This document shows, piece after piece, positions 1 through 39,706 of a DNA stretch of 39,706 nucleotides (its first letter is position 1; each line of letters begins with the position of its first letter). A program made the translations under genes and the position numbers. The notes under the pieces are model-generated. The model was not told where the DNA came from. It saw only the letters and a list, made by a program, of their open reading frames with translations, and made no database searches. Source of the DNA: Bacteroidales bacterium (GTDB lineage Bacteria; Bacteroidota; Bacteroidia; Bacteroidales; JAADGE01); the NCBI GenBank assembly GCA_029934705.1, contig JAOZLS010000003.1:1-39706 (forward strand), written 5' to 3'.

Positions 1-164
1 TTTGATAAATAACGAGTTGTTCTATTCATCTCAACCAATAGATTACCAGCTTCTAATTCGCTAGAGTCATACCGTTCTGGCAAAAACAATAACCATGCAG
101 CTAAGCCTACCATTATTATATTAATAACGATGTAGCGTTTTTTTGTATTTTTGATGTCTTTCAT
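1..164 (-). CDS. Partial CDS, N-terminus of a membrane-anchored protein (possibly rhodanese-like by sulfur-operon context)
   Basis: Reverse-strand reading from ATG at 164: MKDIKNTKKRYIVINIIMVGLAAWLLFLPERYDSSELEAGNLLVEMNRTTRYLS..., one N-terminal TM helix, open to the window edge. The rhodanese guess is from context only. Confidence 0.5.
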   Translation of the reverse strand, partial: MKDIKNTKKRYIVINIIMVGLAAWLLFLPERYDSSELEAGNLLVEMNRTTRYLS

Positions 165-233
165 CTTTTTATATTTTATGTTAAAAGTTATACCGAAATA
201 TTTATAGTAAAAACTTATTAACGTGTAATATTT

Positions 234-821
234 TTAATATTTTTTTGTTTTTGCAGATACTTTCTTTTGAATATATGCTGTAGCATAGAAAACTGCAATA
301 GCAAAAACTACAAAAAGAAAAATAAATACTTCTCTTGATATTCCTAAAACATCGTAAAGCATTTGAGGTCCTTTTGCTCCGCTTACTAAAAACTCGTCGT
401 ATAAAGGATATCCAAGGTCAAAAATTATTGCTCCAAGAATAACTCCTCCAATAAATACCATTGCATCTATTTTACCAATTGCAGCAGCACATGCACTAGT
501 TCCAGGGCAAAAGCCTCCAATTATAAACCCTAAGCCCATAATTATTCCACCTACAATAGCAGGTCCAACAAAAAATGAGTTTGTATATATTTCATTTATA
601 TCAATTAGTTGAAAGTAGTCGAAAAAAGCTAGTCCAACGGCAGCAGTTAGTGCAGCCATAAAAAACACTCTTAATACTACGAAATCGTATCCATAAAAAA
701 CTCCAGCAAGTTTTCTTGAAGAAGAAAAGCCTGCACTTTCAAGTATTATCCCAAAAAAGATTCCTATAACCAAGGCTAATACGAAGCTCCATTCGTCTGA
801 TGCTGTAAATAGTGGTCCCAT
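234..821 (-). CDS. YeeE/YedE family (thiosulfate/sulfur-compound) transport protein, half-size
   Basis: ORF 195 aa; multiple TM segments; conserved Cys motif GGFCPGTSACAAAIGKIDAM typical of PF04143 proteins. Confidence 0.8.
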   Translation of the reverse strand: MGPLFTASDEWSFVLALVIGIFFGIILESAGFSSSRKLAGVFYGYDFVVLRVFFMAALTAAVGLAFFDYFQLIDINEIYTNSFFVGPAIVGGIIMGLGFIIGGFCPGTSACAAAIGKIDAMVFIGGVILGAIIFDLGYPLYDEFLVSGAKGPQMLYDVLGISREVFIFLFVVFAIAVFYATAYIQKKVSAKTKKY

Positions 822-874
822 TTTATATAATATTTATTATGTATTTGTCTTTAAAAAAATTAATTTCATTTACT

Positions 875-1393
875 CTATATCCAAAGCTTTCTAAATAGCC
901 ATGCAAAAATATAGCCTGAGCCAAATATTGCAGCAACTACAACAAAACCTGACGTAGCAAGTACTGCCATTCCATCTAATCCGGCACCACTAGTACAACC
1001 TCTACCAAAAGATGCTCCTATTCCAAATAATGCACCACCAATTAAGGCAGCAACGAGTCTTTTCTTAGATGTAATTTTAGGAGAATGTTCTACTTTCAGC
1101 TTTAACCTACCAGCAATTGCTCCCGAAATAAAACCTCCAATAAAAACTCCAAGTATCATAAATACAAGTCTGTTTTTTAAAGGATTTTTTCCATCTTTAA
1201 AATATTTTGAAGAATAAGTATCCGCAGCATGTGTGTGGCTAGGTGCTACAACATTTACAATTTCAGCCCCTACTCTTTTAAATGCTCCACTTGCCCCCAA
1301 GCCTTCGCGGGTTAAGTAAAACGAGAATAATATTACTATGCCTAATAGAACTCCCGCTAAATATGAGTTCATATATTTTTTTGTACCTTCCAT
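875..1393 (-). CDS. YeeE/YedE family (thiosulfate/sulfur-compound) transport protein, half-size
   Basis: ORF 172 aa; motif GGALFGIGASFGRGCTSGAGLDGMAVLATSGFV matches the YeeE/YedE GxxFGxG...GC signature. Confidence 0.82.
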   Translation of the reverse strand: MEGTKKYMNSYLAGVLLGIVILFSFYLTREGLGASGAFKRVGAEIVNVVAPSHTHAADTYSSKYFKDGKNPLKNRLVFMILGVFIGGFISGAIAGRLKLKVEHSPKITSKKRLVAALIGGALFGIGASFGRGCTSGAGLDGMAVLATSGFVVVAAIFGSGYIFAWLFRKLWI

Positions 1394-1419
1394 TTTATCT
1401 AATTTTATATATTTTTTAA

Positions 1420-2439
1420 TTAGTAAAGATATCTAATAACTTGACCTGCATCTACCATTATAAAACGGAAAGCTAAACCTCCCCAGATAATTAATAATCC
1501 AGGAACAATTACAGGTATTTTAAACTTCATTAACTCCATTACTTCTAATATTAAAGGAATTGTTAATCCTAAGATTATAACATTTACCCAAAAAGTTACA
1601 GTAAACTCTCCACCAAGAAAATAACTAACAGTATGAACTTTTATTTCAGAACCTGCTTGATATCCCATAAACCAGTGAGTTATAAAGAACAACTCAATTA
1701 TTACTAATAGTATATCAATTTTACTATATGAAATTCTTTCAAAATGATCTTTTGTCATTATCATAAGTAAAGCAGCTCCTGTTGACAAGCCTGATGTAAG
1801 AAACAGTGGGCCTAATATTGCTGTATTCCATAAAGGACGTGCATTAAATGCCGACAATAAAATTCCAGTATAAACTCCTAGTACAATTGCTAATATTGCC
1901 ATTGCCCAAGCTAATGGTTTTCTATCCTTAACTATATACTTTTCAAAATCTCTAATGATTTTATGTTTCCAATCCCAGTCTTGTTCGGGCTTTGTGTCGT
2001 TGGTTGTAATAATCCAAGCTGCTATTTTTCGAATAAAGCCTAATTTACATTTGTGTACTGGGTAAATATCTTTTAAATACGAAAAAATCCAAATCATATT
2101 TAAAGGCATTATTAACATTAGAGTCCAAGCTCCCCATGACATAGGCGAGTCTAGTCTAATTGTTGTATATAGTTGCCAAAAATATAATGGATGATGCAAA
2201 TCATAAAGTAAAGCCATTAGTCCAATAACAATTGCACCAAATGCCACGATAGGACCGATTCTTACTGATGTTAAAAACTTTTTGTCTTTACCCATTATTG
2301 TTTGGTAGGCTGCAAAAAACAATAGTCCTGCAGCTAGTCCTCCTAAAAATAGATAAAGAGGAATTGACCAGTGCCATATATTCATTACAGGGTCAATATG
2401 AGGATTCATCCTCCCGCTTATTATAAGTTCTTCTTTCAT
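1420..2439 (-). CDS. psrC: NrfD/PsrC-type polysulfide reductase membrane subunit
   Basis: ORF 339 aa, polytopic, start WHWSIPLYLFLGGLAAG typical of NrfD/PsrC; adjacent to PsrB- and PsrA-like genes. Confidence 0.85.
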   Translation of the reverse strand: MKEELIISGRMNPHIDPVMNIWHWSIPLYLFLGGLAAGLLFFAAYQTIMGKDKKFLTSVRIGPIVAFGAIVIGLMALLYDLHHPLYFWQLYTTIRLDSPMSWGAWTLMLIMPLNMIWIFSYLKDIYPVHKCKLGFIRKIAAWIITTNDTKPEQDWDWKHKIIRDFEKYIVKDRKPLAWAMAILAIVLGVYTGILLSAFNARPLWNTAILGPLFLTSGLSTGAALLMIMTKDHFERISYSKIDILLVIIELFFITHWFMGYQAGSEIKVHTVSYFLGGEFTVTFWVNVIILGLTIPLILEVMELMKFKIPVIVPGLLIIWGGLAFRFIMVDAGQVIRYLY

Positions 2440-2462
2440 TTATAAATGAATTTAGAGTTAAT

Positions 2463-2996
2463 TTATACTAAATAGAAAATTTGTGGCTTTGTTCCTGCTT
2501 CTGCTGCTAAAACTTTTATTCTTCTTACAGCTGTAATTCTAGAAACCTCACTATTTGGGTCATCTAAATCGCCAAAATACATACAAGTTGTTGGACAAAC
2601 CGACACACATGCAGGATCTTGCCCATTATTTATTCTATGGTCGCAGAATGTACACTTATCAACCCAACCTTCTGGGTGAACATAGCGAGCATCGTAAGGA
2701 CAGGCTTCAATACAAGAGCCACATCCAATACACTCTTCTGGTGTAACTTTAACAATTCCGCCTTCAATAACATGGCTTGCTCCTGTTGGGCAAGTTCTTA
2801 CACATGGAGTATCTTCACAATGATTACATCTCTCTGATCTAATTTGAAGATGTAGCCCAGGATATGTTCCTTCGACTGTTTCTGTTATCCAATCTCGTGA
2901 GTAACCTATAGGTATGTTATTTTCTGTTTGGCATGCGACTACGCAGTCACTACATCCGACACATTTCTTAGTGTCAATCGCCATTGCATATCTCAT
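2463..2996 (-). CDS. psrB: 4Fe-4S ferredoxin-type electron transfer subunit (PsrB/PhsB/DmsB-like)
   Basis: ORF 177 aa with several Cys clusters (CVGCSDCVVACQTENN, CNHCEDTPCVRTCPTGA, CIGCGSCIEACPYDARY, CTFCDHR...CVSVCPT). Confidence 0.9.
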   Translation of the reverse strand: MRYAMAIDTKKCVGCSDCVVACQTENNIPIGYSRDWITETVEGTYPGLHLQIRSERCNHCEDTPCVRTCPTGASHVIEGGIVKVTPEECIGCGSCIEACPYDARYVHPEGWVDKCTFCDHRINNGQDPACVSVCPTTCMYFGDLDDPNSEVSRITAVRRIKVLAAEAGTKPQIFYLV

Positions 2997-3014
2997 AATA
3001 TTAATTATTTATAT

Positions 3015-5294
3015 TTAAATAATATTTACTTTTCTTGTTAATGGTTTATCAGAAGGATGTGGGTTTTCTGTAATAAATTTCACAAAGTTACCTCTCATTC
3101 CTGTTCCTCCCATTATTTTATCGTGCATTATGTGTGTTATTAGTTCTGAATCACTAGCACCTTTTCCATAAGACCTAGAAAGTCTATCGTCCTGTCGTCC
3201 AAATCCATGAACCATATATACCATGTCTTGCCTAATACGTTCTGTTATACGCACTTTAATTGGGAATGAAGAAATTACATCATCCTGATTTTTCAACCAA
3301 ACCTCTTGCCCAGCAGATAAATCCTCTAATTGAGCAATTTTAGGATTAACCCATAAGACATTTTCATCCATTAAATCATTTAAGTGTGGATTATTAACAG
3401 TTCTACCAAAGGTGTGCATTGGTGCTCTACCATAATTCAACCTATAAAACCCTGGTTGAGGTTCTGGGTGAGCAGTATATTTAGGCATAGCATCAAAACC
3501 CTCTTCAACTAAAGCTGTTGAGTATAGTTCAATTTTGCCAGTATTTGTTGAGAACTCGTGCTCTTCGCCATTTAAGAAATATAAATCGTTATACTCTCTG
3601 TCTATTTTCTTAACCCCTATTTTTTGCATTTCATCTAAAGAGCTCCCTATTTGCTTTAATTGCCAATCTAGCAGTTCTGTTATATCATTATAAGGTACAT
3701 AAGCACCTAAGCCAAGTTTTTCTGCTAACATTTTAGCCATTTCCCAGCCTGGCTTTGAGTCATATTTTGGTTTTGCAGCTGGCATTCTTAATGCAATTGA
3801 AGGTTCTCTGTGTTTTGACGTTCTAAGCATATCATATCTTTCAAGATATGTACATTCAGGTAAAACAACATCAGCATAACCTGTAATTTCGGCAGGCATT
3901 GTGTCAATCACAACTACTAATTCTAAATTTTGTAAAGCAGCTATTGTATTTTTTCTATCGGGTAAAGTTGTTATTAAGTTTGTACCATTAATAATCCAAG
4001 CTTTATACGAGCAATCTCTGTCAGGCGAAGGGATTGTTGCATCGCAAATTCCAGAAGCAAGAGCTAAGTCGGCAAGTTTAAATTTACCAGGTGTAGCATC
4101 TCTCCATGTATGACTAATTTTAGGATAAGCTGGATGTGGCATGCTTTTAAGTTTAATACCTTCCGGCTGGTAAAATCCACCACGTCGTCCCCAAGAACCA
4201 AGTATTGCATTTAAAATTGCAACAGCTCTTAGTCTCTGTGTATCATCCCCATACCAAGTTACGTGCCGTCCTGGATGTACAATTACTGCTGGTGAAGCAT
4301 TACCCATTGCACGAGCCGTTTTTCTTATTAAATCTGGTTTTAAACCGGTAATTCCATAAGCCCACTCAGGAGTGTTATTTTTAACATGTTCTTTTATTTG
4401 TTCAAATCCATAAGTATATTTTTCAACATACTCTTTATCATAAAGTTCTTCTTCAATAATAACATTAATCCATGTTAATAGTAATGCAAGGTCGGTTGCA
4501 GGTTTTATAGGAAGCCAAAAATCTGACTTACTTGCTGCGGTAGAAAATCTAGGGTCAACAGTTATGATTGTTGCTCCATTATCAATAGCCTGCGACATTT
4601 CCTGAACTTGCCCGTTATGCATATTTTCTCCAATATGCGAACCTATGAGTACAAGACATTTAGTATTTCTTATATCTGTTGGTTCAGGAGAACCAATACC
4701 TTTTCCAAAAGTTGCTATAAAACCAACTTCTCTAGGTCCACGACACTGTGCATAAGAAGGAGCAGATATACTATTTGTTCCGTAAGCCTTTAAAACATTA
4801 CCCCAAAACTTACCACCTGAACCATGAGAAAACATTGCAACACAGTTTGGCGAATATTTTTGAGCAACATTTTTAAGTTTATCGGCAATAACAGTAATTG
4901 CCTCGTCCCAAGTTGCTTTTCTAAAATATTGATTTCCATCTTCATCTTTCTCTCTAATAAGAGGATGTTTAAGCCTGTCTTCATCTTCGTACATTCCAAC
5001 TCCGCCTGTTCCTCTGGGGCAAAAACGTCCACTAGAATGTTGGTCGTCATTATTTCCAATAATTTTCCATATTTTTTCTTTTCCATCAACATTTTTAGTA
5101 TATGTCCATCCTGCACACTTCCAAAAACATATTTCGCAGTAGGTTGGATATCTTTTAGCTTTGGAATCATCTGGAATATCATTGTCCTTTTTTAAAAAAC
5201 TAGGAACCCAGTTTAAAATAGGAGTTGCAGCTAAAGCTAACCCACCAACCCCCATTGATGATATTTTTATAAATTGTCTTCTAGTAGTTTTCAT
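3015..5294 (-). CDS. psrA: Molybdopterin-dependent thiosulfate/polysulfide reductase catalytic subunit (PsrA/PhsA-like), Tat-exported
   Basis: ORF track gives 3015..5330, but the Tat signal MKTTRRQFIKISSMGVGGLALAATP begins at the internal ATG near 5294; Fe-S motif CEICFWKCAGWTY...CPRG; Mo-bisPGD oxidoreductase body. Confidence 0.88.
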   Translation of the reverse strand: MKTTRRQFIKISSMGVGGLALAATPILNWVPSFLKKDNDIPDDSKAKRYPTYCEICFWKCAGWTYTKNVDGKEKIWKIIGNNDDQHSSGRFCPRGTGGVGMYEDEDRLKHPLIREKDEDGNQYFRKATWDEAITVIADKLKNVAQKYSPNCVAMFSHGSGGKFWGNVLKAYGTNSISAPSYAQCRGPREVGFIATFGKGIGSPEPTDIRNTKCLVLIGSHIGENMHNGQVQEMSQAIDNGATIITVDPRFSTAASKSDFWLPIKPATDLALLLTWINVIIEEELYDKEYVEKYTYGFEQIKEHVKNNTPEWAYGITGLKPDLIRKTARAMGNASPAVIVHPGRHVTWYGDDTQRLRAVAILNAILGSWGRRGGFYQPEGIKLKSMPHPAYPKISHTWRDATPGKFKLADLALASGICDATIPSPDRDCSYKAWIINGTNLITTLPDRKNTIAALQNLELVVVIDTMPAEITGYADVVLPECTYLERYDMLRTSKHREPSIALRMPAAKPKYDSKPGWEMAKMLAEKLGLGAYVPYNDITELLDWQLKQIGSSLDEMQKIGVKKIDREYNDLYFLNGEEHEFSTNTGKIELYSTALVEEGFDAMPKYTAHPEPQPGFYRLNYGRAPMHTFGRTVNNPHLNDLMDENVLWVNPKIAQLEDLSAGQEVWLKNQDDVISSFPIKVRITERIRQDMVYMVHGFGRQDDRLSRSYGKGASDSELITHIMHDKIMGGTGMRGNFVKFITENPHPSDKPLTRKVNII

Positions 5295-5313
5295 AAAAAA
5301 TCCTTTAATATTT

Positions 5314-5333
5314 AATGTGATATACATCACATT
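5314..5333. promoter_or_regulatory. CRP/FNR-superfamily-like operator, perfect palindrome AATGTGATATACATCACATT (TGTGA-N6-TCACA)
   Basis: Perfect 8-bp arms (AATGTGAT/ATCACATT) around ATAC, directly upstream of the likely psrA start; Crp/Fnr gene at 10201. Confidence 0.7.
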
Positions 5334-5539
5334 TACGTTTGTGCAAATCTAACTATTTTTATATAAAAAAAAAGGATAAATCATCGTCTTGTGCTGATTT
5401 TAAAATAGATATAACTAAATTATTATGCGATTAGCTTAATAATCAGAGAACTTTATCCTTATTTAGATTTTATATAAAGAAGAAAGTTGCTTTATAACAT
5501 GATAAATTACAGTTGATAAAGTATTAATAATCTATAAAT

Positions 5540-7228
5540 TTGCTGATAAGTAATTTTAATATTATTATATATCAACTTTTAATTATAAAAAAATCAAAGA
5601 TGCTAAACACTACTAAATCACGTAAAGCTTTTTTTAAGACTTTGGTTACTTTTACACTAATTTTGTTTCCATGGTTTTTTGCCATAATATACTTAAATTA
5701 TGTAGAAGATGACACAAAGCCTAAGCAGCTTATGCTAAAACATTACAAAGTCGATAGGCGAAAACTTGTTGACCACACAAAATTTGAAATTTTACAACAA
5801 GATTTTGAGACAGCTCACGATGTTACAGAAGCATGTTTATCATGCCACAATAAAACAGCCGAAGAGTTTATGACTTCTAACCACTGGAACTGGTCAAAAA
5901 CAGATAGTGTTAACGGAGAGCCTATAACTATTGGGAAAGAAAATGTTCCTAATAACTATTGTATAGGAATTAAAAGTAATGAGAAACTATGCTCTCATTG
6001 TCATGCAGGCTATGGTTGGGCTGATAATGATTTTGACTTTAAAGCAGAAAAAAGTGTAGATTGTTTAGTTTGTCATGATAATACAGGAAGATATAAAAAA
6101 CCAGGACCTGGCAAAGGTAATGTTGGAGCTGGTTATCCAGACCATAAAATAGACCTAAGGTTTATAGCATCTCATGTTGGAGCTACAAGTAAAAAAACTT
6201 GTGGATATTGTCACTTTTATGGTGGTGGTGGTAACAATGTTAAACATGGTGATTTAGAAGCAGCTCTTTTAAGTAAAAAAGATTGTACTAAAGAAGTTGA
6301 TGTTCACATGAACCATGAAGGCAAAAACATGGACTGCTCAGAATGTCATACTACAAGCCATCACGAAATTAGTGGTAATATGTACACATTATCAACTTCC
6401 CCTGAGAATGCAACAACTTGTGTTCAGTGTCATACCGACTCGCCTCATAAGAGCAAATTATTAAATACTCACTTTAATACAATTGCTTGTCAAACATGCC
6501 ATATACCTGAATATGCAAAAGTAAACCCAACGCGAGTATGGTGGGACTGGTCAACATCTGGCAAACATAAAGATGGAAAACCATATAATGCAGAAGATAT
6601 TGAAAGAAATGATTCAACATTCCAATATCATGCTAAACATGGAGATTTAATTGCTATTAAAAATGCTACTCCAGACTATATATGGTTTAATGGGCATGCC
6701 GACATTCATTTATTTGGCGACAAATTTGAAGGAGACACTCTAGTTATGAATAAGCTTGAAGGTTCATTTGAAGATCATATAAATCCAGCACATCCGGAGC
6801 ACCCTTCGAAAATATACCCTGTAAAAATCATGAGAGGTAAACAACCTTACGATACAGAACACAGAATGCTACTTCAACCTAATACTTTTGGACCAAAAGG
6901 ATCAGGTGCATATTGGGCAGATTTTGATTTAGATAAAGCTTTTGAAAATGGTATGAAAGCACGGAATTTACCATATAGTGGCAAATATGATTTTGTTTAC
7001 ACAGAAAGTTACTGGCCTTTAAATCACATGGTATCTCCATCAGACAAGGCATTATCTTGTAAAGAATGTCATAGTAGAGATGGTAGATTAAGTAAATTGT
7101 CTGGATTTTACATACCAGGAAGAGACAATAATAACTTAGTTGATACAATAGGAATTTTATTAATTATCTCCGCATTAATTGGAGTTGTTATTCATGCTAC
7201 AATAAGAATTATAAGTAAACGTAACTAA
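5540..7228 (+). CDS. Octaheme c-type cytochrome, tetrathionate reductase (OTR) family
   Basis: 562 aa; eight CxxCH motifs (CLSCH, CSHCH, CLVCH, CGYCH, CSECH, CVQCH, CQTCH, CKECH); N- and C-terminal TM segments. The real start is probably the ATG giving MLNTTKSRKAFFKT. Confidence 0.85.
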   Translation: MLISNFNIIIYQLLIIKKSKMLNTTKSRKAFFKTLVTFTLILFPWFFAIIYLNYVEDDTKPKQLMLKHYKVDRRKLVDHTKFEILQQDFETAHDVTEACLSCHNKTAEEFMTSNHWNWSKTDSVNGEPITIGKENVPNNYCIGIKSNEKLCSHCHAGYGWADNDFDFKAEKSVDCLVCHDNTGRYKKPGPGKGNVGAGYPDHKIDLRFIASHVGATSKKTCGYCHFYGGGGNNVKHGDLEAALLSKKDCTKEVDVHMNHEGKNMDCSECHTTSHHEISGNMYTLSTSPENATTCVQCHTDSPHKSKLLNTHFNTIACQTCHIPEYAKVNPTRVWWDWSTSGKHKDGKPYNAEDIERNDSTFQYHAKHGDLIAIKNATPDYIWFNGHADIHLFGDKFEGDTLVMNKLEGSFEDHINPAHPEHPSKIYPVKIMRGKQPYDTEHRMLLQPNTFGPKGSGAYWADFDLDKAFENGMKARNLPYSGKYDFVYTESYWPLNHMVSPSDKALSCKECHSRDGRLSKLSGFYIPGRDNNNLVDTIGILLIISALIGVVIHATIRIISKRN

Positions 7229-7278
7229 ATTTAAGTTGTTACATTTGACCTTTTAAAAAAAATAAAAAAATAAAAAAA

Positions 7279-8613
7279 ATGAAAAAGCAAACATATATAT
7301 ATAGTGTCTTCGAAAGATTTTGGCATTGGTCTCAAGCATTACTAATCTTCTTTTTAATGCTTACAGGTTTTGAAGTACATAGCTCATTTGAACTATTTGG
7401 CTTTGAGAGCTCAGTTGAATGGCATAACACAGCAGGTTGGGCATTTCTAGTTTTAATTATATTTGCCATATTTTGGCATTTTACAACAGGAGAATGGAAA
7501 CAATATATTCCGACATTAGAACTTGTAAAAGCTCAAATAAATTATTACATTTTTGGTATATTTAAAGGAGCACCCCACCCTACTCACAAAACTAGACACA
7601 CTAAATTTAACCCATTACAACGACTTATTTATTTAGGACTTAAATTATTAGTAATTCCAATACAAGTTGTAACTGGTTTTATTTATCTTTCCTACATGCA
7701 CCCTGAACACTCAGTTGGTGCAGGGAATATAGAATTTATTGCAATTTTACATACAATTGGTGCTTTTGCATTAATAGCATTTGTTATTGCACACGTATAT
7801 TTAACTACTACTGGCGAAAAAGTTTTTATGAGCATAAAAGCAATGCTTACTGGTTGGGAGGTTGTTGATGTAGATGAAAAAGAAGAATATATTACAAACA
7901 TGAAGCAAGCAGTAGAGCATAGTACTGCAGGTTATTATAGACTTGACAATGAAGGTATTTTAACACAGGTAAACAAAGCTTGGTTAGAGATATATGGATT
8001 TAACAAAAAAGAAGATGTTGTTGGAAACCATTACAGTGCAACAAGAGATGAAAAACAAGTTAAAGTTTTAAAAAGCATTGTTGATAGAGTACTAGAGGGT
8101 GAAAAAATAATTGGACAACATGTTGTTAGAAAAAATAAAGATGGTAGCATTGGACAACACATTCTATCGGCAAACCCTATTGTTGAAAACGGCAAAACAG
8201 TTGGTTTAGAGGGTTTCATACTTGATATTACTGATATGGGTAAGGACTCGCAACACATGTATTCAGCAATAAGAAATAGTAGTGCAGGTTATTATAGAAT
8301 AAATGCCAAAGGTTATTTTGAAGAAGTAAATGAAGCTTGGTTAAAAATTTACAAGTGTGATGATAAATCTAATGTTATTAATCAACATTACTCAATAACA
8401 AGAAATCCTGAGAATGCAAAAGAGCTAGATGCAGTTGTTGAAAAAGTATTAAACGGAGGAAGTATTGCTAGTAAATTAGCCATCAGAAAATGTAAGGATG
8501 GTACAGTAGGAAAGCATATTCTTTCTGCAAATCCTGTTTACAAAAAAGACAAGATTGTTGGAATGGAAGGTTTTATTATTGATGTTACACTTGAAGAAGA
8601 AAAGAGTATCTAA
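7279..8613 (+). CDS. Cytochrome b561/b6-type membrane protein fused to two tandem PAS domains
   Basis: N-terminal ~200 aa: FERFWHWSQALLIFFLMLTGF, His-containing TM helices; C-terminal two similar ~110-aa repeats (STAGYYRLDNEG...GFILDITD / SSAGYYRINAKG...GFIIDVTL). Confidence 0.8.
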   Translation: MKKQTYIYSVFERFWHWSQALLIFFLMLTGFEVHSSFELFGFESSVEWHNTAGWAFLVLIIFAIFWHFTTGEWKQYIPTLELVKAQINYYIFGIFKGAPHPTHKTRHTKFNPLQRLIYLGLKLLVIPIQVVTGFIYLSYMHPEHSVGAGNIEFIAILHTIGAFALIAFVIAHVYLTTTGEKVFMSIKAMLTGWEVVDVDEKEEYITNMKQAVEHSTAGYYRLDNEGILTQVNKAWLEIYGFNKKEDVVGNHYSATRDEKQVKVLKSIVDRVLEGEKIIGQHVVRKNKDGSIGQHILSANPIVENGKTVGLEGFILDITDMGKDSQHMYSAIRNSSAGYYRINAKGYFEEVNEAWLKIYKCDDKSNVINQHYSITRNPENAKELDAVVEKVLNGGSIASKLAIRKCKDGTVGKHILSANPVYKKDKIVGMEGFIIDVTLEEEKSI

Positions 8614-8635
8614 TTATAATCACGAACAAAACTTT

Positions 8636-8667
8636 AAAAAGCCAGAGACTAACTCTGGCTTTTTTTA
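8636..8667 (+). terminator. Intrinsic terminator
   Basis: GCCAGAG-ACTAA-CTCTGGC followed by TTTTTTT, just after the cytochrome b-PAS gene. Confidence 0.85.
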
Positions 8668-8689
8668 TGTTTAATGAAATATTATATTT

Positions 8690-9190
8690 TTATTCATAAT
8701 GAACACTACTTTCCCAAATTCCGTGAATATTGCAACCTAATACAATTTTTACAACATCGCCATTTTTTAAAGGTGCAAAAAAATCTTGTTTGTTACTTCC
8801 TTCTCCATTTTGTATTTCAATATGCTTATATTGTTCTCCATTAATAAACAATGTCATAAAATCAATCCAATGTTCTTCTACTGATGGATGAACAATTCCA
8901 GCAGAACCAACTAATACATTTATTACAACATAGCCTTTCTCGTCTTTTTCGCCAAATGTAATATCAGGAGTATGCTTATTCTCAAAGTCTGTTACATTAT
9001 TATAATCAGAAATTGTTATAGTATCCCTATTTATAATTAACTCTTCTCTTATTTTTTTTATAATCTCAGTTTTTTGCACAGTATCTGCTACCACATCTGT
9101 ATTTTCATCGCCATGCTCACAGCAACTATTTAAACTAAATACTGTTACCAGCATTACCGATGTTCCGAATAAAATTTTCTTTATACTCAT
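8690..9190 (-). CDS. Desulfoferrodoxin/superoxide reductase-like lipoprotein
   Basis: Lipobox-like LNSC near the N-terminus; SOR iron-ligand-like pattern NKHTP ... VHP ... EEHW ... GCNIHGIWES. Confidence 0.78.
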   Translation of the reverse strand: MSIKKILFGTSVMLVTVFSLNSCCEHGDENTDVVADTVQKTEIIKKIREELIINRDTITISDYNNVTDFENKHTPDITFGEKDEKGYVVINVLVGSAGIVHPSVEEHWIDFMTLFINGEQYKHIEIQNGEGSNKQDFFAPLKNGDVVKIVLGCNIHGIWESSVHYE

Positions 9191-9281
9191 TTTTAATTAT
9201 TTTAAGTTAGAAAACACAAAGTTATTATAAAGTATTGTTTTACATCAATTGTCCCGTTTTTTTTATTAATCTAATTGAAAT

Positions 9282-9310
9282 AAAAAAAACCAGAGAATAT
9301 CTCTGGCTTT
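9282..9310 (-). terminator. Intrinsic terminator (minus strand)
   Basis: CCAGAGA-ATA-TCTCTGG with an A-run on the + strand (U-run on minus), after the 9335..10024 gene. Confidence 0.75.
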
Positions 9311-9334
9311 CTATTATATTTCAATAAATACGGA

Positions 9335-10024
9335 CTATTCTATTCTTGCCCATTGTGTTTTAATTTCACTTTGCAACTGTACAAGATGTTCTTTATTAAA
9401 GCTTTTAGAATAAATTCTTATGAAATCAAAAATTCCTTCTTCATTATATAATGTAAACTGAGCTGCATCAAATAAAGGTAGTTGTTTTGAATTTCTAACA
9501 TTTTTAATCATACAAGTAAATTTTTTCCAACTTAATTTATCTTGAACAGCTATATAGAAGAAAAAATCATCTGATCCTGAATAAATATCATCAGATAAAG
9601 GTTCAATAACTGCAAACTTTCGTACCTGAATGCGACTAGTGTACGGTTTTACAGTAGTTGTTTTCAAAAACTCAATTCCAGATTCCTCAATATATATTAA
9701 TAAGTCGTCTATTTTTGTTACATCACTAATAATTATTGCTATACAAGGAGTCATCTTATTTAAAAGACGTAAATGAGAATAATTCATGCTAAAGTCAAAA
9801 TCAACTTTGGCTTTTATTTCCATATTTAATCTTACAACCCTATTTTCAATACATTCATTTGACGACTTAATCATCAAAAATATTTTTTCGGGCACCTCCA
9901 TTCCTTTCCTGTTAGAAGAGTAATAACCTGGAAAAGGCATTTCACTTCTTAATACTAATCCCTTACTACATACAGTACAAACATTTAATTGTTCTTCTTT
10001 TTCAATACAGCCTAGTCCTTTCAT
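9335..10024 (-). CDS. Hypothetical protein, N-terminal CxxC motif
   Basis: 229-aa ORF divergent from crp-like gene; no family recognised; Cys motif CTVC near the N-terminus. Confidence 0.6.
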   Translation of the reverse strand: MKGLGCIEKEEQLNVCTVCSKGLVLRSEMPFPGYYSSNRKGMEVPEKIFLMIKSSNECIENRVVRLNMEIKAKVDFDFSMNYSHLRLLNKMTPCIAIIISDVTKIDDLLIYIEESGIEFLKTTTVKPYTSRIQVRKFAVIEPLSDDIYSGSDDFFFYIAVQDKLSWKKFTCMIKNVRNSKQLPLFDAAQFTLYNEEGIFDFIRIYSKSFNKEHLVQLQSEIKTQWARIE

Positions 10025-10200
10025 ATTTTATAAATTATATATGTGTATAAATACTAATGTTTTTGCAAATATTAATTATGTAACTAAATTAACGATAATT
10101 CTAAATATTAACAAATTTAATTCTAAATATTTTACAAAACCTTGTAATAAAATAAGTACCTTTGTATTAAATAAAACATTTATAATATAATTATACCTTC

Positions 10201-10890
10201 ATGCCCAGATTATCAAAACCAGAAAGTTGTAGTAGATGCCCATATAGATGGAAATACATGGACTTGTTAGGACTACCAAATATAGATAAAATCCAAAACA
10301 ATTGCATTATTATTAAATTTAAAAAAGGAGAAACAATTTGCAAGCAAGGTACAGAAGTTACTCATGCATTATATTTGGCAAAAGGTGTTGTAAAATTATA
10401 TATTGAAGGGAAAAAGAATTTAATTCTAAAATTAATTAAAGGAGGAAGTTACATTGACCTACAAACTTTATTTGGCGACAAAAGATACAAATACTCGGTA
10501 GTTGCAACTGAAGAAAGTATGGTTTGTATGACTCCTATTGATTTAATGTTAGATTTAGCAAAAGAAAACTCTGAATTCCTATTTGAATTAACAAAAACAA
10601 TAAGCAATACTACTAACTTTGTATATCAAAAAATAAGTGATTTAAATAGGAAGCACCTTCGTGGACGACTTGCTGACACATTAATTTATCTTTCTGAAGA
10701 GATATACATGTCCAACAATTTTCACTTAACATTAACAAGAAACGAATTAGCAGAATTCTCATCTATGTCTATGGAAAATGCGGTTCGTATTTTAACTGAA
10801 TTTCGAAAAGACGAAATAATTAGTTTGAACGGACGAGAAATGGAAATAATTCACCCCGAAATGCTTGCTAGGATTAGTGAACTTGGATAA
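10201..10890 (+). CDS. Crp/Fnr family transcriptional regulator
   Basis: cNMP-binding-like fold (FKKGETICKQGTEVTHALYLAKGVVKLY) and HTH (LTRNELAEFSSMSMENAVRILTEFRKDEII). Confidence 0.9.
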   Translation: MPRLSKPESCSRCPYRWKYMDLLGLPNIDKIQNNCIIIKFKKGETICKQGTEVTHALYLAKGVVKLYIEGKKNLILKLIKGGSYIDLQTLFGDKRYKYSVVATEESMVCMTPIDLMLDLAKENSEFLFELTKTISNTTNFVYQKISDLNRKHLRGRLADTLIYLSEEIYMSNNFHLTLTRNELAEFSSMSMENAVRILTEFRKDEIISLNGREMEIIHPEMLARISELG

Positions 10891-10905
10891 AGAGAAAAAC
10901 TTTCC

Positions 10906-11928
10906 CTACATTAATATATAGCCAACTGTTTTTAATTCTTTAATTGTACCGTCAGGCATTAGTATTTCTACATTTTTGATATAAAAATTACTTCCTTCTG
11001 TTAAATTCCTTATAAAATTTATTTGATGAGGAGTAAAGTTTTCAGAACTCGACGATTTGCCAGCATTCCCTATATAAACATCCGAAATAATAAAACTTTT
11101 AATTTTGTATTTATCACTAGGAATGTTTTCATGAAACATAAGAGATAAACAGCCTGCAAGCAATACTTGGTCTTTAGAAATTAAACCTCCAGGGTTACTT
11201 TGAATAGATATATAAGGTACAGGAAGTTCTTTTACAACAAATTCTTTTGATAATTCCTCTACTATATTATTTGAACTATCTTTAACTACAGCTTTTATTG
11301 TAACAACACCCAATGTATCAGCTATAAAATAGAAAGCTCCTTCGCTGTATTCCAAACGCCCAGTGTTAGCGGTAACAGTTTGTTTATATGAATCATCTAT
11401 TAAAGATTCTATTATTAACTTGTTTTTCATTCCCATAAATAATGCTTCCTTTGGTAAAAAAGCATTTTTATCTGGCAATTCAATTTCGGTAGTATCGCCT
11501 ATTATTAATGATAAAACTCCAACGGCACAGCCAGACTTCCCTTCTATAAAAGATAACAGAATATCATAAGAGCCACTTCGCCGACAATAAAACTCAAATG
11601 ATTGTTTATACTCTTGTGTTTTTAAATTAAGTGTACTTCCTTTTAGTTTACTATTTTTAAATAGCTGAAGCACTACCCTACCCTCATACTCTCGGGCGTT
11701 GGCAACATTAAATTTATATTTGTATCCGGCCTTTAAAAAGGTAGAGTATTTGGCGACTCGCACTGGTTGAGAGGTTTTTGTTTTATCAAATTTTACTTTA
11801 AATTCTTTTAAAAATAAAACATCTTCGCCTGAATTGCTTACTGCAATTTGAACTAATGAATCGTTGCATTGAGAAAAAGTTTCTAAAAATGCGAACAATA
11901 ATATAGAAAATATAAAAAATTTCGTCAT
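10906..11928 (-). CDS. Secreted protein with GldM C-terminal-like domain
   Basis: Signal peptide; C-terminal segment GGLISKDQVLLAGCL...YKIKSFIISDVYIG...FTPHQINFIRNLTEGSNFYIKNVEILMPDGTIKEL resembles the GldM C-terminal domain. Confidence 0.6.
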   Translation of the reverse strand: MTKFFIFSILLFAFLETFSQCNDSLVQIAVSNSGEDVLFLKEFKVKFDKTKTSQPVRVAKYSTFLKAGYKYKFNVANAREYEGRVVLQLFKNSKLKGSTLNLKTQEYKQSFEFYCRRSGSYDILLSFIEGKSGCAVGVLSLIIGDTTEIELPDKNAFLPKEALFMGMKNKLIIESLIDDSYKQTVTANTGRLEYSEGAFYFIADTLGVVTIKAVVKDSSNNIVEELSKEFVVKELPVPYISIQSNPGGLISKDQVLLAGCLSLMFHENIPSDKYKIKSFIISDVYIGNAGKSSSSENFTPHQINFIRNLTEGSNFYIKNVEILMPDGTIKELKTVGYILM

Positions 11929-12054
11929 AGCTTTTTATTTACTCTTAGGTGTTTCATCTGTTTATAAATTATTTAAAAGGTTAGATGCGACACCCGCATG
12001 CTAGCTTTTTATGTGTTTACTTGTATAAAATTGCAATAATAATTTCCCTATGTG

Positions 12055-13224
12055 TTAATTCTTAATTATGGGTGTTTCATTATATCTTATTACGGTTTTT
12101 ATCATTACATTAAATCTTTTTTTACTCGTTTTAAACCATGTGTGAGACAATGAGTAATGCCAAGTGTTATTTTTCCCAAAACGATTATAACAAAGTCGCT
12201 GTCCATACTCGGTTAAAGTATTTTTTTCTTCTGAAATATTATTAAAATCGCTATTTGTAAAGTAGTTATTAAAATCATTTGGGAAAACGCCCTCAATTGC
12301 GACAAAAAAGCCATTTAACGGTAAATAAATATCATAAGACGATATATCAATTTCAAACCAAGAGCTATTACCAACGGGTTTTACAACCAAAATATCGTGA
12401 AGTAAATCTTTTCCTGGTTTATTATTTTTATCACTCTCATAAATCCTTATTCTAAAGGGTGCATAAGCATTTCCATTATCAGATAACTTATATTTTATTT
12501 TTATTATTTTTCCTTTCCTTGCTTTCTTGTTTTTAATATACAAAGCAGTTTGCTGTCCGTGTGTATCGATATACATAGAGCCTGTTACTAGTGGACTTCT
12601 GTTTCCAAACACAACTATTTTATAATTAGGTTCTATTATTTCAACTCCATCAATTTTAAATTCTTTTTTTTTAAGATAGATAATAGCATCAGTATTTAGT
12701 CTTTTTATTGGAATTTCAATTTTATTATAGCTAAAAGCATATATAATAAGAGTATCGGTACTTATATCTTTGTCTAAATCTATTTCAAATACACCTTTAC
12801 TATCTGATATAATAAATTCATTTGCATTTTTAATTTTTACTGTAGAAAAAGGAACTCCCACATTTGCCTCTCTATCAATTATTTTACCTTTATAAATTTT
12901 AGTTTGAAAAACCTTTTTTGCTTCTATTAAAATAATTTGATTTGAATAACTTATAAATCGAATACTTGTATTTGCAAAAACTGATATTAACAAGTATTTC
13001 AGCGTTTTATCTTCAACATTAATACTTACTTTTGTTTGTAATTCTGAAATATTTGAATCATAAGAAAAATCTATATTATGCTTTGTATTCAAATCTGCTA
13101 TTATATTTAATATTGATGTGTTTTTATAATTAACACTTAGCTTGGTTAATAATAAATCGCCTTGCGAATAGCAACTTTTCAGTGCAATAATGCTAAAAAG
13201 TATTATTATATTAATTTTTAGCAT
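12055..13224 (-). CDS. STN-like domain plus carboxypeptidase-D regulatory-like domain protein (no TonB barrel)
   Basis: Signal peptide; STN-like LSVNYKNTSILNIIADLNTKHNIDFSY...; KGKIIDREANVGVPFSTVKIKNANEFIISDSKGVFEIDL is CarboxypepD_reg-like; only 389 aa. Confidence 0.65.
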   Translation of the reverse strand: MLKINIIILFSIIALKSCYSQGDLLLTKLSVNYKNTSILNIIADLNTKHNIDFSYDSNISELQTKVSINVEDKTLKYLLISVFANTSIRFISYSNQIILIEAKKVFQTKIYKGKIIDREANVGVPFSTVKIKNANEFIISDSKGVFEIDLDKDISTDTLIIYAFSYNKIEIPIKRLNTDAIIYLKKKEFKIDGVEIIEPNYKIVVFGNRSPLVTGSMYIDTHGQQTALYIKNKKARKGKIIKIKYKLSDNGNAYAPFRIRIYESDKNNKPGKDLLHDILVVKPVGNSSWFEIDISSYDIYLPLNGFFVAIEGVFPNDFNNYFTNSDFNNISEEKNTLTEYGQRLCYNRFGKNNTWHYSLSHTWFKTSKKRFNVMIKTVIRYNETPIIKN

Positions 13225-14194
13225 TATTTGATTTTATTATAATAACGTTATTTACAGTATCAATATTCAATTGCATTGTTATTTCTAATAATTTAAGAAT
13301 TTCGTTTATTTCTACATTTTTAAACTCTTTTGTTGTATTAAATTTTCTGTCTTTTATTGTAGCTAAAACTTTGATTTCTACTCCATAATGCTTTGATAAA
13401 TCGCTAGCAACATTTTCTAATCTAATGTTTGAAAAGGATAATTCTCCAGTTTTCCACGACATATAGTTAACATTGTAAGTGTTGTCTTTTGTAAACAAGC
13501 CCGTATTCCTATTCATAGTAACAAGCTCATTCTCAACAAGAAGACTTGAATTACCTGTGTTTACATTTGTAAATTCAACTTTACCTTTAGTCAAGTTTAA
13601 TTTAATTTCAGTTTTATTTGTTTTCAAATTAAACTGAGTTCCTAGCACACGAGTTTCGGAATTAAATGATTTTACAATAAATGGTTTTGACTTATTATGT
13701 GCTACTATAAAATAGGCTTCACCTTCAAAATCGATAAGTCTATCTTCTTCGTTAAAATCGGAATTGTAAGAAATAGTTGTATTTTTATTTAACCAAATAA
13801 CTGTACCATCGGCTAGTTCTATTTTTTTTATTTCGTCATTAGTACTAATAACGGTAGTTGCGTGATTGTTAGATAAATAAACGAACGAAAATATTGAGAT
13901 AAACAGACCTACAACCAAAACTGCTGCAATTTTATAGGCAAGTGGTGTTATATGAAATTTAGGTTTAGACTGAGTAATTTTTTCTGTAACTTTATTTAGT
14001 GCTGCCTCGGTTTTATCAGAAAAATCAGGAATAGCACTTTCTGTATTTGAAAATATTATTTTCAAATCATTATATATATTGCGGTTTTCAGCACTTTCAT
14101 TCAAAAGTTTTTTCAATAATACTTTTTCTTCTTCTAAAATTTCTTTAGAAAATTCTTTTGCTGCAAGTTCAAATATTTGATTATCGTTTTTCAT
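13211..14194 (-). CDS. FecR family anti-sigma/signal transduction protein
   Basis: Single TM; IELADGTVIWLNKNTTISYNSDF...FEGEAYFIV...FIVKSFNSETRVLGTQFNL typical FecR; next to an ECF sigma gene. Confidence 0.9.
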   Translation of the reverse strand: MKNDNQIFELAAKEFSKEILEEEKVLLKKLLNESAENRNIYNDLKIIFSNTESAIPDFSDKTEAALNKVTEKITQSKPKFHITPLAYKIAAVLVVGLFISIFSFVYLSNNHATTVISTNDEIKKIELADGTVIWLNKNTTISYNSDFNEEDRLIDFEGEAYFIVAHNKSKPFIVKSFNSETRVLGTQFNLKTNKTEIKLNLTKGKVEFTNVNTGNSSLLVENELVTMNRNTGLFTKDNTYNVNYMSWKTGELSFSNIRLENVASDLSKHYGVEIKVLATIKDRKFNTTKEFKNVEINEILKLLEITMQLNIDTVNNVIIIKSNNAKN

Positions 14195-14335
14195 ATAAGT
14201 TTTGGTTCTTCTATACTAAATTGCTGTTATAATTGTGATTTTTAAAATGAATTATTATAATAGCATTTTAGTATTAATAACTAGAACCTTTTTTTATTAA
14301 GACATTGTTTAAAATTAAAACCCTCAAAAAATAAA

Positions 14336-14893
14336 CTACGAATCGTAAAATATTTTTAAATATGGTTTAAGAATTTTCCTTATTTTTTTTAATGCTATGC
14401 CAATATGGTTTTCTACAGTTTTTTGAGAGATATTCAAATAGATAGCTATTTCTGCATAAGTCAAACCATCGTCTCGGCTAAGTGTATATACCTGAGCGGT
14501 TTTAGGTGGAAGTTGCTCAATACTTTCTTCATAAATATGCTTAAATTCCTGGGAGTTAAACTCTAGTGATTCGCCTGAAAAATGTTTTCTGTCTATAGAG
14601 TTGCTTCCATGAAACTCTCTTAGCTTTATTTTTTTTATTTCGTTAAGCGAAAGATTCTTTACCGAAGTGTAAAGGTATGATTGTAACGAAGTAATTATTT
14701 TTATCTTTTTTTTCTTTGTCCATAAATTAATAAACATGCCTTGCACAACATCTTCTGCTATATCTGCATCTTTCACATACGTGTAGGCAAAGCGGCATAA
14801 TTGAGAATAGTATTTTCTAAAAATTATGTCATAAGAATCTTTATTGCCCTCTGCTATTCTGTTAAAAAGATATATATCGTCCTTTTCTTTCAA
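14336..14893 (-). CDS. ECF RNA polymerase sigma-70 factor
   Basis: YYSQLCRFAYTYVKDADIAEDVVQGMFINLW (region 2) and LPPKTAQVYTLSRDDGLTYAEIAIYLNISQKTVENHIGIALKKIR (region 4). Confidence 0.93.
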   Translation of the reverse strand: MKEKDDIYLFNRIAEGNKDSYDIIFRKYYSQLCRFAYTYVKDADIAEDVVQGMFINLWTKKKKIKIITSLQSYLYTSVKNLSLNEIKKIKLREFHGSNSIDRKHFSGESLEFNSQEFKHIYEESIEQLPPKTAQVYTLSRDDGLTYAEIAIYLNISQKTVENHIGIALKKIRKILKPYLKIFYDS

Positions 14894-14914
14894 ATTTTGT
14901 TTTTTTAAAAAACA

Positions 14915-17011
14915 TTATTCTGCTTGAGTGTTTTTGCTAATATCAATTGGGATTGTAAACCACAGTTTAGAGCCTTTATCTTGCTCCGATTCTAAACTCA
15001 TTTTTCCACCTAATAAATTCACCAAGCCTAATGAAATTGACAAGCCCAAGCCTGTTCCTCCATATTTTTTACTAATAAACTCTTCGGATTGTTGAAATCG
15101 GTCAAAAATTAATTTTTGTTTTTCCTTTCTTATTCCAATTCCTGAGTCTTTTACATAAAATGTTATGAGTTTTTCGGTACAAGTTGCTCCTAACTCTACA
15201 AAACCTGTTTCAGTAAATTTTATTCCATTCTGAATTAAGTTCGTTAATATTTGACTTATCCTATTTTCATCTGAAATAATACTAATATCTATGTCGCAAG
15301 TCTTGGTAAAAATAAGTTCAAGACCTTTTTCTTCGACCATTGGGGTGAAGATAGCAAATAACCTATCAAGCAATTTCTTAACATTAAATTTTTCGGGATA
15401 AATTTTAAGTTGTCCCACTTCTAATTTTGAAATTTCAAGTATATCATTTATTACTGTAAGCAGCTGATTACCGCTCGAATCAATAACTTCTAAATATCTT
15501 TTTCGTTCTTCTTTAGTTAATAAGTCATTATCTAATAATTGTGAAAAGCCTAATATACCATTAAGTGGTGTTCTTATTTCGTGAGACATATTGGCCAAAA
15601 ATGCTGATTTTAAGCGGTCTGCTTCTTCTGCTTTTTCTTTTGCATGAAGTAAATTCTGTTCGGCTTCTTTTTTTTCCGATATATCCTCTACAATTCCTTC
15701 ATGATACATAAATTGTCCTGAACTATCATAAAAAGCTGTTGCATTTTCTCGTATATGAATTATTTTTCGGTTATTATTCATCCAACGACTCTCAAAACCT
15801 ACAACTTCTCCTTTTTCTCTAATTATTTTATTAAAACGAAGTTTATCTTCAATATTTGCGTATCCTATATTTATTTTATTACTCGATATTTGGGCAAATG
15901 ATGTAAAACCAAGCAATTTTATTAATGCTGGATTTGCCATAATTATTTCACCTTTGGAGGATACTCTATAAAAGCCTAGTGCTGAATTATTATATATTGA
16001 TTTAAAACGTTTTTCGCTACTTTCTAAATCTTCTTGAGCTGATTTACGTTTTGTAATATCTGTAACATAACCATAAAAGTTAGTAATATTCATGTTTTCA
16101 TCATAAATTTGTGTTACAAATTGAGATAGCCAAATAATACTTCCATCTTTTTTTATTACTCTATAATCATCAACACTAAAATTTAAAATATTATGACTTT
16201 GTGCGGATTCTAAAGCTTTCCTTGGAATATCTACGTCTTCTGGATGTATAATTGATTTATAATGTATTTTTCCCGACAAGAATTCAGTATCGGTATAGCC
16301 AAAAATTTCTTTAACATTTGGCGAAACATATTCAATAGGCCAATTTGCACTATTTCCCCAATGAAAAACTACAACGTTACCACTCATAAACATGCTTCGT
16401 TCTTTAAGCAAGCTCAAATAAAGTTTGTAGTTTTCTCTTTCTGATGATTTTCTTTTACTTATGTCAAACCAAATTTCACCAATATATTTTACATTTCCAA
16501 ACTTATCTTTTATAGGAAAAAACCTTAGTTCTTTATAAATATTTGCAACAGAATCCCAAACTTCTTTCTTTACAAATGTACTAAATTTATTCACCGACTT
16601 AACAGGACAAAAATCGCAGGGTGTAGTTCTATTATAATGTAAATTATAGCATTTAGTAGTAGAAGAATCTATATCTTCAAATTTATTCTTATTTGTTTTT
16701 ATAATATTAAAATCATCATCTAAAATAATTAAATTTCCGGGCATAGCATCTAACACACTTTCATATAAAGTTTTTTGCTCTTCTATTTTATTCTTTAAAA
16801 CAGAAACATGGTCATAACTTTCTTTTAAAGCGTCGTTTGATGTTGCCAGCTCTTCATTAGAGGCTCTTAATTCTTCATTAAGTAGTGTATATTCTTGAAA
16901 TAAATACTCTGGTAACTCTTCTTCATTAGTATCTTGTTGCTTAACATGCAGAATATTCTCTAATTCTCTTACTCTCAGCCTTAAAACATCAATTTCAGAT
17001 AATGAATTCAT
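14915..17011 (-). CDS. Multi-PAS sensor histidine kinase
   Basis: PAS segments; HisKA ...FLANMSHEIRTPLNGILGFSQLL; HATPase ...DSGIGIRKEKQKLIFDRFQQ...YGGTGLGLSIS. Confidence 0.92.
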   Translation of the reverse strand: MNSLSEIDVLRLRVRELENILHVKQQDTNEEELPEYLFQEYTLLNEELRASNEELATSNDALKESYDHVSVLKNKIEEQKTLYESVLDAMPGNLIILDDDFNIIKTNKNKFEDIDSSTTKCYNLHYNRTTPCDFCPVKSVNKFSTFVKKEVWDSVANIYKELRFFPIKDKFGNVKYIGEIWFDISKRKSSERENYKLYLSLLKERSMFMSGNVVVFHWGNSANWPIEYVSPNVKEIFGYTDTEFLSGKIHYKSIIHPEDVDIPRKALESAQSHNILNFSVDDYRVIKKDGSIIWLSQFVTQIYDENMNITNFYGYVTDITKRKSAQEDLESSEKRFKSIYNNSALGFYRVSSKGEIIMANPALIKLLGFTSFAQISSNKINIGYANIEDKLRFNKIIREKGEVVGFESRWMNNNRKIIHIRENATAFYDSSGQFMYHEGIVEDISEKKEAEQNLLHAKEKAEEADRLKSAFLANMSHEIRTPLNGILGFSQLLDNDLLTKEERKRYLEVIDSSGNQLLTVINDILEISKLEVGQLKIYPEKFNVKKLLDRLFAIFTPMVEEKGLELIFTKTCDIDISIISDENRISQILTNLIQNGIKFTETGFVELGATCTEKLITFYVKDSGIGIRKEKQKLIFDRFQQSEEFISKKYGGTGLGLSISLGLVNLLGGKMSLESEQDKGSKLWFTIPIDISKNTQAE

Positions 17012-17108
17012 AATAATAATTTATTTTGAATTGTAAATTTATAATAAATTTATGAAATAAATAGTTTTAAAATCTACATTTGCATAATTTTATTTAAAAA
17101 AAGCATAA

Positions 17109-18566
17109 ATGAGCCCATTATTAATTTTTACTGTAATTAGTATATATTTCGTATTTTTAATACTTATATCCTATATAACTGGCAAGAAAAGCAACTTTGC
17201 TTCTTTTTTTACTGCTAACCGAAAATCGCCTTGGTATTTAGTTGCGTTTGGTATGATTGGTGCATCTCTTTCGGGTGTTACTTTTATTTCAATTCCGGGC
17301 GAAGTTGGTAAAAGTAATTTTACATACTTTCAAATGGTTTTGGGCTACCTTGTAGGCTATTTTGTTATTATTAAAATTCTACTTCCATTGTATTACAAAC
17401 ATAATTTAGTTTCAATTTACACATACTTAAAAACTCGCTTTGGCTTTTGGTCTCACAAAACCGGTTCCGCATTTTTTATATTATCTAGGGTTATTGGTGC
17501 ATCTTTTAGGTTATTTCTTGTTGCAAATGTTTTGCAAATAGGACTTTTTAATGCACTTGGTATTCCTTTTTATGTAACAGTACCTATAACAATTGCACTT
17601 ATTTGGGTATATACTTACCGGGCAGGTATAAAAACAATTGTTTGGACAGATACTTTACAAACTCTTTTTATGCTAGTTGCCGTTGTAGTAAGTATAATTA
17701 TTATTGCTGGCGAACTAAACCTAAATACAAGCCAACTTATTGATAAAATACGAGAAAGCGAAATGTCAAACATTTTTGATTGGGATATAAATTCTCCAAC
17801 AAACTTCTACAAACAATTTATTGCAGGTGCTTTAATTGCGATAGTTATGACAGGATTAGACCAAGACATGATGCAAAAAAACTTAACCTGCAAAAATTTA
17901 AAAGAAGCTCAAAAAAATATGTTCTGGTTTAGTATTGTTCTTGTTCCTGTAAATTTACTTTTCTTATCATTAGGTGCTTTATTATATATTTACTCTAACG
18001 AAATGGGCATAGAAATCCCAACAAACACTGATAATTTATACCCTTTACTTGCTTTTAATAACTTTTCAGTTTTTGCAGGAATTACTTTTCTTTTAGGAAT
18101 TACAGCAGCTGCATTTTCCAGTGCTGACTCTGCTCTTACAGCCCTTACAACCTCATTTGCTGTGGATATTCTTGAAATAGACATAACTAAAAACTCAAAA
18201 AAAGCCCGAAGAACCAAAATACTTATACATATCATGTTTTCTATATTATTATTTGCAATAATATTAATTTTTAATAGTATAAATAAGCCAAGTGTTATAA
18301 CGGCAGTATTTAAGGCAGCATCCTACACTTATGGACCAATTTTAGGAATGTTTATGTTCGGAATTTTTACAAAACTTAAATCAAAAGATATTGCAATACC
18401 ATTTATTGCTATAAGTTCTCCTATAATATCATATTTTTTAAATATATATTCCGAAGAATTATTAAATGGATATAAATTTGGATTTGAACTACTTGGAGTA
18501 AACGCTATTATTACATTTTTAGGCATGCTTGCATTTGCAAATTATAAAGCTAAGTTTACAAAATAA
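17109..18566 (+). CDS. Sodium:solute symporter (SSS) family protein
   Basis: 485 aa polytopic; SPWYLVAFGMIGASLSGVTFISIPGEVG and AAAFSSADSALTALTTSFAVD motifs. Confidence 0.9.
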   Translation: MSPLLIFTVISIYFVFLILISYITGKKSNFASFFTANRKSPWYLVAFGMIGASLSGVTFISIPGEVGKSNFTYFQMVLGYLVGYFVIIKILLPLYYKHNLVSIYTYLKTRFGFWSHKTGSAFFILSRVIGASFRLFLVANVLQIGLFNALGIPFYVTVPITIALIWVYTYRAGIKTIVWTDTLQTLFMLVAVVVSIIIIAGELNLNTSQLIDKIRESEMSNIFDWDINSPTNFYKQFIAGALIAIVMTGLDQDMMQKNLTCKNLKEAQKNMFWFSIVLVPVNLLFLSLGALLYIYSNEMGIEIPTNTDNLYPLLAFNNFSVFAGITFLLGITAAAFSSADSALTALTTSFAVDILEIDITKNSKKARRTKILIHIMFSILLFAIILIFNSINKPSVITAVFKAASYTYGPILGMFMFGIFTKLKSKDIAIPFIAISSPIISYFLNIYSEELLNGYKFGFELLGVNAIITFLGMLAFANYKAKFTK

Positions 18567-18648
18567 TATAAATTTATAAAACCATTACAAAAATTGCAAC
18601 AAATTTGAATTCTTTTGCCTAAATTTGTCGTTAAATTAAAAATATACT

Positions 18649-19230
18649 ATGTACGAATTTATTTCAGGAAAATTTACAGAAAAAAAACCAACTTTTGTCG
18701 TTATTGAAAATAATGGTATAGGTTATTTCGTTAATATCTCATTATTTACAAATGCTAAAATAGAAAACATTGAAAATGGTACATTATATATACATCAAGT
18801 TTTAAAAGAAGACTCAAGTTCTTTCTATGGTTTTTTTGACAAAAGTGAACGACAAATATTTAGACTATTAATCTCAGTTTCAGGCATTGGTGCTAATACT
18901 GGAAGACTAATGCTATCATCACTTAGTCCCGAAGAAATAAAAAATGCTATACAAACAGACAATGTAAATTTAATAAAAAGCGTTAAAGGAATTGGGGTAA
19001 AAACTGCACAAAGAGTAATTCTTGATTTAAGAGATAAAATAGATAAGACAGAAATAGAAGGAGGAACAGTCTCAATTATAGATAATTCTAAAAAAGAAGA
19101 GGCATTATCAGCACTTATTATGCTAGGCTTTGCTAAAAAAATTGCAGAAAAGCATATAGATAATATAATTAAAGAAAATCCAGATATTAATATTGAAAAT
19201 ATTGTGAAATTATCATTAAAAACTTTATAA
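18649..19230 (+). CDS. ruvA: Holliday junction branch migration protein RuvA
   Basis: 193 aa; LLISVSGIGANTGRLMLSSLSPEEIKNAI and VKGIGVKTAQRVILDLRDKI HhH motifs. Confidence 0.95.
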   Translation: MYEFISGKFTEKKPTFVVIENNGIGYFVNISLFTNAKIENIENGTLYIHQVLKEDSSSFYGFFDKSERQIFRLLISVSGIGANTGRLMLSSLSPEEIKNAIQTDNVNLIKSVKGIGVKTAQRVILDLRDKIDKTEIEGGTVSIIDNSKKEEALSALIMLGFAKKIAEKHIDNIIKENPDINIENIVKLSLKTL

Positions 19231-19316
19231 ATACTTTTAATAATACACAAAACTTCTAATTTTGCCTATGAATAAACTTTACGTAAATTAATAAAAACAT
19301 AAACCTACAATATCAA

Positions 19317-22300
19317 GTGAGAAATTATAGTAAAGACTTATTGAACTTAACAGCCATAGCTTTAATATTTATAACCGTTGTTTCGTTTAGCTCAAGCCCG
19401 TCTGGAATAACTATGTCCGAATTTGAATTCGGCGTTAACGATACTATCGTTGACGATTCTACATTATTATTCCCTTTTAATGACTATACAAATACGCCAG
19501 CAATAGTATCTTATCAATCGCCATTATTTTTAAATAATCCTGAAAATATTAGCTCTACTGTTGTTTACGACTCAAAAACCAACAAGTTTGTATTTTACGA
19601 CAAAATAGGCAATTTTAATTACAGAAACCCATACTACATGAGTGCCGACGAATACTTTGACTACAAAATGAAGAAATCGACACAGGAATATTGGATGGAA
19701 CGCTCGTCTCTTGAAACAACAAGAGATGGAAACAGCCTAGTTGACAAACTTGTAAACCAAAGTTTAATTGTTCCACTAAAAGGTTTTGAAGACATATTTG
19801 GAAGTAATGTTATAAACATAAAACCTCAAGGAAATGCCGAACTTATTTTTGGTTTAAACATTTCGAAAGTTGAAAATCATACATTACCAGAAAATCTTCA
19901 GAAAAATGTAACATTTGCCTTCGATATGAAAATAAAGATGGGCGTTAGCGGACAAATTGGCGACAAACTAAAAATGGGTATAAATTATGATACCGAAGCA
20001 ACTTTTGAATTTGAAAATAACATAAAACTTGCCTACGAAGGAAAAGAAGACGAGATTTTACAAAAAATTGAAGCAGGAAACGTATCAATGCCACTCACAG
20101 GAACTCTTATTACTGGAAGCAGTAGCCTTTGGGGAATTAAAACTGAACTTAAATTTGGTAAACTTACCGTAACAACTGTTCTTTCTCAGCAAAAAGGCGA
20201 AATACAAACAATTGAGGTTGAAGGCGGTGCATCAACTACTCCTTATGAAATTACTGCCGACAAATACGAAGCTAATAAGCATTATTTCTTAGCACAATAT
20301 TTTAGAGACCACTACAACTCAGCTCTTGAAAATCTTCCTATAATTAGGTCAAACATAACTATTACAAAGGTAGAAGTTTGGGTAACAAATAGAAGTGGAA
20401 ACTTTGAAAACTCTAGAAACATTGCTGCATTTATTGATTTAGGAGAAGCCCAACAGCACATTCACTCCCCAGAAAACTTTACAGGTGGAGGAATGTATCC
20501 CGACAATGCTACAAACAATCTTTATAACCAAATGATTACATCTTATAGTGGAATTAGAGATATAAACACTATAAGTTCAACTCTTACATCTTTACCTAAT
20601 TTTCATCAAGGCGAAGATTATGAAAAAGTTCAAAATGCAAGACTTCTTAATCAGTCAGAATACACACTAAACCCTAACTTAGGATATATATCATTAAACT
20701 CATCACTAAATAATGACGAAGTTTTAGCAGTTTCCTACGAATTTAATGCTGGAGGACAAACATACAGAGTTGGTGAATTTTCAAACGAAACACCTCCTGC
20801 CCCTGAGACATTAATTCTTAAACTAATAAAACCTACAACTTTATCAACAGAACTTCCTACTTGGAACTTAATGATGAAAAATGTTTATGCCATAAATGCA
20901 TATCAAATTAATAGTGAAAACTTCACTTTTGATGTTATGTATAGAGACGATAAAACAGGATCATCTCTAAATTATATTCCTGCTGGCGAAATTAATGGTA
21001 AAATATTACTAAGCGTTCTAAGACTCGACAACTTAAATAAAAATAACGAAGCTGGTGCCGACGGCTTTTTCGATTTTATTGATAAAATAACAATTAATGC
21101 AACAAATGGTAAAATATATTTCCCAGTACTTGAGCCTTTTGGCGAGTATTTAAGAGATAAAATAACAGGAGGTACTACCAGCAATCCTGAACTTAACCGA
21201 ATTGCAGACCAATACGTTTTTGAAGAATTATATACAAAAACACAAAGTCAAGCACAACAAATTGCTGAAAAAAATAAATTTTTCTTCAAAGGCTCATATC
21301 GTTCCGCTGGAGGTTCCGACATAAACCTAAATGCAATGAATGTACCCGAAGGCTCGGTAAAAGTTACTGCTGGAGGTAGAGAATTACAAGAAAACACAGA
21401 CTATACTGTAGATTATAACTTAGGGCGAGTATCAATACTAAACCAAAGTTTGCTTGAGTCAGGAACTCCAATTAAAATATCCTTAGAAAGTAACTCAATG
21501 TTCAATATTGGAACAAAATCGTTAATAGGAACACACCTCGATTATCGTTTTTCTGAAAAATTTAATATTGGAGCTACAGTAATGCACCTTAATCAAAAAC
21601 CTTTAACATCAAAAGTAAACATCGGAAACGAACCAATATCAAATACAATATGGGGAACCGATATTAACTATAATCAAGAAGTTCCTTTCTTTACAAATTT
21701 AGTAGATAAAATACCTTTTATTCAAACTAAAGAAATGTCAGTTTTTGATTTTAGTGGAGAATTTGCTCAACTAATTCCTGGACATCCTAAAATTGTGGGA
21801 GAAGAAGGCTTTGCTCATATTGATGATTTTGAAGCAACAAAAACAACTATCGACTTAAAAACACCATCGAGCTGGTACTTGGCAAGTACACCTCAAGGTC
21901 AATCAGATTTATTTCCCGAAGCAGATTCAACAAATGCTCTTTCCTACGGATTTAATCGTGCTAAACTTGCTTGGTACACAATTAATCCTGATTTTTTAAG
22001 AAACACAGCCTCTGTTCCCGACTATATTACAACCGACGACCAGTCTGACCACAGAGTTAGAGAAGTTATGGAACAAGAACTTTTTCCAGACAGAGATCCT
22101 CTACACGGAGTACCGCCTGTAATTTCTGTTTTAAACTTAGCATACTATCCTAAAGAAAAAGGACCTTACAATTACGACACAGAAGGAATGCCTGGAATAT
22201 CAGCTGGTATTGATCAAAACGGAGAACTAAACCAGCCAGACACTAGATGGGGTGGTATAATGAGAAGTCTTATTACAAACGACTTTGAAGATGCAAACAT

Positions 22301-25300
22301 CGAATTTATAGAATTTTGGGTTATGGATCCATTTATTTATGATGACAACCAAACTGGTGGCGATGTATATTTTAATCTAGGAAATGTTTCAGAAGATATA
22401 CTAAAAGACTCCAGACAATCTTTTGAGAATGGACTACCAACTGGCTCTTTAATTGATGATGTTGATACTACTGTTTGGGGACGTGTACCTATTCTTCCTA
22501 GAATAACAGAAGGCTTTGCCAACGAACCTGTTAATGCTCGTGAATTTCAGGACACTGGACTCGATGGACTAGCAAATGCTGACGAACAATCATTTTTTGC
22601 TTCATACTTAAATAAAATATCATCAATGCATGGTATAAACTCTCCTGCATACACAAAAGCTGCAGCAGACCCTTCAAGTGATGATTATCGATTTTTCAAA
22701 GCTCCAGCCTTTGATGACGAACAGGCTTCAATAATGCAAAGATATAAGCAATTTAATAGCATGGAGCGAAACTCCTCTATTGCAAGTACTGGAGGCAATA
22801 CCATGTCAGCAGGCACACAACTTCCAGACATGGAGGATATTAATAGAGACTATACTTTAAGTGAAACAGAAACTTACTTTCAATACAAGTTGCATTTAGT
22901 ACCAGAAGAAATGGAAATTGGTAAGAATTTCATTACAGATATTAAAGAAAGTACCGTAAAACTTAAAAATGATAATAAAGAAACAGTAAAATGGTATCAT
23001 TTTAAAGTACCAATTAAAGAATACGAAAAAAGTGTAGGAACAATTCAAGACTTTAAATCTATTAGATTTATGAGACTTTTTATGCACGGATGGGACGAAG
23101 ATATTGTTCTTAGATTTGCTGAATTAAATTTAGTTCGTGGCGAATGGAGAAAATATACGGCATCCATGCTAGAAGGAACAGAAGGCACAGGTGTTGGTGA
23201 AATTACCGATGCTCATTTTGACATTTCAGCTGTAAATATTGAAGAAAACACTTATCGCCAGCCAATTAACTACATAATGCCTCCAGAAATAACAAGAGAA
23301 ATTTCTCCCGACCAGCCTCAACTTAGAGAGCTTAACGAGCAAGCCATTGTTCTTAAAGTCCTTGATTTAGATGATGGAGATGCACGTGCTGCCTACAAAA
23401 ACGCAGCCTTAGATGTAAGGCAATTTAAACGGCTTCAAATGTTTATACATGCCGAAGCTGTTGACGATGAAATACTAAATGATGGCGACCTATGTGCTTT
23501 TATTCGATTAGGCTCTGATTATCAAGAAAATTATTACGAATACGAAGTACCACTTACTGTTACCGAACACGGTTGGTATGATAAAGAAACTGAAAACGAA
23601 CTTGTATGGCCAACGGATAACATGATGAATATTGAGTTTGAAATACTTCAGCGTGTTAAGCAAAATAGAAATAATAAAATAAGAGAAGTTGGAGCAACAC
23701 TGCAAACAAGCTCTGTTTATAGCGAAGTTATTGATACTTATGGAAGAACTGTAAGCATTATTGGAAACCCAAATCTTAGCAATGTTAGGACAATAATGAT
23801 TGGTATAAGAAACCGTAGTCAAGACTCAAACCCATTAGAAGATGATGGAATGCCAAAGTCGGTAGAAGTCTGGATGAATGAGCTACGACTAACAGAATTT
23901 AATGAAGATGGTGGTTGGGCTTCGCAAGCTCGAATGTCTCTAAGACTTGCCGATTTTTCAAATATTGCAATTGAAGGTAATATTAGTACCCCAGGTTTTG
24001 GTAGTATTGAAAAAAGAGTTAGCGAAAGACAAAAATCTACCGATTATGGCTACAGTATGTCATCAAGTTTTGAACTTGGTAAATTCTTTCCTAAAAAATA
24101 TAATGTAAGAGTTCCATTATACTTTGCTTACTCTGAAACCTTTAGTAATCCACAATACAACCCATTAGATCCTGACATATTACTTAGTACAACCTTGTCG
24201 GATCCAACTTATTCGCAAGCAGAAAAAGATTCTATATTAAGAATATCACAAGATTACGTTAAACGAAAAAGTTTTAATGTTACGAATATGAAAATTGGTG
24301 GTAATTCTGAAAAGAAACCTAAAAAAGTTGCCGAAAATAAAAAAAGTAATGGAAAAGGAAGACTTCCTAATAAAAATAAAAATAAACCTTTTTATCATGT
24401 TTCAAATTGGAGTGCTAGTTATGGCTACAACGAATTATTTATAAGAAACATTAATACTGAGCATAACTTAATGAAAATATATACTGGTGGAATTTCGTAT
24501 AACTACAATATTTCGCCTAAAAATATTGCTCCATTTAAAAGAGTTAAGCTATTTAAGAAAAAAGCTTTTAAACTTGTAAAAGATTTTAACTTTTACTATG
24601 CTCCATCTATGTTATCTTTCCGTAACGATGTTAGAAAATCTTATAACGAAATTCAACTTAGAAATGTAGAACAGCAAGGAATGTATATTCCTCCAACTTT
24701 TGATAAACAATTTACATGGCAGCGAACCTACGATTTAAGATATAATCTTACTAGAGACTTAAAATTTACATACAGTGCAACAAATGCCTCTTGGGTTGAA
24801 GAACCTTATGGAAGAATTGATAAAGAAGACCCATTATACGAGCAAAAAGTAGATACAATTTGGAATAGCCTACAAAATCTTGGAAAAACAACAGATTATA
24901 GGCAAAAAGTTCAACTTAGTTGGAGAATTCCTATAAATAAACTTCCTTTTTTAGACTGGACATCGGCAAATGCAAAGTATGGAGCAGACTATTTTTGGAC
25001 TTACACTCCTCAACCTGCTGATTCAACAATAAACTTAGGAAATAACATCCGAAATGCTCAAAACATACAGCTTTCGGGGCAACTAAACATGACTAAGCTA
25101 TACACGAAAATAAAATACTTAAAAGAAGTTGATAACAAGTTTAAGAAAAACAAGAAGAATAAGAAGAAGAAATTTAAAGATGTAAAATTTGAAGTAGCAA
25201 ACATAAAATTAAAAGAAAATAGAGCAAAAACTATTACTCACAATCTCAGAACAATTGATGTTACAGCAAAAGTTGTTGATGGACAAGGAAAAGTAGTTGC

Positions 25301-26846
25301 TGGAGAAACAGAAATTGTAAGTGAAAATAAAATAAAATTCACGCCAGACTCTACTCATAAAGATGTAAAAATAGTAGTTAGTGGAAAACGTGAAGTAAAA
25401 GACAATGCTCTAAAAATAATTTCAGATTATACACTATATTCATTAATGTCGGTAAGAAACATTTCGCTAACATATACCGAGAACAACGGAACAATAGTTC
25501 CAGGCTATCTACCTAAAACAAAATATTTAGGAATGGATGAAAGCTGGATTGCTCCTGGTTGGGAATTTATTGGCGGTATTCAGAATAATGAATTCGGACG
25601 ACTGGCAGCCGAAAGTGGCTGGTTATCAGGCGATACTTTAATTAATTCTCCAATAATTACAAATAATGAAGCCTCATATAATTTTAAAGCAACAATTAAA
25701 CCACTAAAAGGACTAAGAATTGATGTTACAGCAAATATGAGAACTAGTCAAACACGTAATGAGTATTGGGTATCAAGAGATGGTGGGTTTAATTCAGAAA
25801 ACCAATATTATCAAGGAAACTTTTCGATGACAACCCTTTCGATAAAAACAGCATTTTGGGGTATTAACGATTCAACTTATGAATCTCAGGCTTATGATAC
25901 ATTCCTTGAAAACAGGCAAATTATTGCTGGAAGAATTGCAAACGACAGGTATAATTTAATAGGAACATCTTATAACCCTGGTGATATACTAATAAACCCA
26001 GCTACTGGAGACACGCTTAGTTCTAGCTACCCTAACGGTTACAGTGCTACTTCGCAAGAAGTATTGCTTCCTGCTTTTTTAGCTGCTTACACAGGGCAAA
26101 GTGCATCGGATATTTCAACAAGCGCATTCCCTAAACTTCCTCTTCCAAACTGGAGATTAAAATACGATGGACTTACTTATTTTGATGCTGTTAAAAAGGT
26201 ATTTAAAAAGGTAATTTTAAATCATGGATATACCTCTAGCTATAGAGTAAACTCATATAGTACAAACTCTGGCTATAATTTTGAAGAACAACAGCAAATA
26301 GGTATGAGTTTTGAAAGAGATGAACTTAGTCAAATGTTTATCCCAGAATTCCAATTAGATGGAATTGCTATTGATGAAAAATTTGTTCCACTCTTTGGAC
26401 TCGATTTAACATTGAAAAATGATATGTCAACAAAATTAGAATATAAACAAGCTAGAAATATTGCACTTAGTTTTGCAAACAATCAAATTTTAGAAGCCCG
26501 AAGTAAAGAATACACTATTGGAGTTGGATATAAAATTCCTAATTTAGAAATACCACTTAGTATAGGAGGAAACCAACAACTATTTAAAAGCGACTTAAAT
26601 TTGCGTGTTGACCTTACTTACAGAGATATGCTAACAATTGTTAGAAGGATAAACGAAGCAGACAACCAACTATCGGCAGGACAAAAGAACTTTTCGTTAA
26701 AATTTAATGCCGATTATAATCTTGATAAAGTAACAATTAGAATTTTTTATGATCAAGTAATTAATACTCCTAGAGTTTCAACTTCATACAGAACATCTAA
26801 TACAAAAGTTGGCTTTAGCATAAGGTTTAATCTTGCTTCCATATAA
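19317..26846 (+). CDS. sprA: SprA, type IX secretion system outer-membrane translocon
   Basis: 2509 aa; giant beta-barrel protein between ruvA and gcvH, SprA-like motifs (GHPKIVGEEGFAHIDDFEATKTTIDLKTPSSWYLAS). GTG start in the ORF track. Confidence 0.93.
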   Translation: MRNYSKDLLNLTAIALIFITVVSFSSSPSGITMSEFEFGVNDTIVDDSTLLFPFNDYTNTPAIVSYQSPLFLNNPENISSTVVYDSKTNKFVFYDKIGNFNYRNPYYMSADEYFDYKMKKSTQEYWMERSSLETTRDGNSLVDKLVNQSLIVPLKGFEDIFGSNVINIKPQGNAELIFGLNISKVENHTLPENLQKNVTFAFDMKIKMGVSGQIGDKLKMGINYDTEATFEFENNIKLAYEGKEDEILQKIEAGNVSMPLTGTLITGSSSLWGIKTELKFGKLTVTTVLSQQKGEIQTIEVEGGASTTPYEITADKYEANKHYFLAQYFRDHYNSALENLPIIRSNITITKVEVWVTNRSGNFENSRNIAAFIDLGEAQQHIHSPENFTGGGMYPDNATNNLYNQMITSYSGIRDINTISSTLTSLPNFHQGEDYEKVQNARLLNQSEYTLNPNLGYISLNSSLNNDEVLAVSYEFNAGGQTYRVGEFSNETPPAPETLILKLIKPTTLSTELPTWNLMMKNVYAINAYQINSENFTFDVMYRDDKTGSSLNYIPAGEINGKILLSVLRLDNLNKNNEAGADGFFDFIDKITINATNGKIYFPVLEPFGEYLRDKITGGTTSNPELNRIADQYVFEELYTKTQSQAQQIAEKNKFFFKGSYRSAGGSDINLNAMNVPEGSVKVTAGGRELQENTDYTVDYNLGRVSILNQSLLESGTPIKISLESNSMFNIGTKSLIGTHLDYRFSEKFNIGATVMHLNQKPLTSKVNIGNEPISNTIWGTDINYNQEVPFFTNLVDKIPFIQTKEMSVFDFSGEFAQLIPGHPKIVGEEGFAHIDDFEATKTTIDLKTPSSWYLASTPQGQSDLFPEADSTNALSYGFNRAKLAWYTINPDFLRNTASVPDYITTDDQSDHRVREVMEQELFPDRDPLHGVPPVISVLNLAYYPKEKGPYNYDTEGMPGISAGIDQNGELNQPDTRWGGIMRSLITNDFEDANIEFIEFWVMDPFIYDDNQTGGDVYFNLGNVSEDILKDSRQSFENGLPTGSLIDDVDTTVWGRVPILPRITEGFANEPVNAREFQDTGLDGLANADEQSFFASYLNKISSMHGINSPAYTKAAADPSSDDYRFFKAPAFDDEQASIMQRYKQFNSMERNSSIASTGGNTMSAGTQLPDMEDINRDYTLSETETYFQYKLHLVPEEMEIGKNFITDIKESTVKLKNDNKETVKWYHFKVPIKEYEKSVGTIQDFKSIRFMRLFMHGWDEDIVLRFAELNLVRGEWRKYTASMLEGTEGTGVGEITDAHFDISAVNIEENTYRQPINYIMPPEITREISPDQPQLRELNEQAIVLKVLDLDDGDARAAYKNAALDVRQFKRLQMFIHAEAVDDEILNDGDLCAFIRLGSDYQENYYEYEVPLTVTEHGWYDKETENELVWPTDNMMNIEFEILQRVKQNRNNKIREVGATLQTSSVYSEVIDTYGRTVSIIGNPNLSNVRTIMIGIRNRSQDSNPLEDDGMPKSVEVWMNELRLTEFNEDGGWASQARMSLRLADFSNIAIEGNISTPGFGSIEKRVSERQKSTDYGYSMSSSFELGKFFPKKYNVRVPLYFAYSETFSNPQYNPLDPDILLSTTLSDPTYSQAEKDSILRISQDYVKRKSFNVTNMKIGGNSEKKPKKVAENKKSNGKGRLPNKNKNKPFYHVSNWSASYGYNELFIRNINTEHNLMKIYTGGISYNYNISPKNIAPFKRVKLFKKKAFKLVKDFNFYYAPSMLSFRNDVRKSYNEIQLRNVEQQGMYIPPTFDKQFTWQRTYDLRYNLTRDLKFTYSATNASWVEEPYGRIDKEDPLYEQKVDTIWNSLQNLGKTTDYRQKVQLSWRIPINKLPFLDWTSANAKYGADYFWTYTPQPADSTINLGNNIRNAQNIQLSGQLNMTKLYTKIKYLKEVDNKFKKNKKNKKKKFKDVKFEVANIKLKENRAKTITHNLRTIDVTAKVVDGQGKVVAGETEIVSENKIKFTPDSTHKDVKIVVSGKREVKDNALKIISDYTLYSLMSVRNISLTYTENNGTIVPGYLPKTKYLGMDESWIAPGWEFIGGIQNNEFGRLAAESGWLSGDTLINSPIITNNEASYNFKATIKPLKGLRIDVTANMRTSQTRNEYWVSRDGGFNSENQYYQGNFSMTTLSIKTAFWGINDSTYESQAYDTFLENRQIIAGRIANDRYNLIGTSYNPGDILINPATGDTLSSSYPNGYSATSQEVLLPAFLAAYTGQSASDISTSAFPKLPLPNWRLKYDGLTYFDAVKKVFKKVILNHGYTSSYRVNSYSTNSGYNFEEQQQIGMSFERDELSQMFIPEFQLDGIAIDEKFVPLFGLDLTLKNDMSTKLEYKQARNIALSFANNQILEARSKEYTIGVGYKIPNLEIPLSIGGNQQLFKSDLNLRVDLTYRDMLTIVRRINEADNQLSAGQKNFSLKFNADYNLDKVTIRIFYDQVINTPRVSTSYRTSNTKVGFSIRFNLASI

Positions 26847-26966
26847 GTAGCAAGTCATACTTAATGTTTTTGAACATAATAAAAATTGCATGAAAAGTTT
26901 TTTAAATATTGCATAAATACTAAATTTGTAAAAATACATATAACTAAATTTTAAAAAGAAATAACG

Positions 26967-27347
26967 ATGAGTGCACCTGAAAATTTAAAATACACAAAAG
27001 ACCACGAATGGGTACGTGTTGAAGGAAACGAAGCTTTCGTTGGAATTACTCAATTTGCTCAAGGCGAATTAGGCGACATAGTTTTTGTTGAAGTAGAAAC
27101 AGCTGGAGACGAACTAAAAGAAGGCGAAACGTTTGGAACTATTGAAGCAGTAAAAACTGTTTCGGATATGTTTATGCCAATTTCTGGTGAAGTGTTAGAA
27201 TTTAACGAGAAGTTAGAAGACACTCCCGAACTTATTAACAATAATCCTTATGGCGAAGGTTGGATTATTAAAATTGCAATTGCCGACCAAAGTGAATTAG
27301 ACACTTTACTTGACAGCAAACAATATGATGAACTAACAAATTCGTAA
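26967..27347 (+). CDS. gcvH: Glycine cleavage system protein H
   Basis: 126 aa; [12 protein letters not shown]...GDIVFVEVE...[24 protein letters not shown] lipoyl motif. Confidence 0.97.
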
Positions 27348-27362
27348 AGTATTATATTATAT

Positions 27363-27400
27363 AAAAAGAGAGTTTGAATTTATCAAGCTCTCTTTTTTTA
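27363..27400 (+). terminator. Intrinsic terminator
   Basis: AAAGAGAG-TTTGA...TCAAG-CTCTCTTT followed by a T-run after gcvH. Confidence 0.8.
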
Positions 27401-27443
27401 TAAACTATTTTTATACTAACATCAAGTATAATACCAAATTATA

Positions 27444-27737
27444 CTACAAACCCTTCCAGCCTTCTGCTTCTAATTTCATAAATTTAGCTTTTTCTTCTTC
27501 GCTCATTAGCACAGTTTCGTACTTAAATTTTATATCTAAATTCATAATTGGCTGCGAAACAGAAAATATTAAGTCATTTATAATTGGGATTTTTGGAAAT
27601 GGGAGTGCAAAAATAACTGTAGCTATATCATCTTCAACTATAATATCCTTTACTATACCTAAATTTACTAATGAATTATTAATTGCAGGGTGCATTACTC
27701 CTGAAATACTTTCTAAAATTTCTTCTTTTGTTTTCAT
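27444..27737 (-). CDS. DUF59/MIP18 family (Fe-S cluster assembly-like) protein
   Basis: 97 aa; EEILESISGVMHPAINNSLVNLGIVKDIIVEDDIATVIFALPFP. Confidence 0.8.
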   Translation of the reverse strand: MKTKEEILESISGVMHPAINNSLVNLGIVKDIIVEDDIATVIFALPFPKIPIINDLIFSVSQPIMNLDIKFKYETVLMSEEEKAKFMKLEAEGWKGL

Positions 27738-27819
27738 AATTAATTTCGTTTTAACACTTTTTTTTCGTAAAATTGTTTAAGCTCAAATTTAGTAAAACAT
27801 ATCTATAAAACAGTATAAA

Positions 27820-28476
27820 ATGGAAAATTCTAAAAAAATTGCTTTAATTCTTTCAGGTTCGGGAGTTTATGATGGTACTGAAATACATGAAGCCACAATG
27901 ACAATGTATGCTATTGTAAAACAAGGTGGTGAATATCAGACATTTGCTCCAGATATAAAACAACATCATGTAATAAATCATATTACTGGCGAAGAAATGA
28001 ATGAGACAAGAAATGTGCTTATTGAATCGGCTCGTATTGCTCGTGGAAATATAAAAAACATTAACGAATTGGTTATTAATGATTTTGATGCAATAATGTT
28101 TCCTGGTGGCTTTGGTGTTGCTAAAAACTTATCGGATTTTGCTTTTAAAGGAGCCAATTGTACTGTTGTTTCTGAAATAGAGAAAGTAATAAAAGAAGCT
28201 GTTACTGCTAAAAAGCCAATTGGTGCTTTATGTATTTCACCTGCAATAATTGCTCGTGTTTTAGAGGGTGTTGAACTTACAATTGGGCAAGACGAAGGTA
28301 CTGCCAAGGCTATTGAAGCAATGGGAGGAAGACATAAAACAACAAACCACGGCGATGTAATTGTTGATACTAAATATAAAGTTGCTACAACTCCTTGCTA
28401 TATGCTTGATGCTACAATTACAGATATTGCTGATGGTGCAATTAATGTTACTAAAGCTGTTTTTGAAATGATGTAA
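27820..28476 (+). CDS. elbB: Isoprenoid biosynthesis glyoxalase ElbB (DJ-1/PfpI family)
   Basis: 218 aa; ALILSGSGVYDGTEIHEATMTMYAI...IMFPGGFGVAKNLSDFAFKG...IGALCISPAI. Confidence 0.92.
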   Translation: MENSKKIALILSGSGVYDGTEIHEATMTMYAIVKQGGEYQTFAPDIKQHHVINHITGEEMNETRNVLIESARIARGNIKNINELVINDFDAIMFPGGFGVAKNLSDFAFKGANCTVVSEIEKVIKEAVTAKKPIGALCISPAIIARVLEGVELTIGQDEGTAKAIEAMGGRHKTTNHGDVIVDTKYKVATTPCYMLDATITDIADGAINVTKAVFEMM

Positions 28477-28477
28477 A

Positions 28478-28512
28478 TAGATGCTAGATGTTAGACAATA
28501 GACATTAGATAA
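28478..28512. repeat. Five contiguous degenerate heptamers TAGAYNN
   Basis: TAGATGC TAGATGT TAGACAA TAGACAT TAGATAA, directly after the elbB stop codon. Confidence 0.8.
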
Positions 28513-28675
28513 AATGTGTGTTCTTGCCTCACTAACATACGAAACTTGATGCTTTTGTTTATCTGGTAATTCGTTTATTTGTTTATATCAATCTTGTATT
28601 AATAACTTGTTATATTGTTTTTTTACCTAAAATAAGTTAACTCTATTTTAGTGGAATTTAGTGAATTGTGAAGAC

Positions 28676-28714
28676 AAAAATACCAAAGCCTTCTTTTTAA
28701 ACGAAGGCTTTGGT
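28676..28714 (-). terminator. Strong hairpin, intrinsic terminator of the minus-strand operon
   Basis: ACCAAAGCCTTC-TTTTTAAAC-GAAGGCTTTGGT 12-bp perfect stem, flanked by AAAAAT (U-rich on minus). Confidence 0.85.
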
Positions 28715-28743
28715 GTTAATTTAGAAACATATATATATAAAAA

Positions 28744-31700
28744 TTACATTTTAAATATTTCTAAAAATTCTTCATCTACTTCTGTTTCAACAATACCTTG
28801 TTCTGTAAGAATATCAAAATAATCTTTTACTTTTTTCACTAAAACATCACCTTCAACATATTCAAAATTAACCCTATCCAAAAATAGCTCAACTCTATCA
28901 ACTGGTTGTCGCATCATATCATAAGATAAACGAGCCGACTCGTTTCTGTGAGTATTAACCCAATTTATTGACTCTTTTAATTCTTCAAGTAAAACTTCTG
29001 TTACTTCGGGATTATTTCTTACAAACTCGCCTTTTAAAACAATACCTGCATTAGGAAAACTACCAAAACCTTTGTTATATTCATTCCATATTTTATTGTA
29101 TGATAGAATTGAAATAGGTTCGCCTCTATCTTCCATAATTTTTATTGCATAGCTAGCTTCTGGCTCTCTAAGAATTACTGTATCGGCTTGTCCTGTAACA
29201 AAATCTGCATAAATCTTTTCTGGTCTGCCAAATGGTTGTCCATAAACAAAATTAAAATCGGCAGGATTTAATCCACTTGCTTTAATCAAATATTTTGTGA
29301 TTTTTGCTGGTGGTGCTTCTTCAAAAAGTGGTGTATGAATTGTTTTTCCTATTAAATCTTTTAAATTTCTAGCTTGATAACCTCTTGTAAGAATTACAAA
29401 ATTATCCCAAACAAAAAGTGCTGGTATTTTAACATCACTATTTCTTAATTTAGCTGAAGTAATTAATGCTGAAAAACTTATATCAGCTTTTCCATTAGCA
29501 ATCCAAGCTAAATGTTTTTCGGTTTCCTCCCAAACTTTTAGTTCTTTAATGTTAACTGCTTTTCGTATTTTTTCAGACTGTAACAATCTCATCATCACAG
29601 GATATGCAACTGGAGTTGCCGACTGAATTACTACATCAAGTTTATTTGATTTTTCTTCATCTGTTTCGCCTTCTGTAACTTTTTTATGAAAATATATCCA
29701 AATTTCTTGATCATCTCTAACTTCGGTAACATGCTCGTAGCCCATTTCCGATAGCATATTAATCATTGGTGTAGGTTCAAATCGTTGAATTAATGTAAAT
29801 CCAGAGTCTTCTTCTATTTCATAAGATTTTTTTATAATTATATCGAAAGGGTCGGTCGTCATTGCCCTAACATCGAGTATTTCAAAATCTTCCTTACGCT
29901 CTTGCCAGTTTACAAGCTTTAATTTTTCATTATTAAAAATTGAAACTCTAAATTCTCGTGTTTTTTCTATATTGAAAGAAAAGTTTAAACCTGAAACTAA
30001 TTTTAATAGCTCAACAGGGTTTTCAACTGAAATTATTACAATATTTTCTTGAGCTTTTAAGGCTGAAACTTTTTGTATAATTTCTGGCATACTATCGTGG
30101 TTGTAAATATAGCGTTCAGCACTTTCGTCCCACGAAATATCGACTCCTGAAATATCTTCATCTTCCAAATTCATTTGTACACACTCAGGCATATTTTTAA
30201 GAAGCTTATTTTCTACTCCTAAAAATTTATTTAATGTATGAAGTATTTCACAAATTGAAATTCCTGTAATTTTTGCTGCATCTTTGAAAGAAGCATATCT
30301 GGCCAAAGTATTATACAAGGCAGGGTTCTGCAATTTTTTTAATTTTGGCGACAAAGTTGTTAATACATCTTTCAATTCAGGATGTCTATCTAAAACTTGC
30401 TTAATGTTAGACTTTGCTAAAACTGGCTCAATATCATTCTCCACCTCTTGCTCTTGCATAACAATTGCATTTACTGGGCAAACATTAAGTGCATCCTGAC
30501 AAAGCTTTTCTTCTTCAGCATTTTTAGGTTGTTTTTTTACAAATGCAACATTGCTATCGTTCATCTCAAAGTTCTTATCAGCAACTTCAACACAAGCTCT
30601 ACAAGAAATACATTCTTCCGTAACTAAATATTTGTTAGTTTCCATAATTTGTATATTATTATTTTTATTATTTTTTCTATATAATTTATACCAAACTATA
30701 AAGCCCGAAATAAGTATAAATAAAATACCTAAGCCTGAAAGTGGTATAAAAAGTATGTAATATTTTCCGAAAAATATTTTATAAAACCTAGCTGTATGAA
30801 TTTCTAAAGCCAAGTTCCATAACGATAATGGCGATTTTTCAATAATAACTTTGGGCATTTTAGTTAATTGCAAACTATTATTAATATTTGCTGCTCCAAA
30901 ATTATAATCAAATATTATTTCTTCTCCAAAAAAGTCTGTTGTAAAACCCGAAACTTTAAATTCACCTATCGGTGGTCCTGCCTTTTTTGGTGCAATATAT
31001 GGAGTCTTCTTTATATAATCTAATATTTCACCTGTTTCGGTATTCCATGCAAAAAGCCCTTCAAATGAGCCTACTAAATAAACATTAGTTGCCATTTTTT
31101 TAAAAACGGTTACCCCCATCATACTTGCTGGTGGCTGAGTTTTATATTTTTTTAGCTTAGTATTAAAATTATCATCGGAATAATAAAAGCCTTCTAAAGT
31201 TGCTATAATAAAACGGTCTTTTTCTTGATCATAAGTTATACGTCGTAAATTATCAAACCACGGGTTTGGTGAATCTAACTTGGTAAACGGGATTTTATCT
31301 ACTTTTGAATAACCAATAAGTGCAATTAATGGCGGACGAAGAAACATTCCTGTAAAAGTTGTTATTACTAGAAAAATTAAGGTTATCCAACCTATTTTAT
31401 TGTGCCATTTTAAATTCCATTTATTAGCTTTTTTAATTGATGATGCTCTTTTCTTTTTTTTCTTTCTACCTTTTAACCTAAAACCATTAACAAAAAAGAT
31501 AAGACCTGTAATACTTAAAAATATAAATATCAAACCTATTAAATCTACGAGTAATTTACCTATCTCGCCATAAATTTCGCCACTATGAATTAGCCAAAAG
31601 GTTTTAAAAAGTCCTATTTTGTTATCATAATTTTCTGGTTCAGGTAATATTTTTGTTTCAAAATTTATTGCATCAACTGTTGTTAATAAATGCGAACGAG

Positions 31701-32175
31701 TTAATACAAATAAAGTATCTTGTTTATATAATAAATCGACTATGCGTTTTTCGTGAACTGGTAACTCTTTTATTTTCCATAGTTTATTTGCAAAATCGTA
31801 TTTATATAAACCGAAAAAAGTTGCAGCAAAAAGCTCCTTTTTATCTGTTTGCAATAATTTACATACCTTACGATTATCAATTCCGCTAGGAAAACCTGTA
31901 TTAAAATCGGTAAATTTATTGAGTGATGAGTTACTTAACCAAATACCAATATTACCATAAGTTAACACACTGTCCTTATTTATTTTAAGTGTTGATTTAA
32001 CGGCTGCATTATTCCAGTTTTTATATTCAAAATCTTTAGGTAAATACTTTCTATCAACATCCATAAACGAGAATGCTTCGCGATGATTTAAAACAATTCC
32101 CGATAATGAAAATAAAATAATAAATATTGTAAGTATGACTCCTAGCCATTTATGGTATTTCTTAAAAAAACTCAT
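28744..32175 (-). CDS. PepSY-type membrane protein fused to ferredoxin, DUF1858-like domain and NMT1/SsuA-like substrate-binding domain
   Basis: 1143 aa: N-term KYHKWLGVILTIFIILFSLSGIVLNHREAFSF (PepSY TM); CISCRACVEVADKNF...CQDALNVCPVNAI; LDRHPELKDVLTTLSPKLKKLQNPALYNTLARYASFKDAAKITGI; C-term SBP-like LDVVIQSATPVAYPVMMRLL...GQADTVILREPEASYAIK. Confidence 0.75.
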   Translation of the reverse strand: MSFFKKYHKWLGVILTIFIILFSLSGIVLNHREAFSFMDVDRKYLPKDFEYKNWNNAAVKSTLKINKDSVLTYGNIGIWLSNSSLNKFTDFNTGFPSGIDNRKVCKLLQTDKKELFAATFFGLYKYDFANKLWKIKELPVHEKRIVDLLYKQDTLFVLTRSHLLTTVDAINFETKILPEPENYDNKIGLFKTFWLIHSGEIYGEIGKLLVDLIGLIFIFLSITGLIFFVNGFRLKGRKKKKKRASSIKKANKWNLKWHNKIGWITLIFLVITTFTGMFLRPPLIALIGYSKVDKIPFTKLDSPNPWFDNLRRITYDQEKDRFIIATLEGFYYSDDNFNTKLKKYKTQPPASMMGVTVFKKMATNVYLVGSFEGLFAWNTETGEILDYIKKTPYIAPKKAGPPIGEFKVSGFTTDFFGEEIIFDYNFGAANINNSLQLTKMPKVIIEKSPLSLWNLALEIHTARFYKIFFGKYYILFIPLSGLGILFILISGFIVWYKLYRKNNKNNNIQIMETNKYLVTEECISCRACVEVADKNFEMNDSNVAFVKKQPKNAEEEKLCQDALNVCPVNAIVMQEQEVENDIEPVLAKSNIKQVLDRHPELKDVLTTLSPKLKKLQNPALYNTLARYASFKDAAKITGISICEILHTLNKFLGVENKLLKNMPECVQMNLEDEDISGVDISWDESAERYIYNHDSMPEIIQKVSALKAQENIVIISVENPVELLKLVSGLNFSFNIEKTREFRVSIFNNEKLKLVNWQERKEDFEILDVRAMTTDPFDIIIKKSYEIEEDSGFTLIQRFEPTPMINMLSEMGYEHVTEVRDDQEIWIYFHKKVTEGETDEEKSNKLDVVIQSATPVAYPVMMRLLQSEKIRKAVNIKELKVWEETEKHLAWIANGKADISFSALITSAKLRNSDVKIPALFVWDNFVILTRGYQARNLKDLIGKTIHTPLFEEAPPAKITKYLIKASGLNPADFNFVYGQPFGRPEKIYADFVTGQADTVILREPEASYAIKIMEDRGEPISILSYNKIWNEYNKGFGSFPNAGIVLKGEFVRNNPEVTEVLLEELKESINWVNTHRNESARLSYDMMRQPVDRVELFLDRVNFEYVEGDVLVKKVKDYFDILTEQGIVETEVDEEFLEIFKM

Positions 32176-32280
32176 CTTTTATATATCTTTTTCTATAAGC
32201 TGTTTTTTCTATTTTATGAAACAACTCGTAATTTACAATCTAGTAAAACTTTATTAATCTGCATTAAATAATTATTAAAC

Positions 32281-33468
32281 TTACCAGTCTAATAATTTTC
32301 TATCTCCTTCAATTTTCTGTATTTCAGATATTTCTTGCGAAACTTCCAAAACTCCTTTGTATTCGTTATTTTTATTTCGTACTGCAAAATATTGAATAAG
32401 AACATATTTTGGTCCTAAATGTAGCCAAAATGAAGCAACATTTTTTTCTCCCGACTTAAATGATTCAACTATTTTGTCAACAATATGAACACTTTCTGGG
32501 GGATGACAATTTTGCAATTTACGTCCTACAATTGATGCTGTTCTTGGGAAAATACGATGTACTGGGTCCGAAAAAAATCTTACTGTATCATTTTCATCTA
32601 CATAAGTAATGTCAACAGGCAAATGATTAAAAATCATTTCTATTTGTTGAACAGAAACTTCACCTGTCGCAAATTTTATAACATCATCCTTATTTACAAC
32701 AGATTGTATTTTCTTTTTAGTAGCCTCAACTTCAACAAAAGGTAAACCTAATTCGACAGTTTGCTCAAGCATATTTTCCAATACCTCATGCTTAATTGTT
32801 TCAAGCATTATCGGAAATAACACTTTTTCTTCTCTAAAAATAATTGTATTAATATTGAAAAACACAACACTACTTATTTTATTAAAAGCGGTTAAATCGA
32901 AGTTTTTTGCTTCCAATAATTCTAATGTCTTTTTTATGTTTCGCCTAATATCATCGTGAAAGGACCACATAAGTTTTACACATTGATGCTGCTCCCATTT
33001 TTGCTCTAAAATAGGGAATAATATGTTTTCTTTTACTGTGTAATGAAGTGTGAATTTTTCAAACTCTTTAAAAGTAAGAATAAGCTCTTTAACTGCGTTT
33101 ACATTATATTTTACATTAAGCTCTTTTATATATTTTCTAGAATCTTTTAATTTTTGTAAAATTATAGCGTTATCTTGTTCTAATAAGTTTATAAAAGAGC
33201 TTTTTTGAGCTTTTATTGCGGGGTAATTAGATAAAGTTTTATATAAAATATTAAATAATTTATTAGACACAGTTTTCATGTCTTCAATATTTACATTTTG
33301 CTCAAAAAGTACATCAAAAGTGCTTAAAATATCTTGAGGAATATAGTTTTCAGTTATTATTCCATATTTTTTTACGAGTTCGCCTCCTTTTTCGCCCTTT
33401 ATAACTCCCAACATATACATAGTAAGGTCGTTAACTCTTTTTTCTGCGGTATTTGAAAATTTTGACAT
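32281..33468 (-). CDS. Hemerythrin-like / DUF438-type protein with C-terminal PAS domain
   Basis: 395 aa; HYTVKENILFPILEQKWEQHQC...MWSFHDDIRR...FREEKVLFPIM hemerythrin-like pattern; PAS-like NHLPVDITYVDENDTVRFFSDPVHRIFPRTASIVGRKLQNCHPPESVHIVDKI. Confidence 0.8.
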   Translation of the reverse strand: MSKFSNTAEKRVNDLTMYMLGVIKGEKGGELVKKYGIITENYIPQDILSTFDVLFEQNVNIEDMKTVSNKLFNILYKTLSNYPAIKAQKSSFINLLEQDNAIILQKLKDSRKYIKELNVKYNVNAVKELILTFKEFEKFTLHYTVKENILFPILEQKWEQHQCVKLMWSFHDDIRRNIKKTLELLEAKNFDLTAFNKISSVVFFNINTIIFREEKVLFPIMLETIKHEVLENMLEQTVELGLPFVEVEATKKKIQSVVNKDDVIKFATGEVSVQQIEMIFNHLPVDITYVDENDTVRFFSDPVHRIFPRTASIVGRKLQNCHPPESVHIVDKIVESFKSGEKNVASFWLHLGPKYVLIQYFAVRNKNNEYKGVLEVSQEISEIQKIEGDRKLLDW

Positions 33469-33479
33469 ATTATATATTT

Positions 33480-33893
33480 TTAAAATTTTGATATTTCATT
33501 ATAATCTAAATCAGATAAGGATTTATTTCTAAATACCTCATCAAATTTATCTCTTACACTTACCCATGAACTATGCATAATACAAGGGTTTTCGTCTGAA
33601 CATTGATCAAAGCCCAAGACACAACCACTATATTTATCACTCCCATCAACTGACTCTAAAATATCAATTAATAATATTTGATCTGTGCTTTTATCAAAAG
33701 AATAGCCACCATCTCGTCCTTGAATACTCTTTATAAAACCAGATTTTGACAAAGCTGTTAGTAACCTTCTTAAATACTTGTCAGAAATATGTAAGTTGTC
33801 TATAAGATATTTTGCAGAATATAACTTTTCTGGCTCTTTAGCCATAAAACCTAATATTCTTAATGCATACTCCGATGTTTTGGATAACTTCAT
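33480..33893 (-). CDS. Rrf2 family transcriptional regulator
   Basis: 137 aa; MKLSKTSEYALRILGFMA...LHISDKYLRRLLTALSKSGFIKSIQGRDGGYSF; three Cys in CVLGFDQCSDENPC. Confidence 0.92.
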   Translation of the reverse strand: MKLSKTSEYALRILGFMAKEPEKLYSAKYLIDNLHISDKYLRRLLTALSKSGFIKSIQGRDGGYSFDKSTDQILLIDILESVDGSDKYSGCVLGFDQCSDENPCIMHSSWVSVRDKFDEVFRNKSLSDLDYNEISKF

Positions 33894-34156
33894 CTACTTA
33901 TATTTTATTAAAAACCTGCACATTAGATATGTAAAATTTATTTTTTAGTATCTAAAAGAAGTAAAATATATAAGTTATTCTCTTGTGTATTTTTAAATTA
34001 AACCAAGAGCCTTTTATAAATACTACTTATCTGTATTATTATGCAAATAACGGAATTAATTTTATCATAAGCAAATTATTTAGAATGATTTCAAATAAAG
34101 AAATGTTTTTTTTATTCGTTATTTTTTTATTCATTTGTAACTCACAAAACATAAAA

Positions 34157-34231
34157 ATGATAAGAATAACATTAAATAATTGGTGGCAAACAAGAGAATT
34201 TCTACAAATAGGAAAAGTTCCCTTGGTATAA
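34157..34231 (+). CDS. Candidate trp leader peptide MIRITLNNWWQTREFLQIGKVPLV
   Basis: 24-codon ORF with tandem TGG TGG at 34181-34186, followed 21 nt later by an intrinsic terminator and then trpB. Confidence 0.6.
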   Translation: MIRITLNNWWQTREFLQIGKVPLV

Positions 34232-34252
34232 TTGTGTCATCACAAAAAATAT

Positions 34253-34284
34253 AAAGCCGTTGGATTTTCCAACGGCTTTTTTTT
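34253..34284 (+). terminator. Intrinsic terminator/attenuator upstream of trpB
   Basis: AAAGCCGTTGG-ATTTT-CCAACGGCTTT followed by TTTTT; no upstream + strand gene other than the Trp-codon leader ORF. Confidence 0.85.
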
Positions 34285-34420
34285 ATGTCTAATTTTAATG
34301 AAAATGAAAAACGAAATTATTATAACTTGGATTAACAAGACTGAAAATCGTTGGCGTTACTCAAATAGAGTAGAACAAAACAACAATTTTTAAAAATTCA
34401 TTAATAATAAAGTTAATACA

Positions 34421-35593
34421 ATGACAACAAATACAACAACAATACAGGAAAAAAGACAAGGTTATTTCGGACAATTTGGAGGAGCTTATGTGCCACCAGC
34501 TATTGCAGATAAATTACAAAACTTAGCCGAAGAATTTTATCGAATAAAAAAAGACAAGGAGTTCGAAAAAGAGTACATTGAATTATTAAAAACTTATGTT
34601 GGTCGTCCTTCACCGCTATTTTATGCAAAAAGATTATCGGAGAAAGTGGGCAGTAAAATTTATTTAAAGCGAGAAGATTTAAACCATACTGGAGCTCACA
34701 AAATAAACAATACTATTGGTCAAATTCTGTTAGCAAAAAAAATGGGAGCAAAAACTATTTTGGCAGAAACAGGAGCAGGACAGCATGGAGTAGCAACTGC
34801 TACTGCTGCAGCACTTTTTGGTCTGAAATGCAAAGTGTTTATGGGAGCGACAGATATTGAGCGACAAGCACTTAATGTAAACAGAATGGAGCTTTTAGGA
34901 GCAGAAGTTATTAGTGTAACACAAGGACAAGGAACATTAAAAGATGCCGTTGATTTTGCTTTAGGATATTACATTGAACACCCAGATGCTTATTATTTAC
35001 TAGGTTCGGCAGTTGGTCCACACCCCTACCCTGAAATGGTTGGATATTTTCAAAGCATAATTGGAAAAGAAGCAAAAAAACAAATACTTGAGGTTGAAGG
35101 CAAGCTCCCTGACTCACTAATAGCATGTATCGGAGGAGGTTCAAATGCAATTGGTCTTTTTAAAGAATTTTTAGATGATGAAAATGTTAAGATTTATGCT
35201 GCCGAAGGTGCAGGCGAAGGACTTGATTCAGGAAGAACTGCAGCAACTCTAAATTTAGGTAAAAGAATGGTTTTTCAAGGAGCCGATTCATTTTGTTTAG
35301 CTGATGAAGACGGAAATCCAATTGGTTCATATTCAATTGCGGCAGGATTAGATTACCCCGGAATTGGTCCAGAACATGCACACCTAAACGATATTAACAG
35401 GGTAGAATATCATGGAATAACAGATAAAGAAGCAATTGATGCTTTTAAAGAGCTATCTCATTTAGAAGGAATAATACCAGCAATTGAATCGGCACATGCA
35501 ATTGCTTTAGCCATGAAATTACTGAAAAATAAAAATGAAGTAACAATTGTAAACCTCTCGGGAAGAGGCGACAAAGATGTTGTTAGAATGTAG
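34421..35593 (+). CDS. trpB: Tryptophan synthase beta chain
   Basis: 390 aa; YFGQFGGAYVPP..., KREDLNHTGAHKINNTIGQ (PLP Lys), GGGSNAIGLF, GRGDKDV. Confidence 0.96.
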   Translation: MTTNTTTIQEKRQGYFGQFGGAYVPPAIADKLQNLAEEFYRIKKDKEFEKEYIELLKTYVGRPSPLFYAKRLSEKVGSKIYLKREDLNHTGAHKINNTIGQILLAKKMGAKTILAETGAGQHGVATATAAALFGLKCKVFMGATDIERQALNVNRMELLGAEVISVTQGQGTLKDAVDFALGYYIEHPDAYYLLGSAVGPHPYPEMVGYFQSIIGKEAKKQILEVEGKLPDSLIACIGGGSNAIGLFKEFLDDENVKIYAAEGAGEGLDSGRTAATLNLGKRMVFQGADSFCLADEDGNPIGSYSIAAGLDYPGIGPEHAHLNDINRVEYHGITDKEAIDAFKELSHLEGIIPAIESAHAIALAMKLLKNKNEVTIVNLSGRGDKDVVRM

Positions 35594-35608
35594 AAATAAC
35601 TATTTATC

Positions 35609-35649
35609 AAAAGAAACTCCAACAAAATTTAATTTGTTGGAGTTTCTTT
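35609..35649. terminator. Bidirectional intrinsic terminator between trpB and the convergent gene
   Basis: AAAGAAACTCCAACAAA-ATTTAA-TTTGTTGGAGTTTCTTT near-perfect long stem. Confidence 0.85.
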
Positions 35650-35667
35650 ATCAACTTTTAAAAAAAT

Positions 35668-36561
35668 CTATTTTGTTAAAGCTTCAAAAGCATCTTCGAC
35701 ATAACCTGGCGTACTAGAAATTTTCATAAACTGCGACATTGTTAATTCTGGCCAAAGCAAAGCAAAACGATATTTCCCGTGTAACATATAAGCTTTATTA
35801 TTAATAACAATTATTTCGTAAGGCATTGCGGCTAAATGCTCCTGCCCTATTATTGGTAAAAAATATCTTTCACCTTTATTACCATCCATTAAACCAATAC
35901 CATAAATAGCGATTTTTGAGCTTGTAAATTTTATTTGATAAACTTTTTTTGTATTACCTTTTTTAGACTTCAAGTTTGCTTCAATAGTTCTACAAGCTGT
36001 ATTATAGTCTGAAAAGCTATTTAATTCAACAGGGTCCGTAAAATAAGGCATTCCCATCATGTAATGATACTTTTTAAGATCACTTTTTGATAATTGACCT
36101 CCAAAACCAGTAAAGTTTTTACCCATTTTTTTCAATATACCTATTGTTTCATTTGAAATTGCTTTCAGCTTAGCATGTTGTTTTGTATTATCTCCCATAT
36201 AAGCATGAAAAATATACTCTGGATTTAAAAGTGTAACTTCAATATTTGTAGAACTCTTTTTATAAATAGAAAACTTTAAAACACTAGCTAATGCTCTTTG
36301 TGTTTTACCAGATACTGCGATACTACTTAAATCGTTACGAGTAAAAGCAACTGTGTACATTATTGATTTTCCTTGAGGATTATAAGATCCCAATACTCTA
36401 AATCCGCTTGCTTTTAATTCTCCTAACAATTTAGTTCTAGCATCAGCTAAAGTTCCTGATGCTGTAACTTTATAGTATGCATGTAACTTCTCTTGAGCAT
36501 TAGATTTTAAGGTAAATACTACTAATAATGCTACTAAAATAATTAAATTCCTTTGTTTCAT
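35668..36561 (-). CDS. Secreted hypothetical protein, N-terminal DUF302-like region
   Basis: 297 aa; signal peptide; GTLADARTKLLGELKASGFRVLGSYNPQGKS resembles the start of DUF302. Confidence 0.55.
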   Translation of the reverse strand: MKQRNLIILVALLVVFTLKSNAQEKLHAYYKVTASGTLADARTKLLGELKASGFRVLGSYNPQGKSIMYTVAFTRNDLSSIAVSGKTQRALASVLKFSIYKKSSTNIEVTLLNPEYIFHAYMGDNTKQHAKLKAISNETIGILKKMGKNFTGFGGQLSKSDLKKYHYMMGMPYFTDPVELNSFSDYNTACRTIEANLKSKKGNTKKVYQIKFTSSKIAIYGIGLMDGNKGERYFLPIIGQEHLAAMPYEIIVINNKAYMLHGKYRFALLWPELTMSQFMKISSTPGYVEDAFEALTK

Positions 36562-36749
36562 CTTTTAATAATTTATGTTAAATATTAATTCTTATTTATC
36601 TACACTTGTATATATCACAAAGGTTAGATAAATAGATATGAAAAAGGCTGACTTTTGTCATGCTTATTTATTTACAAGAACTATTTTGATTGTTCAAAGG
36701 GAAACAAAAAAATTAACACCCACATAACAAGATAAATACAGATCAAATA

Positions 36750-36793
36750 AAAAAAAATCATTCGCTTCTAATTAATATAGAAAAGAATGATTT
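36750..36793 (-). terminator. Probable intrinsic terminator (minus strand)
   Basis: AAATCATTC...GAATGATTT with an A-run on the + strand side (U-run on minus). Confidence 0.6.
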
Positions 36794-36816
36794 ATGTTTT
36801 ATAACAATGTTTTAAA

Positions 36817-37143
36817 TTATTGTATTTGTGTTTGAAATTCGGCTTTTAAAACCTCTGCTATTTCTTCTAAAACTTTTCGCTGTGCACTAGATAAAAATAA
36901 TATAACAATTAGACCTCCAAAAAAAGCTCTTGCTATATCCGAAGGTATTGCTTTTATTAATTGAACTCTATCCTTCTTCTCAAAAATTCTTATCCAAGCT
37001 CCAACAAAAGCAGATTTTTTAACTACAATATATTCAAAACGTAGCAAAGGATTCTTCTTTATTTTCACTTCGTAAGTTAATTTTTCAGACAACACTCGTT
37101 CCATTTCAGGGAAAGTCATTTTTTCATTTAATTGTAAATTCAT
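36817..37143 (-). CDS. Hypothetical small protein with one TM segment
   Basis: 108-aa ORF, plausible start and downstream terminator; no family recognised. Confidence 0.55.
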   Translation of the reverse strand: MNLQLNEKMTFPEMERVLSEKLTYEVKIKKNPLLRFEYIVVKKSAFVGAWIRIFEKKDRVQLIKAIPSDIARAFFGGLIVILFLSSAQRKVLEEIAEVLKAEFQTQIQ

Positions 37144-37250
37144 AATAATTATTTTTAGTTATTAGTTATTATAAACTACAAAATACGGCATATTTAAGTA
37201 AATAGCAATTTTTACAAATACTTTTTATAATTATAAACTAAATGAATCAA

Positions 37251-37469
37251 CTAAAATCGCCTACCACGGCGAGGTCTCCCCTGTCCTCCTCGAAACTGAT
37301 TACCATTAGCAACACCTCGCCCAAATCCTCTACCTGCAAATCGTTCCTCTTCTATGGTTTCGTTTTGGTTATCATTTGAGTTTTGAGAATTATCATCATT
37401 ACATTTTCCTAATCCTCTTCCTGTTTTTGAACCTTTACCTTGTGGTCCTCTTCTATTAAAATTTGGCAT
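37251..37469 (-). CDS. Small Gly/Arg-rich protein, DUF5320-like N-terminus
   Basis: From the internal Met: MPNFNRRGPQGKGSKTGRGLGKC resembles MPxxDxTGPxGxGPxTGRxxGxC; C-terminus FRGGQGRPRRGRRF. ORF track start is 37502. Confidence 0.6.
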   Translation of the reverse strand: MPNFNRRGPQGKGSKTGRGLGKCNDDNSQNSNDNQNETIEEERFAGRGFGRGVANGNQFRGGQGRPRRGRRF

Positions 37470-37736
37470 AACTTTATATTTATTTAGATTGAATAAAAAC
37501 AAAGTTACGAAAAAGAAAGATACAAATCAAGTAAAGTCGATATGTTTTAAAATATGAAATATGCCAATTTCTTACTTTAGAAATTGGCATATTAAGAGTA
37601 GGCAAAAATATCACAACTGTAAATACTAGTGACAAATTAAACTGACGCTACATTGTCCTACGGACGAATGCAGGTCAACCTCTACTATAAACAGCTTCTA
37701 TTTAGTTAAAAATCAGAAACATAAAATTTACAGGTA

Positions 37737-38951
37737 TTATTTACCTTCTGAAAAATCTTTAAGATATTTAAAGTAAGTACCTAGTTCGCCATTAAATGTA
37801 ATAGATGCTCTTTCGATAATTCCATCAGAATCGTTAACAAATAATGATGGAAAAACTTTTTCGATTAAACCTTTACCAAAATCAACAGAGGCATCACGAG
37901 GAACTTCCCCTGGTAAATTATCAACTGCCATTACAGTAATATTATTAGCCTCAAAGGCGTTAGATTCTGAGTCGTTTTTTGCATTATAGCCATAAAATGG
38001 ATCAGCTATTTCCGATGGACGAATTGTACAAGGTACTGGTCCATCTATATCACAACTAACATCTGCGACTACTGAAATATTAAAATCACTAGCCTTCATA
38101 TCTTCTTTTGTAAAGAAAGCAGGTGATTTTTGATCCCAAAAATGACAAGGAATATACATGTCGGTAACTTTTGTAAAAGGAGAAAAAGACGACTTATACA
38201 TTCCTGGGTTTTTAAAGAAATGATTTAGTTCAAACTCTGAACCATCTTTCCTCTCAACATAATATTGAGGATCTAACTGAGTGTAAACAGCTTCGTCATA
38301 TTTTTTACTTAAAAAATCTTCGGGGGAAACATGTTTTATATTTAATGGTGCAAGTGTTTCAATAGCTCCATGTGCAACACGTCCGCCACCTGTAATAAGA
38401 ATTTTAATTGGTGGAAGTTTTACTTTTTTTAATTCGCCAAACATTTCTTCTACATCATGGCAATCAATAGCTCGTTTTAAATCAAATAGACCTGTTCTTT
38501 TTCCTATACCAATTAATCCGTTATAAGCACCAACTAAACCAGCCCAACGTCCAAAAGCAACTAATCTATATCCTTCTTTTGCAGTAAGATATTCATGATC
38601 GACCATTCGGATATTTTTCTGAAGTAATTTTTGCAATAGTGGTCTGTTATACTCTTGTTTTTTTGCTATATGAGAAAAGAAAAGGTAGGTTTTATCTGCT
38701 ATAAGTTCTTCAATTTCAACTTCTTTTACTCCAATAAGAATATCACAATCCGACACATCGTCAACTAATGTTAAGCCAAGAGCTGAATATTCTTCATTTT
38801 TATAGGCTCTAATATCACTTTTCTGAATTACAAGCTCAACGTTAGGGAATTTTTCGATTAACTCTATTGCTTGTTTAGGAGCTATTGCCGTTCTTCTATC
38901 TGGAGGAGTTTTTGTTTCTTTTAGTATTGCTACCTTTAAATTTTTATTCAT
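37737..38951 (-). CDS. Alanine dehydrogenase / saccharopine dehydrogenase (LYS1)-like NAD(P)-dependent oxidoreductase
   Basis: 404 aa; VAILKETKTPPDRRTAIAPKQA, ILITGGGRVAHGAIE, VVADVSCDIDGPVPCTIRPSEIADPFYGYN. Confidence 0.82.
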   Translation of the reverse strand: MNKNLKVAILKETKTPPDRRTAIAPKQAIELIEKFPNVELVIQKSDIRAYKNEEYSALGLTLVDDVSDCDILIGVKEVEIEELIADKTYLFFSHIAKKQEYNRPLLQKLLQKNIRMVDHEYLTAKEGYRLVAFGRWAGLVGAYNGLIGIGKRTGLFDLKRAIDCHDVEEMFGELKKVKLPPIKILITGGGRVAHGAIETLAPLNIKHVSPEDFLSKKYDEAVYTQLDPQYYVERKDGSEFELNHFFKNPGMYKSSFSPFTKVTDMYIPCHFWDQKSPAFFTKEDMKASDFNISVVADVSCDIDGPVPCTIRPSEIADPFYGYNAKNDSESNAFEANNITVMAVDNLPGEVPRDASVDFGKGLIEKVFPSLFVNDSDGIIERASITFNGELGTYFKYLKDFSEGK

Positions 38952-39073
38952 ACGTTCTTCTTTTTATTTTTTATTTATATAACAAAATACAATGATTTTT
39001 GTAATGATAATAAAAAAGTCATATCTTTGCAAAAATACATTATACTTTGTGCAAAAAAGCACAATACAAATTT

Positions 39074-39473
39074 GGGGTCGTTTTTGGTTTTGACTGCAAG
39101 GATAATGGATTTGTAAGCATGTCGAGCTATGTGGATTAACTCGTAAAACTGATTTGCAACTTTTTAAACGGCGAAAATAACTACGCTCTTGCTGCATAAT
39201 CGAAGTTTAGTAGATTAAGCTTAATTCTGGTACTAGGTATTAGAACGAGACATCTCGCAAACAGGACTGTCTGATTCCAGTTTGCTTATGAGGTGTGATA
39301 AATTTCAGAATTGCTTGAACGATATCTTGACGTTTGGGTGAAATAAAGAGAATAAGGTTTTGCTTTGGGTGCTTTTTCCCGTACAAAGCTCGAAAATTAA
39401 TAAAGAGATAAACATGTAGAAAGCACTTTTGTTACTTGTTTGGACGAGGGTTCGAACCCCTCCGGCTCCACAA
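39074..39473 (+). ncRNA. ssrA: Transfer-messenger RNA (tmRNA), tag GENNYALAA
   Basis: 5' GGGGTCG pairs with 3' CGGCTCC; T-arm GGGTTCGAACCCC; tag ORF GGC GAA AAT AAC TAC GCT CTT GCT GCA TAA (39170-39199). CCA not encoded. Confidence 0.95.
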
Positions 39474-39477
39474 CAAA

Positions 39478-39513
39478 AACACCGAAAGATAATTTATCTT
39501 TTGGTGTTTTTTG
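39478..39513 (+). terminator. Intrinsic terminator after ssrA
   Basis: ACACCGAAAGATAA-TT-TATCTTTTGGTGTTTTTT hairpin plus T-run. Confidence 0.8.
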
Positions 39514-39515
39514 GT

Positions 39516-39706
39516 TTAAGACTGAATTTTCCAACACCCATGTTTTGTAGAACCTATACGTTTTAATATTCCAATTTTCTGTAATTTTTGAATTTTTCGT
39601 TCTATTGTTCTCGATGATTTATCAACTATTAAAGCAATTCCTTTTGCTGATATTTTGGGGTTTTTACTAATAATTAATAGAATTTCTTCCGACACCTCTT
39701 CCGACA
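39516..39706 (-). CDS. Partial CDS, C-terminal winged-HTH domain of a probable transcriptional regulator/ATP-binding (AlbA_2-type) protein
   Basis: Reverse reading ...EEVSEEILLIISKNPKISAKGIALIVDKSSRTIERKIQKLQKIGILKRIGSTKHGCWKIQS*, open to window edge. Confidence 0.65.
   Translation of the reverse strand, partial: SEEVSEEILLIISKNPKISAKGIALIVDKSSRTIERKIQKLQKIGILKRIGSTKHGCWKIQS

Follow-up and report, generated by a model that had tools for sequence, protein, structure and literature searches.

The window, by which we mean the whole stretch of 39,706 nt analysed here, carries a short leader ORF with two adjacent Trp codons, an intrinsic terminator, a second mini-ORF and a stand-alone tryptophan synthase beta chain gene (trpB) in this order. 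The features on which the analysis rests are as follows.

34130-34137, plus strand: promoter-like -7 element TTCATTTG, with one mismatch to the Bacteroidetes consensus TAnnTTTG
34157-34231, plus strand: leader ORF1 MIRITLNNWWQTREFLQIGKVPLV, from the ATG at 34157 to the TAA at 34231; NNWW/WWW kept in relatives
34181-34186, plus strand: tandem Trp codons of ORF1, the proposed sensor; TGGTGG is invariant in the leader alignment of relatives
34211-34227, plus strand: region 2, putative 5' strand of the antiterminator, overlapping the ORF1 end and pairing with 34256-34270 (partner-swap p = 3.5e-4)
34253-34284, plus strand: intrinsic terminator, 11-bp stem and T run, recognised by folding and by covariation in relatives
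34298-34393, plus strand: ORF2 MKMKNEIIITWINKTENRWRYSNRVEQNNNF, its two Trp codons being 34328-34330 and 34352-34354; alternative start at 34304, conserved W-x7-W peptide
34421-35593, plus strand: trpB, encoding a Trp-free stand-alone tryptophan synthase beta chain of 390 aa (TIGR00263, 558 bits, cut-off 392)
35610-35649, plus strand: strong hairpin ending in TTTCTTT behind trpB (z = -7.0)

The arms of the terminator stem, AAAGCCGTTGG and CCAACGGCTTT, form a perfect 11-bp hairpin (34253-34279) followed by a T run up to 34284. The stem begins 21 nt behind the ORF1 stop codon and 66 nt behind the last Trp codon. The first-pass annotation had placed ORF, hairpin, T run and trpB correctly to the base, and its estimate of a gap of about 66 nt agrees with the measured distance. 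It had also noted that the neighbouring Rrf2 gene runs the other way and that the terminator has no other plus-strand gene to end, and this holds: the Rrf2 gene (33480-33893, minus strand) is divergent from trpB and therefore cannot use the terminator at 34253-34284, so that a terminator of the Rrf2 gene's own was ruled out.

Other in-frame ATGs exist upstream of 34157 and could also start ORF1. We favour 34157 as the start, both from comparison with relatives and from where the promoter-like element lies. TAnnTTTG is the Bacteroidetes -7 consensus (PMC7366714); its TTTG occupies a position near -23 relative to the ATG of ORF1 in 13 of 13 family members, and a -7-like element was found before ORF1 at 24 of 28 loci, compared with 5 of 28 in a control stretch. 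Between terminator and trpB the motif is absent in the window and was found at a single locus (L035), and an internal promoter 3' of the terminator was rejected. Occurrences of TAnnTTTG at the ORF1 stop of relatives were likewise rejected as promoters, being better explained by antiterminator pairing with CAAAG.

An orphan trpB gene and its Trp-free product

The window trpB encodes a class 1 enzyme and the sole TrpB of its genome, and its message is probably monocistronic because a strong hairpin follows the gene. The window's genome contains no trpA over the curated cut-off and no IGPS (trpC) gene, absences that are provisional in draft MAGs such as these. Its best trpE-like match is partial (206 bits, compared with about 390-440 bits in trp-operon genomes, while no genome passed the trpE model's own cut-off). 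The single orphan trpB first seen within the window is therefore borne out genome-wide, with trpA, trpC and a good trpE all absent. Among 98 relatives, 21 genomes (the window's included) encode a TrpB of the same clade, and trpA, trpC and a good trpE are absent in 19 of these 21, again including the window's own. G044 and G077, the remaining two, also contain a trp operon, distinct from this gene and encoding another TrpB. In the tree, the 35 orphan TrpBs group together (100/99), and the trp-operon-type TrpBs found in other Bacteroidota fall outside this clade.

As trpA, trpC and trpE are not recognisable, TrpB would be limited to serine and indole as substrates. With a tryptophanase encoded in the same genome (best PDB match 8sbg, Tryptophanase), trpB probably salvages indole, and making Trp from indole and serine would be its simplest role. 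In three genomes (G005, G008 and G010) about 2-5 kb separate the orphan trpB from the tryptophanase gene.

Trp is absent from 34 of the 35 orphan TrpBs and from all four held-out ones, while all 17 other TrpBs compared contain at least one. Tyr stands in for the canonical Trp of LBCA position 174 in 33 of 35 orphan TrpBs. Trp averages 1.25% in the long ORFs of the window, which corresponds to 4.9 expected residues per 390. Lacking Trp, the enzyme could be produced during the very starvation proposed to induce it. ORF2 is missing at L021, the one locus of the clade whose TrpB does contain Trp.

Compared with PDB sequences, the window TrpB matches LBCA (5ey5) best. The stand-alone TrpB of Pelodictyon luteolum and LBCA-TrpB indicate that TrpB1 activity without TrpA is possible (PMC11917138). 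P. luteolum possesses trpA, which is absent here, and the six LBCA residues (Res6), all present in the P. luteolum TrpB, are mostly not retained in our clade, S187 being found in 35 of 35 orphan TrpBs, T53 in none of the 35 and the rest being variable. Res6 was rejected as the reason for stand-alone activity, since the six residues are not all present.

The leader, its terminator and an alternative pairing

A WW or WWW leader with a terminator precedes 33 of the 35 orphan trpB genes, a monophyletic Bacteroidales clade, and the distance from the last Trp codon to the terminator stem at these loci is 48-69 nt; L016 and L042 have no leader. Covariation analysis of the terminator showed 96.9% of cells paired and both-side changes in 7 of 10 pairs, and none of 500 shuffles was as good. 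The 151-nt fold of the leader region gave z = -4.7. An ATG-started frame with TGGTGG and a strong terminator 35-90 nt downstream occurred once in the window (both strands searched) and in none of 100 dinucleotide shuffles, and a chance origin of the combination was rejected on this ground.

A covariance model built from the orphan trpB leaders recovered 17 of them at E below 2e-8, matches that are expected by construction. Those to other groups are not, and at about 1e-5 to 1e-2 the model also matched leaders that precede complete trp operons or stand-alone genes of the TrpB2 type in other Bacteroidales. The TrpB2-type genes (L227, L228, L229 and L230, in G065, G061, G086 and G060, respectively) each have a WWW leader and a terminator and no ORF2. 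Weak matches at other genes (L231-L241) were discarded as ordinary terminators without WW leaders. One genome, G002, carries two tandem attenuators before a single trpB (L015, C55:47650-47926), both complete with WW leader and terminator. Judged from these leaders, Bacteroidales appear to use Trp attenuation for biosynthesis and salvage genes alike.

The first-pass annotation had read the locus as a trpL-type attenuator on trpB and could see no convincing antiterminator by eye. Its reading gains from the conserved leader and the covarying terminator of the relatives, and two of the checks it had proposed, comparison with relatives and folding for alternative structures, came out in its favour; as to the antiterminator, a candidate is present. 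Region 2 can pair with 34256-34270, that is 34211-34216 (GGAAAA) with 34265-34270 (TTTTCC), 34219-34221 with 34262-34264 and 34224-34227 with 34256-34259. Folding the transcript up to a point where the terminator is still incomplete gave this structure as the lowest in energy (-11.6 kcal/mol, and -12.9 for a slightly longer stretch). In other lineages these two sites pair via other sequences (such as GGAG/CTCC, GGGGG/CCCCC and GAAAAAGC/GCTTTTTC), and swapping partners among 19 representatives resulted in weaker pairing (z = -3.8, p = 3.5e-4). The support drops, with modest covariation, when the alignment register is fixed, and antiterminators are poor in L002, L049, L050 and L103.

Region 2 extends from 24 nt past the second Trp codon almost to the stop codon, a geometry that fits trpL logic. 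According to the folds, antiterminator and terminator would be mutually exclusive, region 2 being free when a ribosome stalls at the Trp codons and masked when it stands at the stop codon. In the folds themselves, no conserved separate 1:2 pause or protector hairpin was apparent.

We consider it very probable that the leader is a ribosome-mediated attenuator which responds to charged tRNA-Trp and governs a stand-alone TrpB probably engaged in indole salvage. The parts, their conservation, the covariation of the terminator, the alternative pairing, the orphan status of trpB and the lack of Trp in its product are established from sequence, and from them we infer the following course. Transcription would begin a short way upstream of ORF1. 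At a plentiful supply of Trp, the ribosome would reach the ORF1 stop codon and cover region 2, the terminator would form and trpB would not be transcribed. When Trp is scarce, stalling at the tandem Trp codons would halt the ribosome about 25 nt before region 2. Region 2 would then pair with the terminator's 5' arm and loop, and the polymerase would continue through ORF2 and trpB. TrpB would make Trp from serine and indole, either imported or left by the cell's own tryptophanase, and keeping trpB off at plentiful Trp would avoid a futile cycle with that enzyme. ORF2 may add a second layer to the control.

The terminator could instead be driven by another sensor, with ORF1 being incidental. T-box, TRAP-like protein or riboswitch control of trp genes occurs in other bacteria, which gives this reading some precedent, but nothing in the window or the leader region exceeded an Rfam gathering score except a tmRNA, and the T-box covariance model had no match among the Rfam matches of either. 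Moreover, the leader is too short for a T-box and the invariant upstream letters are the Trp codons themselves, all of which makes a sensor other than the translating ribosome very unlikely. That WW ORF and hairpin are unrelated, a chance ORF standing before an ordinary terminator that belongs to some small RNA or upstream transcript, could appeal to the commonness of intrinsic terminators and to region 2 alone folding only modestly better than shuffles (z = -1.2), but is scarcely credible against the WW-terminator spacing conserved at 33 of 35 loci, the covariation, the antiterminator, the empty shuffles and the lack of any upstream plus-strand gene needing termination.

ORF2 behind the terminator

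Both ORF2 and the Trp-free enzyme had been missed by the first-pass annotation. Relatives of ORF2 were found at 29 of 35 loci and share M..I..W-x7-W, with residues such as [IL][KN]K[VI][IE][FN]RW; one Trp is lost in L015 (the second) and in L046. No ORF2 was found at L016, L042 and L021, and L051 and L052 have another second mini-ORF behind the terminator, with a shared RW..A.ATETN motif and no W-x7-W. Among the trp operon leaders examined, none had a W-x7-W ORF. Because TrpB is Trp-free, the two Trp codons of ORF2 are the only ones in the window's message behind the terminator.

Codon comparison of the 13 closest loci gave 193 synonymous and 97 nonsynonymous single-change differences, where 18% of possible changes are synonymous. 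The crude dN/dS is near 0.1, a rough value since sequence pairs are not independent. By this codon pattern, ORF2 is under apparent purifying selection as a peptide. In the 98 relatives, all matches of an ORF2 profile below E 1e-4 stood ahead of an orphan trpB (17 genomes), and no ORF2-like peptide below E 0.005 was seen elsewhere, the weaker matches being partial and chance-like. In a fresh set of 394 genomes the profile found 5 new ones, 4 of which have a WW leader, a terminator and an orphan-type trpB; for the extra match (L246) the fragment carries no trpB. As far as these profile searches reach, ORF2 seems almost exclusively linked to orphan trpB. The distance from terminator to ORF2 start is near-constant (median 26 nt, 26 of 27 within 16-35), and that from ORF2 to trpB ranges from in-frame fusion up to 186 nt. 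At one locus (L193:8382-9683, the L036 locus) ORF2 reads in frame into trpB without a stop, giving a 433-aa frame that may be a natural fusion or an accident.

ORF2 may act only via its two Trp codons or via ribosome loading behind the terminator, by shielding the message or by feeding re-initiation at trpB, its product being functionless. The near-constant distance from the terminator and the retention of two Trp codons before an enzyme with none are consistent with this, and re-initiation from leader ORFs has been proposed (PMC4833913). However, non-Trp residues are conserved too, and the gap to trpB, from fusion to 186 nt, is far from the 11-14 bp favoured for re-initiation. Masking of the trpB start by RNA structure was rejected (mean z = -0.2), and no folding signal was detected from ORF2 to trpB. 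A role confined to codons or loading is thus a serious candidate, to which we give somewhat less than even weight.

Alternatively, the peptide itself may work, either as a nascent chain sensed on the ribosome or as a micropeptide on TrpB, for example replacing TrpA. The purifying selection, the linkage to orphan TrpB without TrpA and the one natural in-frame fusion argue for it. Against it, the fusion is possibly accidental, and its AlphaFold model was uninformative, the peptide part having pLDDT below 30 and no docking. Three loci (L016, L042 and L021) manage without ORF2. The motif residues of TnaC are W12, D16 and P24, but the ORF2 alignment has only W-x7-W and no conserved Asp or Pro of a TnaC-type arrest motif. 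We tentatively suggest, as a possibility that falls short of being probable and carries the same weight as the codon or loading view, that ORF2 represents a Trp-linked micropeptide or arrest peptide of a new class, whose sequence, and not its codons alone, controls TrpB synthesis or activity, for example by replacing TrpA or by sensing Trp on the ribosome. The remaining weight lies with causes we have not thought of. With a Trp-free enzyme and two Trp codons kept in a conserved mini-ORF, the role of ORF2 is a sharp and testable question.

Relation to known systems

The best-documented cases of leader-peptide attenuation come from Proteobacteria and Actinobacteria. E. coli trpL (RF00513, Trp_leader) has the same short ORF with tandem Trp codons, a terminator, an exclusive antiterminator and similar spacing. 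The present leader differs from trpL in phylum and sequence (RF00513 scores 20.1 bits on it, below the gathering threshold of 41), in its single orphan trpB target, in a region 2 that overlaps the end of the leader ORF and pairs with terminator arm and loop, and in the second conserved ORF after the terminator. From its sequence, the leader would be trpL-like in working and outside the Rfam Trp_leader family. Leader-peptide attenuation has been inferred before amino-acid operons of Flavobacterium psychrophilum, in a text that does not mention trp (PMC9723704), which gives the principle some precedent in the phylum; phylum and principle are shared, whereas the target here is a salvage gene and the evidence comparative.

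Chlamydia trachomatis trpRBA serves indole salvage under the repressors TrpR and YtgR (PMC7755916). It shares the truncated, indole-using pathway and Trp-responsive control with our locus, but uses repressors and has trpA, where a leader peptide and no trpA are found here. The Salmonella mgtCBR leader has two short ORFs and tandem attenuators (PMC3641672), resembling our locus in having more than one regulatory mini-ORF before the gene, and E. coli TnaC is likewise a Trp-sensing leader peptide (PMC8429421). In contrast to these, the second ORF here lies behind the terminator, without a terminator of its own and without the TnaC motif.

The attenuator is of a known kind in a new setting. In the open-access literature searched, no description of this leader or of ORF2 was found. 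The comparison extends leader-peptide attenuation across Bacteroidales, on salvage as well as biosynthetic genes. It also suggests how Trp-destroying and Trp-making enzymes may coexist without a futile cycle, a point relevant to how indole and Trp are exchanged in microbial communities.

Other features of the window were observed on the way. The Rrf2 regulator adjoins a hemerythrin/PAS protein (32281-33893, minus strand), possibly a nitrosative or redox stress pair. A 1143-aa ORF (28744-32175, minus strand) combines PepSY_TM, 4Fe-4S ferredoxin, DUF1858 and DUF2249 domains in an unusual mix, and the tmRNA gene lies at 39074-39473 on the plus strand (RF00023, 140 bits).
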